This document shows positions 1-64,000 of a stretch of DNA of 64,000 nucleotides, piece by piece. The stretch's first letter is position 1. Every line of letters starts with the position of its first letter. The stretch covers positions 1 through 64,000 of the forward strand of contig BDEJ01000010.1 of NCBI GenBank assembly GCA_001653155.1. Reading direction: 5' to 3'. A program made the position numbers and the translations under genes. Under the pieces are notes generated by a model. It worked only from the letters and a program-made list of their open reading frames with translations, had not been told where the DNA came from and ran no database searches. The DNA comes from Porphyromonadaceae bacterium H1. Its GTDB lineage: Bacteria > Bacteroidota > Bacteroidia > Bacteroidales > Paludibacteraceae.

Positions 1-29
1 AGCGAGGGATAGCTCCCACAACAACAGCC

Positions 30-302
30 AACGGCGACTTCAACGAGGCCAACGGCGACTTCAACGAGGACAACGACGACTTCGACGAGGACAACGACGA
101 CTTCAACGAGGACAACGGCGACCTCAACGAGGACAACGACGACTTCAACGAGGACAACGACGGCCTCAACGAGGACAACGGCGACCTCAATGAGGACAAC
201 GACGACTTCAACGAGGACAACGGCGACCTCAACGAGGACAACGACGACTTCAACGAGGACAACGGCGACCTCAACGAGGACAACGACGGCCTCCACGAGG
301 AC
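30..302. repeat. 13-copy 21-bp tandem repeat (minisatellite)
   Basis: Thirteen head-to-tail units of exactly 21 bp (first unit 30-50, last 282-302) with no spacer and no indel. Units differ at only a few positions: GAC/GGC at the second and third codons, TTC/CTC at the fourth, and AAC, GAC or CAC at the fifth. From unit 5 the types largely alternate, suggesting a 42-bp higher-order unit. In frame 3 the array reads as an acidic heptad, N-(D/G)-(D/G)-(F/L)-N-E-D, open from the window edge to a TGA at 312-314. In frame 2 it is also open from the edge, as an Arg/Gln/Leu-rich repeat. Frame 1 is open only after a TAG at 10-12. It could therefore be the repetitive C-terminal tail of a gene that starts outside the window, or a non-coding VNTR. 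Which one cannot be decided here. Confidence 0.95.
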
Positions 303-395
303 AAGGAAATATGAATCTTAACGGGTTGCGGGATATGGGAAAGCACCCAAGACCCCAAAAAACCAATTATTTATTCACTTTTAAAAAATGCAATT
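303..395. other. A/T-rich gap between repeat array and lipoprotein gene
   Basis: After the last repeat unit there is about 90 bp with no convincing gene. It contains runs of A and T just before the lipoprotein start codon at 396. I see no clean TAnnTTTG promoter box and no hairpin here. Confidence 0.5.
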
Positions 396-1562
396 ATGAA
401 ACGAAAAAGTTTGAAAACGATGGCGATGTGTATCATCGCAGCGGCGGGCTTCCTGGCCTGCAAGCCGGGCAACGCTCCCGAAGAGCCGACGAACGAACCG
501 CAATATCCCTATGAACTGCGCTTGCTGAAGAGCGGCTGGGACGGTCCCGAGGAGAGCGAGCGGAGTCTGAGCGACCCCATAAACCTGCATCTGGGACAGG
601 TCAGAGGCTTCGTCTTTTGGGATACGAAGAGCCGGAAAATCTTTCTCCCGAAGGGGGTAGAAATGAAAATGGAGGATGAAAGCATCGCGACAGCCGGAAG
701 TATTTTCGGCGTGTTCGGGCTAACAGGTAAAAGCAAGGGGACAACCAAGCTGACGCTGGAGGTGGAATTAGAAGACGGCAGCCGGCACAGCCACAGTTTT
801 CGGGTGGAGGTGAGCGATGAGCCGGGGCTCCAAAAGCTGGAACTGAAAGAGCGGGAGCTGAAGATGCTTCCCGGCGAGGAGCGCAGCCTCAGCCTGACAA
901 TGACGCCCGAAAGACCGGCCAACCGCGAAGTGACTTGGAAGAGCCGCGACCCGGAGATTGCCCGGGTGGACAAATACGGGCAGGTGACGGCCCTCAAACC
1001 CGGCAAAACGCGCATACGGGTTGTCTCGGACGACGAGTTTCTCTCGGCCGAATGCGCCGTGGAAGTCGTGGACCTGAAGGCCCTTGTGGACACGGCGCTG
1101 GACTTTGCGAAGTACTTGAATGACAAAGCCGGACAGCCCGGGAAGAAGAAAGACGCAGTAAAAAGCTTGGAAACCGGATGGGGTAGCAGCTTTATTAAGG
1201 AGGACGGAAACTTCCTCGCCTTTAAACCTGCTGTAAGCGAATTCCCCCTTATTCACAGGGGTTGGATCTTTGATAAGGATCACAACTACGAAGCCGATGA
1301 GCTGGTGCTGATTTACAGCGAGACGCTCAATGAGGCCTTTGCCCGATACGATGCCGAAGCCAAGAAGTGGAAGCTGAAAGCCTCCCTGCTTAAAAGCTAT
1401 ATGCAAGGCCGGGGTTTCGAAGTTACGGGAGAATCTGACAATCATTTGCGGTTCAAACACAAGGAAACGAGGAAGGTCTGTGCGTTTCGCTATAAAGGTT
1501 TTGAAGATGTTGACGACAACAGGCCCTACGTTGTGGTGAATGTTTGGTGGGTTAAGGAATAA
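396..1562 (+). CDS. Lipoprotein with bacterial Ig-like (Big2) domain
   Basis: A 388-residue predicted surface or periplasmic lipoprotein. The N-terminus has a basic start, a hydrophobic stretch and a lipobox F-L-A-C with Cys22, followed by an acidic/proline linker. Residues about 145-225 match a Big2 fold: an LPGE turn, the VTWKSRDPEIARVDKYG core typical of this family, then a GKTRIRV strand. The last 160 residues match nothing I recognise. Big2 domains usually act as spacers or adhesion modules, so an envelope or adhesive role is likely but not shown. A strong terminator follows at 1586, so the gene is probably transcribed alone. The upstream repeat array is not in its reading frame. Confidence 0.8.
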   Translation: MKRKSLKTMAMCIIAAAGFLACKPGNAPEEPTNEPQYPYELRLLKSGWDGPEESERSLSDPINLHLGQVRGFVFWDTKSRKIFLPKGVEMKMEDESIATAGSIFGVFGLTGKSKGTTKLTLEVELEDGSRHSHSFRVEVSDEPGLQKLELKERELKMLPGEERSLSLTMTPERPANREVTWKSRDPEIARVDKYGQVTALKPGKTRIRVVSDDEFLSAECAVEVVDLKALVDTALDFAKYLNDKAGQPGKKKDAVKSLETGWGSSFIKEDGNFLAFKPAVSEFPLIHRGWIFDKDHNYEADELVLIYSETLNEAFARYDAEAKKWKLKASLLKSYMQGRGFEVTGESDNHLRFKHKETRKVCAFRYKGFEDVDDNRPYVVVNVWWVKE

Positions 1563-1585
1563 CCCTTGCGGGGGAGTGCAAAAAG

Positions 1586-1617
1586 AAGCGGGGGCCGGGC
1601 GGCATCCCGCTTTTTTT
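1586..1617 (+). terminator. Intrinsic terminator after the Big2 lipoprotein gene
   Basis: A 7-bp stem (AAGCGGG, 1586-1592, with CCCGCTT, 1606-1612) encloses a GC-rich loop that can itself form a 3-bp stem. T residues run from 1611 to 1617. It lies 24 bp after the stop codon of the lipoprotein gene. Confidence 0.8.
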
Positions 1618-1620
1618 GCC

Positions 1621-1628
1621 TATCTTTG
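1621..1628 (+). promoter_or_regulatory. Bacteroidota-type -7 box (TATCTTTG)
   Basis: TATCTTTG matches the Bacteroidota -7 consensus TAnnTTTG and lies about 60 bp before the ATG at 1690. No good TTTG -33 element is seen at the usual distance, because that region is the terminator of the previous gene. Confidence 0.45.
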
Positions 1629-1689
1629 CGGTCCTGCGGGTCTTAGTCCTTTCCGGAGGGCCTGCAGCCCAAAGTTAAATAGATTCCTT

Positions 1690-2067
1690 ATGACTACCAA
1701 GAAGAAATTATTCCTGTCCTTTCTGGCGGCCTTGCTGCTGCTTGCGGGGCTTTTCGTTTATGTTAAGTTTTACTTTGTCTTCGGGCAGGGCGTTAAGGCC
1801 GGCGAGCTGAATTATTTTATGCACAAGGGCTATCTTTTCAAAACCTACGAGGGCAAGCTGATACAGGCGGGCTACCGTTCGCAGGCAGCGGGGCGGATTC
1901 AGTCCTACGAGTTCAAGTTTTCGGTGAGCGATCCGGCTCTGGCCGACTCGCTGATGCGTTGCAGCGGCAAGAACGTCGAGCTGGGCTACAAGGAGTATCT
2001 CGGAACCCTGCCTTGGCGGGGCGTGAGCCGCCACGTGGTGGATAAGATCATTTCGGTGGAAGATTAA
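1690..2067 (+). CDS. Small single-pass membrane protein, Bacteroidota conserved family
   Basis: A 125-residue protein with a lysine-rich N-terminus and one hydrophobic segment (about residues 7-28), then a soluble domain with the motifs GVKAGELNY, YEGKLIQAG, CSGKNVELGYKEY and LPWRG. From memory this is a Bacteroidales family often mislabelled as 6-phosphogluconate dehydrogenase. It has no dinucleotide fold, so that label should not be used. The ATG at 1690 was chosen over a GTG at 1540, because the longer frame would overlap the upstream gene and its terminator and add a non-conserved stretch. It heads a run of close same-strand genes (gldD, PPTase, prenyltransferase). Function unknown; topology suggests a membrane-anchored periplasmic domain. 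Confidence 0.75.
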   Translation: MTTKKKLFLSFLAALLLLAGLFVYVKFYFVFGQGVKAGELNYFMHKGYLFKTYEGKLIQAGYRSQAAGRIQSYEFKFSVSDPALADSLMRCSGKNVELGYKEYLGTLPWRGVSRHVVDKIISVED

Positions 2068-2085
2068 AAAAAATCCTTTCGAGCG

Positions 2086-2667
2086 ATGCGTTTCTTTTCT
2101 TTATCCTTCGGCCTGCCGGCCCTGCTTGGGGTCTTGCTCTCGCTCTGCGCTTGCGGGGGCTCTTATACGCCGCGTCCTTACGGTTACTTCCGGGTCGATT
2201 TGCCGCCGCACAGTTACCGTAGCTTCGACAGCCTCGGCCTGCCTTATCGTTTCGAGCTTTCGGAGCAGGCCCGTGTTGTACTGCGCGATGCCCACCGGGA
2301 ATGGATCGACATACACTACCCCGCACTCAACGGCAGTGTGTATTGCAGCTACCTGCCTGTCTCGGGCAATCTCTTCGAACTTTCGGAGGATGCCCGGCGC
2401 ATAGTGTACAAGCATAGCGTCCGCGCCGACGGCATTCGCGAGTCCTTTTACGAGAATCCCGGCGAAAGGGTTTACGCCCTCCTCTACGACCTCGAGGGGA
2501 ATACCGCCTCTCCCTTGCAATTCGTAGTTACCGACAGCCTGCGGCATTTCTTTCGCGCGGCCCTTTACTTCAACCACGTCCCCAACAAAGATTCCATTGC
2601 TCCGATGATGGACTACGTACGTGCGGATATGCTTCGTCTGATTGAAAGTTTCCAATGGAAAAAATGA
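2086..2667 (+). CDS. gldD: GldD-like gliding/secretion-associated lipoprotein
   Basis: A 193-residue lipoprotein with lipobox L-C-A-C and Cys23. Family features seen in order are PRPYGYFRVDLP near the N-terminus, WIDIHYP, YKHSVRADGI, LYDLEGNTASPLQF, TDSLRHFFRAALYF, and a C-terminal PNKDSI. GldD is required for gliding and the type IX secretion machinery in Flavobacterium. Many non-gliding Bacteroidales keep a homologue, so motility should not be inferred. The stop codon overlaps the start of the phosphopantetheinyl transferase gene, which points to translational coupling. Length is normal for the family. Confidence 0.85.
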   Translation: MRFFSLSFGLPALLGVLLSLCACGGSYTPRPYGYFRVDLPPHSYRSFDSLGLPYRFELSEQARVVLRDAHREWIDIHYPALNGSVYCSYLPVSGNLFELSEDARRIVYKHSVRADGIRESFYENPGERVYALLYDLEGNTASPLQFVVTDSLRHFFRAALYFNHVPNKDSIAPMMDYVRADMLRLIESFQWKK

Positions 2668-3269
2668 TTCGGGAAGCGTTTTGGAGGGTGGGGAGCAGCC
2701 GCATTCTTTTAAGCCCTCTGCCTGCCGACGATACCGCCGCCTTCGAAGCGGCGGCCCTTTCGGAGTCCGAGGAGGAGGCCTACCGGAGGCTCACCTCGCC
2801 CAAGCGCCGGCGCGAGTTTTTAGGCTTGCGCATCGCCTTGCAAAAACTCTGCCCGGCAAGCAGGTTGCGTTACCGGCCCGAGGGTAAGCCCTATGTGGAT
2901 GCGGGGCATATCAGCGTGTCGCACAGCGGCGAATATTTAGCCCTCATCTTCGATCCCGAGCGCCCCGTAGGCATCGACATCGAATGCCGCAGCAGGAAAT
3001 TCGAAACACTCGCGCCGCGCTTCCTGGCTCCCGACGAGAGGGAATATCTCTCGAAAGAGCAGCTGGCCTTGGCCTGGTCGGCCAAAGAAGCGCTTTATAA
3101 GATTTTGGGTGCTCCGGCGGTCGATTTTTCAGGCCAGCAACGGGTGCTGCCTTTCGATTTGCAGCCGGCGGGAAGCCTTCGCATCGAACACCGTCCCGCG
3201 CAACGCTGCTACCAAGCCTCCTACCGATTGACGGAGGCCTATGCCTTGGTTTACATCGTAGCAAACTAA
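2655..3269 (+). CDS. 4'-phosphopantetheinyl transferase, Sfp-type
   Basis: A 204-residue enzyme expected to move the phosphopantetheine arm of CoA onto a carrier-protein serine. The two signature motifs are intact: GIDIE (106-110, Mg-binding Asp/Glu) and WSAKEALYK (141-149). Two starts are possible. ATG 2655 overlaps gldD by 13 bp, and ATG 2664 gives a classic ATGA stop/start overlap; the shorter form (201 aa) is equally credible. It lies between gldD and a GGGP-synthase-type gene, so it may activate the fatty-acid acyl carrier protein or act in a lipid pathway. The substrate cannot be told from sequence. Confidence 0.85.
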   Translation: MEKMIREAFWRVGSSRILLSPLPADDTAAFEAAALSESEEEAYRRLTSPKRRREFLGLRIALQKLCPASRLRYRPEGKPYVDAGHISVSHSGEYLALIFDPERPVGIDIECRSRKFETLAPRFLAPDEREYLSKEQLALAWSAKEALYKILGAPAVDFSGQQRVLPFDLQPAGSLRIEHRPAQRCYQASYRLTEAYALVYIVAN

Positions 3270-3278
3270 AAAAAAATT

Positions 3279-4043
3279 ATGCTTATGGAAAAAATACTCG
3301 ATAGCATCCAAAGAAACAGCGCCGCAGGGCGGAAGATGCTGGCCGTCCTGCTCGACCCCGACCTTCTTGCCTGCGAAGCCCGCACGGTCGAGATGCTGGA
3401 ACTGCTGGCCGTGCATCGCCCCGATTTCGTTTTTGTGGGGGGCAGCCATACCGTGGAGCGCAGCGACCTGCTCATCCGCCGTCTGAAAGCCCACAGCAAT
3501 CTTCCCGTCCTGCTCTTTCCCGGTAATGTGTCGCAGTTCAGTCCCGAAGCCGATGCCTTGCTCAACCTCTCCCTCCTCTCGGGGCGGAACCCCGATTTCC
3601 TTATCGGCCAGCACGTGTTGGCGGCCATCGAAGTGAAGCGTTCGGGCATCGAGGTCTTGCCTACGGCCTACCTCCTGATCGAGGGCGGGCGCTGCAGCTC
3701 GGTGGAGTATATAAGCAACACCCGTCCCATTCCCCGCGATAAGCAACAAATTGCCTTGGCTACGGCCGTGGCCGGCGAACTGCTGGGGATGCAGCTGGTT
3801 TATCTCGAAGCCGGTAGCGGCGCCCTGCTGCCCGTGCCCGCCGAGCTGATTCGTTGCGTGAGACAAGGCTGTGGCCTGCCCCTTATCGTGGGAGGAGGCA
3901 TCCGGAGCGAAGAAGCCCTCGAAACAGCCTACCGTGCCGGCGCCGACCTCGTGGTGCTGGGCAATGTGCTTGAGAGCGAAGCACAGAAAATAGCCGCTTT
4001 TGTGGAAGTTCGGCGTCGCTGTTCGGAGTCCGGGAAACTTTAA
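3279..4043 (+). CDS. Geranylgeranylglyceryl phosphate synthase family protein
   Basis: A 254-residue TIM-barrel prenyltransferase of the PcrB/GGGPS family, which joins a polyprenyl diphosphate to sn-glycerol-1-phosphate to form an ether bond. Visible motifs are LLDPDL near the N-terminus, FVGGSHTVE, LFPGNVSQ, YLEAGSG, VGGGIRS and DLVVLGNVLE, the last ones forming the phosphate-binding end of the barrel. The family is best known from archaeal membrane lipids, and homologues occur widely in Bacteroidota. An ATG 6 bp downstream (3285) is an alternative start. It directly follows the phosphopantetheinyl transferase gene and is GC-rich like it. The product in this organism and the source of glycerol-1-phosphate are unknown. 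Confidence 0.85.
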   Translation: MLMEKILDSIQRNSAAGRKMLAVLLDPDLLACEARTVEMLELLAVHRPDFVFVGGSHTVERSDLLIRRLKAHSNLPVLLFPGNVSQFSPEADALLNLSLLSGRNPDFLIGQHVLAAIEVKRSGIEVLPTAYLLIEGGRCSSVEYISNTRPIPRDKQQIALATAVAGELLGMQLVYLEAGSGALLPVPAELIRCVRQGCGLPLIVGGGIRSEEALETAYRAGADLVVLGNVLESEAQKIAAFVEVRRRCSESGKL

Positions 4044-4054
4044 AGAGCCTGCGT

Positions 4055-4867
4055 ATGAAAGAAAAAATGATAAGGACCGACTACGGAGCTTTGTATTTCC
4101 GGGTTTCCGATACCTGGGATGCAAACAGAAAAACGATCTTTTTCTTTCACGGGCTGACAGCCGACCACCGTATGTTCGATGCTCAGGTCCGCTACTTTCA
4201 GGATGAATACAATGTGATTGCCTGGGATGCCCCCATGCATGGAAAATCCAAGACCTTCAGCGGCTTTAATATGGATGTGGGCGTCAAATCGATTCAAGCC
4301 ATCCTGCAAAGCCTTTCCGTCGAAAAAATCATAGCCGTGGGGCAATCCTACGGCGGATATTTCGTGCAGGCTCTGATTGCCCGAAGCCCCCAAACTCTGC
4401 TTTTGTTTATCGGTATCGGCACTTCGCCTTACGGTAAGGTTTATTATTCGAAATCGGATTATTTCTGGCTCAAACGTGTGGGGTTTATCGCTAGCTGTTA
4501 TCCCTTTGCCTTGTTAAAAAAAACGGTGGCAAAACGTGTGGCCGTCACAGCGGAGGGCTATGAAAATATGATGGACATGTTGGCGCTTTATCGTAAAAGA
4601 GAATATGTAGGCTTGATACAAGCGCACTACGATGCTTTTATGCAAGACAATCGGGATTTGCAGATAGACTGTCCGGTTTTAATCCTTCGGGGCGAGTCGG
4701 ATGCTGTTGGCAAAGTAACGCAATACTGCGAGGCTTGGCAGCGGCGTAGCGGGTACCCCTTGGAGATCGTAGCCCGTGCAGGGCATAATGCCAATGTCGA
4801 TAATCCGGATGCGGTGAACAGCCTTATCGAAGGCTTTATTCAGACTCAATACCCTCTGTCGCAGTAG
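4055..4867 (+). CDS. Alpha/beta hydrolase
   Basis: A 270-residue alpha/beta-hydrolase-fold protein, predicted cytoplasmic. Motifs are FFFHG (oxyanion loop, residues 29-33), the nucleophile elbow G-Q-S-Y-G-G with Ser98, an acid in the strand RGESDAV, and the catalytic histidine in AGHNANVDNP near the C-terminus. The whole triad is therefore visible. The substrate is not predictable; esterase, lactonase or C-C hydrolase activities all fit. It starts 11 bp after the prenyltransferase gene and may be co-transcribed, but its composition is visibly less GC-rich than the genes to its left. A bidirectional terminator lies just downstream. Confidence 0.8.
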   Translation: MKEKMIRTDYGALYFRVSDTWDANRKTIFFFHGLTADHRMFDAQVRYFQDEYNVIAWDAPMHGKSKTFSGFNMDVGVKSIQAILQSLSVEKIIAVGQSYGGYFVQALIARSPQTLLLFIGIGTSPYGKVYYSKSDYFWLKRVGFIASCYPFALLKKTVAKRVAVTAEGYENMMDMLALYRKREYVGLIQAHYDAFMQDNRDLQIDCPVLILRGESDAVGKVTQYCEAWQRRSGYPLEIVARAGHNANVDNPDAVNSLIEGFIQTQYPLSQ

Positions 4868-4880
4868 GGAGATATAAAAA

Positions 4881-4916
4881 AGGCTTGCGAAGCTTAGCAT
4901 GCTGCTTAGCAAGCCT
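4881..4916. terminator. Bidirectional terminator between hydrolase (+) and adk (-)
   Basis: An 8-bp stem AGGCTTGC (4881-4888) pairs with GCAAGCCT (4909-4916), with a further AAGC/GCTT pairing inside. On the minus strand the stem is followed by a T-run (complement of 4876-4880), fitting termination of adk. On the plus strand it is followed by a shorter T stretch. Confidence 0.75.
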
Positions 4917-4975
4917 GAATTTTGCATTCCGAATCCCCCAATCGGGAAGAGCCGGATGGATGGGAAAAGAAGAGC

Positions 4976-5548
4976 CTATGCTTCTTGCAGGGCCTTGACG
5001 ATGCGCCCCTGTATTTGGTCGATACTGCCCGTTCCGTCGATGGCTGCGTATTTGTTTTGCTTGCGGTAGAAGTCGCTCACGGGTTTGGTTTTTTCGTGAT
5101 AGACAGAGAGGCGTTTGCGTATGGTATCGATGTTGTCGTCGCTGCGTCCGGAGCTTTCTCCGCGTTTGAGGAGGCGGTCGATGAGTTCGGCCTCGGACAC
5201 GTCGATATCTATCATCAGTCCTATGTCCAGTTTGCGGGCCTTCAGCATTTCTTCGAGCATTTCGGCCTGCGTGACGGTCCGGGGGAAACCGTCGAGTATC
5301 AGTCCCCGGAATTCGCCTGCTGCCTTGTCGATGGCTTCTGCCAGCAGGCGGGCAATCATTTCGTCGGGTACGAGCTGTCCCTGTTCGATGTGGCGGCGTG
5401 CTTCCTGACCTATAGGGCTGTTCTTACCCATTTCCTCCCGCAGGAGGTCGCCGGTAGAGAGGTGTTTCAATCCGAACCGTGCCACCAGCAGTTCGCTTTG
5501 GGTGCCTTTGCCCGATCCAGGTGCACCGCAGATGATGATGTTCAGCAT
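4976..5548 (-). CDS. adk: Adenylate kinase
   Basis: A 190-residue cytoplasmic enzyme that interconverts ATP + AMP with 2 ADP. The P-loop GAPGSGKGTQ is at residues 8-17, followed by STGDLLREE and the conserved LILDGFPRT. The lid region between the two halves is short and has no zinc-binding cysteines, i.e. the short-lid form. Length is normal for that type. It is followed by a terminator at 4881-4916. The hpt gene lies 59 bp upstream on the same strand, so the two purine genes probably form an operon. Confidence 0.95.
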   Translation of the reverse strand: MLNIIICGAPGSGKGTQSELLVARFGLKHLSTGDLLREEMGKNSPIGQEARRHIEQGQLVPDEMIARLLAEAIDKAAGEFRGLILDGFPRTVTQAEMLEEMLKARKLDIGLMIDIDVSEAELIDRLLKRGESSGRSDDNIDTIRKRLSVYHEKTKPVSDFYRKQNKYAAIDGTGSIDQIQGRIVKALQEA

Positions 5549-5607
5549 TTCGGTAGTTGTTTGGTTGATAGAGCTTGTATTTTCTTTTTGCTTTCGAGAG
5601 AGCGTCT

Positions 5608-6147
5608 TTATTCTTCGACTACAGTGTATATGTCGCGGAGATTGCGTCCGTATCCGTCGTAGTCCAGTCCGTATCCGACGATAAAGTCGTTGGGAATTTT
5701 GATGGCTACATAATCGAGGCGGATGTCGCGTTGCAGGGCTTCGGGCTTTTGCAGGAAGCTGGCCACACGTATGCTTCGGGCTCCTTTGTTTTTAAGGGAG
5801 GCGAGGATGCGCTCCATGGTGATGCCCGTGTCCACGATGTCTTCTATCACTACCACGTTGCGATCTACGACGCTTTCGTTCAGTCCGATGATTTCCTTTA
5901 CTTCGCCCGTGGTGAGCAATCCTTCGTAAGAGGCAAGTTTTACAAAAGTAATTTGGCTGTTGATGTTTATGTGGCGCATCAGGTCGCCGGCAAACATAAA
6001 GGCTCCGTTGAGTACGCAGATAAAGAGGGGATCGGCATCGGCCAAGTCCCGGTTGATGCGTTCGGCCACTTCTTTTACGGCTTGTTGAATTTGCACTTCC
6101 GGTATCGACAGGGCAAATTTTCGGTCTTTGAGTTGTAGGGTTTTCAT
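5608..6147 (-). CDS. hpt: Hypoxanthine phosphoribosyltransferase
   Basis: A 179-residue purine salvage enzyme that makes IMP or GMP from hypoxanthine or guanine and PRPP. The PRPP-binding signature VVVIEDIVDTGIT is at residues 98-110; other family segments are CVLNGAFMF and a C-terminal YGLDYDGYGRNL. The start at 6147 was chosen because it matches the family N-terminus. An in-frame extension reaching 6390 would run through the promoter box at 6198-6205 and the nuo terminator. It lies upstream of adk on the same strand. Confidence 0.93.
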   Translation of the reverse strand: MKTLQLKDRKFALSIPEVQIQQAVKEVAERINRDLADADPLFICVLNGAFMFAGDLMRHININSQITFVKLASYEGLLTTGEVKEIIGLNESVVDRNVVVIEDIVDTGITMERILASLKNKGARSIRVASFLQKPEALQRDIRLDYVAIKIPNDFIVGYGLDYDGYGRNLRDIYTVVEE

Positions 6148-6197
6148 ATTTGATTGTTTGCTACCCACGCAGGGGATGTCGGTTGAAAAAAACCTTG

Positions 6198-6205
6198 CAA
6201 AGATA
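6198..6205 (-). promoter_or_regulatory. -7 box (TATCTTTG) upstream of hpt-adk
   Basis: Read on the minus strand this is TATCTTTG, a match to TAnnTTTG, about 50 bp before the hpt start. No clear TTTG -33 element is visible at the expected spacing. Confidence 0.5.
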
Positions 6206-6246
6206 CGAAAAAAGCTTTGTTTTACTTCTTTTTTGGGCCATGAAAA

Positions 6247-6280
6247 ACGGGGTGGAACATGCTTTATTGTTCCACCCCGT
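6247..6280. terminator. Terminator of the nuo operon
   Basis: A perfect 12-bp stem, ACGGGGTGGAAC (6247-6258) with GTTCCACCCCGT (6269-6280), and a 10-nt loop. On the minus strand it is followed at once by five T residues (complement of 6242-6246). It lies 24 bp beyond the nuoN stop and insulates nuo from hpt. Confidence 0.9.
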
Positions 6281-6304
6281 ATGTTTGGACTCGTCTCGGT
6301 TTTT

Positions 6305-7720
6305 TTACAAAGCCAGCTGTCCGATTCCCTCATACACGACGCTGAGGATGCCGAGGCACAAGACCCCGAACATACACAGGGCGAGGGCAATTTGTGCCGG
6401 GCGGTCGCTGCGTATGGTTTCGATAGGACGCTCGTTGTCCTTTACGAACATAGCTTTTACGACAATCAGGTAGTAGTAAAGCGAAATAACCGTATTGAGC
6501 AGGGCGATGAATATCAATACGTAGAAACCCTGCTCGGCAGCAGCCATAAATACGAAGAATTTGCTGAAGAATCCGGCAAAGAAAGGAATACCTCCGAGGG
6601 AGAAGAGCGCCAGCATCATTGCTACACTCAAACGGGGGTTGGTCTTGTATAATCCGTTGTAGTCGGCAATGTCCGTTTTTCCGCTGCGTTGCTCGATGAT
6701 GGATACCACGCCGAATACCGCTAAGTTGGAGCAGGCATAGACCAGTACGTAGTAAATCAAAGCCGTCAATCCTTGCGGTGTTCCGGCCAGTACGGCCAAT
6801 ACGATGTATCCGGCCTGCGATATGGACGAGAAAGCGAGGAAGCGTTTCATGTTCTTTTGACGCAGGGCAAAGAGGTTACCCACGGTGATGGAAAGCAGCA
6901 CCAGGGCGTAGAGGATGAATTGCCATTCTTCCATCAAGGCGCCGAATACCTTTGTCAGCAAGCTGAAAAGTACGAATACGGCAGCGCCCTTGGATACGAC
7001 CGACAGGTAGGCCGTTACGGTTGTCGGAGCTCCTTCGTAGACGTCGGCTGTCCAGAGGTGGAAAGGCACGAGGGATATTTTGAAGAAGAGACCTGCAGCA
7101 AAAAATACGAAGGCCATCACTTGCAAGGGCGATCCGGTGATGCTTCCGGCCAAGTCGTCGAAGTAGAGTGTTCCGGTCGATCCGTAGATGAGCGAAATAC
7201 CGAAAAGCGAAATAGCGGAGGCAAAGGCTGCCGAAAAGATGTATTTGGCTGCTGCTTCGGCCGATGTCTGGCGGTATTTGTCGAAAGCTACGAGGGCAGC
7301 CATCGGTATGGAGGCCATTTCGAGTCCGATGACGAAGAGCAGGAAGTTACCCGACGAGATCATGAAATACATGCCCAGCAGAGTGGATAGTGTCAGGTAG
7401 ATGTATTCGCCCTGCTTGTTGCGTCTTTCTTCGTCCTTCAGCCAGTTGTTTACCTGCATCAGCACGATGATGGTGGCTGCCGAGAGGATGGTTTTCACTG
7501 CGGTCATTACCGGTTTGTAACTGTACATGCCCCCGAAGGCATCGAAAGCCTCGCGCGGCAGGCAGTTTACTGCCGTATGCAGACCCAGCAGCCCCAAGGC
7601 CAGGGTCTGGAAGTGGCGTTTGCCTTTTTCGCCCGAAAATATGTCGTACACCAGCAGGATTAACATCACTCCGATGAGCGAAAGTTCCTCCTTCATCAAG
7701 AAAAAGTTCGTATAGTCCAT
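6305..7720 (-). CDS. nuoN: Complex I subunit N (antiporter-like)
   Basis: A 471-residue inner-membrane protein with about 14 hydrophobic segments, one of the three Mrp-antiporter-like proton-translocating subunits of complex I. The proton-pump segment [18 protein letters not shown] and the later [13 protein letters not shown] are typical. It is the last gene of the operon and is followed by the terminator at 6247-6280. Length is normal. The 81-bp spacer to nuoM holds a small 5-bp hairpin at 7738-7755. Confidence 0.95.
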
Positions 7721-7801
7721 GTTGTTTTTACTTGTTTGACGAGTAATGCTTCGTCGGCTTATTTTTAAACTGAGTTGTCTGTTCTCTTTATGTTCCGATT
7801 T

Positions 7802-9283
7802 TTATCTTGCCAGCTGTCCGATAACGGGAATGAGGCTGTCCGAAATCATGTTCGACACCCACAGCGGGGCCGATCCTAAAGCCACTATGGCTACAATGAG
7901 TACCGTTACGGAGAATTTTTCGTACCATACGGCATCCGTCAGTTCCAGATAGTGCTTGTTTTCGACTTTCCCGTAGAGGATTTTTCCTACCACCCGCAGG
8001 ATGTAAACAGCCGTAATAACGATGGATGATACGGCAATAGTGGTGAATACGCGGTGGAAGATATCCGGATTTTCAAAGGCTCCTACGAAGATGGTCATTT
8101 CCGCAACGAAGCCGCTCAATCCCGGTAATCCGAGGGAGGCAAGCCCGGCAATCACGTAGCATACGCTCAGGAAAGGCATCACTTTCATCAAGCCCGCCAG
8201 TTCGCGTATGTCACGGGTGTGCGTCCGGCCGTATATCATCCCGATGAGAGCAAAGAAAAGGGCCGTCATCAGACCGTGGGAAAGCATCTGCATGACTGCT
8301 CCCGTCATGGCCGTACGGTTGAGCATCAGAATGGCAAAGAGCACCAATCCACAGTGGCTCACCGAGGAGTAAGCGTTGATATACTTCAAGTCGGTTTGTA
8401 CAATAGCTGAGAAAGCGCCGTACACCACGCTGATACCTGTCAGAACAATAAATATCCACGACAATTCTTGAGCAGCTTCCGGTAACAGGTAGATGGCTAT
8501 ACGGAAACAGCCGTAGCCTCCGAGCTTCATCAATACGCCGGCGTGCAGCATCGAAACGGCTGTAGGAGCCGATGCGTGTCCGTCGGGCGACCAGGTGTGG
8601 AAGGGGAAAAGAGCACCCAAAACACCAAAGCCAAGAAATACCACCGGGAAGAAATAACGTTGCAGTTCTATCGGTATGTGCAGTTTCGAAAGCTCCAGTA
8701 TGTTCATCGTCGTAGCGCCCGAACCGTAGTAAATGCCCAAAATACCAAGCAGGATGAAAGCCGATCCTCCCATGAGCATAAGGGTTAGCTTCATGGCCGA
8801 ATATTCCTTACGTCCGCTGCCCCACAGTCCAATGAGCAGGTACATCGGTATCAGTGCTATTTCGTAGTACATAAACATGGTGAAGAGGTCGGTTGTGATG
8901 AAAAAACCGAATACGCCTATCGAGAGCAGGCTGAACCAAAGGAAGAATTCTTTGGGCAGAGGATCGATTTTCCACGAAGCCAGTACTCCCGTGAAGACGA
9001 TGATGGCCGATAACAGCAACATCGCCACCGATACGCCGTCCACACCGGAGGAGTAATGAATATTCAACGGGGCATACCATACGGTATCGGCCGTGAAGAG
9101 CATTTCGGCGCTATTGCCCGCTACCCGCTCGGCAAGGTACAGGTAAGTAAGTACACCCGCCATAATCATCAGCAGGGAAGCTCCCGTGAGCGCAACGGCT
9201 TGAATTTGTTTTCTGCTTTTCGACAGAAACAATCCGAGCATCATCAGCGTCGGTATCAGTACGAAGATGGATAAGAAATTCAT
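7802..9283 (-). CDS. nuoM: Complex I subunit M (antiporter-like)
   Basis: A 493-residue polytopic inner-membrane protein, second of the antiporter-like pumping subunits. Typical segments are MYYEIALIPMYLLIGLWG (with the conserved membrane glutamate), PFHTWSPDGHASAPTAVSMLHAGVLMK-type sequence (with the lysine-bearing broken helix), and SSVSHCGLVLFA. The start at 9283 gives a normal N-terminus. The 89-bp spacer to nuoL holds a strong hairpin (9321-9367). Confidence 0.96.
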   Translation of the reverse strand: MNFLSIFVLIPTLMMLGLFLSKSRKQIQAVALTGASLLMIMAGVLTYLYLAERVAGNSAEMLFTADTVWYAPLNIHYSSGVDGVSVAMLLLSAIIVFTGVLASWKIDPLPKEFFLWFSLLSIGVFGFFITTDLFTMFMYYEIALIPMYLLIGLWGSGRKEYSAMKLTLMLMGGSAFILLGILGIYYGSGATTMNILELSKLHIPIELQRYFFPVVFLGFGVLGALFPFHTWSPDGHASAPTAVSMLHAGVLMKLGGYGCFRIAIYLLPEAAQELSWIFIVLTGISVVYGAFSAIVQTDLKYINAYSSVSHCGLVLFAILMLNRTAMTGAVMQMLSHGLMTALFFALIGMIYGRTHTRDIRELAGLMKVMPFLSVCYVIAGLASLGLPGLSGFVAEMTIFVGAFENPDIFHRVFTTIAVSSIVITAVYILRVVGKILYGKVENKHYLELTDAVWYEKFSVTVLIVAIVALGSAPLWVSNMISDSLIPVIGQLAR

Positions 9284-9320
9284 ATTACTATATGTGTTCT
9301 AAAAATTTTTAATACAGAAG

Positions 9321-9367
9321 TTCGGAACGACGCTCCGTCCGTTTGGCGGTTTGAGCGTCGTCTCGAA
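9321..9367 (-). other. Intercistronic hairpin nuoL-nuoM
   Basis: A 9-bp stem ACGACGCTC (9327-9335) with GAGCGTCGT (9353-9361). A second outer stem, TTCG (9321-9324) with CGAA (9364-9367), lies across a 2x2 internal loop. No T-run follows on the minus strand, so it looks more like an mRNA processing or stability element than a terminator. Confidence 0.6.
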
Positions 9368-9372
9368 GTGTT

Positions 9373-11280
9373 TTATGCTAAATATACTATAATTGCAATA
9401 GCTGCAGCCAATAATACGCCTATTAAAAAGACCAGTACGTAGCGTTGCAACTGTCCCGACTGGAGGCCTCTGATTTTCACGGAAGCTTGTTGTGTAATCG
9501 TTGCCAGGCCATCCATTGTGGCGTCTATCACGTGGCGATCGAACCAAGCCAAAGGACGCGAGATGCAGTTGAAGATAACCCTCTTCGTTACAAAGAGATA
9601 GAATTCATCGATGTAGAAACGCTTCATCGCTGCTTTGTAGAGTCCCGGAGAGGATTTTGCCAGTGTTGCCGGTATTTGTGTCGGTTTCCGGTACATAAGC
9701 GTAGCCAGAGCGATACCGATAAGGGCTACTACCGTACTCGACAGAGCTACGGTCATATCAATGTGTATGTCATAGAGCATGCCGTCGGCTGTAACGAAGT
9801 GTCCAAAGGGGATGAAGCCTGCCACCACGGTAACGGCAGCCAGGAAGATAAGGGGGAATGTCATCAACTTCGGAGCTTCATGCGGTTGGTGCTCGTGTTT
9901 ATGCTCTTCTCCCCAGAATATGTTGTAATACAGGCGGAACATGTAGAAAGCAGTTAGTCCTGCAATGAAACTCATCACCACACCCAATATCGGGCAGAAG
10001 TGGAAGACGGCAGCCAGTATTTCGTCCTTACTGAAGAAGCCCGAAAGCGGGAAGATGCCGGCAATGGCCAGACAAGCGATCAGGAAAGTGGCGTGCGTTA
10101 TGGGCATGTATTTTCTCAAGCCTCCCATATGGCTCATTTCGTTGCTGTGAACCGCATGTATAATCGCTCCGGCACCCAGGAAGAGCAAGGCTTTGAACAT
10201 GGCGTGTGTAAAGAGGTGGAACATCGAAGCCATGTATCCAAGCCCTTCGTGGCCTTCGAAGCCCGAAGCTCCGAGGGAGACCATCATAAACCCGATTTGG
10301 GAGATGGTCGAGAAGGCCAGTACGCGCTTGATGTCCGTTTGTACACAAGCCACTACGGCAGCGTATAAAGAGGTGAAAGCACCTACTACGGCAATACCTG
10401 CCAGTACTTCGGGCGAATAGAAGAAGTACACGGGAAAAAGCCGGGCTACCAGATATACTCCGGCTACCACCATGGTGGCGGCGTGTATCAAAGCCGATAC
10501 GGGAGTGGGGCCTTCCATAGCATCGGGCAACCATACGTGCAGCGGGAACATGGCGGATTTACCGGCACCTCCGATAAATATCAAGGCTAAGGCCCAAGTA
10601 AGTACCGAAGCTCCGAGGAAAGTAGCGCCTGCTGTTTCGGAAAGTATGTTGCTGTTGCCTGCTGTCAGTGTTGCAAAGTCGAAGGTCTGTGTATAGAAAG
10701 AAAGAATCAGGATGCCGATCAGGAAGAACAAGTCGGCAAAGCGCGTAACGATAAAAGCTTTCTTCGAGGCTGCTACCGCTTCGGGCTTCGTGTAGTAAAA
10801 ACCGATGAGCAAGTAGGAAGAAACACCCACCAATTCCCAGAAGATATACATTTGGAAAATGTTGGTAGCTACCACCAAACCGAGCATCGAGAAGGTGAAA
10901 AGCGAGAGAAATGCGTAGTAGCGTTGAAATCCCGTTTCGCCTTTCATATAACCCAGGCTATAAATGTGTACCATCAGCGATACGGTGGTTATGACTACCA
11001 GCATCATCACTGAAATAGGGTCGAGCAACAAGCCCAAATCGATGTGGAGACTGTCCGAAAAGCGCAGCCATTCCATTTGCATAATCACGGGTTGGAATAC
11101 GCCGTTCACCCTGTCGGCCGTGAAATAATCGAAAGCACAATAGTAGGACAAGGCTGCTATGATAGCCAGGGAGAGGGTTCCGAGGTTTCCTGCCAGGGAG
11201 GGTTTCAGCTTCGAGTCCAGAAGCCCGATCAGCAAAAAGCTCAGCAGGGGAAGCAGTAAGATGACTAATGTATATTGCAT
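9373..11280 (-). CDS. nuoL: Complex I subunit L (antiporter-like)
   Basis: A 635-residue polytopic protein, the largest antiporter-like subunit, which carries the long lateral C-terminal helix in known complex I structures. Family segments present are LVGVSSYLLIGFYYTKPEA, GGAGKSAMFPLHVWLPDAMEGPTPVSALIHAATMV-type sequence and FSTISQIGFMMVSLG. The start ATG at 11280 gives the usual hydrophobic N-terminus. It lies 49 bp after nuoK in the transcript direction. Confidence 0.96.
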   Translation of the reverse strand: MQYTLVILLLPLLSFLLIGLLDSKLKPSLAGNLGTLSLAIIAALSYYCAFDYFTADRVNGVFQPVIMQMEWLRFSDSLHIDLGLLLDPISVMMLVVITTVSLMVHIYSLGYMKGETGFQRYYAFLSLFTFSMLGLVVATNIFQMYIFWELVGVSSYLLIGFYYTKPEAVAASKKAFIVTRFADLFFLIGILILSFYTQTFDFATLTAGNSNILSETAGATFLGASVLTWALALIFIGGAGKSAMFPLHVWLPDAMEGPTPVSALIHAATMVVAGVYLVARLFPVYFFYSPEVLAGIAVVGAFTSLYAAVVACVQTDIKRVLAFSTISQIGFMMVSLGASGFEGHEGLGYMASMFHLFTHAMFKALLFLGAGAIIHAVHSNEMSHMGGLRKYMPITHATFLIACLAIAGIFPLSGFFSKDEILAAVFHFCPILGVVMSFIAGLTAFYMFRLYYNIFWGEEHKHEHQPHEAPKLMTFPLIFLAAVTVVAGFIPFGHFVTADGMLYDIHIDMTVALSSTVVALIGIALATLMYRKPTQIPATLAKSSPGLYKAAMKRFYIDEFYLFVTKRVIFNCISRPLAWFDRHVIDATMDGLATITQQASVKIRGLQSGQLQRYVLVFLIGVLLAAAIAIIVYLA

Positions 11281-11329
11281 AATGATATAAAAGATTTCAA
11301 AAGTACTTGGATTTTCAGTGCGTATGAGT

Positions 11330-11671
11330 TTAGCCCTTCAATTGGTTCAACTCTTCCACATCCACATCTTGTAAGTTCCGGTATATATTTATGATGATGG
11401 CAATGGCAACGGCCGTTTCGCAAGCGGCTATGGCAATCCCGAAGAGGGTGAAGAACATCCCTTCCGGTTGTTCGGGGTAGAGGTAGCGGTTGAATACCGC
11501 GAAGTTCAGGTCGGCGGCATTTAGCATCAATTCAATCGAGATGAGCATCATCATCAGATTTTTTCGCGCTATGAAGCCGTAAATGCCTGCGAAAAACATA
11601 ATGGAGCTCACAATCAAGTAGGCTTCCATAGGCACGGGGCCCTCCAAAAAATTGATTATCAGTTCGTACAT
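11330..11671 (-). CDS. nuoK: Complex I subunit K
   Basis: A 113-residue, three-helix inner-membrane subunit that bridges the antiporter-like modules. The core contains the conserved membrane glutamates in LISIELMLNAADLNFAVF and CETAVAIAI. Most family members start near the internal Met15 (genomic 11629), so the first 14 residues may be untranslated; the ATG at 11671 is kept because it is the first in frame. A 126-bp spacer with a hairpin separates it from nuoJ. Confidence 0.93.
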   Translation of the reverse strand: MYELIINFLEGPVPMEAYLIVSSIMFFAGIYGFIARKNLMMMLISIELMLNAADLNFAVFNRYLYPEQPEGMFFTLFGIAIAACETAVAIAIIINIYRNLQDVDVEELNQLKG

Positions 11672-11762
11672 AAAATATTAGTTAACGTATACCGACCGAA
11701 ACTTCAGATTTCGACCCTTGTTGTTGCGACCGGCAACTGTAAGTTTTTATTTCCTTGTCTCT

Positions 11763-11781
11763 CATGCCTCCATGGGGCATG
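11763..11781 (-). other. Small intercistronic hairpin nuoJ-nuoK
   Basis: CATGCC (11763-11768) pairs with GGCATG (11776-11781) across a 7-nt loop, in the 126-bp spacer between nuoJ and nuoK. Nothing else is recognisable in the spacer. Confidence 0.35.
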
Positions 11782-11797
11782 TATCTCGTTTGGGTTA

Positions 11798-12307
11798 CTA
11801 TTTCCTTTTGCGCGCTACCATGATACCTCCGATGATGCAGGCCAAAATCAGCATACTGATGGCTTCGAATGCAAGCAGGTATTGGTATTTGTCGGTTCCC
11901 ATCATGGTTAACCCGATGTATTTGATGTCGCTTCCTGTCGTGCCGAGGCTGTAGCTATAAACTTTGCTCACGTTGTGTACGATAATGTGTGTACAGAAAG
12001 CCAGTCCGCCTACGGAAAGTAATGCGATGAGCAACCTCTTGGCTATCGGCTTCGAGGGGGCGGATTCGCCCGGTTTGTGGGTGAGCAGGATGGCAAAAAT
12101 AAAGAGTACCATGATGCCGCCTGCATATACGGCTATTTGAACGGCCATCAGATATTGGTAGCCTAAAATCAGGTAAAGACCTGCCACCGACAAAAGCACG
12201 AAAAGCAGGAAAGTGGCCGAGCGAATGATACGCTTGGTGGATACCGCCATGATAGAAAATGTGGCGATAACAGCCGCTAAAATGTAAAATATAATTTGTT
12301 CTGCCAT
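11798..12307 (-). CDS. nuoJ: Complex I subunit J
   Basis: A 169-residue protein with five predicted membrane helices. The N-terminal part has the conserved RSATFLLFVLLSVAGLYLILGYQYLMAVQIAVYAGGIMVLF-type sequence that supplies the pi-bulge helix near the quinone channel. Length is normal. It follows nuoI by 64 bp, in which a weak 6-bp hairpin (12325-12343) can form. Confidence 0.94.
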   Translation of the reverse strand: MAEQIIFYILAAVIATFSIMAVSTKRIIRSATFLLFVLLSVAGLYLILGYQYLMAVQIAVYAGGIMVLFIFAILLTHKPGESAPSKPIAKRLLIALLSVGGLAFCTHIIVHNVSKVYSYSLGTTGSDIKYIGLTMMGTDKYQYLLAFEAISMLILACIIGGIMVARKRK

Positions 12308-12371
12308 ATTCTTGTAAGAAATGAGAAACTTGATCTGAGTTTCGGGATTTTCTTTTGTTATTGTTCGTTAG

Positions 12372-12884
12372 TTACTCTGCCTCAGGAGCGCTTTTTTCAG
12401 CTTCGGGCTTTACTTCTTTTTTCTTCTCGCGGAGCTTCGAGCCTTCTTTATTGAGTTGTTCCTTCAATCGGTCTCGGGTAAAGGTTGCGTTTTCAAAGTC
12501 TTTCGAGAAGACGATGGCGTCCGAGGGGCAAGTAAGTACACAGAGGTTACAGAAAGTACACATACCGAGGTCGTAGAGGTAGCGGTCGAGCACTTTCTTC
12601 TTTTTTCCCTCTTCGGTTTCAATCACTTTTTGAATAACCTGAATGGTTCCGTTCGGACAGTTCGTTTCGCAGACTTTGCACGAGGTGCAGGCATGTTCGT
12701 TGTTTTCGTCGTGAGGCATAGTCAAGGTAGCTCGCCAACGATCGGAGACAAAAAGCGTGGTCTTTCTGTTTTCGGGATACTCTGCAGTTACTTTTTTAGT
12801 CCAGAGTTCTTTCCATGTTTCACCCATGCCGACGAGCAAAGATTTGACTCCCTTGAATAAACCTGAAAAATAATTTCCTGACAT
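12372..12884 (-). CDS. nuoI: Complex I subunit I, 2x[4Fe-4S] ferredoxin-like
   Basis: A 170-residue peripheral subunit that carries clusters N6a and N6b and passes electrons toward NuoB. Two cysteine motifs are seen: CTSCKVCETNCP and CTFCNLCVLTCP. The tail is lysine/glutamate-rich and not conserved. The start was set at the ATG at 12884, because the frame upstream begins with a TTG at 12905 that adds only seven residues. It is probably the entry side for electrons here, since no nuoEFG genes are present. Confidence 0.94.
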   Translation of the reverse strand: MSGNYFSGLFKGVKSLLVGMGETWKELWTKKVTAEYPENRKTTLFVSDRWRATLTMPHDENNEHACTSCKVCETNCPNGTIQVIQKVIETEEGKKKKVLDRYLYDLGMCTFCNLCVLTCPSDAIVFSKDFENATFTRDRLKEQLNKEGSKLREKKKEVKPEAEKSAPEAE

Positions 12885-12918
12885 ATAGTTTTTAAAAGAT
12901 TTCAATATTTATACATAC

Positions 12919-12939
12919 GAGGGACGCAGAAGTCCCCTC
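12919..12939 (-). other. GAGGGAC-type hairpin in the nuoH-nuoI spacer
   Basis: GGGAC (12921-12925) pairs with GTCCC (12932-12936), extendable by GA/TC across one bulged C, around a 6-nt loop. It sits in the 41-bp gap between nuoH and nuoI and resembles the arms of the rimP leader hairpin at 27390-27433. Confidence 0.45.
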
Positions 12940-12946
12940 TTCTCAA

Positions 12947-14068
12947 TCAATTGCCGAATACATTCGGGAAAAGTCCTGTAAGTGTAAGTCCGGATAAAAC
13001 CAGCAGTACCATTACGAAAATGTTTACCAAGTTGATGGGCAAGAGGTACTTCCATTCGAGGTTCAGCAGTTGGTCGATACGCAAACGCGGGAAAGACCAA
13101 CGCACCCACAGACTGATAAATACGAGCACAGCTGCTTTGGCGAAGAACCAAAGATAAGAGGGGATGTACCACATAATCTGATTGAAGGTATCCCAACCTT
13201 TTACCTGTATCGGCATCCAGCCTCCGAGGAAGACTGTCGTAGCTATGGCTGCAATGATGAACATGTTCAGGTACTCGGCCAGGTAGAAGAATCCGAACTG
13301 AAGTCCCGAATATTCGGTATGGTATCCGGCAATGAGCTCCGACTCCGCTTCGGGAAGGTCGAAAGGACCGCGGTTGGTTTCCGCATGGCCGGAAATGAGA
13401 TAGATAACAAAAGCAATGACGGCCGAAATATGCCCGTTGAAAAGGTTCCAACAGTAGCGTTGGCTCTCTACGATTTCGGAAAGCTGCATGGTGCCCGAAA
13501 GTACAACCATGGTCATCAATGCCAGACCGGCCGAGAGTTCGTAGCTTACAAACTGAGCCCCACTTCGCATGGCGCCTACCATCGAGTATTTGTTGTTACT
13601 CGACCATCCGGCCAACAACACGCCGATTATCCCTAAGGACGAAACGGCCAATACGTAAAACACTCCGATGTTAAAGTCCACCACCTGTAAGCCCTGTCCG
13701 AAAGGAATGGCCCCGAAAGTGAGCATGGAAGCTACAATCATGAAAAAAGGTGCGACGTAAAAGAGTACTTTGTCAACTTTTTTTACGTAGATGATTTCCT
13801 TGATCAGAATTTTGACCATGTCGGCCACACTTTGCACAATCCCCCATTTACCTACCCGGTTGGGGCCGAGGCGGGACTGGAAAAAGGCCGTGATCTTACG
13901 TTCGGCATAAATCAATATAAGTGCCAGTACTGCATATAACGTTAAAAGTACCACACCGATGAGCACGTATTCGATCAGCAAGGCCCAAAACTCGGGCATG
14001 GCTCCGCGTAGGACTTCGTCCAGCCAGGCGGTAACGTGCGAAAGCTCTAATGGTTGTGAATAATTCAT
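12947..14068 (-). CDS. nuoH: Complex I subunit H
   Basis: A 373-residue inner-membrane subunit that forms the quinone-entry channel with NuoB and NuoCD. Signature segments are [41 protein letters not shown] and a late [12 protein letters not shown]. The start ATG at 14068 gives a normal N-terminus. A 168-bp spacer separates it from nuoCD. Confidence 0.96.
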
Positions 14069-14089
14069 ACCTAAAATCCCCTGTTTTTA

Positions 14090-14104
14090 CTCTCGTTTCG
14101 AGAG
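14090..14104 (-). other. Hairpin in the nuoCD-nuoH spacer
   Basis: CTCTCG (14090-14095) pairs with CGAGAG (14099-14104) around a TTT loop. A second, CCTGT/ACAGG, pairing lies just beyond. The remaining part of the 168-bp spacer (14069-14236) shows no gene or promoter box. Confidence 0.45.
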
Positions 14105-14236
14105 GAGCCCTGTGGGGAACAGGTGTTTGTGTTATTGGTTTATGTTGTTATACTTTGCGTTATTTCCTTTCAAAAAACCGCATCCTTCTGTGTGTCGGAT
14201 GAAAGCCGGGGTAAATAGAAGAGGTCTTCTTCCGGC

Positions 14237-15868
14237 TTACCGGTCGATATCGGGTATTACGTAGTCCATCGATCCGCCGATGCCGATAAAGTCAGCTAAT
14301 TTTTCGCCTTTGCAGATGAGGGGCATGGCCGATACCAAGCTCATCGAAGGCGAGCGGAATTTCAAGCGGTAAGGTGTCTTGTCACCGCGGCTGTCGATGA
14401 ACACACTGAATACGCCGCGACCCGCTTCTACCGACTGGTAGTATTCTCCTTCGGGAATGCGAATAATGGGTTTCGTTTTCGTCTGGAAGCTACCTTCCGG
14501 TATGTTGTCTATCAGTTGCTCGATTATGTGGAGAGATTCCGCGATTTCGTCGAGACGGTTCAGGTAGCGTGCGTAGGAGTCGCCCTCCTTACGGATTACC
14601 TCCTTGAATTCTACTTGATCGTAAAGCGAATAAGCTTTGTGTTTACGTACGTCGCAAGACCATCCCGAAGCCCGTCCTGCCGGACCGGTGATGGCATAGG
14701 ATACTGCGTCTTCCTGTTTCAGTACGCCAATGCCGATCATCCGTCCCAGGGCAATGACGTTGTGCGAGAAGAAACGGTCGTATTCGATGAGCTTTTCGCG
14801 CATGTAAGGAATAAATTCCTTCACCTCTTTCTGGAATTCGGGATAAATGTCGAACATCACACCACCTATCACATTTTGATTCATGATGAGGCGTCCTCCG
14901 CAGACTTTTTCAAAGATGTGCAGAATCATCTCACGTTCGCGCATGCCGTACACGAAGGCCGTAGTGGCTCCCAAGTCGTTACATTGAGCGGCCCATCCGA
15001 GCAAGTGGGATTCGATACGGGTGAGTTCGTCGAGTATGGTGCGAATGTACTGGGCTCTTTCGGGTACTTCTATTTCGGCAGCTTTCTCAATGCACATGCA
15101 GAGGCAGTGGCGGTTGATATTGGCCGATAGATAATCCAGGCGGTCGGTAAAGTGGAGAATCTGGTGGTAACCCAGATTTTCGCTTAGTTTTTCGATACCG
15201 CGGTGGATGTATCCGCTGTGTACGTCTATTTTCTTGATGATTTCTCCGTCCAATGCGGTTCGGAAGTGCATAACTCCGTGGGTGGAGGGGTGCTGCGGGC
15301 CGATGTTGATGATGTAATCATCCACTTCGAAGATGTCGATTCGTTCTTCCTGTATTTTCCCGTCAACTTCCGTTAGGCGACGCGTTACGTCCTGTATCTC
15401 TTTGCTTTCCACCTTCATGGGATTGAGGGCGGGAGCTCCGTCGTAGTCTTTTCGCAGAGGGTAACCGATCCAGTCTTCGTTCAGGAAGAATTTCCGCATG
15501 TCGGGGTTGTTGATGAAGCGGATTCCGAACATGGCGTATATTTCGCGCTCGTTCAGCAGGGCTGTTTCGTAGAGGTCGGTAAGCGAGTAGAGCAGGGGAT
15601 TTTCGCGGTCGGCAGTAGCGGTTTTTACTACAATCTCCTTTGCAAAGAGGTCTTTCGAACCGGTCAGGAAGTAGATAACTCCCAGCTTTTCGCCCCAGTC
15701 CATTCCGATGACCTTTAACAGTACGTCGAAGTTGTACTCGGGATTGTTATACAAGGTTTCCATCAAGAGATGGACTTGCTTGGGTTCGACACTGACGCAG
15801 AGCGGTTGTTTGTCCTCAATAACCGCTTCGGGCAGTTTTTCGAGAATAAGTTTTTTTATCGTTTCCAT
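14237..15868 (-). CDS. nuoCD: Fused complex I subunits C and D
   Basis: A 543-residue peripheral subunit. Residues about 1-150 are the NuoC (30 kDa) part with the segment LNEREIYAMFGIRFINNPDMRKFFL. Residues about 165-543 are the NuoD (49 kDa) part with NIGPQHPSTHGVMHF near the quinone site, GYIHRGIEKL and a C-terminal DYVIPDIDR. The C-D fusion is also known in E. coli and many Bacteroidota. It starts 3 bp after nuoB ends, so the two are likely coupled in translation. Confidence 0.96.
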   Translation of the reverse strand: METIKKLILEKLPEAVIEDKQPLCVSVEPKQVHLLMETLYNNPEYNFDVLLKVIGMDWGEKLGVIYFLTGSKDLFAKEIVVKTATADRENPLLYSLTDLYETALLNEREIYAMFGIRFINNPDMRKFFLNEDWIGYPLRKDYDGAPALNPMKVESKEIQDVTRRLTEVDGKIQEERIDIFEVDDYIINIGPQHPSTHGVMHFRTALDGEIIKKIDVHSGYIHRGIEKLSENLGYHQILHFTDRLDYLSANINRHCLCMCIEKAAEIEVPERAQYIRTILDELTRIESHLLGWAAQCNDLGATTAFVYGMREREMILHIFEKVCGGRLIMNQNVIGGVMFDIYPEFQKEVKEFIPYMREKLIEYDRFFSHNVIALGRMIGIGVLKQEDAVSYAITGPAGRASGWSCDVRKHKAYSLYDQVEFKEVIRKEGDSYARYLNRLDEIAESLHIIEQLIDNIPEGSFQTKTKPIIRIPEGEYYQSVEAGRGVFSVFIDSRGDKTPYRLKFRSPSMSLVSAMPLICKGEKLADFIGIGGSMDYVIPDIDR

Positions 15869-15871
15869 ATC

Positions 15872-16435
15872 TTATCGTTCCTTGTTGAAGAAAAACTGCT
15901 CCAATTTCACTTTGCGTTGCAGTTGCATCAGTCCGTAGAAGAGGGATTCCGGCCGGGGAGGGCATCCGGGGACATACACATCTACGGGGACGATTTTCTC
16001 CACCCCTTCCACCACGTGGTAGGAGTCGACGAAAGGCCCACCGGAGATGGCACAACCACCCATGGCCAATACGTATTTGGGCTCGGCCATCTGGTCGTAA
16101 ACGCGCTTGAGCAGAGGAGCCATCTTATGAACGATGGTTCCGGCCACAATCATCACGTCCGACTGGCGCGGGCTGTTGCGTACCACTTCCATCCCAAAGC
16201 GGGCGATGTCGTGATGGGCGGCGGCTGTAGCCATAAACTCGATACCGCAGCAACTGGTAGCGAATATCAGTGGCCACATCGAGTTGGAGCGGCCCCAGTT
16301 GATGAGCTCGTCGAGTTTTGATACTACTACATTGACGCCATTCGCCTGAAGCTCTTTTACGTAATCCTCCAGGTAGTCGTTGTGTTTGAATTCCGCGTAG
16401 GGAATGCCTTTTATTTTTACGTCTTTTACATCCAT
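15872..16435 (-). CDS. nuoB: Complex I subunit B, N2 cluster
   Basis: A 187-residue subunit that binds the terminal [4Fe-4S] cluster N2 next to the quinone site. The cysteine motifs [18 protein letters not shown] and PGCPPRPE are all present. Two in-frame starts exist, ATG 16456 and ATG 16435. I chose 16435 because an AAAGGAG sequence lies 8-9 bp before it inside the end of nuoA, a rare clear Shine-Dalgarno match in this window. The gene overlaps nuoA by 10 bp with this start and by 31 bp with the other. Confidence 0.93.
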
Positions 16436-16779
16436 TTCAATACTCCTTTCTTCCATGCGTAGGCCAGACCGAGAGCCAGCACGCCGATGAAAAACGCGAT
16501 GCTAAACAATCCCGCCAAACCGAGGTCGCGTACCACGGTAGACCAAGGGAAGAGGAAGATGGCTTCTACATCGAACATCAAGTAGAGGATGGCATAGAGG
16601 TAGTAGCCGACTTTAAACTGCATCCACGAACTGCCTTTGGTCGGCAGACCGCATTCGTAGGATTCCGTCTTCTGCAGGTTGAAAGAGCGGGGGGATATCA
16701 GAATGGCCATGCCCAAACCGGCCACCACCAATGTGATACCCGTGAGCAAAACCACAAGAAACAAGCTTGAGCTATCCAT
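16426..16779 (-). CDS. nuoA: Complex I subunit A
   Basis: A 117-residue, three-helix subunit. The first cytoplasmic loop has the conserved ESYECGLP and the second helix has [23 protein letters not shown], both hallmarks of the family. It is the first gene of the operon, with a TATCTTTG box 45-52 bp upstream of the start. The order A-B-CD-H-I-J-K-L-M-N is the 11-subunit form without NuoE, F and G. Confidence 0.96.
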
Positions 16780-16823
16780 AGGTTTTTTTAATGTTTATAG
16801 TCTCCTTTTTTTGAAAAACGCTG

Positions 16824-16831
16824 CAAAGATA
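16824..16831 (-). promoter_or_regulatory. -7 box (TATCTTTG) of the nuo operon
   Basis: Minus-strand TATCTTTG, matching TAnnTTTG, about 45 bp before nuoA. The -33 region is A/T-rich without a clear TTTG. Confidence 0.5.
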
Positions 16832-16938
16832 AGTACATTTTTCCGTATATATAGGTATATTTCTCCGAAAAATTTGCATCCGACTACCTATTTCTTGTTA
16901 AAGGGCTATGCAACAAAGCTCAAGCTTAGGTAAAAATA

Positions 16939-16964
16939 AAGGCGGCTCCCAGAGGAGCCGCCTT
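16939..16964. terminator. Terminator after the outer-membrane protein gene
   Basis: A perfect 11-bp stem AAGGCGGCTCC (16939-16949) with GGAGCCGCCTT (16954-16964) and a CAGA tetraloop. On the minus strand a T-rich stretch follows (complement of 16926-16938). It lies 32 bp after the stop of the gene at 16996. Confidence 0.85.
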
Positions 16965-16995
16965 ATTCCGTTCTATTATAAAGAATCTTCGTTGT

Positions 16996-17856
16996 TTAGA
17001 AGTGGAAGAGTACAAACAAACTTCCGCTCGTTACAGTTTCGAAATGAATGTTGTTTTCAGAGCCTGCTGCCCGTTTGGCGCGTTGCACTACGGCACCGGC
17101 ACTGGCGTTGTACGACTCGTTGGTAACCGTTCCAATCTTATTGAGGTTGGCATAGAGGTCCACACCCAACTCGCCGCCGAGGGAGATTTTAGGCGCTACG
17201 AAATATTCCACGCCCACAAATCCGTTTACACCGGCTCTGAAGCCTAAACCATCTTTTATGTCTACCGGCCGGGAGTTCATCTTAGCTTCTGCATCTGCCT
17301 CGAAGTTCCAAGACGAAGGCGACTGGTTGCCCACGGTCATTTGGTTGCCGTACTTGTAGCTTGTGCCGTTATTGTTGAAGCCTAAATGGGCTTCGGCTCC
17401 GTAGAAGCCTTGCAGGCGGCGGTAGCCGCGACGCATTTCGTAGCCTACGTAGAGGTCAACTTCGCATTTGTTCTTGAAGCGGTAGTCCACCACGGTTTTA
17501 TCGGGATTCAGCGGGTCGAGGTCGTCCTGACCGACGGTTTTTGCTAATTGGTCGGTGCCGAAGTCGAATGCCAAACGGCCGCGCACAGCGCTTTTATCCG
17601 TCAAAAAGTATTTACCATAGAGCGTTTCTTTGAATCCGTCGAAAGACGGAGCGGAATTGCCTGTATTACCATTCAACATGTTTCCTGCGTAATAGAGGAA
17701 GGGAGTTGCTTCGATACCGAGAGCGAAGTCGCCGGCGGCCGGCAGAATGGCATGTCCTCTTTTGGTGGTTACCGATGCGTTATCGCCACGGTCCTGAGCC
17801 GACAGAAAAGCGACCGGAAGGGCTATCAGCGCAAAGGCTATTATCATCTTTTTCAT
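16996..17856 (-). CDS. Predicted outer-membrane beta-barrel protein
   Basis: A 286-residue exported protein with a clean signal peptide (MKKMII start, AFLSAQD cleavage region near residue 20). The mature part alternates hydrophobic and polar residues, has many Gly/Tyr/Phe, and ends in the aromatic residue Phe (VLFHF), as outer-membrane barrels do. Segments such as LGIEATPFLYYAGN, CEVDLYVGYEMR and ISLGGELGVDLYANL read as barrel strands. No enzyme motif is seen, and the function is unknown. The neighbour upstream on the same strand is a small lipoprotein gene 69 bp away, possibly in the same transcript. Confidence 0.75.
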   Translation of the reverse strand: MKKMIIAFALIALPVAFLSAQDRGDNASVTTKRGHAILPAAGDFALGIEATPFLYYAGNMLNGNTGNSAPSFDGFKETLYGKYFLTDKSAVRGRLAFDFGTDQLAKTVGQDDLDPLNPDKTVVDYRFKNKCEVDLYVGYEMRRGYRRLQGFYGAEAHLGFNNNGTSYKYGNQMTVGNQSPSSWNFEADAEAKMNSRPVDIKDGLGFRAGVNGFVGVEYFVAPKISLGGELGVDLYANLNKIGTVTNESYNASAGAVVQRAKRAAGSENNIHFETVTSGSLFVLFHF

Positions 17857-17925
17857 TTTCTGTGTCTATTTGAATTATTTTAACTTTATATTGTTTCTGT
17901 AAATTCGGATGAAGCTACTCTTTTA

Positions 17926-18447
17926 TTATATCTTGCTTCCGTCTTCTTTCAAGGCTGTAAATTTACCTTCAGTATGCTCTTTTACAATAATTTTTCCGGG
18001 TTTTACGCCACCTTCATCGGTAACGCTAAATTTCCATACGCCGCTGAGAGTCTTATCGTCCGCTCCCACTTTTTGTTTTTGCTCACCTCTAACGTCGCTT
18101 ACTGTGAAGCTTACGGTAACACCTTTAGGGTTGGTGGGTACTTCTACGGAGAATATGCCCCTACTGTCCGAAGTAACTGTGGTAATCCAGTTGCCTTTGG
18201 CTGAGGAGTCGTCCAAAATTTCCGAATAGGGTACGGTAACGATGATGGTAGCTGATTTGCCTTCAAAAGTTTGCTTATCGGCATCTTTTGTTATGTCCGG
18301 ATTAACAAGCAAAGTGCCGGAGATGGTAGCGGTTTTACCTGCGGACATATCCACGCTAAGCGGTTTGGCGGGATCTTCCGTACAAGACGTAAAGCTTAAC
18401 GACAACACTGCAAGGCTTGCAGCAACAAAACTAAATACTTTTTTCAT
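17926..18447 (-). CDS. Hypothetical lipoprotein
   Basis: A 173-residue protein with a lipoprotein signal peptide (S-F-T-S-C, Cys22). The mature part looks like an all-beta, Ig- or transthyretin-like domain, with ISGTLLVNPDITKDADK and a later GIFSVEVPTNPKGVTVSFTVSD similar in style to carboxypeptidase-regulatory-like folds. I do not recognise the family. It precedes the barrel protein gene and may be a surface partner of it, which is inference from position only. Confidence 0.65.
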   Translation of the reverse strand: MKKVFSFVAASLAVLSLSFTSCTEDPAKPLSVDMSAGKTATISGTLLVNPDITKDADKQTFEGKSATIIVTVPYSEILDDSSAKGNWITTVTSDSRGIFSVEVPTNPKGVTVSFTVSDVRGEQKQKVGADDKTLSGVWKFSVTDEGGVKPGKIIVKEHTEGKFTALKEDGSKI

Positions 18448-18555
18448 TTCAGTAGAATTTTTAATTAATAAATTAGTGAGTAAATAAAAAATTGAAAACC
18501 TATCTGTTAACCTCGAAGGGTCTCGGATATTCCGTATATAATGGATAATCGTTAT

Positions 18556-18648
18556 TTCCTGCTAATGCAGGAATGACGCGGCGAAGGTAAGTAAAAAAAC
18601 AGAGTAGACAAAAAAAAAAATAAAAAAAAATGAATTTTCTGTCTTTTT
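18556..18648 (-). other. Post-ABC-F spacer with 7-bp hairpin and long A/T tract
   Basis: Directly after the ABC-F stop codon the minus strand has about 40 bp dominated by T (complement of runs of A between about 18611 and 18630). It then has a hairpin TTCCTGC (18556-18562) with GCAGGAA (18567-18573) and a TAAT loop. The pair may end the ABC-F transcript. The rest of the 18448-18648 gap is A/T-rich without a recognisable gene. Confidence 0.35.
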
Positions 18649-20523
18649 TTAATCTTGCTCGGAACGTTCGGCCAGCTCAAACCAACGGATGCTAATGCTG
18701 TCGAAGCGGCGTTTGATATCTTCGTATTGTTTGGAAGCTTCGTGTATGCCTTGTACATCGAGTGCGCCTGAAGAAAGAGCTGTTTCGATATCTCTTTTCC
18801 GCTCTTCAAGTTCGCTTATTTCCTGCTCGAGAGCTTCGAATTCTTTCTTTTCTTTGTAAGAAAGCCTTTTCGACCTTTCGGCTTTGGGGTTTGGAACCGG
18901 AGCCTTATTTTCGGGTTTGGTGTTTTTCTTCGTGCCGGCATCCCGGTTGCGGCGGTAGACCCGGTACTGGCTGTAGTTTCCGGGGAAATCCTGTACCTGA
19001 GCATCTCCATGGAAGACGAAGAGGTGGTCGACGATTTTATCCATGAAGTAGCGGTCGTGACTGACTACGATGAGGCAGCCTTTGAAGTTGCGCAGGTACT
19101 CTTCGAGTACGTTCAGGCTGGCAATGTCGAGGTCGTTGGTGGGTTCGTCCAATACGAGGAAGTTCGGATTTTGCATCAGTACGCTGCAAAGATGCAGGCG
19201 GCGTTTCTCGCCGCCGCTGAGCTTCTCCACATAGTTGTACTGCGTTTCGGGACTGAAGAGGAAGTGTTGCAGGAATTGAGATGCGGACATCTTACGACCT
19301 TTATCGAGCTGAACCTCCTCGGCGATGTTGCGTATCACATCGATGACTTTGCTCCCGGCTTCGAAATCGGGCGTTTCCTGACTGTAATAGCCGAAACGAA
19401 CGCTTTGTCCGATATCGAAGCTGCCGCTGTCGGGCTTTATTTCTCCGATGAGCATTTTCAGAAAAGTGGATTTTCCGCTTCCGTTCTTGCCCACGATGCC
19501 CAGTTTTTCGTAACGGGCAAAGTTGTAGTAAAAATTGTCGAGCAGTTTTCGTTCCCCGTAAGCTTTGGAAATGTACCGGGCTTCAAAAATTTTCGATCCG
19601 ATGTAGGTGGCTTTACTCTCGAGACGCATATTGCTTTCGATGCGGCGTTCTGCGGTGCGCTCTTTGATTTCGTGGAAGCGATCGATGCGCGACTGAGCTT
19701 TTCCGGCACGTGCTTGAGGCTGGCGACGCATCCATTCGAGTTCGCGTTGGTAGAGCTTGTTGGCCCGTTGTGTCTCGGCGTTGAAATTGTCGATGCGTTC
19801 CTGACGTTTTTCGAGAAAATAGCTGTAGTTTCCACTGTATCGGAAGAGTTTGCGTCCGTCTATTTCGAGTATGTCGCTGCATACGCGGTCGAGGAAGTAG
19901 CGGTCGTGCGTAACCATGAGGAGCGCCATCGAGGAGCGCTTGAGAAAATCTTCGAGCCATTCGACCATTTCGAGATCGAGGTGGTTGGTCGGTTCATCGA
20001 GTATGAGCAGGTCGGGTTCGCTGATGAGACTGGCGGCCAAGGCTACGCGTTTGAGTTGCCCTCCGGATAGCGTCCCGATTTTTTGTTCGAAATTGTCGAT
20101 GCGTAACTTACCGAGTATTTGCTTGATCCGCGCCTCGTAGTCCCAGGCTTCGATTCGATCCATTTCGGCGCTTGCCGAGGCGAGACCTTGTGAGTCGCCG
20201 TTTCGCAAAGCCTGTTCGTAGCGGGCTATGATTCGCAGAGTTTCGCTGTCGGTTTGGAGGCAGGCATCGAGCACGGAGAGTGCCTCGGGGAGGCGAGGAG
20301 CTTGCTCCAAATAACCTATGCGGAGGTCGCGACGGAAAGTGATGCTGCCGCTGTCGTAATCTTCGCGACCGGCAAGGATGTTCAGCAAGGTCGTTTTTCC
20401 GCATCCGTTTTTGGCCACGAGGGCTATGCGCTGTTGTTCCGAGAGTCCGAAAGATATGTCCTCGAAGAGCTGTTTGTCGCCAAAGGATTTACTGAGGTTT
20501 TCTACCTGCAAATAGCTTGTCAT
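18649..20523 (-). CDS. ABC-F family ATPase (Uup-like)
   Basis: A 624-residue soluble protein with two ABC ATPase domains and no membrane segments, as in ABC-F translation or ribosome-associated factors. Domain 1 has the P-loop AKNGCGKTT (37-45), LSGGQ, and LLILDEPTNHLD. Domain 2 has GKNGSGKST, LSGGEKRR and FLVLDEPTNDLD. The linker is charged, and the C-terminal 90 residues are a predicted coiled coil (EALEQEISELEERKRDIE region), which fits the Uup branch. The first P-loop begins with Ala instead of the usual Gly. The gene starts 24 bp after dapA ends on the same strand. Confidence 0.88.
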   Translation of the reverse strand: MTSYLQVENLSKSFGDKQLFEDISFGLSEQQRIALVAKNGCGKTTLLNILAGREDYDSGSITFRRDLRIGYLEQAPRLPEALSVLDACLQTDSETLRIIARYEQALRNGDSQGLASASAEMDRIEAWDYEARIKQILGKLRIDNFEQKIGTLSGGQLKRVALAASLISEPDLLILDEPTNHLDLEMVEWLEDFLKRSSMALLMVTHDRYFLDRVCSDILEIDGRKLFRYSGNYSYFLEKRQERIDNFNAETQRANKLYQRELEWMRRQPQARAGKAQSRIDRFHEIKERTAERRIESNMRLESKATYIGSKIFEARYISKAYGERKLLDNFYYNFARYEKLGIVGKNGSGKSTFLKMLIGEIKPDSGSFDIGQSVRFGYYSQETPDFEAGSKVIDVIRNIAEEVQLDKGRKMSASQFLQHFLFSPETQYNYVEKLSGGEKRRLHLCSVLMQNPNFLVLDEPTNDLDIASLNVLEEYLRNFKGCLIVVSHDRYFMDKIVDHLFVFHGDAQVQDFPGNYSQYRVYRRNRDAGTKKNTKPENKAPVPNPKAERSKRLSYKEKKEFEALEQEISELEERKRDIETALSSGALDVQGIHEASKQYEDIKRRFDSISIRWFELAERSEQD

Positions 20524-20547
20524 GTTTTTGGGGAGCAGTTATCTGTT

Positions 20548-21432
20548 TCAGACGAGTTCCTGCAGTACGAGGCGTATTTTTTCGTAAGTTTTGATGGTGT
20601 TCGGAACCAGAGGGAGGCGGAGTACATTTTTTATGTATCCCATCACAGCAAGCATGCTCTTAACACCCGCCGGGTTTCCTTCGACAAAGAGAAGCTCGAT
20701 GAGTTCGTTGAAGCGATGGTGTATTTGTCGCGCACGCCGGTAATCGCCTTGTAGAGCGAGGCGTACCATGCGGCTGAACTCACGTGGAAAGGCATTCCCG
20801 ATAACGGAAATAACACCGTCGGCTCCGAGAGTGATAAGTGGAAAGGTGATGCCGTCGTCTCCTGAGATGACTTTAAAGTGCTCCGGTTTGTTTTTTATAA
20901 TGTCGTCTATCTGTCCGAAGTTGCCGGATGCTTCTTTGACCGCAGAGATGTTTTTGAATTCGTGAGCCAGTCGCAGGGTTGTGTCTGCCGTCATGTTTAC
21001 TCCGGTTCTGCCGGGTACGTTATAGAGTATTACCGGTTTGGGCGATGCTTGGGCTATAGCTGCGTAGTGGCGGTAGAGGCCTTCTTGCGAGGGCTTGTTG
21101 TAGTAGGGGGTGACGGAGAGAATAGCTTCGATACCGTCGAAATTCTCTCTGCGGAGGCTCTCGACAAGAGCCCGGGTATTGTTTCCACCTACACCCAATA
21201 CGATGGGCAGGCGTCCGGCCGCTTGTTGGATGACGAATTTTTTAATATCCTCCTTTTCCCCTGCAGTGAGGGTGGGAGTCTCGGCTGTAGTGCCACATAC
21301 GACCAGATAGTCGGTGCCGTTTTTCACCTGATGTTCGATGAGACGTGCGAGGGCATCGAAGTCGATGGACTCGTCTTCTTTGAAGGGGGTGATGAGGGCT
21401 ACACCCATTCCGGTCAGTTTGCTGTTGGTCAT
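20548..21432 (-). CDS. dapA: 4-hydroxy-tetrahydrodipicolinate synthase
   Basis: A 294-residue TIM-barrel lyase that condenses pyruvate with aspartate semialdehyde in the lysine/diaminopimelate pathway. The Schiff-base Lys166 lies in SAVKEASGN, Tyr137 in LYNVPGRTG, and the Thr pair in CGTTAETPTL (48-49). Length is normal. It is followed at once by the ABC-F gene and preceded by a TACTTTTG box in the 43-bp gap, so it may be made from its own promoter as well as by readthrough from ligA. Confidence 0.95.
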   Translation of the reverse strand: MTNSKLTGMGVALITPFKEDESIDFDALARLIEHQVKNGTDYLVVCGTTAETPTLTAGEKEDIKKFVIQQAAGRLPIVLGVGGNNTRALVESLRRENFDGIEAILSVTPYYNKPSQEGLYRHYAAIAQASPKPVILYNVPGRTGVNMTADTTLRLAHEFKNISAVKEASGNFGQIDDIIKNKPEHFKVISGDDGITFPLITLGADGVISVIGNAFPREFSRMVRLALQGDYRRARQIHHRFNELIELLFVEGNPAGVKSMLAVMGYIKNVLRLPLVPNTIKTYEKIRLVLQELV

Positions 21433-21462
21433 AATCTGGCTGCTACACCGTTTTTACACTTG

Positions 21463-21470
21463 CAAAAGTA
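21463..21470 (-). promoter_or_regulatory. -7 box (TACTTTTG) upstream of dapA
   Basis: Minus-strand TACTTTTG fits TAnnTTTG and lies about 30 bp before the dapA start. No TTTG is seen at the usual -33 distance. Confidence 0.35.
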
Positions 21471-21475
21471 CGGTT

Positions 21476-22024
21476 TTAATCTGTTGTTTGTATCTTCTTG
21501 AGGTAAAAAATAATGTGTTCGAAAATACTTTTTTCATCAAGTGCCTCGTTTCCTGCCGAAGAATCGATGATAAAATCGAATACCTCTCGACCTGCAACGC
21601 TGCTCCCGGCTTTACAGCTGGCTCGGGTGTAAAGGCCTATGTACATCAAAGGCAGGGCAGGCCGGAGTGAAAGATTGATGAGGAGGTCGAAACTCTGATC
21701 GCGAACCTTTTTCTTTTGTACAAAAAGAGGTTTTCCGAAGAGATCAAGGGACTTTTTATCGAAGATGAAAAGTTGAGGATACTGCGAGACGTCGATTTTT
21801 TTCAGGTCCTTCGCATAGTAAGCCCAAGCGGTTACTTTCTTTCCGTCTCGTCTGAGGCTGTCAATTATTTTTGTGAATTCGGCATATTTGTCGGGGTCGA
21901 ACTCGAAGAGCAGAAAAATCATTCGGGCTTTTTCGTAAGTTACGAAACGCTGCTCGCCGGCTTTGGATGCCTTGACTTTCGAGAGACGTCTGCGGAACAG
22001 AAAGTGATTCAGTTGTTTGATCAT
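21476..22024 (-). CDS. DUF6913-type conserved Bacteroidota protein
   Basis: A 182-residue predicted cytoplasmic protein with no signal peptide or membrane helix. From memory it resembles a Bacteroidota-only domain of unknown function (DUF6913). Its features are a basic N-terminus, an IFLLFEFDPDKY strand, KKVTAWAYYAKDLK, then DLLINLSLRPALPLMYIGLYTRASCKAG. Homologues usually sit beside dapA and ligA, as here, with only 6 bp to ligA, so co-transcription with ligA is likely. The function is unknown. Confidence 0.7.
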   Translation of the reverse strand: MIKQLNHFLFRRRLSKVKASKAGEQRFVTYEKARMIFLLFEFDPDKYAEFTKIIDSLRRDGKKVTAWAYYAKDLKKIDVSQYPQLFIFDKKSLDLFGKPLFVQKKKVRDQSFDLLINLSLRPALPLMYIGLYTRASCKAGSSVAGREVFDFIIDSSAGNEALDEKSIFEHIIFYLKKIQTTD

Positions 22025-22030
22025 TGTGCG

Positions 22031-26205
<4,175 letters not shown>

Positions 26206-26252
26206 AAGTTTCAAATTTAGTTTTAAATTGATTGTTTTTTGTTCTTATTGTT

Positions 26253-27266
26253 TTAGGTGAGACGTGCTGATAGCCTGTGTTTTAATCTCATAACGAAACT
26301 CCCCAAACGAAAGAGGCCGGGTTTGCAGACGTGGATAAAGCGTCCGTATTCGACGCTTTGTCCTCCGAAGCGACTTTTGAAATCCCGAACCCCGTAACTT
26401 TCATCCGGTTTTCCGGCTCCCATGAAATCAAAATAGCGGAAACCCTCTTTGTGAGCGTATTCGACGGCAGCCCAAGTAGCTGCAAGGGATGGATAAACGC
26501 CTTGATCGTTCCTGTCCGCTCCGCATACGAACCATTCGTACAATACCGCTCCCCGGTAATCGACACAGACGATGCCTCCCATGTTTTTTTCGTTCAGCTT
26601 TACCGTCCAAAAACGGGCAAAAGGTTTTTGGACTAAGAGCTCGAAAAAAGCCAGCGGGAAAAGCGGCTTCTTGACTTTTTGACGGTATCGCTCCGATAAT
26701 ATGTTGTAAAAGTCCTTCACATCCTCCTTGTCGCGGGAGAGGTAACAACAAAGACCGGCCTGTTCGTTGCGTTTGAGTTGGCGACGCTTGCTGGCGCTTA
26801 GCTTGTTCTTAATGTCGTTTGAGGGAAGGGTGTTCAATTGTATGTTCAGGTGTTTGCGATAGGCGAATCCGCTTTCTTCGATGGGAAGGCGAAACATCGC
26901 ATAATCGTTGTAGTTTCGCACTTCGATGTATATTGCTTGATGACGCAATTTTTTTTTCAAAGCTTGTAGCAGGGCCTTTATGGCTTCGGGTGAAATGTTT
27001 TTGTCCAACAGTAAGCCACCCGGAATTATCGCTCGACGACTGAAAAAAGCCTTGGCTCGTCCGCCTTCAGCTGTTAAGTAGCCGCAGCAAAGTCCCATAA
27101 GCCTCTCTTGTTCCCGGACGCCTACGACAAAATCTTCGACGAAAGGAAGTTCGCGATAGAAATCGTAGCACGACTTTGTTTGGAAAAAAGAGCTTGTCCA
27201 TGCACGTTCTTCGAGTTCATCCCACTCCGTGGGCGTGATTTCGTTGTCCGAAAGTATTTTTGTCAT
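26253..27266 (-). CDS. FemAB/GNAT-fold aminoacyl- or acyltransferase-like protein
   Basis: A 337-residue soluble protein that looks like the Acetyltransf_6/FemAB-like group with two GNAT-type lobes. Segments seen are SFFQTKSCYDFYREL near the N-terminus, LQALKKKLRHQAIYIEVRNYND, then KRRQLKRNEQAGL, and a C-terminal YFDFMGAGKPDESYGVRDFKSRFGG that closely resembles peptidoglycan-bridge and lipid-A/glycan modifying relatives. A role in cell-wall peptide or exopolysaccharide modification is likely, but the substrate is unknown. ATG 27266 was chosen over a TTG-started 15-residue extension. It is divergent from rimP. Confidence 0.7.
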   Translation of the reverse strand: MTKILSDNEITPTEWDELEERAWTSSFFQTKSCYDFYRELPFVEDFVVGVREQERLMGLCCGYLTAEGGRAKAFFSRRAIIPGGLLLDKNISPEAIKALLQALKKKLRHQAIYIEVRNYNDYAMFRLPIEESGFAYRKHLNIQLNTLPSNDIKNKLSASKRRQLKRNEQAGLCCYLSRDKEDVKDFYNILSERYRQKVKKPLFPLAFFELLVQKPFARFWTVKLNEKNMGGIVCVDYRGAVLYEWFVCGADRNDQGVYPSLAATWAAVEYAHKEGFRYFDFMGAGKPDESYGVRDFKSRFGGQSVEYGRFIHVCKPGLFRLGSFVMRLKHRLSARLT

Positions 27267-27318
27267 TTGGGACTGATTAAAAAATTGCAGCCTCGCAAAC
27301 CAAGCGTGCAAAGCCGCA

Positions 27319-27326
27319 CAAAGATA
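27319..27326 (-). promoter_or_regulatory. -7 box (TATCTTTG) of the FemAB-like gene
   Basis: Minus-strand TATCTTTG about 53 bp before the start at 27266, in the divergent region shared with rimP. The -33 position has no obvious TTTG. Confidence 0.45.
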
Positions 27327-27363
27327 AATAAAGATTTTTGACTTCGGAATTTTCGTTTTTCAA

Positions 27364-27381
27364 TAATTTTGTTTATTTTTG
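27364..27381 (+). promoter_or_regulatory. Candidate -7 boxes of the rimP-nusA-infB operon
   Basis: Two overlapping matches to TAnnTTTG occur: TAATTTTG (27364-27371) and TATTTTTG (27374-27381). A TTTG at 27337-27340 lies 23 bp before the first. The second would start the transcript almost exactly at the leader hairpin. Confidence 0.4.
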
Positions 27382-27389
27382 CCGCCGGA

Positions 27390-27433
27390 ATTAAGAATAG
27401 AGGAGGGGACGAGCAGTCCCCTCTTTTCTTAAT
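27390..27433 (+). promoter_or_regulatory. Long hairpin in the rimP 5' leader
   Basis: An upper stem of 8 bp, GAGGGGAC (27403-27410) with GTCCCCTC (27416-27423), closes on a 5-nt loop. A lower stem, ATTAAGAA (27390-27397) with TTCTTAAT (27426-27433), is joined across an internal loop of 5 and 2 nt. It sits between the -7 boxes and the rimP start at 27453, i.e. at the predicted 5' end of the operon mRNA. The arm ends in a pyrimidine run but no pure T tract. Confidence 0.6.
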
Positions 27434-27452
27434 CAGAATTTACTTGGAGCTA

Positions 27453-27920
27453 ATGTTGCAAACGGAATTATTACAACAAATCGTAAACGATTATTTGCAA
27501 GGGTCTGACTATTATCTGGTTGACTTGCAACTGCAGCCCGGCAATCGCATTGTCGTGGAAATCGACTCTTTTGCCGGTGTGCCTATTGATTATTGTGTGA
27601 ACCTAAGCCGGCATATCGAATCGAAGCTGAATCGCGACGAAGAAGATTATGAGCTGGAGGTAGGATCTTCCGGTCTTACCGAGCCCTTCAAGGTTTTGAA
27701 ACACTACGAGAAGAACTTGAATAAAGAAGTCGAAGTGTTAACTAAAACAGGGAAAAAGCTGAGCGGCATCCTTGTCGATGTGCAGCCCGAGAGCTTTAGC
27801 CTTCGGATTGAAAAGATGGAAAAACCCGAAGGAGCCAAACGGAAAATTAAAGTAAGCGAAGACATCGTGTTTTCATACCAAGAAGTCAAAACAACAAAAT
27901 ATATTTACAGATTTAAATAA
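27453..27920 (+). CDS. rimP: Ribosome maturation factor RimP
   Basis: A 155-residue cytoplasmic protein that helps assemble the 30S subunit. The family segments VEIDSFAGVPIDYCVNLSRHIE and YELEVGSSGLTEPFK are clear, followed by the C-terminal small beta barrel. The start is ATG 27453; the open frame reaches back to a TTG at 27369 in the promoter region, which is not a credible start. It is the first gene of the conserved rimP-nusA-infB cluster, 4 bp before nusA. Confidence 0.93.
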   Translation: MLQTELLQQIVNDYLQGSDYYLVDLQLQPGNRIVVEIDSFAGVPIDYCVNLSRHIESKLNRDEEDYELEVGSSGLTEPFKVLKHYEKNLNKEVEVLTKTGKKLSGILVDVQPESFSLRIEKMEKPEGAKRKIKVSEDIVFSYQEVKTTKYIYRFK

Positions 27921-27924
27921 GCTT

Positions 27925-29184
27925 ATGGCTAAGAAAGAAACCGTCAATTTGATTGACACATTCTCTGAATTTAAGGAACTTAAAAATATTGATAGAAGTA
28001 CCTTGATAAGCGTGATGGAAGAATCCTTCCGGAGCGTGATTGCCAAAATGTTCGGGACGAGCGACAATTTTGACGTTATCGTAAACCCCGATAAGGGAGA
28101 CTTTGAAATTTACCGCAACCGCGAAGTTGTAGCCGACGAAGATCTTGAGGATCCCAATACCCAAATATCGCTTTCGGAAGCACAAAAAATTGACGAGGAC
28201 TATGAAGTCGGAGAGGAAGTAACGGATGCTGTCGATTTTCTGAGTTTTGGGCGTCGGGCTATCTTAACCTTGCGCCAAACACTGTCATCTAAGGTTCTTG
28301 ATCTGCAAAAAGATGGTGTGTTTACCAAATATAGCCAAATGATCGGTCAGATTGTAAACGCAGAGCTTTATCAGATATGGAAGAAAGAAATGTTGCTCCT
28401 TGACGAAGATGGCAATGAGCTCTATTTGCCGAAAAGCGAGCAGATACCCGGCGACTTTTATCGGAAAGGAGATTCGGTTCGTGCCATCGTAGCTATGGTC
28501 GAGAATAAAAATAACAATCCGAGAATCATTCTCTCCCGCACTTCTCCGGTTTTTATGGAGCGCCTTTTCGAATTGGAGGTGCCTGAAATACAGGAAGGAC
28601 TTATTACCATCAAGAAGATAGCCCGTATACCCGGAGAACGAGCTAAGGTAGCTGTCGAATCTTACGACGATCGCATTGATCCGGTAGGAGCCTGTGTGGG
28701 AGTGAAGGGATCCCGTATCCACGGAATTGTTCGAGAGTTAAGAAACGAGAATATCGATCTCGTGAATTATACAAACAACATTAGCCTCTTTATTTCGAGA
28801 ACTCTCAGTCCGGCTAAAATATCCTCTATCCGTTTGGATGAGGAAAATCGGAGGGCCGAAATTTACTTGAGACCCGAAGAGGTGTCTCAGGCCATCGGGA
28901 AAGGTGGATTGAATATCAAGTTGGCCGGCATGCTTACCGGATATACTCTGGATGTCTTCCGCGAAATGGACGACGAGGTGGAAACCGAAGATATTTATCT
29001 TGATGAATTCAGTGACGAAATAGAACAGTGGGTTATCGACATATTCAAGGCAATTGGTTGCGACACCGCAAAAAGCGTTTTGGCTATTTCCCGCGAGGAT
29101 TTGCTGCGACGCACCGACTTGGAAGAAGAAACCATAGATGAAGTTTTGGCCATATTGGCCGCCGAGTTTGAAGACGAAGCGTAA
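27925..29184 (+). CDS. nusA: Transcription elongation/termination factor NusA
   Basis: A 419-residue RNA-polymerase-binding protein. It has the N-terminal domain (about 1-130), an S1 domain, and two KH domains with GACVGVKGSRIHGIVREL and SQAIGKGGLNIKLAGMLTG. The C-terminal helix-hairpin-helix-like stretch (SVLAISREDLLRRTDL) is short and acidic, without the duplicated acidic repeats of E. coli NusA. It lies 4 bp after rimP and 69 bp before infB. Confidence 0.96.
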   Translation: MAKKETVNLIDTFSEFKELKNIDRSTLISVMEESFRSVIAKMFGTSDNFDVIVNPDKGDFEIYRNREVVADEDLEDPNTQISLSEAQKIDEDYEVGEEVTDAVDFLSFGRRAILTLRQTLSSKVLDLQKDGVFTKYSQMIGQIVNAELYQIWKKEMLLLDEDGNELYLPKSEQIPGDFYRKGDSVRAIVAMVENKNNNPRIILSRTSPVFMERLFELEVPEIQEGLITIKKIARIPGERAKVAVESYDDRIDPVGACVGVKGSRIHGIVRELRNENIDLVNYTNNISLFISRTLSPAKISSIRLDEENRRAEIYLRPEEVSQAIGKGGLNIKLAGMLTGYTLDVFREMDDEVETEDIYLDEFSDEIEQWVIDIFKAIGCDTAKSVLAISREDLLRRTDLEEETIDEVLAILAAEFEDEA

Positions 29185-29200
29185 AAAACGAACCTCCAAG

Positions 29201-29234
29201 TTTGGAAAAATCTGTCTGTTTTCTCGTAATTTTG
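29201..29234 (+). promoter_or_regulatory. Candidate internal promoter before infB
   Basis: TTTG (29201-29204), then 22 bp, then TAATTTTG (29227-29234), in the 69-bp gap between nusA and infB. Both elements fit the Bacteroidota consensus, so infB may have its own start in addition to operon transcription. Confidence 0.4.
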
Positions 29235-29253
29235 TAACAATTAAACCAAATAT

Positions 29254-32157
29254 ATGCCCATAAGATTAAGTAAAGCCTGCAAGGATTTAAACGTCGGTTT
29301 GTCTACTGCCGTTGAATTTCTGTCTAAAAAAGGCCATAAAATAGAAGCCGACCCGAACCTGAAAATATCGGACGACTTACACTTGCTGCTTGCCAAGGAG
29401 TTCGATAAGGATATGGCATTAAAGTTGGAATCCGAACGTTTGAGTCAGGAGCGCTTGGCCAAAGAAAAAACCGAAGCCGTAGCACTCGAAGGCTATCTGA
29501 AGCCGGAAGAGAAAAAAGAGCCCGAAACGATTCGTGTTTCTTTGTCTGAAGAACAAAAGCCGCATATCAAAGCCGTTGGGCATATTGATTTGGATAAGAA
29601 AACAAGCCGAAGTAAGGCTTCTTCCGCCGAAGAGAAGAAAAATGTTGTTGAGCCCGATGCAGCTGCTCCTGCGAAGGCGGTCTTAAAATCCTCTGACGAA
29701 GAAAAGCCTACTTTAGTAGAAGAAGCGCCTGTCGCTCCAGAGCCGCTGCAACTCGAAAAAGAACGTATCGAAGCGCCGCTTGAGCCACAACACGAAGAAA
29801 TAGAAGAAAAAGAAAAGCTTCCGCTTGAAAAAGAGGAAACGAAACCCGAAGAAAATCAATCTGAAACACCGTCTCCTACTCAGCCTGAATCAAAGGAAGA
29901 AGTAGCACCTGCGGGGGAAGACCACAAGGGAGAAGATGAAATTTTCAGTTTGTCGTCTCGGGTTTCTACTCCGGGAGTTACCGTTGTGGGAACAATTGAT
30001 TTAGATACTATCAACGGAGCAACTCGTCCCAAAAAGAAAAAAGGAGGAAGCAAAGGGCAAGCGCCAGTTGAAACTAAGCCAGAGGCAGCTTCCGATCAGG
30101 AAGATGAGGATGGAAATCGGAGAAAAAGAACACGCTTCACCAAACAGCGGGTTGATATAAACAAAGTGAACTCAGGAGCCTACGACCGTCGCTCGAAAGA
30201 TAGCTCCGAGCGTAGTAGTAAAGGCTTGAACCTTAAACGTTCAAAAACAGGTGTTGACGAAGAAGAGGTGCAAAGGCAAATGAAAGAAACCCTTGCACGT
30301 CTTTCGGGAGGGAATAAAAAAGGTAAGGGGGCCAAATATCGCCGCGACAAAAGAGATAACATACAAGCCCGCTTGCAAGAGCAGGCTGAGCGTGAGCGCG
30401 GAGAAGAAGGCGTACTGAAACTGACGGAGTTTGTGACTGTTAGCGAACTCGCATCCATGATGGATGTGTCTCCTAATGAGGTGATTGCTACTTGTATGAG
30501 CGTAGGTATGATGGTTTCCATTAACCAACGCTTGGATGCCGAAACCATCAATATTGTAGCCGACGAATTTGGATTCACAACCGAATATGTTAGCCACGAC
30601 TTGGCTGAAGCCATAGCCGAAGAAGAAGATGCTCCCGAAGATTTGCTGCCCCGTTCTCCCATCGTAACGGTTATGGGACACGTTGACCACGGTAAAACAT
30701 CTTTGCTTGACTACATCCGCAAAACAAACGTAATTGCCGGAGAAGCCGGAGGAATCACGCAGCATATCGGAGCTTACAACGTTAAGTTGGAAAGCGGCGA
30801 GCGCATCACCTTCCTCGATACCCCCGGGCACGAGGCCTTTACCGCCATGCGTGCTCGCGGAGCAAAAATAACGGATATTGCTATCATCATTGTAGCAGCC
30901 GACGACAACGTCATGCCTCAAACCGTGGAAGCGATAAACCACGCATCTGCAGCCAACGTGCCTATTGTTTTTGCTATCAATAAGGTCGATAAACCAACTG
31001 CCAATCCCGATAAAATCAAAGAAGCTCTGGCTAATATGAACTATCTGATTGAAGATTGGGGAGGAAAATACCAGTCGCAAGATATATCGGCCAAACAAGG
31101 AAACGGAGTGCGCGAATTGCTGGAGAAGGTCTTACTCGAGGCCGAACTGCTCGAGCTCAAAGCCAATCCGGATAAGCGTGCTGTGGGCTCCATCATCGAA
31201 TCTTCTTTGGATAAAGGGCGGGGGTATGTGGCTACCGTGCTTGTGCAGTCGGGAACCTTGAGACAAGGAGACGTCGTGCTGGCAGGAACCCATTACGGAA
31301 AAGTAAAAGCCATGTTCAACGAACGCAATCAACGCATTAAAGAAGCTAAGCCTTCCGAACCGGTGTTGATTTTGGGACTCAACGGAGCCCCTCAGGCCGG
31401 CGACAATTTCAATGTGATGCCTTCGGAACAGGAGGCTCGTGATATCTCCAACAAGCGAGAGCAGCTGCAGCGAGAACAGAATTTGCGGACGAAGAAGCAT
31501 TTCACCCTCGACGAACTTGGCCGACGCATAGCCTTGGGAGACTTCAAGGAGTTGAATATCATTGTAAAAGGAGATGTGGATGGCTCGGTTGAAGCTTTGG
31601 CCGATTCGCTTTTGAAACTTTCTACCGAACACATTCAAGTGAATATTATTCACAAGGCCGTCGGTGCTATCTCCGATTCGGATGTCTTGCTTGCCGCCGC
31701 ATCGAATGCCATTATTTGCGGCTTCCAGGTACGTCCTACTGCAACGGCCCGTAAAATGGCCGAAAACGAAGACATCGACATCCGTCTCTACTCCATTATT
31801 TACGATGCGATCGAAGAGATAAAATCGGCTATGGAAGGCATGCTCTCTCCCGAAATCAAGGAGGTTGTTACGGCTACCATTGAGGTCCTGGAGGTTTTCA
31901 AGATTACCAAAGTCGGAACTGTTGCCGGATGTTTGGTACGTGAAGGTAAAGTTAAACGGAATAATAAAGTCCGCCTTATTCGAGACGGAATTGTGGTAAT
32001 GACCGGAGAACTTGAATCTTTGAAACGCTTCAAGGAAGACGTAAAAGAAGTGGGAGCTAACTTCGAATGTGGACTTAATATTAAGAATTACAATGATGTA
32101 CGTGTCGGAGATGTGATCGAGAGCTTTGAGGAAACGGAAGTGAAAAAGACTCTTTAA
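29254..32157 (+). CDS. infB: Translation initiation factor IF-2
   Basis: A 967-residue GTPase that brings initiator tRNA to the ribosome. The N-terminal IF2_N segment (INLSK-like start, [21 protein letters not shown]) is followed by a long acidic/lysine-rich, low-complexity region (about 90-370). A second IF2_N-type domain comes next, then the GTPase core with [17 protein letters not shown] and NKVDKP. The C-terminal domains II-IV are complete. The long linker varies between species, and its richness in Glu/Lys/Pro is normal for the phylum. Confidence 0.97.
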
Positions 32158-32419
32158 GCCGGAGTAGATCCATGTGAATAATTATGCGGACAATATACCG
32201 AGAGTGTTAAAAAAACATAGCTGAGATTTTTATTATCGTTATTATAGTATGCTTCCTGAAAAAAAAAATTATTTTTGTGGCTCGTATGAATACTTTCGTC
32301 GAGAAAGAAGAATTTTTTCGGGATTCCAAGTAGAGAAATGAGATGAAAGAATAACAGAATTTATAACCAAACATACAAATAAAAACAATCAATTAATAAA
32401 GAAAAAAACAAAAATTATT
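32158..32419 (+). other. Leader region of the exbB cluster
   Basis: This 262-bp A/T-rich gap has no gene. A TATTTTTG match to the -7 consensus lies at 32270-32277 and could start the exbB transcript with a long leader. I see no TTTG at -33 and no strong terminator for infB. Confidence 0.35.
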
Positions 32420-33232
32420 ATGGGAACTAACAATCAAAACCAAGTAAAAAAAACAAAACGCGGTGGAGTTTCATCCGCAATATTAATTTTCGGTTGCGCT
32501 GTTATCGCATTTACTTTCTTCTTTGGATATTGTGGTCACGAAATGCACTTCGATGCTAAAGGCCACCCTATTAACGGAAATATCTTTGGGACGCTGTATC
32601 AAGGTGGATGGGTAATTCCTATCGTTATGACACTTTTGCTGACTGTGGTTGCTTTGTCGGTAGAACGTGCTTTTGCATTAAGCAGAGCTAAAGGTAAAGG
32701 TAACCTCTTCAAATTTGTTCAAGGCGTTAATGCTAAAATCAATGCCGATGATTTGGATGGTGCCCGTAAAATGTGCGATGCGCAAAAAGGTTCTGTTGCC
32801 AATATTCTTACTTCCGCCCTGCTTCGTTATGAAGATATTGAAAAGCAAGAGTTGAGCAACGATGAGAAAGAAGAACTCGTACGCAAGGAAATCGAAGATG
32901 CTACTACGCTTGAATTGCCCGCTATGGAGCAAAACATGAATATTATTGCGGCCATCTCTACGCTGGGTACGCTGATGGGACTTTTCGGAACGGTATTGGG
33001 TATGATCAAGTCCTTCGGTGCTATGGGACAAGAAGGAGCTCCTGACTCGACTCAGTTGGCTATCGGTATTTCCGAGGCTCTTATGAATACCGCAATGGGT
33101 ATCGGTACCGGAGCATTGGCTATTATTTCCTATACCTATTTCTCCGGAAAAATCCAAAACATGACCAATGCTGTGGATGAAATTGGTTATGCTATCGGTC
33201 AGTCGTTTACAAAAAAGTCGCTGAGAAAATAA
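32420..33232 (+). CDS. exbB: ExbB/TolQ/MotA-type proton channel protein
   Basis: A 270-residue inner-membrane protein with three helices, partner of ExbD and TonB. The first helix (GCAVIAFTFFFGY) follows a basic N-terminus. The second region is YQGGWVIPIVMTLLLTVVALSVERAFAL, and the third, conserved, region is ISTLGTLMGLFGTVLGMIKSFGAMG with GISEALMNTAMGIGTGALAI. The N-terminal extra helix is usual in Bacteroidota. It heads a cluster exbB-exbD-exbD2-tonB with short gaps. Confidence 0.9.
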   Translation: MGTNNQNQVKKTKRGGVSSAILIFGCAVIAFTFFFGYCGHEMHFDAKGHPINGNIFGTLYQGGWVIPIVMTLLLTVVALSVERAFALSRAKGKGNLFKFVQGVNAKINADDLDGARKMCDAQKGSVANILTSALLRYEDIEKQELSNDEKEELVRKEIEDATTLELPAMEQNMNIIAAISTLGTLMGLFGTVLGMIKSFGAMGQEGAPDSTQLAIGISEALMNTAMGIGTGALAIISYTYFSGKIQNMTNAVDEIGYAIGQSFTKKSLRK

Positions 33233-33284
33233 GAACTTGTAAAATTGAGTAGATAAATCCATTTTACAAATAAAAAAACAAACT

Positions 33285-33896
33285 ATGTCAAAAGTAAAAG
33301 TTCAAAAAAGAGAATTATTCATCGACATGACTGCGATGAGTGATGTTACTGTACTTTTGCTGACTTTCTTTATGCTTACTGCAACTTTCCTCCCGAAGGA
33401 ACCCATACAAGTAATCACACCGCCATCGGTAATGGAGATCAAAATCCCCGATGCAAACCTGCTTACTATATTGGTCAAACCCGACGGACTGGTTTATCTT
33501 AACTTGGATAGACCGGAAGATAAAAAAGCGGTTTTGGATTTAGTCAGCAAGGACTATCCCGACATGACATTCTCCAATCAGCAGTTACTCTCATTCTTGA
33601 ATCAGCCTACTATAGGGGTGCCCTTTAGCGTACTTCCCCGCTTTCTGGATATGTCGCTCTCGGATCAGGATGCTTATTTGAAACAATCAGGCGTCCCCAC
33701 CGATAGCGTTAATAACCAGCTTGCGACTTGGATACGTTATGCTACCCAAGTGAACAGCGACCTGAAAATTGCAATCAAGGCTGACCAGGAAACTCCTTAT
33801 CCTAAGGTGCAAAACGTTATCAGCACCTTGCAGGACTTGAAGCAAAACCGCTTCAACTTGATTACTACGCTGAAGGGAATGCCCGAAGGTTATTGA
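33285..33896 (+). CDS. exbD: ExbD/TolR-type biopolymer transport protein 1
   Basis: A 203-residue protein with a short cytoplasmic N-terminus, one membrane helix and a periplasmic domain. The helix is preceded by FIDMTAMSDVTVLLLTFFMLTATF, where the conserved membrane Asp of the family is expected (MSDVTVLL). It works with ExbB to energise TonB. The periplasmic domain is larger than in E. coli ExbD. A second ExbD-type gene follows 82 bp downstream. Confidence 0.88.
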   Translation: MSKVKVQKRELFIDMTAMSDVTVLLLTFFMLTATFLPKEPIQVITPPSVMEIKIPDANLLTILVKPDGLVYLNLDRPEDKKAVLDLVSKDYPDMTFSNQQLLSFLNQPTIGVPFSVLPRFLDMSLSDQDAYLKQSGVPTDSVNNQLATWIRYATQVNSDLKIAIKADQETPYPKVQNVISTLQDLKQNRFNLITTLKGMPEGY

Positions 33897-33978
33897 TTGA
33901 ATAACGGAGCTGAGTTGACTGCTGTGGCGGTTTTTCAGCTCCGGATTGAAACTAAGAATCAACAAAAGACATAAAAAT

Positions 33979-34626
33979 ATGGCAGAAATTAATACCGGCG
34001 GTGGCGAGGCTAAAAAAGGGAAACCCCAAAAGAAAAATCTTCGGGTGGACTTTACTCCCATGGTGGATATGAACATGTTGCTGATTACTTTCTTCATGTT
34101 CTGTACGACCTTGAGTAAACCTCAGATGATGAACCTCGTGATGCCGACAAAAGATGCTCCGAAGGATATTAATCAGCAATCGAAGGTGGATCGGGAAAAA
34201 ACCGTTACCATCATACTGGGTGCCGACAATGTTCCGTATTACTATTTCGGAGAACCTAATTATGAGGATTATAAGTCTTTGATAGCGAGCGATTATTCTC
34301 CTGCTGGACTCCGCAGCATGCTCACCGAGCGTAATGCCAAAGTTCTGGGGAATATGCTTGAACTCCGGAAAGAGAAGTACAAAGAAAAAGTAACTCAAGA
34401 GGAATTCAACGAGCGCTCGAGAGAAATAAAAGATGATAAAGATGGCTTGGTAGTTGTTATTAAGCCTACTAAGGAATCGACCTACCGAAACTTGGTGGAC
34501 GTGCTGGACGAAATGCAGATTTGTGCCATTGGTACCTACGCCATTGTTGATATGACGGAAGGAGACGAGTTCCTGCTTAAGAATTATGAATCCAAGGGAG
34601 CTGCATTTGCAGAAACCAAAAAATAA
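33979..34626 (+). CDS. ExbD/TolR-type biopolymer transport protein 2
   Basis: A 215-residue paralogue of the preceding gene. The N-terminus is glycine/lysine-rich, then FTPMVDMNMLLITFFMFCTTL carries the family membrane Asp (VDMNMLL). The periplasmic part has the PTKDAPKD and VVIKPTKESTYRNLVDVLDEM segments typical of the fold. ATG 33979 was chosen; the frame also opens at a TTG at 33946. Two ExbD copies next to one ExbB and one TonB is the normal arrangement in Bacteroidales, which suggests a hetero-oligomeric motor. Confidence 0.88.
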   Translation: MAEINTGGGEAKKGKPQKKNLRVDFTPMVDMNMLLITFFMFCTTLSKPQMMNLVMPTKDAPKDINQQSKVDREKTVTIILGADNVPYYYFGEPNYEDYKSLIASDYSPAGLRSMLTERNAKVLGNMLELRKEKYKEKVTQEEFNERSREIKDDKDGLVVVIKPTKESTYRNLVDVLDEMQICAIGTYAIVDMTEGDEFLLKNYESKGAAFAETKK

Positions 34627-34651
34627 TTTCACATTTTAATACATTTGATTT

Positions 34652-35485
34652 ATGGCAAAAGACATTAATTTGACATCGAAAGCCTGGTGTGATCTTATTT
34701 TTGAAGGGAGGAATAAGACTTACGGTGCTTATGCGATGCGGCAATCCTCATCCAAAAGACACCTGATGGCCTTGCTCATCGTAGGGGTATTGGCGGCTTT
34801 CCTGACTATACTCCCTACCTTGATAAGCACTATTGAGAATGCAACAAGACGTCAAACATCCGACTCGCTTCAGGAGGAATCGGTATTGGCTGAGTTGAAA
34901 GAATTGGAGGATAAGGTAAATGAGCAGGATATTATCCGTCAGGAAACGGCTCCACCGCCCCCTCCTCTCAAATCGACAGTTCAGTTTACCGCTCCTGTGA
35001 TGGTGGACGCTTCTGAGTTGGACGACGATAGTCGTATGAAATCGCAAGAAGACTTGTCTCAGTCCAAAGTTCAGATTTCTATTGCTACCGTTGAAGGTGA
35101 AGACGTGGAAGGTGCTATTGACATTGCCGACCTCGAAGAGCAAAAGGTAATTGTAGAGCAGAAAGAGGAAATCTACATTGGTGTGGAAATTAACCCTTCT
35201 TTCCCCGGTGGAGAAGAAGAGTTGATGAAGTACATCCGTGATAACCTCAGGTACCCCGTTATTGCAGCAGAGAATAACATCGAAGGTCGAGTTACCATTC
35301 GTTTCGTTGTAAATAAGAGGGGAGAAGTTACGGATGTAACCGTTTTGCGCGGTCTGGATCCTGCTTGCGATAACGAAGCTGTACGTGTGGTAAAATCCAT
35401 GCCTAAATGGATTCCTGGAAAACAGAATGGAGTAGCTGTGAATGTTTATTATACCTTACCGATTGTTTATAAACTTCAGAGATAA
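34652..35485 (+). CDS. tonB: TonB-family energy transducer
   Basis: A 277-residue protein with a cytoplasmic N-terminus, one membrane helix (LIVGVLAAFLTILPTLI), and an acidic/proline spacer containing APPPPPL. The C-terminal TonB domain has PSFPGGEEELMKYIRDNLRYP, then IEGRVTIRFVVNKRGEVTDVTVLRG, near the end. It transfers energy from ExbB/ExbD to outer-membrane receptors. A hairpin at 35502-35551 lies right after its stop. Confidence 0.9.
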   Translation: MAKDINLTSKAWCDLIFEGRNKTYGAYAMRQSSSKRHLMALLIVGVLAAFLTILPTLISTIENATRRQTSDSLQEESVLAELKELEDKVNEQDIIRQETAPPPPPLKSTVQFTAPVMVDASELDDDSRMKSQEDLSQSKVQISIATVEGEDVEGAIDIADLEEQKVIVEQKEEIYIGVEINPSFPGGEEELMKYIRDNLRYPVIAAENNIEGRVTIRFVVNKRGEVTDVTVLRGLDPACDNEAVRVVKSMPKWIPGKQNGVAVNVYYTLPIVYKLQR

Positions 35486-35501
35486 ACTAATTTAAGTCAA
35501 G

Positions 35502-35551
35502 ACGAGAAAAGAAGATATGGGTTTGAAAAAACACTTGTCTTCTTTTTTCGT
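35502..35551 (+). terminator. Possible terminator after tonB
   Basis: A 15-bp stem with a few G-T pairs (35502-35516 with 35537-35551) around a 20-nt loop. The 3' arm contains six T residues (35543-35548). It may reduce readthrough into the small membrane protein gene at 35569. Confidence 0.4.
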
Positions 35552-35568
35552 GAACATCGTTAAAGAAA

Positions 35569-35766
35569 ATGCAAGAGGATAAGAAGAAATATTCCTGGAG
35601 GCTCTTGTTCGGAGCATTTATGGTTTTTATATATTTGGGAATGGCTGCTGTGTTGGCCTTTTCGCAATGGTTTGACTTGACCTTGGTTTACAGATTGATA
35701 TTCGCTTTTCTGTTTTTGGTTTACGGAGTGTTTCGGGCTTATCGCTTGTGGAAATCGGGAATCTAA
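35569..35766 (+). CDS. Small two-helix membrane protein
   Basis: A 65-residue protein with two membrane helices (LFGAFMVFIYLGMAAVLAF and LVYRLIFAFLFLVYGVF) and a basic C-terminus (RAYRLWKSGI). No known motif. It sits between tonB and a PstS-like gene, and in related Bacteroidales a small membrane protein occupies the same place. A role linked to the TonB or phosphate-binding partner is only inferred. Confidence 0.6.
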   Translation: MQEDKKKYSWRLLFGAFMVFIYLGMAAVLAFSQWFDLTLVYRLIFAFLFLVYGVFRAYRLWKSGI

Positions 35767-35808
35767 ATCATTATTTTATTGAACAATAATCTATAGCAAG
35801 AAGACAAA

Positions 35809-36762
35809 ATGAAGAAAAGTGCTTTTATGTTTTGTGTGTTGTTGCTTGCTCTTTCCTGCAATACGAAAGGAGGACGGATAAACAGAACAGACACACCGAG
35901 GAGCGGATTTGCGCGTATTGCTGTAGATGATTGCTTTTCGCCGATTTTAGAAGAAGAAATAGCCGTATTTACCGGATTGCATACGGAAGCTCAGATAGAA
36001 CCTTTGTACTCCGGGGAACGGCAGCTTTTTGAACAACTTTTTGCCGATAGTGTTCGCTTGCTTGTTGCAGCCCGAGACCTGACGGAAGCCGAGCGCAATC
36101 ATATCAAGGAAAAACTCAGGTTGACACCGCGCACTCAGAAGATTGCAACGGATGCTATTGCTTTGATTGTAAATCCGCTCAATAAGGATACGCTGATGAC
36201 GCTCTCGCAACTTCGAAAAATAATGACGGGCGAGATTACGAAATGGAAAGAATTGAACCCTGGCGAGAAAGCAAGCTTTGATCAAGAGATACAGGTTGTG
36301 TTTGATCATCCGGCTTCGAGTACCCTGCGTTTCATCGCCGACTCCATTGTGGGAGGAAAGCGGATTTCGGAACGTTTGAGAGCTTTGAACGGGAATAAGG
36401 AAGTTATCGACTATGTGGCTTCCACAGCTAATGCTATGGGGGTTATTGGAGTGAACTGGATCAGCAATCCGACCGACTCTACGAAATTGAGTTTTGATAA
36501 GAAAATCCGGGTGTTGTCTTTAAGTCGCTCCGAAGTGGCTAAGCCTGATAACAGTTATAAACCTTTTCCGGCTTATTTGGCTATCGGACACTATCCATTG
36601 GTACGCGATATGTACGTGATACTTACCGATTTGAGAGAAACCTTGCCGGCCGGATTTGTAAGCTTTATAGCCGGAGACAGCGGACAGCGCATTATTTTGA
36701 AAGCCGGATTGGTGCCGGCCACTCGGCCTACTCGTTTGATTAATGTGCAAACGGAATTTTGA
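35809..36762 (+). CDS. PstS-like substrate-binding lipoprotein
   Basis: A 317-residue lipoprotein (LLLALSCNTKGG, Cys17) of the phosphate-binding-protein-like fold (PBP-like domain). Features are RIAVDDCFSPILEEEIAVF, which resembles the N-terminal strand of PstS proteins, the segment LRKIMTGEITKWKELNPG, and DHPASSTLRFI. No pstABC permease genes are next to it; its neighbours are the tonB cluster and a TPR protein. It may bind an anion without transporting it. Substrate unproven. Confidence 0.78.
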   Translation: MKKSAFMFCVLLLALSCNTKGGRINRTDTPRSGFARIAVDDCFSPILEEEIAVFTGLHTEAQIEPLYSGERQLFEQLFADSVRLLVAARDLTEAERNHIKEKLRLTPRTQKIATDAIALIVNPLNKDTLMTLSQLRKIMTGEITKWKELNPGEKASFDQEIQVVFDHPASSTLRFIADSIVGGKRISERLRALNGNKEVIDYVASTANAMGVIGVNWISNPTDSTKLSFDKKIRVLSLSRSEVAKPDNSYKPFPAYLAIGHYPLVRDMYVILTDLRETLPAGFVSFIAGDSGQRIILKAGLVPATRPTRLINVQTEF

Positions 36763-36806
36763 AATAATTTGAAAAAATCTAATTTAACAAACAAAATATC
36801 TTTATA

Positions 36807-38591
36807 ATGAAAAAAACAGTTTTAGTTTCTTTGCTTGCTGCGATGGTTGGCATCGTATCTGCCCAATCGGACTTGGGAATTGATTATTTTATGTTGGGTG
36901 AATACGACGCGGCTAAACGTTATTTTGAAAGACAACTGACGGAATCTCCCACACAAGCTAACTACTATCTCGGCGAGATTGCATTCCTCCAAGGGAATGT
37001 CGATCAGGCCAAAGCTTACTATCAAAAAGGTCTTGCGGCCGATCCCACAGATTTCTACAATCAGATAGGTGAAGCTAAATTATTGATGAAATCCGACTTG
37101 AAAACAGCTGAAAGTCTTTTTTCCGCTATCCAGAAGAAAAGTAAAAAAAATCCTCTGGTAACCTTGGCTATCGGTCAGGCTTATGCTGATGCGGGTATGT
37201 TTGATAAGGCACGTCAGAAAGCCGATGAAGCAAGAAAAAAGAATAAGAAGCTTCCGCAGGTATATCTCTTCGATGGAGACTTGATAAAAGCCGAAAATAA
37301 AGATAAACTGGGTGATAAACTCGGAGATATTGCCGGAAAATACGAAATGGCAGTTTACTTTGATCCTAATTATCGTCTTGGCTATATTAAAACCGCCCAA
37401 GCTTATGCCTTGTTTAATCCTACTACTGCAATAGCTAAGTTGAAAGAAATTATTGATTTACAACCCGACTATTTACTGGCTCATCGTTTGCTTGGACAAG
37501 TTTCCACGCAGACCGGGCTTTACAACCAGGCCATCCAGGCTTATAAGAAATACATGGCTGCCGGTGAATATTCCATCGAAGATTTGAAAAACTACGCACG
37601 GGTGCTGTATTTCTCCGATTTGTTTGCCGAAGCTCAGGATGCTGTGAGCAAAGGCCTGCAACAGGATCCCAATGACTTCGTATTGAACCGCTTGCAGATG
37701 TATGTCTATGTCAAGACAAAAAACACGGAAAAAGGTTTGCCTCTGGCCGATAAGTTCTTTAATTTGAGAGCGGATAAAACCTCTTATCTTGCCCTCGACT
37801 ACAGCATGTACGGTATGTTGCTTAAAGAAGCCCGTAAATACGACGAGGCCTTGGCTGCTTACGATCAAGCCATCCGTATTGAACCTAAAACGGAGTACTT
37901 CCTCGATGCCGTTGAGGTGGGAAGAGCTAAAGGCGATTTCGGAATTTCGGCAGCTTATTACAAAGACTTTATGAACACCCTCGGTGAATCCGTAGAAACA
38001 AAAGACTATAATACCCTTGGCTTCTACTACTACAACGCAGGTACATCTACAGTTAAGCGCACCGAGTTGCTTGAAGAGATGCAGCAAAAGGCAGCTATGC
38101 TCAATAGCCTTGCAAGTCAAGGACATTCGATGGATTCTTTGAAAACCAGTATGAACTATTTAAGTAAGGCTCTTGCGACTTATTACCTCAACAAAGCGGA
38201 CTCTGTATTCCAAATTCTTCAGGAGAAGTTACCCGAAGAAAGCTACAGTGGATACCGTTGGAGAGCTTTGACTCAGCATGCTCTTAATCCGGATGCTAAA
38301 ACGGGAGCAGCCAGACCTTATTACGAAAAAGTAATTGAAATCATTAAACAGAAAGAAGAAAGTTCCGATTCTTCAACCAAAGTCTTGCTCGAAGCTTACG
38401 GTTATTTGGCTTACCACTTTTATTTGAGTGACAATGAAGAAAAAGCTGTTTATTATTGCAACGAAGCCTTGAAGGTGGATCCGAAGAATAAGACGGCTGC
38501 TGCCATCCTTGACGGTATCAAACAGCACCAAGAGCAGATTAAAGAATACAAGAAGCAACAAGCTGCTGCTGCCGCCGCTGCTAATAAATAA
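36807..38591 (+). CDS. Exported TPR-repeat protein
   Basis: A 594-residue protein with a signal peptide (cleavage near ...GIVSAQS) followed by many tetratricopeptide repeats across nearly the whole length, for example the segments FMLGEYDAAKRYFERQL, GLYNQAIQAYKKYMAAGEY and ARKYDEALAAYDQAI. The C-terminus is a glutamine/alanine-rich tail. TPR proteins scaffold complexes, so this one is probably periplasmic. It lies at the end of the tonB/PstS cluster and is followed by a hairpin terminator. Confidence 0.85.
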   Translation: MKKTVLVSLLAAMVGIVSAQSDLGIDYFMLGEYDAAKRYFERQLTESPTQANYYLGEIAFLQGNVDQAKAYYQKGLAADPTDFYNQIGEAKLLMKSDLKTAESLFSAIQKKSKKNPLVTLAIGQAYADAGMFDKARQKADEARKKNKKLPQVYLFDGDLIKAENKDKLGDKLGDIAGKYEMAVYFDPNYRLGYIKTAQAYALFNPTTAIAKLKEIIDLQPDYLLAHRLLGQVSTQTGLYNQAIQAYKKYMAAGEYSIEDLKNYARVLYFSDLFAEAQDAVSKGLQQDPNDFVLNRLQMYVYVKTKNTEKGLPLADKFFNLRADKTSYLALDYSMYGMLLKEARKYDEALAAYDQAIRIEPKTEYFLDAVEVGRAKGDFGISAAYYKDFMNTLGESVETKDYNTLGFYYYNAGTSTVKRTELLEEMQQKAAMLNSLASQGHSMDSLKTSMNYLSKALATYYLNKADSVFQILQEKLPEESYSGYRWRALTQHALNPDAKTGAARPYYEKVIEIIKQKEESSDSSTKVLLEAYGYLAYHFYLSDNEEKAVYYCNEALKVDPKNKTAAAILDGIKQHQEQIKEYKKQQAAAAAAANK

Positions 38592-38619
38592 TCTTTTTGA
38601 ACAGGCAAACATATTACAG

Positions 38620-38655
38620 AGAAAGGGGAATCCTCGTCAGAGCATTCCTCTTTCT
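38620..38655 (+). terminator. Terminator after the TPR gene
   Basis: A 12-bp stem (38620-38631 with 38644-38655, one G-T pair) around a 12-nt loop, 28 bp after the TPR stop codon. The 3' arm has a TCTTTCTT stretch but only a short T-run follows. Confidence 0.55.
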
Positions 38656-38672
38656 TGTAGAAAATACAGCTT

Positions 38673-39908
38673 ATGAGATTTGATGAATTTTCCTTCTGTG
38701 AGGAACTGATGGAGGGTTTGCGTGCGATGAATTTTAAGACCGCAACTCCGGTACAGGAAGAAACCATTCCCGTTATCTTAAAAAAGCAAGATGTTATTTC
38801 TTGTGCTCAAACCGGAACGGGAAAAACAGCGGCATTTTTATTGCCTTTGTTGAATAATTTGCGAACCGAAGCACATGATGTCAATGCCTTGAATGCCATT
38901 ATTATGGCTCCTACACGTGAATTGGCCCAGCAAATCGACCAACAAATGGAGGGTTTTTCTTACTTCTTACCTTTCTCTTCGGTTGCTGTTTACGGAGGAA
39001 ACGATTCTCAAGCTTGGGATGTGCAAAAATGCGGATTAACCAAAGGGGCTGATGTTGTAATTGCAACCCCGGGACGTTTGCTGTCGCACATCAACCTTTA
39101 CGATATCGATTTCTCCAAGGTTAAGTATTTTATTTTGGATGAGGCCGACCGGATGTTGGATATGGGTTTCTACGACGATATTATGCGAATTGTAAAACTC
39201 TTACCGAAGGAGCGGCAGACTATCATGTTTTCGGCTACGATGCCTCCGAAAATCCGGCAGCTGGCTAAAAGCATTCTCAATAATCCCGTCGAAATTCGAA
39301 TTGCTGTTTCGCGTCCGCCTGAAAGCATCATGCAGACAGCCTTTGTCTGTTACGAAAGCCAAAAGATAAAAATCATTCGTCACCTTTTCTCAACCCAAGA
39401 ACCGAATAAGGTTATCTTGTTCTCCGGCTCGAAAATGAAGGTAAAGGAAATAACCAAGACTTTGCGAACGATGAAACTCCCCGTTGGAGAAATGCATTCG
39501 GATCTCGATCAGGCACAGCGCGATCATGTGATGCATGAGTTTCGAAACGGGCGTGTAAATCTTTTGGTGGCTACAGATATTGTATCCCGTGGGATCGATA
39601 TCGACGATATTTCTTTGGTTATTAACTACGATGTGCCCCACGATGCCGAGGACTACGTACACCGCATCGGACGTACGGCACGCGCCAATGCCGAGGGAAT
39701 GGCTATTACCTTTGTCTCGGAGGAAGAACAGTGGAAATTTAAACAAATAGAAGATTTCCTGAGCAAAGACATTTATAAGATTCCTTTGCCGGAGGAATTG
39801 GGTGAAGCGCCTGCTTATGAGCCCGAAAAACATCGGGGAAAGCCGCAACGAGGTCGTGGATCCGGAAGGAGAGTCCCTCATGGGAGGAAAACAAGCAAGA
39901 AACGTTGA
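38673..39908 (+). CDS. DEAD-box RNA helicase
   Basis: A 411-residue ATP-dependent RNA helicase. The Q motif F-N/K-TATPVQEETIP, motif I AQTGTGKTAA, PTRELAQQ, ATPGRL, DEADRM, SAT and the C-terminal HRIGRTAR are all present. The end is a basic tail (RGKPQRGRGSGRR) for RNA binding, so it is a RhlE-like type with a short tail. It is transcribed with its own leader after the TPR terminator. The leu leader begins about 170 bp downstream. Confidence 0.93.
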   Translation: MRFDEFSFCEELMEGLRAMNFKTATPVQEETIPVILKKQDVISCAQTGTGKTAAFLLPLLNNLRTEAHDVNALNAIIMAPTRELAQQIDQQMEGFSYFLPFSSVAVYGGNDSQAWDVQKCGLTKGADVVIATPGRLLSHINLYDIDFSKVKYFILDEADRMLDMGFYDDIMRIVKLLPKERQTIMFSATMPPKIRQLAKSILNNPVEIRIAVSRPPESIMQTAFVCYESQKIKIIRHLFSTQEPNKVILFSGSKMKVKEITKTLRTMKLPVGEMHSDLDQAQRDHVMHEFRNGRVNLLVATDIVSRGIDIDDISLVINYDVPHDAEDYVHRIGRTARANAEGMAITFVSEEEQWKFKQIEDFLSKDIYKIPLPEELGEAPAYEPEKHRGKPQRGRGSGRRVPHGRKTSKKR

Positions 39909-40074
39909 ATCCTTTTTCTTACCCCGGCTTATTTTATTCGTAACTACGACGTTTTTGCCCTCTCCTCTGATTTTGTAAACTGATTGCGAAGGTATAAGGA
40001 GCGATATGAGATGCTTGATAAATCGGAGAAAAAGAGAATTGTTTGAGTTTACTTCGAAATAAAATTCAGTTTCT

Positions 40075-40106
40075 TTTGGCGGATTTAAAAGAATAATATA
40101 TCTTTG
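40075..40106 (+). promoter_or_regulatory. Promoter of the leu operon (-33 TTTG, -7 TATCTTTG)
   Basis: TTTG at 40075-40078, a 20-bp spacer, then TATCTTTG at 40099-40106. This is a near-perfect match to the Bacteroidota sigma-ABfr promoter type, and the predicted start (about 40113) falls just before the leader peptide. It is the clearest promoter in the window. Confidence 0.75.
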
Positions 40107-40125
40107 CAGCAACTTTGAATGTAGA

Positions 40126-40197
40126 ATGATACAAAACTCTTTATATATTATTAGCCTTCTCGGTCTTATTATTCTCTTGTTAAACAAGCTGAACTGA
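40126..40197 (+). CDS. leu operon leader peptide (BCAA-rich)
   Basis: A 23-codon ORF, ATG at 40126, TGA at 40195-40197. Eight codons are Leu (TTA, CTT, CTC, CTT, CTC, TTG, TTA, CTG) and five are Ile, so 13 of 23 residues are branched-chain. The Leu codons cluster between 40156 and 40191, just upstream of a hairpin switch. This is what a transcription-attenuation leader for a leucine operon looks like. Uncharged tRNA-Leu or tRNA-Ile would stall the ribosome in this run. Too short for normal gene calling. Confidence 0.75.
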   Translation: MIQNSLYIISLLGLIILLLNKLN

Positions 40198-40247
40198 GTG
40201 CGGTATATGTAATATATAAGGATGACAGCATAAAACCTCTCGCACTC
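40196..40247 (+). promoter_or_regulatory. Antiterminator pairing of the leu attenuator
   Basis: GAGTGCG (40196-40202), which overlaps the leader stop codon, is perfectly complementary to CGCACTC (40241-40247), the 5' arm of the terminator stem. A further G-T pair (40203 with 40240) extends it. A ribosome stalled in the Leu run leaves the first segment free, so the antiterminator can form. A ribosome at the stop codon would cover it. A separate A/T-rich pairing (40138-40149 with 40211-40222) is also possible. Confidence 0.7.
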
Positions 40248-40268
40248 TTGAGTGTGAGAGGTTTTTTT
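40232..40268 (+). terminator. Attenuator terminator upstream of leuA
   Basis: A 15-bp stem: positions 40232-40246 pair with 40251-40265 with one G-T pair, around the tetraloop CTTG (40247-40250), and T residues run from 40262 to 40268. It lies 54 bp before leuA and would stop transcription unless the antiterminator forms. Confidence 0.9.
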
Positions 40269-40322
40269 ATAAAGGATTTTTTGAATCAAACGAAATAGAA
40301 GATTAGATAAAGGAAGAAATTT

Positions 40323-41816
40323 ATGGATAGACTGTTTATTTTTGACACAACGCTTCGAGATGGGGAGCAAGTGCCGGGTTGTCAGCTGAATACGGTAGAA
40401 AAAATTCAAGTGGCAAAGGCCTTGGAAGGGCTTGGGGTAGATGTGATTGAGGCCGGCTTCCCGATTTCGAGCCCCGGTGATTTTACTTCTGTAGTCGAAA
40501 TATCCAAGTCCGTTACTTGGCCGGTTATTTGTGCTCTTACGCGTGGCGTGGAGAAAGACATTGATGTTGCAGCCGAAGCCTTGCAATACGCTAAACGTAA
40601 ACGCATACATACGGGCATCGGCACTTCCGAATACCATATTCGTTATAAGTTCAATTCTACTCAGGAAGAGATCCTCGAGCGGGCTGTAGCCGCCGTTAAG
40701 TACGCCAAAAAATATGTACAAGATGTTGAGTTTTACTGCGAAGATGCAGGACGTACGGACAATGCTTATCTGGCACGGGTAGTACAAGCCGTTATCAAAG
40801 CAGGAGCTACGGTCGTTAATATTCCCGATACGACCGGTTATTGCCTGCCCTGGCAGTATGGCGAAAAAATCAACTACCTTTTCGAGAATGTGGATAACAT
40901 CCACCGGGCCGTTATTTCTACACATTGCCACAACGATCTGGGGATGGCCACAGCCAACACTATGGCGGGGATTCAAAACGGAGCCCGACAGGTGGAGGTT
41001 ACAATTAACGGTATCGGTGAGCGTGCCGGAAATACTTCGCTCGAGGAGATAGCTATGATTCTGAAATGCCATAAAGGACTTAATATAGACACGAATATCA
41101 ATACGCAAAAGATTTACCCGGTTAGCCGTCTGGTATCGAGTCTTATGAATATGCCTGTGCAGCCCAACAAGGCCGTAGTAGGTCGCAATGCCTTTGCTCA
41201 TTCTTCGGGGATACATCAGGACGGAGTTCTGAAAGGACGCCAGACTTACGAAATCATGGATCCTAAAGAGGTTGGGATAGACGAAAACTCGATATTGCTT
41301 ACCGCACGCAGTGGACGCGCCGCACTCAAACACCGCCTGAATGTGTTGGGTATTGAGGTTGACAACGGAAAACTGGATAAAATATACGAAGATTTCCTGC
41401 GCTTGGCCGATAAGAAAAAAGATATAAACGACGCCGACGTATTGATGCTTGCTGGTATGGAACGCAGTGAAACGCAGCGAATAAAAATAGATTATCTGCA
41501 AGTAACTTCAGGTGTTGGTGTGAAAGCAGTGGCCAGTTTGAGTCTCCAGATTGCCGGCGAAAAATTTGAGGCAGCTTCCGGTGGAAACGGCCCGGTGGAT
41601 GCAGCTATCAACGCTCTTAAGCAGATAATCAAACGTAAGATGACGCTTCATGAGTTTACCATACAGGCTATCAGCCGAGGAAGTAACGATGTAGGAAAAG
41701 TACACATGCAAGTCGAACACGATGGCTCGATTTATTACGGATTTGGAGCCAATACGGATATTGTAGCAGCCTCTGTGGAAGCTTATATCGATGCCATAAA
41801 TAAATTTGTGAAATGA
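40323..41816 (+). CDS. leuA: 2-isopropylmalate synthase
   Basis: A 497-residue enzyme that condenses acetyl-CoA with 2-oxoisovalerate, the first step of leucine synthesis. The catalytic TIM barrel contains [10 protein letters not shown] (7-16) and the metal-binding HCHND (His201, His203). The C-terminal allosteric (LeuA dimer) domain is present (about 370-497, [15 protein letters not shown] region), so leucine feedback is expected. It is the first structural gene after the attenuator. Confidence 0.93.
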
Positions 41817-41873
41817 TTTAAACTGTCTGATAACTAATTGTATAACCGAATTCATACCCCCAAAAAAGAAGAT

Positions 41874-43298
41874 ATGAAACCGACTCAGCAAACTAAGCCC
41901 TTGTCAACTCAAGGGAAGACTCTTTTCGATAAAATTTGGGACGCACATGTAGTATCGTCGGTCGAGAATGGTCCCACACAACTTTATATCGACCGTCATT
42001 TTTGCCATGAAGTAACCAGTCCACAGGCATTTAACGGCCTTCGAGCCCGAGGTTTGAGGGTCTTACGGCCGGATCAAACTACCATGACTGCCGATCACAA
42101 TACGCCTACCCTCCATCAGGACAAGCCGGTGAAGGATCCTGTTTCGCGCCACCAGTTGGATACTTTTGCTCAAAATGCTTCGGACTTCAGCATGCCCTTG
42201 TTCTATCCCTTGGGACATGAAAAAAATGGTGTTGTACACATCATCGGTCCTGAAAATGGTTTCACCCAACCGGGGATGACCATTGTCTGTGGCGATAGCC
42301 ATACATCGACCCACGGCGCTTTTGGCGCTATTGCCTTCGGTATCGGAACCAGCGAAGTGGAAATGGTTCTGGCCACCCAATGTATCCTCCAGAGCCGTCC
42401 CAAGACCATGCGCATAACTTTTGACGGTAAACTGCGTCCGGGAGTTACCTCCAAGGATCTGGCTCTTTATATGATTGCAGAACTGACCACAGGAGGAGCT
42501 ACCGGTTATTTTGTGGAATATGCCGGGGAGGCCATCCGTAAGCTCAGCATGGAAGCTCGTATGACGCTGTGTAACCTTTCTATTGAGATGGGAGCCCGAG
42601 GAGGAATGATTGCCCCGGACGAGACGACCTTTGCCTACGTAAAAGGGCGTGAATTTGCTCCTAAGGGAGAGGAGTGGGAGCGTAAATTGGCTTACTGGAG
42701 GACCCTTAAAAGCGACGATGATGCTGTTTTCGATAAAGAGTTGCGTTTCGATGCCGCGCGGATAAGCCCTATGATTACCTACGGAACGAATCCCGGTATG
42801 GGAATGAGCATCTACGAAAGCATACCGGCACTCGAGGATGTGGACGAAGCCGGGCGCATATCTTTTAAAAAATCACTTGATTATATGGGCTTCAGACCCG
42901 GAGAAAAACTTCTCGGGAAACCCATCGATTATGTTTTCCTGGGTAGTTGTACGAACGGTCGCATTGAGGATTTTCGTCTTTTTGCAAACTATGTGAAAGG
43001 AAAGAAAAAAGCTTCCGCTGTTACTGCATGGCTTGTTCCGGGCAGTTGGAAGGTGCGTAAACAAATTGAAGAAGAGGGCTTGTTGGATATACTTACAGAA
43101 GCCGGTTTCGAATTGCGTCAGCCGGGATGTTCGGCTTGTCTGGCTATGAACGATGACAAAGTTCCTGCCGGAAAATATGCCGTCAGCACTTCCAATCGCA
43201 ATTTCGAAGGACGCCAAGGGCCCGGCGCTCGAACCATATTGGCTGGCCCGCTTGTTGCCGCCGCAGCGGCCGTCAGCGGAGTGATTTGCGAGCCGTAA
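41874..43298 (+). CDS. leuC: 3-isopropylmalate dehydratase large subunit
   Basis: A 474-residue aconitase-family subunit that isomerises 2- to 3-isopropylmalate together with LeuD. The [4Fe-4S] ligands are in [12 protein letters not shown] and GCSACLAMN, with the additional [12 protein letters not shown] motif in the N-terminal half. ATG 41874 was chosen; the frame is also open from a TTG at 41838, which would be 13 bp closer to leuA but unconserved. A 57-bp gap separates it from leuA. Confidence 0.95.
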
Positions 43299-43367
43299 CA
43301 AGTATATTTTTCGGAAAACTTTTGATTTATTTCTCAAAACAGATAGCTAATACGATAATTGTAGATT

Positions 43368-43964
43368 ATGGAAAAATTCAGCACACTAACGTCAACCGTT
43401 CTTCCTCTTCCTATCGAGAATGTGGATACGGATCAGATTATTCCGGCCCGCTTCCTGAAAGCCACCGACAAGAAAGGTTTTGGAAACAATCTGTTTGCCG
43501 ATTGGCGCTATAATAACGACGGTAGCCCCAAAAAGGACTTTGTCTTGAACACCCCCCTCTATGCCGGTAGTAAGATATTGCTTGCCGGTAAGAATTTTGG
43601 CTCCGGAAGCAGCCGAGAACACGCTGCTTGGGCTATTGTGGGTTATGGTTTTAAAGTTGTGGTATCAAGCTTTTTTGCCGATATATTCAAGAATAATGCT
43701 CTTAATAACGGTCTTTTGCCGGTAGTAATAAGTCCTGCTTTCCTGGCCGAGATATTTGCCGCCGTTTCCAAGAACCCTCAAACCACACTTACCGTCAATC
43801 TTCAGGAACAGACTTTGACGAATAACCTTGACGGCAAATCGGAGCTATTCGAAATCAATCCCTATAAAAAGGACTGTTTGCTCCGGGGACTGGATGATAT
43901 TGATTACTTGTTGAGCCGCAAAGAGTTGATTGAACAGTATGAGAAAGAGAGATTTAAATATTAA
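43368..43964 (+). CDS. leuD: 3-isopropylmalate dehydratase small subunit
   Basis: A 198-residue swivelling-domain subunit of isopropylmalate isomerase. The conserved [16 protein letters not shown] and [15 protein letters not shown] segments are present. It follows leuC by 69 bp and precedes the second LeuA-type gene by 24 bp. Confidence 0.95.
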
Positions 43965-43988
43965 GAAACTCAGACCCTCCGAAGAACT

Positions 43989-45512
43989 ATGATCGAAATA
44001 ATGGATACTACCCTGCGCGACGGGGAACAAACTTCGGGCGTTTCTTTTTCTGCCCACGAGAAACTGAGTATGGCCCGCCTGTTACTCGACGAGCTCCGTG
44101 TGGATCGAATTGAAATTGCTTCGGCACGTGTATCGGACGGTGAGTTTGAGGCTGTGCGGAAATTGGCTCAATGGGCAAGCTCGAACGGGCATTTAGATCG
44201 GCTTGAAGTACTTGGTTTCGTTGACGGAAATGCTTCTCTGGATTGGATACAGCAGGCCGGATGTTGTGTTATGAATCTGCTTTGCAAGGGATCTGAAAAG
44301 CATTGTACCTATCAACTGCGTAAAACGGCAGAGACGCATGTTGCCGACATAAAATACCTCGTAGCAGAAGCGCAAAACAGGGGTATTAAAGTAAATATTT
44401 ACCTTGAAGACTGGAGTAACGGGATGCGTAATTCCGAAGATTACGTGTACCGGCTTATGGATCAGCTGCAGCATGAAAAGATCGAGCGTTTTATGTTGCC
44501 CGATACTTTGGGTATTCTCAATCCAGACGAAACAAGGGAGTTTTGTAGTAAAATGATCCGGCGTTATCCCGGTCTGCACTTCGATTTTCATGCTCATAAC
44601 GATTACGATTTAGCTGTGGCTAATGTCTTCGAGGCTCTAAAGGCCGGTGTCAGTGGAGTGCATGTAACGATAAACGGTCTGGGGGAACGTGCCGGAAATG
44701 CCCCGTTGACCAGTGTGATCGCATTGATTCACGACCACCTCAAGCTCGAAACGAGGATCAATGAAGAAGCTTTGTTCCAGGTAAGTAAGGTGGTCGAAAG
44801 TTATTCGGGAATCCGTATTCCGAACAACAAGCCGGTGATAGGTGACAACGTCTTTACACAGGTGGCTGGCGTGCATGCCGATGGAGACAATAAGAAAAAC
44901 CTCTACTTCAACGATCTTCTGCCCGAACGCTTCGGGCGTCGTCGTGAGTATGCATTGGGTAAAACTTCCGGAAAAGCCAATATCAAGAAAAACTTAGAAG
45001 CTCTTGGTATAGAGGTGGATGAAGATACGATGAAAAAAATAACGGAACGTATCATCGAACTGGGCGATAAAAAGGAAGTCGTCTCGCAGGACGAATTGCC
45101 TTACATCATTTCCGATTTGCTGAAGAAGGGAGAGGAGGAGGACGATATTCGCATGCTTAACTACTCGCTTACTCTTACGAAAGGGCTCAGGCCGATGGCT
45201 ACCGTGAAGATCGCGATAAAAGGAGAGGAGTTTCAACAGACTGCAGTTGGCGATGGGCAGTATAATGCTTTCTCTAAGGCTATGTACAAGATATACAGGC
45301 AACTGGGTAAAGCGACTCCCGACTTGCTTGACTATGTAGTAGTCATTCCTCCGGGAGGTAAAACCGATGCTCTGGTACAGACCATTATCACATGGCGTTT
45401 TGATGGAAAAACCTTTAAAACGCGAGGACTTGCTCCCGACCAGACTGTGGCAGCTATCAAGGCTACGATGAAAATGCTTAATATTATTGAAGATAAGAGG
45501 GCTTCGCACTGA
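43989..45512 (+). CDS. LeuA/CimA-family acyltransferase
   Basis: A 507-residue paralogue of LeuA. It has the catalytic [12 protein letters not shown] (6-17) and HAHND (His201, His203) and a C-terminal regulatory-type domain. Where LeuA has [10 protein letters not shown] after the strand, this protein has IASARVSDGEFEAV, so the substrate pocket differs. It could be an alternative isopropylmalate synthase, a citramalate synthase (isoleucine route), or a related Re-type synthase. The neighbours favour a role in branched-chain synthesis. It ends 15 bp before the Fur-family gene on the other strand. No leuB follows. Confidence 0.8.
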   Translation: MIEIMDTTLRDGEQTSGVSFSAHEKLSMARLLLDELRVDRIEIASARVSDGEFEAVRKLAQWASSNGHLDRLEVLGFVDGNASLDWIQQAGCCVMNLLCKGSEKHCTYQLRKTAETHVADIKYLVAEAQNRGIKVNIYLEDWSNGMRNSEDYVYRLMDQLQHEKIERFMLPDTLGILNPDETREFCSKMIRRYPGLHFDFHAHNDYDLAVANVFEALKAGVSGVHVTINGLGERAGNAPLTSVIALIHDHLKLETRINEEALFQVSKVVESYSGIRIPNNKPVIGDNVFTQVAGVHADGDNKKNLYFNDLLPERFGRRREYALGKTSGKANIKKNLEALGIEVDEDTMKKITERIIELGDKKEVVSQDELPYIISDLLKKGEEEDDIRMLNYSLTLTKGLRPMATVKIAIKGEEFQQTAVGDGQYNAFSKAMYKIYRQLGKATPDLLDYVVVIPPGGKTDALVQTIITWRFDGKTFKTRGLAPDQTVAAIKATMKMLNIIEDKRASH

Positions 45513-45526
45513 GGCAAAAACAGGCT

Positions 45527-45958
45527 TTAGCGCACTGTATTGCCTGAGCAGGCGTCGCAAAGTCCTTTCAGAACAAAATTCACGCTCGACAAGCTGAAGC
45601 CGGGAGGGAGTTTTACTTGGGGAATAGCAATATTTTCCATGCAGAAGGTGCGTTGGCATCGATAGCAGGCAAAATGCACGTGTAAGTCCTGAAGGCTACA
45701 GTTACAGTCGGGGCTGCAGACTGAGTATTTGATGGAGCCCGATCCGTCGTCGATGCTGTGGATGAGGTGTTGGCGGTGAAAGAGGTTGAGAGTCCGGAAA
45801 AGTGTGGATTTATCCACTGTATCGAGCTGCTCTTCCAAATCCGACAAGCTGAATGCTTGCCGGTATCCGGCAATAGTTTTCAATATTAGCAGGCGGAGGG
45901 CTGTGGGACGTATGCCTCTCTTTTCGAGTTGTTGAATGTACTTTGTTTCTTCCTGCAT
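45527..45958 (-). CDS. Fur-family transcriptional regulator
   Basis: A 143-residue metal-dependent repressor. The N-terminal winged helix contains the DNA-recognition segment TVDKSTLFRTLNLFHR. The C-terminal part has two Cys pairs, CYRC and CDAC, for structural zinc, plus a CSPDCNC cluster. The classical H-H-x-H-x-x-C sensory run is replaced by LQDLHVHFAC, a variant that I recall as common among Bacteroidota Fur-like proteins. The metal or peroxide it senses is not clear. It is the last gene after the Bat cluster, 17 bp below batE on the same strand, so it may be co-transcribed with it. Confidence 0.85.
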   Translation of the reverse strand: MQEETKYIQQLEKRGIRPTALRLLILKTIAGYRQAFSLSDLEEQLDTVDKSTLFRTLNLFHRQHLIHSIDDGSGSIKYSVCSPDCNCSLQDLHVHFACYRCQRTFCMENIAIPQVKLPPGFSLSSVNFVLKGLCDACSGNTVR

Positions 45959-45974
45959 AATCGTTTATGGCTTT

Positions 45975-46778
45975 TTATATCTTTTCTATTAGGGCCGACT
46001 CGATCCAGCCTGCACTTCCGTTTGCAATTTCCACTTCCGACCATTCGCCGAGGCTCCCTTTTACCTTTACCTTACATCCTTCGTGGAGTTGGAAGAGGTC
46101 GGTACCTCGTTTGTCGGGTGAGCTTTTGATCACTACTACACCTGTCATCACAATGGCAGTGTTGCGTTTTTCGAACTGGCTTTTGCGAATGCCTGCAAAT
46201 ATAAAGCTTGCCGTGCTGCATGCTAAAGCCAATGTGGCTGTGTAGAACGCGATTTTCCGCAGTCTGTATGCGTTTGCAAACAGAAATAAAAAGGCCAATA
46301 TCAATGTGCCGATAAAAAGGCTGAAGCTGATGTAAAGCCATTGATTCGAATTGAGCTTTCTGATTAGAGTTTCGATCCAGTGCAAGAGGAAGAAGTTTTC
46401 TTTCTCGGGGATGTTATCCACTATTTTTTGCTTGGCCAGCTCTAAGTTGTGTCGGGCATCACTATAATTCTCATTCAGCCTCAGTGCCCGTTCGTAGTTC
46501 AGAATCGACCGCCCGGTTTCGTTCATTTTGTAGTAGGCGTTGCCCAAATTGTAATAGAGTTCGGGAGCTACGAGTCCTTCGGCTGCTATGGCTTCGTAGT
46601 GCTTCGCTGCAGATGCGTATTCACCCTTTGTGTAGAGTGTGTTGGCGTAGGCCAGGGAGTCCGTGGGGTTCGCCAGCGAAGTTGATATACCCCAAATGAG
46701 TGAAGCAAGCAGCAGGCAGAAAGCCTTGCCTTTGCCGGCAAGACGCCTTGCCTCTGTGTGGATGGATATTGCTTTCAT
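45975..46778 (-). CDS. batE: BatE: TPR and SH3-like membrane protein
   Basis: A 267-residue protein with a signal anchor, two or three TPRs (ELYYNLGNAYYKMNETGRSILNYERAL region), two membrane helices (WLYISFSLFIGTLILAFLFLF and IAFYTATLALACSTASFIFAG), and a C-terminal SH3b-like domain (GTDLFQLHEGCKVKVKGSLGEW). The order matches BatE of the aerotolerance operon of Bacteroidales. It ends the batA-E run. Confidence 0.85.
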   Translation of the reverse strand: MKAISIHTEARRLAGKGKAFCLLLASLIWGISTSLANPTDSLAYANTLYTKGEYASAAKHYEAIAAEGLVAPELYYNLGNAYYKMNETGRSILNYERALRLNENYSDARHNLELAKQKIVDNIPEKENFFLLHWIETLIRKLNSNQWLYISFSLFIGTLILAFLFLFANAYRLRKIAFYTATLALACSTASFIFAGIRKSQFEKRNTAIVMTGVVVIKSSPDKRGTDLFQLHEGCKVKVKGSLGEWSEVEIANGSAGWIESALIEKI

Positions 46779-46801
46779 GAAGAAGTCCTTTTTTTCTGTT
46801 T

Positions 46802-48646
46802 TTATCCTTTTTTTATAGCCTGTTCCAAAGTTGTTATGGCATCAATAGCCTCTGAGTACAGATTGCCCATTTCCTTTTGCCCCGTATTGGGTGCATAGCG
46901 TGCAAACTCACAAGTGTTCAAAATCTGCATGAAGGAATCGGCAAGCGCAGCTTCGATTTTTCTGTCCTCCAGTTCAGCTGTAACTCGCTCTTTGGTCAAT
47001 TCAGCCGGAAGGATGGAGAGCTTGTCGCTCAGATAGGTCCATGTCGATTTGAGAACTTCATCGTAGAACATGTCTTTCTTACCTTCGTTCAGGAGCTTTT
47101 GTGCTGCCTTCAAGCGTTTCTGTGCAATTTTTTGTGCCTTTTTGTTGCGCATCAGTTTGATGTCGGCGCTTTCTTTGGCGTGTTTCCGGAATAGCATGAA
47201 GGCTAACAAGGCCAACAACAAGGGTATGACATACATCAACCAAGCATTCAGACTGCCAAAGAGGCTTTTTTCCGGAGCTTCGAGTAGTATCGGTTCGGTA
47301 TGAATAAAACGAATATCGCTTCCCAATTGCTTAAAGTCTTCTTTGTTGACGAAGCGGTTCTCACTGCCAGGCACAATAGGCGTTTCGCTTCCTTCCGCTT
47401 TGAGCACCGATAAGCTGTAAGCCGGTGTATGTAAGGTTTTGTAGCGTTTTTCGCTCACATCGAAGTAGGAAAATTCTGCCGCAGGAATTTCAAAATTACC
47501 CGATTGTCTTGGTATGATCAGATATTCTACACTTTTACTTCCGGATAGTCCCGAAGCGGAGACTTTGAAGTTGTTGTTTACTTTCGGGTCGTAGGTTTCG
47601 AAGCTTTCAGGAAATTTGAATTCCGGGTTTTTAACCATGCGGAAGTTTCCGTTTCCATTGATGTTTACCTTCAAGGTGATGGCTTCGTTAGCTTTCACCT
47701 CTTTGTTCGAAAGGGAGGAGTTGATGCTAAAGCGTCCGACGGCTCCGCTGAACGAAGCCGGTTTATTTTCCGGAAGGCTTTTGGCACTGATACTCACTGC
47801 AGGAGCCGACAAGTTGTGGGATATGTTGGTATATGGGTCTTCAAAAATGCTGCGCATAGCTCTCCGGTTCGCAATCCGGATTACGGCTTCGAAGTCCACT
47901 CGCTCGATGCGGAGGCTACCCGCACGTTGCGGGAAGAGCAATACTTCGTATAAGGTAACCGACTTATAATTGCGTCCGTTGTAGTTTTCGTAATCAAACT
48001 CTCTGCTTTCGGGCAATTCGATATCGTTTCGTATAAAACCGTTAAATTCAGGTACTTTCTTCATCGGACACTGTATCACGTCCAAGAGAGTGTAGAGCTT
48101 GTAGGTAACCAGAAAGGCTTCTTGTTCGTACATGTTGCTCTTGGATACGATTGTACGGATGAAAATGGTTTCGTTCGATATATTGGAATCCTCGCTGTAT
48201 CTGTTTTGTGAGCGTTGCTGTGTCGGAGCGGGATTGGCATCAGGCGGCAGCACTTTGATGGAAAGTCCGTTCGAATTGTACTTTTCCCCCTTCACGTTTA
48301 TACTGGCCGGGCCTATGCTGAAACTACCTTCTTTCTGAGCTTGTAAGGTATATGTGTAGGATACGGAGACGGATGAGCTTTGTTTCCCATTGATTATTTG
48401 TATGCTGGAGCTGCGAGAGGTGAAAGGCCCTGCCAAAATATTGAATCCCGTCAGTTCGGGCAGTCTGAGGTCTTTACTGTCGTTGGTGTTGGTGCTATAG
48501 ACCAGTTGAAAGGGTTGTCCCAGAATGACGCTTTTAGGAGCTCTTGCGGTGAATAAAACAGCTTCGTTGTCGGCTCGTAAATTTGTGAACAGAGCACATG
48601 CGAGGAATATTGCCGATAATAATCTGTATTTCGAGTTTCGGGTCAT
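46802..48646 (-). CDS. batD: BatD: large exported protein
   Basis: A 614-residue protein with a signal peptide (FLACALFTNLRAD), a long extracytoplasmic beta-rich part starting with LFTARAPKSVILGQPFQLVYS, one membrane helix (LMYVIPLLLALLAFMLF, about residues 475-491), and a cytoplasmic helical tail. Typical BatD length. It lies between batC and batE and probably anchors the vWA proteins at the membrane. Confidence 0.9.
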   Translation of the reverse strand: MTRNSKYRLLSAIFLACALFTNLRADNEAVLFTARAPKSVILGQPFQLVYSTNTNDSKDLRLPELTGFNILAGPFTSRSSSIQIINGKQSSSVSVSYTYTLQAQKEGSFSIGPASINVKGEKYNSNGLSIKVLPPDANPAPTQQRSQNRYSEDSNISNETIFIRTIVSKSNMYEQEAFLVTYKLYTLLDVIQCPMKKVPEFNGFIRNDIELPESREFDYENYNGRNYKSVTLYEVLLFPQRAGSLRIERVDFEAVIRIANRRAMRSIFEDPYTNISHNLSAPAVSISAKSLPENKPASFSGAVGRFSINSSLSNKEVKANEAITLKVNINGNGNFRMVKNPEFKFPESFETYDPKVNNNFKVSASGLSGSKSVEYLIIPRQSGNFEIPAAEFSYFDVSEKRYKTLHTPAYSLSVLKAEGSETPIVPGSENRFVNKEDFKQLGSDIRFIHTEPILLEAPEKSLFGSLNAWLMYVIPLLLALLAFMLFRKHAKESADIKLMRNKKAQKIAQKRLKAAQKLLNEGKKDMFYDEVLKSTWTYLSDKLSILPAELTKERVTAELEDRKIEAALADSFMQILNTCEFARYAPNTGQKEMGNLYSEAIDAITTLEQAIKKG

Positions 48647-48694
48647 AAAAGAGGATTGTATTGTTGTGTTCGTATTACTGAAGCAGGGAAGAAT

Positions 48695-49366
48695 TTACCA
48701 GTCTTTCTCTACTTTTCGGTTTCCGGCCGGAATTTCTTTTTTCTGTTTATCTTTCGCTTCTTTTTCGTCTTGCATCAGCGCATCCAGAATTTGTTGGGCG
48801 CTTTCTTTAGACATCCGAGCCTGTTGCTGTTGTTGCTGAGTTTTCGGTTTCTCCTGTTGCTGTTTTTTCTGTTCTTCCTCTTGCTTTTGTTCTTCGTTTT
48901 GTTTTTCTTGTTGCTGCTGTTGGTTTTGTTGTTTTTTCAGTAAGGATTGGGCGTAGGCCATGTTGTAGCGTATGTCGTTGTCTTTCGGAGTATTACGAAG
49001 TGCGTTTTTGTAGGCCTCGATACTTTCCTGTATTTTGTTTTCGGACAGGAGGCTATTGCCTATGTTGTGCAAGGCGGCTGCTTTCTTTTGTTTATCATTG
49101 CCCGACAAAGCGCCTGCGCGATCAAAATAATCCAAAGCATCGCTGTATTTTTTTTGGCGATACAAAGCATTGCCCAGGTTGAAATTAGCTTCAAAGGATT
49201 TGTTGTTTTTTTCCAAGGCTTTCCGGTAGGCCACTTCCGCTTCGGTATATTTTTCCGATTTATATTGCTTGTTTCCGCTTCGTAAATCCTTGTTTTCTTG
49301 CTGTGCCCACAATGCAGTAGAGCTTAACACAAACAGGAGCAGCAGTGTATGTGAACTTTTCTTCAT
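48695..49366 (-). CDS. batC: BatC: TPR protein with Gln/Glu-rich tail
   Basis: A 223-residue exported protein with a signal peptide (SSTALWAQQ), four TPR motifs in the first 150 residues, and a low-complexity Q/E/K-rich stretch (about 150-190) before the end. TPRs and a Q-rich tail are typical of BatC. The low-complexity run is encoded by mixed CAG/CAA/GAG codons and is not a pure microsatellite. It starts 31 bp after batB ends. Confidence 0.88.
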   Translation of the reverse strand: MKKSSHTLLLLFVLSSTALWAQQENKDLRSGNKQYKSEKYTEAEVAYRKALEKNNKSFEANFNLGNALYRQKKYSDALDYFDRAGALSGNDKQKKAAALHNIGNSLLSENKIQESIEAYKNALRNTPKDNDIRYNMAYAQSLLKKQQNQQQQQEKQNEEQKQEEEQKKQQQEKPKTQQQQQQARMSKESAQQILDALMQDEKEAKDKQKKEIPAGNRKVEKDW

Positions 49367-49397
49367 TGCTACGAGAGGATTATATTCAACTATTTGA

Positions 49398-50450
49398 TCA
49401 GTCGTCGATTTTATTCAATTTTTCTTTCAGATCGAAGATTTTTATCTTGCTCAATACCTTATTTTTACGCCCGAACATGAAGCTTTCGGCCAGTAACAGG
49501 AGCAGGGCTATCAGGGCAAAGGATTGAAATTGTTCGTTGTAATCGGAGAATACGCGAGTCGTTATTTCTTCCTTCGAAAGTTTGTTCAACTCTTTCGAGA
49601 TGGCACGCAGGGCCGTATTGGTATTGTCGGCTCGGGCATAGATACCGCCTCCGGCTCGGGCAACTTCGCGGCACATTTCTTCGTTGAGTTTCGATACGAC
49701 CACCTTGTCGTCTTTGTCGCGTCGGTAGTTTGTTGTTCCCGGTATGGGTATGGGAGCTCCTTCGGGTTTCCCCATGCCTATTACGTGTACGACGATTCCG
49801 TTTTCGCGGGCTAAATTGGCGGCTGCTATGGCATCGTCTTCGTGGTTTTCACCGTCGGTGATGACAACGATAGCACGTCCCACCGGTGTTTTCTTCTCTC
49901 CGAAAGCCTTTACGGCCATGTTTATCGCAGCTCCTACGGCTGTACCTTGCCTTGGGGCCATTTGCGGGGATATGGAGGAGAGAAACATTTTAGCCGATAC
50001 GCGGTCTACCGTTATAGGCAGCTGTACGTAGGCATCGGCAGCAAAAACGATAAGTCCTATTTTGTCGTTTTCCATCTCGTCTATTAGGCGCGACATGTTT
50101 TGCTTAGCGCGTTCGAGGCGATTGGGGATGATATCCTGCGCCATCATTGAGTTTGATACGTCCAGCGCCACCATTACTTCGATACCGTGGCGTTTCTCGG
50201 TCTCCACCTTGCTCCCGAATTGCGGACGGGCCAGCACGATGATGATCATCAGCAAAGCCAATAATTGTATGTAGAATTTTACATGAGGACGGAAGCGTGA
50301 AACATTCGGCATGAAGGCAGCCAGCAAGGCCGGATTCCCAAAATGTTTCAACGAGCGTTTCCTCCTGATTTCCTGAAACAGGAATATTGCTAACAACAGA
50401 GGAATCAGTATCAGCAGGAATAGAAACTCAGGATGTGCGAATCGAAACAT
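49398..50450 (-). CDS. batB: BatB: vWA-domain membrane protein
   Basis: A 350-residue protein with two N-terminal membrane helices, a von Willebrand A domain with an intact MIDAS motif D-V-S-N-S (ALDVSNSMMAQD), the Thr/Asp positions in later loops (GTAVGAAI, ITDGENHE), and a C-terminal membrane helix. BatA and BatB are thought to form a stress-response complex with MoxR. The gene lies 28 bp after batA. Confidence 0.92.
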   Translation of the reverse strand: MFRFAHPEFLFLLILIPLLLAIFLFQEIRRKRSLKHFGNPALLAAFMPNVSRFRPHVKFYIQLLALLMIIIVLARPQFGSKVETEKRHGIEVMVALDVSNSMMAQDIIPNRLERAKQNMSRLIDEMENDKIGLIVFAADAYVQLPITVDRVSAKMFLSSISPQMAPRQGTAVGAAINMAVKAFGEKKTPVGRAIVVITDGENHEDDAIAAANLARENGIVVHVIGMGKPEGAPIPIPGTTNYRRDKDDKVVVSKLNEEMCREVARAGGGIYARADNTNTALRAISKELNKLSKEEITTRVFSDYNEQFQSFALIALLLLLAESFMFGRKNKVLSKIKIFDLKEKLNKIDD

Positions 50451-50478
50451 GATTGTCGGTATTAAAGCATAATGAGTA

Positions 50479-51462
50479 TCAAGGTAGTCTTTTCAGATAA
50501 AGGGTACGTATCATCATCTCAAGAACCAGCAGGAGTAGGGCTGCCAAAGCGAAGCTGAAAAATACCTCTTGCTTATTGGTAAATTCGCGTACGCTTATCT
50601 TCGTTTTTTCCAACTCGTCTATCTCTTGGTAGATGCTGCGAAGCGCCGTATTATTAGTTGCCCGGAAGTACTCACCTCCGGTCATTTCGGCTATTTTTTG
50701 CAAGGTGCTTTCGTCGAAATCCGAATCTACCATCGCATACTGGATACCTATGGGGGTCTGTATGGGCATTCTCACTTTGCCGTGGGAGCCTACACCTATG
50801 GTATAAACGCGGATGCCGAAGGTTTGAGCCAATTCGGCTGCCATAAGGGGCGAGATGTCGCCCGAGTTGTTCGAGCCGTCTGTGAGGAGGATGATAACTT
50901 TCGACTTGGAGCGTCCTTCGCGTATGCGATTTACGGCCGTACCCAATCCTAAACCAATAGCCGTACCGTCGTTAATCAGGCCGAAGTGTACACCGTTGAA
51001 TAAGTTTACCAGTGCGGCATGGTCGGTAGTCAAAGGGCATTGGCTGAAGCTTTCACGGGCAAAAAGGGTTAAGCCGATGTTGTCGTTGGGGCGGGAGAGG
51101 ATGAATTCGGTAGCTACATTCTTGGCTGCTTCCAAACGATTGGGTCTGAGGTCTTCCGCCAACATCGTTCCCGATATATCGAGGGCCATCATGATGTCGA
51201 TTCCTTCAACGTTTTCGGAGCGCCAGCTGTTGGAGGTTTGTGGTCTTGCCAAGGTCAGAATAAGAAGAATGGCTGTTGCCATACGAAGCACGAAAGGTAA
51301 GTGCATCAGGTATACGCGCTTACTCTTAGGAGACTTACCCAGTTGTTGGATCGAAGATATTTGCAAACTGGCATCCGATTTGCGCATTTCCCAAAAATAC
51401 CAAAACAGTACGGGTGCAAGCAGGAAGAATAGAAACAAATATTCCGTGTTATGAAAAGACAT
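50479..51462 (-). CDS. batA: BatA: vWA-domain membrane protein
   Basis: A 327-residue membrane protein with the same layout as BatB: two N-terminal helices, a vWA domain and a C-terminal helix. The MIDAS core reads D-I-S-G-T, with Thr where BatB has Ser; the other metal-site loops are normal (LLTDGSNNSGD). It follows a membrane protein gene by 30 bp in the MoxR-Bat operon. Confidence 0.92.
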   Translation of the reverse strand: MSFHNTEYLFLFFLLAPVLFWYFWEMRKSDASLQISSIQQLGKSPKSKRVYLMHLPFVLRMATAILLILTLARPQTSNSWRSENVEGIDIMMALDISGTMLAEDLRPNRLEAAKNVATEFILSRPNDNIGLTLFARESFSQCPLTTDHAALVNLFNGVHFGLINDGTAIGLGLGTAVNRIREGRSKSKVIILLTDGSNNSGDISPLMAAELAQTFGIRVYTIGVGSHGKVRMPIQTPIGIQYAMVDSDFDESTLQKIAEMTGGEYFRATNNTALRSIYQEIDELEKTKISVREFTNKQEVFFSFALAALLLLVLEMMIRTLYLKRLP

Positions 51463-51492
51463 GATGAATCAGCTCTTTAGTTTTTTCGGTGA

Positions 51493-52470
51493 TCAGTTTT
51501 TGTTATCTTTTTTGTTGATTTCCGTTTCGTTTGGACTTAGCTCTTCCACTTTTGTCTGGTTTACAAACAGATAGGCGTTCAGCAGGCTTAGCTCGTTTTC
51601 TTCCGTAGCCGGATTCCACTTTGCAAACTTAACTAGGTCGGCCAACTGTAATATTTGTTTCAGGCTATTGTGAGCCGATTTTTGAGACACTTGCAAATTG
51701 CTCAGGCCGTCTAATATTTCATCGGAAGTCATTTCCATACTCGGAATATTAAACATCCGTTCGATGTATTCCCGCAGGACATCGGTTAAGTCGGTATGAT
51801 ACTCTTTGTTTCGTCCCTGCTGCCAAGGTTTTTCTTCCTTTATTTTGTCGAGAGCGGCCAAGGCTATCACATGAGGTGGCAGGCTGCTTTTTACTTCGGG
51901 AAGATCCATGGCTGAGCCCGGTTTCCGGAAGAACTTCCGTATTATAAAATAGGCCAAGACACAAAGCGCTGTAATGAGAATAACCAGCAAGAGCATCTTG
52001 AAGAACCACTTCCAGTCGAATCTGGCTTTGTAGATTGGCTTAATGTCGGTAATGGCGTGTGATGCCGTGTCGATTTCGAAAGGTTGTATTACTTTCAACG
52101 ACAGGGGATTCGACCACAGCGTATCTCCTCCGATGATGAAAGGTTGCGCCGGTATGTAGTAGAGCGAATCCTCGAAAGCGGTAACGGTATAACGCTGTGT
52201 TACGGTCAAGTAGCCATCTTTTGACCTGAGGCTGTCGGTTTGGACTGTCCCAACTATCTCCAGACCTCCGGGTATGCTGTCGAAAAACAGCGGAAAGCTC
52301 ACTTCCTGCTCCGGAGCCTGGGTTACTTCGAAACTGAGTCCCGATTGATCGCCTATCCACAAAGTGGTGGAATCCATGCGAGCCGTTACGGTTACTTTTT
52401 GCGCTTGCAGCAAGCCGCTGAATATCAGCAAAGTAGCGAGCAGTACATGCAGTCGGGTTGGGTATTTCAT
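51493..52470 (-). CDS. Bat-operon membrane protein of unknown function
   Basis: A 325-residue protein with a signal peptide (LLIFSGLLQAQ), an extracytoplasmic beta-rich part, one membrane helix (FFKMLLLVILITALCVLAYFII) and a cytoplasmic tail with an RNKEYHTDLTDVLREYIERMF segment. It sits between the DUF58 gene and batA, as a protein of this size does in other Bacteroidales. The function is not established. ATG 52470 was chosen; a TTG at 52518 would add 16 residues. Confidence 0.75.
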   Translation of the reverse strand: MKYPTRLHVLLATLLIFSGLLQAQKVTVTARMDSTTLWIGDQSGLSFEVTQAPEQEVSFPLFFDSIPGGLEIVGTVQTDSLRSKDGYLTVTQRYTVTAFEDSLYYIPAQPFIIGGDTLWSNPLSLKVIQPFEIDTASHAITDIKPIYKARFDWKWFFKMLLLVILITALCVLAYFIIRKFFRKPGSAMDLPEVKSSLPPHVIALAALDKIKEEKPWQQGRNKEYHTDLTDVLREYIERMFNIPSMEMTSDEILDGLSNLQVSQKSAHNSLKQILQLADLVKFAKWNPATEENELSLLNAYLFVNQTKVEELSPNETEINKKDNKN

Positions 52471-52538
52471 CTTTTCAATCGCATCAAGACTGTTTATGTT
52501 TTTCTTTTCCTTAAGCAATTTACTGGCTATCGTTTTTC

Positions 52539-53405
52539 TCAGGCACGCATTTTAAACAAGCGCATGAGTGCGCGTACGTAATCGTCGGAGGTACTCATCG
52601 ATACCGAATCGACTCCCGAATGGGTAAATATCTTTTGCAAGGCCAGCTGTGTCTCACCCCAATGATTCTTATAGGCAGTCCGCAGACGCTTGTCGGAGGT
52701 ATCGATCCAGATTCTCTCTCCGCTTTCGGCGTCTTTAAGTTTTATCAACCCGACATCGGGCAGTTCCGTCTCGCGGATGTCGTACACCTGCAGGGCGGCA
52801 ATGTCGTGTTTGCGGTTGGCTATCTTCAGATCTCGTTCGAAGCCGCTGTCCATAAAATCCGAAATGATAAAGGCTGTGGACCGTTTTTTTATAATATTCG
52901 TAAAATATTGCAAGGCTCCGGCAATGTTTGTCTTATTACTTTCGGGCTTGAAATCAATCAGTTCCCGGATGATGTGCAGGACGTGCTTGCGACCTTTTTG
53001 CGGAGGTATGAATTTTTCAATCTTATCGGAGAAGAAGATTACGCCTATTTTATCGTTATTGTGTATGGTTGAGAAGGCGAGTACGGCAGCCATTTCCGTA
53101 AAGATGTCCTTTTTGGTTTGGCTGACGCTACCGAAGTCACGACTGCCCGATACATCAATCAGAAGCATGACGGTCATTTCCCGTTCTTCTTCGAATATTT
53201 TGATGTAGGGGTGCCCAAAGCGTGCCGTAACATTCCAGTCGATGCTACGTACGTCATCTCCGTATTGATATTCACGCACTTCGGAGAAAGTCATCCCGCG
53301 TCCTTTGAAGGCCGAGTGATACTCGCCGGCAAAGATGTGTTGGGAGAGTCCTTTGGTTTTGATCTCTATCTTGCGTACTTTCTTCAGCAATTCGCTTGTT
53401 TCCAT
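52539..53405 (-). CDS. DUF58 protein (Bat operon)
   Basis: A 288-residue protein with a conserved DUF58/vWA-like core: RGMTFSEVREYQYGDDVRSIDWNVTAR early and the metal-site-like LLIDVSGSRDFG. DUF58 genes nearly always follow moxR and precede vWA genes, as here. It has no signal peptide and is likely cytoplasmic. It starts 66 bp after moxR ends. Confidence 0.9.
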   Translation of the reverse strand: METSELLKKVRKIEIKTKGLSQHIFAGEYHSAFKGRGMTFSEVREYQYGDDVRSIDWNVTARFGHPYIKIFEEEREMTVMLLIDVSGSRDFGSVSQTKKDIFTEMAAVLAFSTIHNNDKIGVIFFSDKIEKFIPPQKGRKHVLHIIRELIDFKPESNKTNIAGALQYFTNIIKKRSTAFIISDFMDSGFERDLKIANRKHDIAALQVYDIRETELPDVGLIKLKDAESGERIWIDTSDKRLRTAYKNHWGETQLALQKIFTHSGVDSVSMSTSDDYVRALMRLFKMRA

Positions 53406-53471
53406 AATTCGCTGGTAAAAACGCTCCCGGCTTCAGTCGGAATCGGCAAGGAGACTGCAAGGCATTGGAAA

Positions 53472-54467
53472 TTAGGGTACTTCTACGGTGTTCAGTATTT
53501 CAGTAATGATTTCCTCAGAAGTCATGTTGTTGGCTTCGGCCTCGTAGCTCAGTCCGATTCGGTGCCGCAGTACGTCGTAACATATCGCTCTTACGTCTTC
53601 GGGAATGACGTATCCGCGTCGTTTGATAAAGGCATAGGCTTGTGCAGCGAGGGCGAGGTTGATGGAGGCGCGAGGCGATGCTCCGAAGGCAATCATTTCT
53701 TTCAGGTTGTCAAGACCGTAATCTTGCGGAAAACGTGTGGCGAAGACGATATCGACAATGTATCGCTCTATCTTTTCGTCGATGTACACTTCGCGTACTA
53801 CCTCGCGAGCCTTCATTATGTCTTGGGGGGTGATTACCGGAGCCATCTTATCCTGTGCTCCCTGCAAATGCTGACGAACGATCCGTTTTTCCTCTTCTTT
53901 GCGGGGATAGTTTATCAGCACTTTCAGCATGAAACGGTCTACCTGTGCCTCGGGAAGAGGATAGGTGCCTTCCTGTTCAATAGGGTTTTGAGTGGCCATA
54001 ACGAGGAAAGGTGTTTCGAGCGGGTAGGTCTTTTCTCCGATGGTTACTTGACGTTCCTGCATGGCTTCGAGCAGGGCGCTTTGTACTTTGGCCGGAGCGC
54101 GGTTGATTTCGTCGGCCAATATCAGATTGGCGAATATGGGACCTTTTTTGATGCTGAATTTTTCTTCTTTTTGGCTGTAAATCATCGTACCCAGTACGTC
54201 GGCCGGGAGTAAGTCGGGGGTGAATTGTATACGACTGAAGTTGGCATCGATAAGCTCGGAAAGGGTCTTTATGGCTCGTGTTTTGGCCAGCCCCGGTAAG
54301 CCTTCGAGGAGGATGTGTCCATCAGCCAAGAGGCCGATGAGCAGGGACTCTACAAGATGTTTTTGTCCAACAATAACGCGATCCATCCCCATCGTGAGGG
54401 CGTCCACAAAGGCGCTTTGTTTTTCTATCCGTTCGTTCAGTTCTTTTATGTCGACAGTTTGAAGCAT
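53472..54467 (-). CDS. MoxR-family AAA+ ATPase
   Basis: A 331-residue AAA+ chaperone-like ATPase. Walker A is GLPGLAKT (56-63), Walker B is LILADEINR, and the later ATQNPIEQEGTYPLPEAQ segment is characteristic of MoxR proteins. It is the first gene of a transcript running moxR, DUF58, membrane protein, batA, B, C, D, E and possibly fur. A promoter lies about 41-70 bp upstream. Confidence 0.94.
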   Translation of the reverse strand: MLQTVDIKELNERIEKQSAFVDALTMGMDRVIVGQKHLVESLLIGLLADGHILLEGLPGLAKTRAIKTLSELIDANFSRIQFTPDLLPADVLGTMIYSQKEEKFSIKKGPIFANLILADEINRAPAKVQSALLEAMQERQVTIGEKTYPLETPFLVMATQNPIEQEGTYPLPEAQVDRFMLKVLINYPRKEEEKRIVRQHLQGAQDKMAPVITPQDIMKAREVVREVYIDEKIERYIVDIVFATRFPQDYGLDNLKEMIAFGASPRASINLALAAQAYAFIKRRGYVIPEDVRAICYDVLRHRIGLSYEAEANNMTSEEIITEILNTVEVP

Positions 54468-54507
54468 AGATATTGATATTTGATTGTTAGCTTTTTGTTT
54501 GGTGTGG

Positions 54508-54536
54508 CAAATATACGCCTATTTCAAGGGGGCAAA
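54508..54536 (-). promoter_or_regulatory. Promoter of the moxR-bat operon
   Basis: On the minus strand TTTG (54536-54533), a 17-bp spacer, then TATATTTG (54515-54508), 40 bp before moxR. Both parts match the Bacteroidota consensus, although the spacing is at the short end. Confidence 0.55.
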
Positions 54537-54582
54537 CGGGATGTTTAATAACTCTTAACCTGAATTTGCATTATTAAAATTT

Positions 54583-54617
54583 GCCTCCAAAAGCTCTTGG
54601 ATAAAAGTTTTGGAGGC
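54583..54617 (-). terminator. Terminator after the sensor kinase gene
   Basis: A 10-bp stem GCCTCCAAAA (54583-54592) with TTTTGGAGGC (54608-54617), with partial pairing inside the loop. On the minus strand it is followed by an A/T-rich stretch containing four T residues. Confidence 0.6.
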
Positions 54618-54672
54618 TACTTGGCAAAGCCCTTGAATCGAGTTTGGGAAGGAGGGTTTGAGGCGTGTTTTC

Positions 54673-55836
54673 TTAACGAACTTCTTTCAAGATGATGCGG
54701 AATGTACTGCCTATTTTGGGTTCGGATTGTTTGACAAATATTTTGCCTTGGTGGTATTTCTCAATGATTCGTTTTGCCAGAGAGAGGCCAAGGCCCCAAC
54801 CTCGGCTCTTGGTGGTGTATCCGGGCAGGAAGATTGTTTTAAAATGGCTGCGATCAAGACCTTTCCCGGTGTCTTTTATATCGATAGCAACCTCTTTGTC
54901 CTTCAACTTATGCACTTCGATATAGATGTTTCCGGCTCCATCCATGGCGTCGATAGCGTTTTTGCAGAGATTCTCAATGACCCATTCGAAGAGCGGTACA
55001 TTGAGGTAGAGGAAAGTATCGTCCTCTTGAGCCTCGTAATGTATAGCTACCTGTTGGGAGGAGCGTTGGGCAATATAGTGCAAGGCATTCCCGAGGGTCT
55101 CGTTGAGACTGACCAGGCTAAGATCGGGGGCAGAGCCTATTTTGGAAAAGCGCTCGGCGATGATGCGCAGGCGATTTACGTCCTTACTCATTTCATCGAT
55201 GAGTTTTTCGTCGGGATAGCGTAATTTGAGCAGATCAACCCAAGCCAGAAGGGATGAGATGGGAGTGCCCAGTTGATGGGCGGTTTCCTTCGAGAGGCCT
55301 ACCCATACGCGGTTCTGTTCGGCTCGTTTGCTACTGGAAAAGGCTAAGAGAACGATGAGCATGAAGAAAAAAATGACACCCAGCTGCCAGTAAGGGAAAT
55401 AGTAAAGCTGACGCAGCAATAGCGAGTCGTCGTAGTAAATGTATTGTCGCGTGTCGCTCAGTTGGATGGTGATGACGGAACCTTTTTCCCGAAGGCGCTC
55501 AATGTTTTTACGGTAGAAGGCCTCTGTGTTTTTTTTCGGTTCGCGAAAGTTGCGTGAGGAGATAAGTTCGTTCGATTCGTCTACAATCAGTACGGGTATG
55601 GTACTGTTTTCTTCGATGATCCTCCAAAGAAAGTCTATTTCACTCGGAGACTCCGACAGGATGAATTGACGGGTAGCTTCAGCCCAAATCTCAATTTTTT
55701 TCTTTTCTTCTTCAGCCAAAGAGTTTGCCAAACGGTTCGAAAAATACATGGAAATGCCTACAATCAGTAGGGCGGAGATGAGGAAAAAAGGTTTTAAATA
55801 GCGGCTAAAGAGGTATTGTTTGCTTCCGTATTTCAT
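54673..55836 (-). CDS. Sensor histidine kinase without adjacent regulator
   Basis: A 387-residue kinase with two membrane helices (about 17-35 and 148-168) and a periplasmic sensing region between them. The phosphoacceptor His187 is in KETAHQLGTP, followed by a HATPase domain with the N box (LCKNAIDAMDG), DTGKGLD and GWGLGLSLAKRI motifs. No response-regulator gene is in the window on either side, so its partner is encoded elsewhere. The signal is unknown. Confidence 0.9.
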   Translation of the reverse strand: MKYGSKQYLFSRYLKPFFLISALLIVGISMYFSNRLANSLAEEEKKKIEIWAEATRQFILSESPSEIDFLWRIIEENSTIPVLIVDESNELISSRNFREPKKNTEAFYRKNIERLREKGSVITIQLSDTRQYIYYDDSLLLRQLYYFPYWQLGVIFFFMLIVLLAFSSSKRAEQNRVWVGLSKETAHQLGTPISSLLAWVDLLKLRYPDEKLIDEMSKDVNRLRIIAERFSKIGSAPDLSLVSLNETLGNALHYIAQRSSQQVAIHYEAQEDDTFLYLNVPLFEWVIENLCKNAIDAMDGAGNIYIEVHKLKDKEVAIDIKDTGKGLDRSHFKTIFLPGYTTKSRGWGLGLSLAKRIIEKYHQGKIFVKQSEPKIGSTFRIILKEVR

Positions 55837-56068
55837 GGGTTTTATAGTTTGGATCGGGAGTCTGCTGTTTTTACATTATTTAAATGTAAACTCCAAACGA
55901 CGGTGTTTATTGTTTGTTGGCATCTTATTTGTTTGAAAAAAGTTTTTGCGGCTTTGATTTGTTGAAAATTCCGGATTGCTTGGGATTCTGAAAGAAAAAA
56001 ATCTTATTGAACAAATTGCGGCTTGCATTCGTTTTAATTAATATAATTTATCACTAAAAAAAGAAGTT
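55837..56068. other. Divergent gap between kinase (-) and GlsB-like gene (+)
   Basis: 232 bp, A/T-rich. It contains a small TTTACATT/AATGTAAA hairpin near its left end but no convincing promoter box on either strand. The GlsB-like gene begins after an A-rich stretch that may serve as its ribosome-binding region. Confidence 0.35.
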
Positions 56069-56320
56069 ATGGGTATTTTATCATGGATTATCTTAGGCTT
56101 GCTGGCCGGTTTGATTGCCAGAGCTATTCGTCCGGGCAAAGATCCCGGAGGTTGGATTGCAGCTATTATTATCGGTCTCTTAGGAGCGGTAGTTGGTGGA
56201 TGGATTGGCTCGGCATTAGGCTGGGGAGCGGTGAATGAGTTCAGCATCAGAACACTTCTTCTGTCCATAGGAGGAGCGGTGATTGTGTTATGGATTTTCT
56301 CCCTTTTCAGAAAGAAGTAG
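56069..56320 (+). CDS. GlsB/YeaQ/YmgE-type small stress membrane protein
   Basis: An 83-residue protein with three membrane helices and a high Gly content, e.g. LGLLAGLIARAIRPGKDPGGW and IIGLLGAVVGGWIG. This is the transglycosylase-associated-protein family, which has no enzyme activity shown in these small forms. Some members are stress-induced. It is followed by a strong terminator and is likely a single-gene unit. Confidence 0.85.
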   Translation: MGILSWIILGLLAGLIARAIRPGKDPGGWIAAIIIGLLGAVVGGWIGSALGWGAVNEFSIRTLLLSIGGAVIVLWIFSLFRKK

Positions 56321-56347
56321 TCGATCTGCATCATTTGAAACGATAAG

Positions 56348-56382
56348 AAAGGGAGCTGCCTCAAAACGAGGCAGCTCCCTTT
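56348..56382 (+). terminator. Terminator after the GlsB-like gene
   Basis: A perfect 15-bp stem, AAAGGGAGCTGCCTC (56348-56362) with its complement (56368-56382), around a 5-nt loop. It lies 27 bp after the stop codon. Only a short T stretch follows it. Confidence 0.85.
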
Positions 56383-56481
56383 GTATCTGCTTGTTCACTG
56401 TGCATGCAAGGAGTCTTCGCCCTGCTTTGTCTTCTGGAACTGTCAGTAATCAAAAAAAGCTTTGCACTAAGCTCCAAAACT

Positions 56482-56527
56482 AAAAATCCAAGCCTTGCAA
56501 GGAGGTCCTTGAAGGCTTGGATTTTTT
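56482..56527. terminator. Convergent terminator, GlsB-like gene versus nifJ
   Basis: A long hairpin: an outer 15-bp stem (56482-56496 with 56512-56526) and an inner 6-bp stem (56498-56503 with 56506-56511) separated by one bulged G. T residues run out of the stem on both strands, so it probably ends the nifJ transcript from the right and backs up the GlsB terminator from the left. Between the two hairpins (56383-56481) I see no gene. Confidence 0.8.
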
Positions 56528-56586
56528 AGTATCTCTTTCCGATTAAGTCCGTGACAACTTATTCGGAGAGAGAGTTTAGTTGGCTT

Positions 56587-59500
56587 TTAGTCCTCGAAAC
56601 TTTGTTCAGCCATGCGGCGATATTGTTTGTAGCGCCAGCGGGCATTGGCTTCGGCGGCTTGGAAGAGTTCTTCCGCTTCGGCAGGGAACTGTTTCTGAAG
56701 GGCTGTGTAACGTACTTCTCCTTTTAGGAAGCTTTGGAACTTGCTCCAGTCGGGCTCTTTGGAGTCGAGCTGCATCGGGTTTTGTCCTTCGGCTTCGCGT
56801 TCGGGGTTGTAACGATAGAGTTGCCAGTATCCGCATTCCACAGCAAGCTTTTGTTCCTCCTGCGCTTTTCCCATTCCGGCACGTAAACCGTGGCTGATAC
56901 AGGGCGAGTAAGCAATTACGATGGAGGGACCGTTGTAGGCTTCGGCCTCGCGGATGGCTTTGAGGGTTTGTGCCTGATTAGCACCTTGTGCTACCTGTGC
57001 TACATATACATATCCGTAGGTAGCGGCTATCATACCGAGGTCTTTCTTCCGGATGCGTTTTCCGGCTGCGGCAAATTTAGCCACAGCACCCACGGGTGTT
57101 GCTTTGGAAGCTTGTCCTCCGGTATTGGAGTACACTTCGGTGTCGAGGATGAGGATATTCACATTTTTTCCGGATGCGATAACGTGATCCAATCCGCCGA
57201 AGCCGATATCGTAAGCCCATCCGTCCCCTCCGATAATCCATTGCGATTGTTTAACAAGGTACTGGGTGAGTCCTGCCAATTCGCGGCTGTAGGGATCGCT
57301 TGCAGCTTTCACTTTGGGAGTGATGCGTTTCTCCAGTTCGAGAGTCTTGTCTCCGTCTTCCTTGTGTTCAATCCATTCGGTGAAGAGGCTTTGGAGTTCT
57401 TCGTCGGCTATTTGTCCGCTTTCGAGAGCGTTTTTCATAATACGCTCGATGCGGTTGCGCATTTGCTCAGCAGCGAATACCATACCCAATCCGTACTCGG
57501 CATTGTCTTCGAAGAGCGAGTTACCCCATGCCGGTCCGCGTCCGTCGGCATTCATGGAGTAGGGGGTCGATGGAGCGGATGCGGAATATATCGACGAACA
57601 TCCGGTGGCGTTGGCTATCATCTGGCGTTCACCGAAAAGCTGTGTAACAAGTTTCAGATAAGGCGTTTCACCACATCCGGCACAAGCTCCCGAAAACTCG
57701 AAGAGAGGTGTAGCGAACTGTGAGTTCTTAACTGTAGCCTTGATGTCCACTTGGGCTTGCTTGCTGCTTACTTCGCTTACACAGTAGTCCCAATTGCGCT
57801 GGTTGTCGTATTGGGTCTCGATGGGTACCATTTCGAGGGCTTTTTGTCCTTTCTTTCCGGGACATACATCCACACAGTTGTCGCATCCCATACAGTCGAG
57901 AACGTCCACTTGAATACGGAAGGCCGTGCCTTCGAAGCCGCGTCCGGTGGTCTTGAGGGTTTCCTTGGCAAATGGAGCTTTGGCCAATTCGCTTTCGTTT
58001 AGTACGAAGGGACGTATGGCGGCGTGCGGACAAACGTAGGCACACTGATTACACTGTATGCAGTTGTCCATATCCCAAACGGGGACTTTTGCTGCTACAC
58101 CGCGCTTTTCGTACTGTGCGGTTCCGGCATCCCAGGTTCCGTCTTCGCGTCCTTTGAAAGCTGAAACAGGTAAGTTGTCGCCGGCCTGGGCATTGATTAC
58201 GTGTACGATGTTTTTTACAAAGTCGGGTTCGTCGTTCCGGATCAGCTCATCTTCGGCAGGCAGGTTAGCCCATTCGGCCGGGATGTCTATTTTGACATAT
58301 TCGCCGCCACGGTCCACAGCTGCGTAGTTTTTCTTCACTACGTCTTCACCTTTCTTTCCGTAGGACTTGTTAATCATGTACTTCATCTGCTCTACAGCCA
58401 ACTCGTAGGGAATTACGTTCGTAATCTTGAAGAAAGCCGACTGAAGGATGGTGTTCGTACGATTGCCTAATCCTATTTCCAGAGCAATATTGGTAGCATC
58501 GATGGTGTACAGCGTGATGTTGTTTTTGGCCAGATAGCGCTTCACGTTGTTAGGCAGGTTGGCTAGTACTTCTTCTTTGTTCCATACGGTGTTCAGAAGC
58601 ATGGTTCCGTTCTTTTTCAAGCCTTTGGTCACATCGTAGAGGCGCAGGTATACTTGTACGTGACAAGCTACAAAGTCGGGAGTGTTCACCAAATAGGTCG
58701 AACGTATCGGATGGTCGCCGAAACGCAAGTGCGAACAAGTGAAGCCACCCGATTTTTTTGAGTCGTAGGAGAAATAAGCCTGGCAATATTTGTCCGTATT
58801 ATCGCCAATGATCTTGATGGAGTTTTTGTTGGCTCCTACAGTACCGTCGGCTCCCAATCCGTAGAATTTCGCTTCGTAGGTGCCTGCTGCTCCCATGGGT
58901 ATCTCTTCTTTCAGAGGCAGGGAGGTGAAGGTAATGTCGTCTACGATACCTACGGTAAAATGATTTTTAGGTTCTTTCATGGCCAAATTCTCATAAATGG
59001 CCAGTACTTGTGCCGGTGTAAAGTCTTTCGACGAGAGTCCGTAACGTCCACCCACTACGATGGGGGCGTTTTCACGACCGTAGAGCACGTCTTTTACATC
59101 GAGGTAGAGGGGTTCTCCGCCGGCTCCGGGTTCTTTCGTGCGGTCGAGTACACAGAGACGCTTGGTTGTTTCGGGTAGTACCGAAAGGAAGTGTTTGGCC
59201 GAGAAAGGACGGTACAGGTGTACGGATATCAATCCGACCTTTTCCCCTTTCGCACGCAGGTGGTCGATACCTTCACGGATAGCCTCCGTACTGGAACCCA
59301 TCGACACAATAACGCGATCCGCATCGGGTGCACCGTAGTAATCGAAGAGGCCGTATTTGCGTCCGGTGATGGCGCTCAGTTTCTCGAGGTAGTCTTCCAC
59401 CACTTCGGGTACTACATCGTAAAAGGCGTTGCTGGCCTCGCGCGCCTGAAAGTAAATGTCGGGGTTTTGTGCTGTGCCGCGTACAACGGGATGTTCGGGG

Positions 59501-60132
59501 TTGAGGGCCCGCTTGCGGAAGGCGTCGAGAGCATCGCGATCGAGCAGAGCCTGAACGGCTTCTTCGTCTATGACCTCAATCTTCTGTATCTCGTGTGAGG
59601 TACGGAAGCCGTCGAAGAAATGTACGAAGGGTACTCGGGTTTTGATAGCCGCCAGGTGTGCTATGGCTGCCAAGTCCATTACTTCCTGTACCGATCCGGT
59701 GGCAAACATGGCACATCCGGTTTGGCGTACGGCCATGACGTCCTGATGGTCGCCGAAGATGGAGAGTGCGTGCGAAGCCAATGCACGAGCCGACACGTGG
59801 TAAACACCCGGCAATAATTCTCCGGCTACTTTGTACATGTTCGGGATCATCAGCAGCAGCCCTTGTGAAGCGGTGAAGGTTGTTCCCAAGGCCCCGGCTT
59901 GCAAAGTACCGTGCATGGCAGCTGCAGCGCCGGCTTCGGACTGCATCTCCTGTACTTGGACCGTTTCACCAAACATGTTCTTACGTCCTGTGGCCGACCA
60001 TTCGTCCACGTATTCTGCCATGGTAGACGAAGGTGTGATCGGATAGATGGCGGCTACCTCACTGAACATGTAGGCAATGTGTGCTGCCGCCTGATTTCCG
60101 TCACAAGTCAAAAATTTCTTGGTTTTAGTCAT
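56587..60132 (-). CDS. nifJ: Pyruvate:ferredoxin (flavodoxin) oxidoreductase
   Basis: An 1181-residue single-chain PFOR that converts pyruvate + CoA to acetyl-CoA + CO2 with reduced ferredoxin. In order it has the pyrimidine-binding N-terminal part (AYMFSEVAAIYPITPSSTMAEY), the gamma-type middle, two [4Fe-4S] motifs (CIQCNQCAYVCP and CMGCDNCVDVCPG), CAGCGETPY, and the thiamine diphosphate region GDGWAYDIGFGGLDHV. Length is normal. The reduced ferredoxin it makes is a plausible electron source for the NuoEFG-less complex. A 158-bp gap separates it from the AAA ATPase gene upstream. Confidence 0.97.
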   Translation of the reverse strand: MTKTKKFLTCDGNQAAAHIAYMFSEVAAIYPITPSSTMAEYVDEWSATGRKNMFGETVQVQEMQSEAGAAAAMHGTLQAGALGTTFTASQGLLLMIPNMYKVAGELLPGVYHVSARALASHALSIFGDHQDVMAVRQTGCAMFATGSVQEVMDLAAIAHLAAIKTRVPFVHFFDGFRTSHEIQKIEVIDEEAVQALLDRDALDAFRKRALNPEHPVVRGTAQNPDIYFQAREASNAFYDVVPEVVEDYLEKLSAITGRKYGLFDYYGAPDADRVIVSMGSSTEAIREGIDHLRAKGEKVGLISVHLYRPFSAKHFLSVLPETTKRLCVLDRTKEPGAGGEPLYLDVKDVLYGRENAPIVVGGRYGLSSKDFTPAQVLAIYENLAMKEPKNHFTVGIVDDITFTSLPLKEEIPMGAAGTYEAKFYGLGADGTVGANKNSIKIIGDNTDKYCQAYFSYDSKKSGGFTCSHLRFGDHPIRSTYLVNTPDFVACHVQVYLRLYDVTKGLKKNGTMLLNTVWNKEEVLANLPNNVKRYLAKNNITLYTIDATNIALEIGLGNRTNTILQSAFFKITNVIPYELAVEQMKYMINKSYGKKGEDVVKKNYAAVDRGGEYVKIDIPAEWANLPAEDELIRNDEPDFVKNIVHVINAQAGDNLPVSAFKGREDGTWDAGTAQYEKRGVAAKVPVWDMDNCIQCNQCAYVCPHAAIRPFVLNESELAKAPFAKETLKTTGRGFEGTAFRIQVDVLDCMGCDNCVDVCPGKKGQKALEMVPIETQYDNQRNWDYCVSEVSSKQAQVDIKATVKNSQFATPLFEFSGACAGCGETPYLKLVTQLFGERQMIANATGCSSIYSASAPSTPYSMNADGRGPAWGNSLFEDNAEYGLGMVFAAEQMRNRIERIMKNALESGQIADEELQSLFTEWIEHKEDGDKTLELEKRITPKVKAASDPYSRELAGLTQYLVKQSQWIIGGDGWAYDIGFGGLDHVIASGKNVNILILDTEVYSNTGGQASKATPVGAVAKFAAAGKRIRKKDLGMIAATYGYVYVAQVAQGANQAQTLKAIREAEAYNGPSIVIAYSPCISHGLRAGMGKAQEEQKLAVECGYWQLYRYNPEREAEGQNPMQLDSKEPDWSKFQSFLKGEVRYTALQKQFPAEAEELFQAAEANARWRYKQYRRMAEQSFED

Positions 60133-60290
60133 TTTAGTTAGTTGTTTTTTAGGCTTCTGAATCCTTTCAAAACTCCTTGCCGGGGAGCCTTGCCGGTTTC
60201 CGAAAGCGGTTGTTTGTAATTATTATGTAATGTTGTTGTCTGTAAAGGCCCTTCTTCGGTCTGTGCTAATCGCTTCGGGGCTATGCTTTT

Positions 60291-61469
60291 TCAATATAAA
60301 AATCCGAATAACCAGATCGGTATTTCCTTACCGGCTCCTACTTCAATGTCGTCCATAGCATAAAACAAATTTGGGTCTCGTTTGGTTTGTTGCCGTTGTT
60401 TTTGATAGACAAAATTATGCTGCTGATCGATGCAAAAATCGGCCTGCATCTGTCCTGTGTTTATCTTATGACGGGCGTGTAGAGCATTGTACAGGAAGGT
60501 GCGGCGTTCGATGGCCTTGTCCACGTTTCCGGGACTTATGGCATGCATCAGATTGCTGTTGTGTACGTATATTCGGTTGGGTTTCTTCGGAAAATCATCC
60601 CCATTGCTGTAAAGCAGATTCAGCAACCGGGCATCTTTTAAATATTTGATGTAGTTCATGATGGTTGCTCTCGAAGTCTCTATCTCGGTGCTTAAATTGC
60701 TTACGTTAGGTGCAGAGGGAGCTGCATTCATCAAGATATACAACAGTTTCCGTATTTTGCTGAGGTACTTCAGTTCTATTTGTTTGATGAGCAGGATGTC
60801 CACTTCGAGCATCATATTCATGGTCTTGAGCAAATTTTCGGAAAAGTTGCGTTTTTCCATGAAAAAAGGGTAGTAGCCGTGATGCAAGTAGGCGGCGAAA
60901 TGTTCGAGAGGACGTGCCGTTGCGGTTATTTCCTGGGCTATGGCAACGTGATTGCTTAGTATTTCGTCGAGGGAGTAGGCCGGAAAGTTATTTCCGGTGT
61001 AAAAATTCAGATACTCGCGAAAGGAGAAACCGCGGAGGTTGTAAAGCGAGACGATGTCGCTGATGTCGTGATTATCTTCTATCAGCCTCATTACCGATGA
61101 TCCGGAAAAGACTATGTGTAATTCCGGAAAGCGGTCGTAGCATTCGCGCAATTCCTGTGACCAGTTTTCGTATTTGAAAGTTTGGTCTATCAACAGGCTG
61201 CGTCCTCCTTGACGGTAAAACTGCTCGGCAAAGTCAACCAAGCGATGCTGGGTGAAGTAGAAGTTGTTAAAGTTGATGTAGAGGCAGCAGCGATCCGTTC
61301 CGAATTTCTCTTTGGCGTACTGTAAGAGGAAGGTGGTTTTTCCCACTCCGCGGCTGCCTTTGATACCGATCAGGCGTTGCGACCAGTCGATTTCGTCCAT
61401 GAGTAAACGCCTCACCGGCGACTCCACGTGCTCAACCAGATATTTGTGGGTTCTGTAAAATGCTTCCAT
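60291..61469 (-). CDS. AAA_14/DUF4143-type ATPase
   Basis: A 392-residue ATPase with Walker A GSRGVGKTT in the first 50 residues, a sensor-like HIVFSGSSVMRL, and a C-terminal part that resembles the DUF4143 nuclease-like or DNA-binding-linked domain (SNLSTEIETSRATIMNYIKYLKDARLL gives a winged-helix look). These proteins are common, often variable accessory genes in Bacteroidales, and their roles are not settled. It has its own promoter at 61485-61514. Confidence 0.82.
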   Translation of the reverse strand: MEAFYRTHKYLVEHVESPVRRLLMDEIDWSQRLIGIKGSRGVGKTTFLLQYAKEKFGTDRCCLYINFNNFYFTQHRLVDFAEQFYRQGGRSLLIDQTFKYENWSQELRECYDRFPELHIVFSGSSVMRLIEDNHDISDIVSLYNLRGFSFREYLNFYTGNNFPAYSLDEILSNHVAIAQEITATARPLEHFAAYLHHGYYPFFMEKRNFSENLLKTMNMMLEVDILLIKQIELKYLSKIRKLLYILMNAAPSAPNVSNLSTEIETSRATIMNYIKYLKDARLLNLLYSNGDDFPKKPNRIYVHNSNLMHAISPGNVDKAIERRTFLYNALHARHKINTGQMQADFCIDQQHNFVYQKQRQQTKRDPNLFYAMDDIEVGAGKEIPIWLFGFLY

Positions 61470-61484
61470 AGAAAATCACCCTGC

Positions 61485-61514
61485 AAAAGTACAACAAAAA
61501 AATATTTTTGCAAA
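61485..61514 (-). promoter_or_regulatory. Promoter of the AAA ATPase gene
   Basis: Minus-strand TTTG (61514-61511), an 18-bp spacer and TACTTTTG (61492-61485), 15 bp before the start codon. Both elements fit the phylum consensus. Confidence 0.5.
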
Positions 61515-61589
61515 GTGGGGATTGCAAAAATATGTTTATGTGTCTATTCCGAATTGACTCTTTTGCTTTGCTTCTATTTTTTGAATCTG

Positions 61590-62465
61590 CTACAGGACGT
61601 TCAGTATTTGTTCTTTAATTTGTTCGAGTTCGTCCTTCATTTGTACCACGCGCTTTTGTATCTCGCTGTGGTTGGCTTTGGAGCCCAAGGTGTTGATCTC
61701 GCGTCCGATTTCCTGTGCAATGAAGCCGAGTTTTTTGCCCGGAGCCGGGTCGGATTCGAGGGTTTCGATGAAGTAGCGCAAGTGGTTGCTTAACCGTACT
61801 TTCTCTTCACTGATGTCCAGTTTTTCGATGTAGAAAATCAGCTCTTGCTCCAAGCGGTTGCTGTCGTACTCGATTTTCCCCGAGAGGCTTTGCAGGTTTT
61901 CGTCCAGACGGCTTTTGATTTTATCGATACGTTCGGCTTCGAAGGGAGCTATTTCTTTGAGCAGGCTTTCGATGGCAGCTATATTTCGGCGGAAGACCGT
62001 TTCGAGGCTTTTGCCTTCCTGCCGGCGAAAGCTTTTCAGCTCGGATAGGGCCCGGGATAGGGTTTCTTTCACAACCTGCCACTCCTCTTCGTTGCTTTCT
62101 TCGTTTTCGCTTTTCATTACTTCGGGCAGGCGCAAGAGGGTTTCCATCCAGTTGAAGGGGAGGGGGATGCCCGTTGTTTCCGATATCTTGTTGATTTGTT
62201 CGTAGTAGGAAGTAAGCACATGAGGGTTGATGCATGTGGATGCACCTTGTTGCGAGTTGTCGATGTAGAGCGCCAGGTCGATTTTTCCGCGTTCGAGGGC
62301 TTGCGCCAGTTCGTTACGCAGTTCGATGTCCTTCTGGCGGTAACGTGGGGCTATTCGGGTTGCTATGTCAGCCTGTTTGCTGTTGAGCGATTTGATTTCG
62401 ACCGTTATTTTTTTGTTTTCGTAGTCGCAAGAGGCTTTTCCGAAGCCGGTCATCGATTGTATCAT
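61590..62465 (-). CDS. YicC-family protein
   Basis: A 291-residue cytoplasmic protein. It begins with MTGFGKASCDYENKKITVEIKSLNSK, the hallmark start of the YicC N-terminal domain, and ends with the DUF1732 C-terminal segment FIAQEIGREINTLGSKA. YicC proteins have been reported as endoribonucleases; that activity is not shown here. The gene starts 104 bp from the stop of maeB on the same strand. Confidence 0.92.
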   Translation of the reverse strand: MIQSMTGFGKASCDYENKKITVEIKSLNSKQADIATRIAPRYRQKDIELRNELAQALERGKIDLALYIDNSQQGASTCINPHVLTSYYEQINKISETTGIPLPFNWMETLLRLPEVMKSENEESNEEEWQVVKETLSRALSELKSFRRQEGKSLETVFRRNIAAIESLLKEIAPFEAERIDKIKSRLDENLQSLSGKIEYDSNRLEQELIFYIEKLDISEEKVRLSNHLRYFIETLESDPAPGKKLGFIAQEIGREINTLGSKANHSEIQKRVVQMKDELEQIKEQILNVL

Positions 62466-62501
62466 ATTGATATCTTCTTCTGTTTTTTAGTTAGTGCGCC
62501 A

Positions 62502-62509
62502 CAAAAGTA
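62502..62509 (-). promoter_or_regulatory. -7 box (TACTTTTG) upstream of yicC
   Basis: Minus-strand TACTTTTG, matching TAnnTTTG, 36 bp before the YicC start. No TTTG is seen at -33. Confidence 0.4.
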
Positions 62510-62532
62510 ATGCTTTTTTGCGACAGGAGAAG

Positions 62533-62571
62533 AAATAATTTAGGCTGCCCATTGGACAGCCTAAATTATTT
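62533..62571. terminator. Hairpin at the 3' end of maeB
   Basis: A perfect 15-bp stem: AAATAATTTAGGCTG (62533-62547) pairs with its complement (62557-62571), around a loop with two further pairs. Its right arm reaches into the maeB stop codon (TAA, minus strand, 62570-62572). A weak T-rich stretch follows on the minus strand. Confidence 0.7.
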
Positions 62572-64000
62572 AGTTTGTCTTTTCGCACTGTCGGCGTTGC
62601 TCTTCTACGGCAGCATCCAATACGGCTATGGCCGTCATGTTTACGATGTCCTGTACGGAGCTTTCAACATCGAGGATGTGTATGGGTTTCTTCAGTCCCA
62701 ACTGTATGGGGCCTACGCATCCCGTTACTCCTGTCTCAGCCAGCATCCTGTAGGTAATGTTGGCCGAGCTGACGTTGGGAAAGATCAGGGTATTCACCTT
62801 TTTGTCCTTAAGAGTGGTGAAAGGATATTTCTTTTCACGGAGTTTGCGGTTGAGGGCAAAATTTACCTGCATCTCTCCATCTACAAGAATGTTGGGATAG
62901 TCGCGATGGAGTATTTCTACGGCACGGTGTACGGACTGCGCTCCGGGGCTTTCTTCCGAGCCGAAATTCGAGCAGGAGAGCATGGCGATCACGGGATCGT
63001 GGGCAAAAAAGCGTACGGCCTCGTGTGTGAGCTTCGTTATTTCCACCAGCTCTTCGGTTGTCGGGTTTCGGGTGAAAAGCGTATCGGCCAAAAAGAGAGT
63101 TCCTTTCTTTGTGTTGAGTATCTGCATGGCAGCTATGGTTTTTCCCTTTCGTACGCCGATGATGTCGCGGGCTGCTTTGATGGTGTCGGAATAGTTGCTG
63201 TACACGCCGGTGATAAGGGCATCGGCTTGTCCGGTCTCCACCATCATCATGCCGAAGTAATTTCGTTCGTACATTTTTTCTACGGCTTCGTTGTAGCTGA
63301 TACCTTCGCGACTTTTCTTTTCGGAGAGGTAGCGGGCGAATTCGATGCGTCGTTTCTCTTCGCGATCGTGTCGCAGGTTGATGATTTCGATGCCGGTGAG
63401 GTCGATGTCGTTCTCGAGGGCTGTTTTGGCTATTTTCTCTTCGTTACCCAGCAGGATGGGATAGCAGATTTTTTCGGCCAAAGCCATTTCGGCTGCTTTG
63501 AGCATGTTTACGTGGTTGGATTCGGTAAATACAACACGTTTCGGGTTCTGGCGAGCGCTTTCGAAGAAGCGGCGCAGCATTTTATTGTCGATGCCCATAC
63601 GTTTGCGCAACTGTGTTTGATAGGCTTCCCAGTCGCTAATAGGGATGCGTGCCACCCCCGAATCCATAGCGGCTTTGGCTACGGCGGGAGCTACGGTGAG
63701 CAAGAGGCGCGGGTCGAGAGGTTTGGGAATGATGTACTCCGGTCCGAAACGGATTTGCCTGGTGTTGTAGGCTGAGTTTACTACATCGGGCACGGGCTTT
63801 TTGGTGAGTTCGGCAATGGCACGTACGGCGGCAACCTTCATTTCTTCGTTGATGCAGGTAGCTCCCGAGTCCAGTGCTCCCCGGAATATGTAAGGGAAGC
63901 CCAATACGTTGTTTATCTGGTTCGGATAGTCGGAACGGCCGGTGGCGAAAATCAGATCTTTCCGAGCCTCCATAGCATCCTCGTAAGAGATTTCGGGATT
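62570..64000 (-). CDS. maeB: NADP-dependent malic enzyme, MaeB-type (cut at window edge)
   Basis: At least 476 residues of a longer enzyme; its 5' part lies beyond 64000, where the frame stays open. It decarboxylates malate to pyruvate. The visible N-side has the NAD(P)-binding malic-enzyme core (DLIFATGRSDYPNQINNVLGFPYIFRGALD). From about residue 170 of the visible part comes a phosphotransacetylase-like domain (FTESNHVNMLKAAEMAL, GVYSNYSDTIKAARDIIG), which in MaeB proteins has a regulatory role. It is followed by a hairpin and then yicC. Confidence 0.94.
   Translation of the reverse strand, partial: NPEISYEDAMEARKDLIFATGRSDYPNQINNVLGFPYIFRGALDSGATCINEEMKVAAVRAIAELTKKPVPDVVNSAYNTRQIRFGPEYIIPKPLDPRLLLTVAPAVAKAAMDSGVARIPISDWEAYQTQLRKRMGIDNKMLRRFFESARQNPKRVVFTESNHVNMLKAAEMALAEKICYPILLGNEEKIAKTALENDIDLTGIEIINLRHDREEKRRIEFARYLSEKKSREGISYNEAVEKMYERNYFGMMMVETGQADALITGVYSNYSDTIKAARDIIGVRKGKTIAAMQILNTKKGTLFLADTLFTRNPTTEELVEITKLTHEAVRFFAHDPVIAMLSCSNFGSEESPGAQSVHRAVEILHRDYPNILVDGEMQVNFALNRKLREKKYPFTTLKDKKVNTLIFPNVSSANITYRMLAETGVTGCVGPIQLGLKKPIHILDVESSVQDIVNMTAIAVLDAAVEEQRRQCEKTN

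Follow-up and report, generated by a model that had tools for sequence, protein, structure and literature searches.

A putative ribosome-mediated attenuator reading leucine and isoleucine codons in front of the leuA operon of a Paludibacteraceae genome, and related leaders across the Bacteroidales

Does the region in front of leuA in Porphyromonadaceae bacterium H1 control the operon that follows it, and to which amino acids would it respond? Little was found in the literature searched on the control of amino-acid synthesis in Bacteroidota. Ribosome-mediated transcription attenuation is a textbook mechanism, and in the leu attenuator of E. coli and Salmonella (leuL; the Leu leader of Rfam) clustered Leu codons precede leuA. 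A sequence-only reading of the stretch analysed here (the window, 64,000 nucleotides of contig BDEJ01000010.1) had proposed a complete leucine attenuator of this type at positions 40075-40322. Our analysis, based on genome comparison, indicates that these positions very probably hold a ribosome-mediated transcription attenuator of a leuA-leuC-leuD-cimA operon, reading both leucine and isoleucine. The features by which attenuators are recognised were found there: a leader ORF with codons for the end products, an intrinsic terminator, an antiterminator that covaries in relatives, a protector stem and a geometry that separates a ribosome stalled in the ORF from one that has reached the stop codon.

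The promoter, the ORF of 23 codons, the complementary strands and the 15-bp terminator described in that reading all lie where it had placed them, and its counts of Leu and Ile codons are correct. The features upstream of leuA are the following.

40075-40106 (+): promoter of the Bacteroidota type, TTTG at 40075-40078, then N20 and TATCTTTG at 40099-40106; read from the sequence, the element being common in relatives
40126-40197 (+): leader peptide ORF of 23 codons, MIQNSLYIISLLGLIILLLNKLN and stop, with 8 Leu and 5 Ile codons; read from the sequence, a similar ORF being present at 81 of 106 leuA loci
40138-40156 (+): protector strand 1, within the ORF, with 40202-40222 as partner if the ribosome is absent; from folds, with a corresponding stem in relatives
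40176-40188 (+): small CUUG/CAAG hairpin spanning the cluster's last Leu codons; from covariation in relatives
40196-40203 (+): 5' strand of the antiterminator, GAGTGCGG, overlapping the leader stop codon; from folds, with a corresponding helix in relatives
40202-40222 (+): protector strand 2, with 40138-40156 as partner; from folds, with a corresponding stem in relatives
40232-40268 (+): intrinsic terminator, a 15-bp stem (40232-40246 with 40251-40265), a CTTG loop and seven T's (40262-40268); from the sequence and folds
40240-40247 (+): 3' strand of the antiterminator, TCGCACTC, in the 5' arm of the terminator and the first base of its loop; from folds, with a corresponding helix in relatives

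Between the two antiterminator strands, GAGTGCG at 40196-40202, which overlaps the stop codon, is complementary to CGCACTC at 40241-40247, and the pairing amounts to 7-8 bp. The CUUG/CAAG hairpin is a possible pause hairpin. A simple consensus scan for terminators did not list the one at 40232-40268, because four of its T's lie inside the stem. The plasmid collection searched gave no match. Upstream of the attenuator lies a DEAD-box helicase gene (38673-39908, +).

Conservation of this arrangement was evaluated at 106 leuA loci, 26 of them from whole genomes (that of the window included) and the remainder from the best 80 of 518 relatives in species genomes; two contigs are present twice in this set (L004 is L078, and L006 is L057). 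Among the matches listed, relatives of the window's leuA product are 79-89% identical to it and belong to Bacteroidales or Bacteroidia records, mostly MAGs, many of which are labelled Paludibacter or Paludibacteraceae. A Leu/Ile-rich ORF followed by a terminator stem was found at 81 of the 106 loci, giving 77 distinct sequences. This count starts from a rule (an ORF no more than 700 nt from leuA in which Leu and Ile together make up 7 or more of 14 residues) that retained 72 loci. By eye, L025 and L103 were then removed, the terminator being absent, while L022, L044 (which has the terminator stem and no T-run) and L088 were added, together with eight minus-strand loci of density at least 7; L019 and L024, with density 7, were not accepted. 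The other 25 loci have no leader as scored, and 19 of these have enough upstream sequence; the remaining six (L012, L046, L050, L072, L102 and L106) have less than 150 nt upstream, and L046 and L050 still show the 3' half of the element. Among the whole genomes examined, one further genome belongs to the genus of the window's (L026), and it too has the leader.

The commonest form of the leader peptide is approximately MNNNFLHILLLGIIILLQNK. Within 20 closely alike leaders of the same form, pairwise differences number 395, 311 and 955 at the first, second and third codon positions, and the codon differences are synonymous in 653 cases and non-synonymous in 683. Codon choice in the leaders also differs from that in the leuA genes of the same loci: CTA accounts for 20% of Leu codons in the leaders and for 2% in leuA, ATT for 84% and 51% of Ile codons, respectively. 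Candidate reasons are rare-codon sensitivity or a pairing constraint.

Why a leader in front of leuA should read isoleucine can be considered from the genes that follow it, all of them on the same strand and presumably co-transcribed.

40323-41816 (+): leuA, 2-isopropylmalate synthase; NCBIfam TIGR00973 and NF002086 above cut-off
41874-43298 (+): leuC; NCBIfam TIGR00170 above cut-off
43368-43964 (+): leuD; NCBIfam TIGR00171 above cut-off
43989-45512 (+): cimA-like gene, LeuA-like, the last of the run on its strand; NF042433 is the best NCBIfam family and 3ble the best solved relative

The product of the last gene scores 650 bits with NF042433, the model of Leptospira citramalate synthase, which is best by 310 bits, the next being a LeuA model with 340. 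Its best solved relative, 3ble, is the Leptospira citramalate synthase (E 1.7e-121), followed by the homocitrate synthase 6ktq (1.5e-52). Neither of the citramalate equivalog cut-offs was reached (650 of 950 bits for NF042433 and 180 of 450 for TIGR00977, the latter score falling below those of several LeuA models). The citramalate route is an established pathway in which LeuCD also makes the isoleucine precursor. Since a cimA-like gene ends the operon, leuCD probably serves isoleucine as well as leucine, and this probable use offers a reason for the Ile codons of the leader. The earlier suggestion that isoleucine is sensed too is supported, with the citramalate-synthase-like gene at the end of the operon as the likely explanation. 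In the window's genome threonine dehydratase (TIGR01127) gave weak matches only, the best of 65 bits with a cut-off of 379, so that the citramalate route may be the main isoleucine route of this genome. Convergent with the end of the operon is a gene for a Fur-family regulator (45527-45958, -), with weak NCBIfam matches, and at 45975-50450 (-) TPR, BatD-like and von Willebrand-type proteins are encoded, an arrangement resembling the bat (aerotolerance) operon and named by eye.

We compared the Ile content of the leaders with the position of cimA. In 89 leuA-first leaders with cimA in the operon the 14-residue core contains 2-7 Ile (mean 4.19), whereas three leaders from genomes with cimA elsewhere contain 1 (L061), 2 (L109) and 1 (L266) and are among the Ile-poorest; the mean Leu content of the core is 4.72 in the first group and 6.33 in the second. 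A one-sided rank test gives p 0.0012, a value that ignores shared ancestry and relates to three cimA-elsewhere cases, one of which (L109) ties with four leaders having cimA in the operon. The position of cimA was set by hand for L001 (the window) and L013, both in the operon, for L045, in neither class, and for the three cases elsewhere; the contig carrying leuA in L266 stops short of the remaining operon genes. At L168, with 4 Ile, cimA is not in sight in the sequence examined, which ends about 1.3 kb after leuD, and at L022 an Ile-rich leader and a short leuA frame occur in a genome, 81% complete, without a cimA match. A broken cimA was considered in two genomes with Ile-poor leaders and rejected, the TAA in question being the end of the gene.

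A covariance model built from the 77 distinct leaders shows how far the element extends. At E <= 0.001 it matched 129 of 393 Bacteroidales genomes, in 78 of 207 genera and chiefly before two operons. In a sample of 395 genomes from the class it matched 55; the window's order accounts for 12 of these, the window's genome among them. We examined 127 matched sites, mainly the best-scoring, 107 from the order-level search and 20 from the class-level one, and the first recognised downstream gene was leuA, ilvD or ilvB at 105 of the former and 9 of the latter. The comparison of codons took in 107 of the 127 sites; of the 20 dropped, 8 lacked a leader of density 6 or had its start more than 20 nt off the match, 6 had the first leu or ilv gene more than 400 nt away and 6 had no leu or ilv gene. 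Merging identical peptides reduced 188 leaders to 173. The ilv operons have the order ilvD-ilvB-ilvN, often a thioesterase-like gene, and ilvC (the references for ilvD, ilvB, ilvC and leuB were confirmed by NCBIfam, ilvN and the thioesterase being named by eye).

The codons differ between the two kinds of operon. At least two Val are present in the core of 46 of 57 distinct leaders before ilvD or ilvB, compared with 1 of 116 leuA-first leaders, and 7 of the 11 ilv-first leaders with fewer than two have leuA later in the stretch examined. In each of the 28 genomes in which both leaders were examined, the ilv leader is richer in Val than the leu leader, a count that includes G223, whose ilv leader (L188) has an ambiguous start and was left out of the set of 173. 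Of 15 ilvD loci, one from the window's genome and 14 from others, 11 are preceded by a Val-containing leader; that of the window's genome reads MFHNIVILISVLLLWVIDLRW and stop (Val/Leu/Ile), is followed by a terminator and has more Val than the leu leader of the same genome. Five ilv-first leaders (L198, L206, L221, L239 and L274) have cores with Leu and Ile and no Val, four of them with leuA later. In Bacteroidales genomes, two tandem leader-terminator units with differing codon mixes may precede a single ilv operon (L163, L164, L165 and L275).

Other amino acids appear before other operons. A Phe/Tyr-rich ORF precedes pheA at all 8 loci examined, with a terminator flagged by a crude scan at 6 of them; in the window's genome (L360, contig C14) the pheA leader is MSIRLFTYFYFFFYFS and stop (Phe/Tyr), with a perfect 8-nt antiterminator complement, GAGCAGGA and TCCTGCTC. 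A scan before hisG and one thrA-like gene of the window's genome gave no leader of the attenuator kind. Counting these and the loci examined in other genomes, 3 of 10 hisG loci have a His-rich ORF in front of the gene and 1 of 8 thrA loci a Thr/Ile-rich one. Model matches in other orders of the class comprise Thr/Ile leaders before an aspartokinase gene (L292, L295 and L296) and Cys-containing ORFs before sulfur genes (L291 and L298), the genes being named by eye. A further match, L273, stands before a gltB-like gene, also named by eye, and its ORF points to no clear amino acid. These six matches suggest attenuators of other specificities; L300 and L301 are matches without a sensible leader.

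Since the residues are swapped before ilv operons (Val-rich runs instead, in 28 of 28 of the same genomes) and before pheA (Phe/Tyr runs, 8 of 8 loci), the content of the leader tracks the pathway and not a fixed motif. This argues against the view that the leader senses leucine only, with the Ile codons as filler in a hydrophobic peptide that is kept for itself, for example for nascent-chain arrest or as a trans-acting peptide, and the low Ile content of the three leaders with cimA elsewhere argues in the same direction. Such a peptide would account for the core LLLGIIILL, strikingly conserved in the Paludibacter group, and for the conservation of the non-regulatory residues LH and QNK; some of the conserved non-regulatory codons, however, sit in pairing strands, and we regard this explanation as unlikely.

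An attenuator reading leucine and isoleucine must also work as an RNA switch. The sequence 40110-40275 folds with -47.8 kcal/mol, compared with -29.1 +/- 3.8 in 200 shuffles, none of which folds as well (z -4.87). Folding the window in pieces, three states were obtained. In the ribosome-free state the ORF is base-paired to the stretch that follows the stop codon and the terminator forms. For RNA that is accessible from 40196 and reaches only to 40250, the 3' arm of the terminator being absent, the MFE fold (-12.0 kcal/mol) contains exactly 40196-40202 paired with 40241-40247, and when the RNA is covered up to 40208, as with the ribosome at the stop, the terminator alone forms. The logic put forward in the sequence-only reading, in which a stalled ribosome frees 40196-40202 and a ribosome at the stop masks it, is reproduced by these folds, and its pairings covary in relatives. 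The finished terminator (-22 kcal/mol) outweighs the antiterminator (-12, MFE), so that readthrough hinges on the order of folding and the switch must be kinetic.

The same behaviour is predicted for the family. Before the 3' arm of the terminator is made, at least five pairs between the stop region and the terminator arm are present in the MFE fold of 74 of 77 leaders, against 49.6% of dinucleotide shuffles. Using the general value for the ribosome footprint, a ribosome at 709 of 723 Leu/Ile codons reaches at most the first bases of the antiterminator helix. This helix was detected in 76 of the 77 leaders, and in 75 of these a ribosome with the stop codon in its A site masks half of it or more, a figure that is partly by construction because the helix was sought only in the neighbourhood of the stop. 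At L008, L009 and L105, and by eye also at L179, L181 and L182, the ORF runs past the usual stop, through or beyond the antiterminator strand.

Compensatory changes in the leu leaders of relatives had been proposed beforehand as a check, and they were found. In the alignment of the 77 distinct leaders, the antiterminator, formed by the stop region and the 5' arm of the terminator, is paired in 88.1% of cells; 7 of its 8 pairs have changed on both sides, in 26 such cells, and none of 500 shuffles reaches either value. Sliding the pairing out of register leaves 35-63% of cells paired. The row of the window is itself out of register by about five columns, so its antiterminator adds nothing to these figures. 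Strand pairs read directly from the leaders include GAAGTGAG/CTCACTTC, GAAGCGAG/CTCGCTTC, GAGTGAG/CTCACTC and AAGCAGG/CCTGCTT, beside GAGTGCG/CGCACTC of the window. Compensating variation, with changes on both sides, was also seen at 8 of 10 pairs of the terminator stem and at all 4 pairs of the CUUG/CAAG hairpin (84.1% of cells paired); for the three parts of the protector stem the share of paired cells is 72.8, 83.6 and 89.5%. Tested jointly, the protector, CUUG/CAAG and terminator stems lie above all 500 shuffles; these shuffle counts are not probabilities, since the sequences share ancestry.

A helix score independent of the alignment averages 16.4 for true partners, 13.6 for swapped and 11.7 for shuffled ones. 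Of the true pairs, 71 of 77 score at least 12; so do 64% of the swapped and 46% of the shuffled pairs, and the margin over the controls is only modest because the GTGAG/CTCAC core is common. The antiterminator spans mainly the upper terminator stem, and its UUU/UUU extension is mismatched in most leaders; in most relatives only a GG:CC pair beyond the U-U positions, kept in 63-64 of 77 leaders, takes the antiterminator into the lower stem.

The gene at 38673-39908 (+) runs in the same direction as the operon, and a terminator lying between them could serve the upstream gene constitutively, without any regulation and with the short ORF unrelated to it. Consistent with this, the consensus scan of 39000-47000 found neither terminators nor promoters in excess. 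However, ORF and terminator occur in fixed order at 81 of 106 loci, changes in the stop-region strand are matched by changes in the terminator arm, and 75 of the 77 distinct leaders (the window included) have the promoter element TAnnTTTG in the 70 nt before their start, where 4.0 were expected from shuffles; in this 70-nt stretch 51 of 77 have the full TTTG-N17-22-TAnnTTTG. A terminator of this unregulated kind is thus very improbable. A metabolite-binding riboswitch or T-box-like element with an incidental ORF, to which the strong conserved structure and the terminator would also be suited, is scarcely credible, given that no Rfam family, the enterobacterial Leu leader, T-box and Bacteroid-trp included, has a match at gathering score in the 64 kb window, that the competing stems largely explain the conserved segments, that a similar ORF recurs at 81 of 106 loci with differences mostly at third codon positions (20 leaders), and that codon content tracks the downstream operon.

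Comparison of the loci thus supports the elements of the leucine and isoleucine attenuator, their conservation, their covariation and a codon content that matches the type of operon. In the mechanism that we propose, RNA polymerase would start shortly after 40106 and a ribosome would follow on the 23-codon leader. When Leu- or Ile-tRNA is scarce, the ribosome would be expected to stall in the Leu/Ile cluster, breaking the protector stem and freeing 40196-40203 to pair with 40240-40247 in the 5' arm of the terminator; the antiterminator having formed, transcription would continue into the operon. When leucine and isoleucine are both plentiful, the ribosome would reach the stop codon (40195-40197) and cover 40196-40203, the terminator would form and transcription would end at about 40268. 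LeuA with LeuCD would lead to leucine, and the CimA-like enzyme with LeuCD, by the citramalate route, presumably to isoleucine; both amino acids would be read because the leuA operon feeds both pathways.

The likeness with the E. coli and Salmonella leu attenuator lies in a Leu-rich leader before leuA and in the logic of protector, antiterminator and terminator; the window differs in having no Rfam match, Ile among the Leu codons, an antiterminator overlapping the leader's stop codon and an operon that includes a cimA-like gene. The E. coli ilvGMEDA, ilvBN and thr leaders are multi-amino-acid attenuators in which mixed codons read several pathway products, as proposed here, but in the present case Leu and Ile go with the leu-cim operon and Val is added before ilv. 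The Bacteroid-trp motif (Rfam RF01692), which from its name we take to be linked to trp genes, is a different family: it has no match in the window or the window's genome, and in the 21 genomes searched three match at E <= 0.001 and one passes the cut-off. Weinberg et al. (2010, PMC2864571) list this motif as cis-regulatory in Bacteroidetes. Leader-peptide candidates have been presented for Flavobacterium psychrophilum (PMC9723704), and in B. thetaiotaomicron sORFs in long 5' UTRs resemble leader peptides (PMC7366714); a leu or ilv leader, a codon code and covariation are absent from the accessible portions of these two papers. With these precedents, the statement of the sequence-only reading that such control is little described for the phylum is fair as a description of the literature and has to be read together with the F. 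psychrophilum, B. thetaiotaomicron and Bacteroid-trp cases. The S. aureus attenuator peptide for branched-chain amino acid genes (PMC5794164) is leucine-rich like that of the window, belongs to a Firmicute and is likened here by its description only. Among the open-access matches listed, no title or abstract opening describes a leu or ilv attenuator from the phylum, which is not proof of absence, and a 2010 comparative survey by Lopatovskaya and others, cited in PMC4833913, may already list such leaders. The mechanism is known; new, as far as searched, are the Leu and Ile code tied to cimA, the Val code of the sister leader and the breadth of the family.

For the Bacteroidales as a whole, we consider it reasonably likely that leader-peptide attenuation is a standard means of controlling branched-chain and at least also phenylalanine synthesis, with one architecture whose codons are rewritten to match the gene content of the operon: Leu and Ile with cimA in the leu operon, mostly Leu with cimA elsewhere, Val, Leu and Ile before ilvDBNC, and Phe/Tyr before pheA. 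If this is true, the leader would be a label of the products of its operon, and the leu-cim operon would be under two amino acids at once. The codons of the leader alone would be indirect evidence for citramalate synthase as the product of the second LeuA-like gene, and the covariance-supported family would be a map of what each operon probably senses. Bacteroidota are thought to initiate translation largely without Shine-Dalgarno pairing, and the family would be at work in such a phylum. Natural changes exist in whether the operon includes cimA and in whether the leader includes Val, and they open the old idea that regulatory codons mirror the end products to direct testing.
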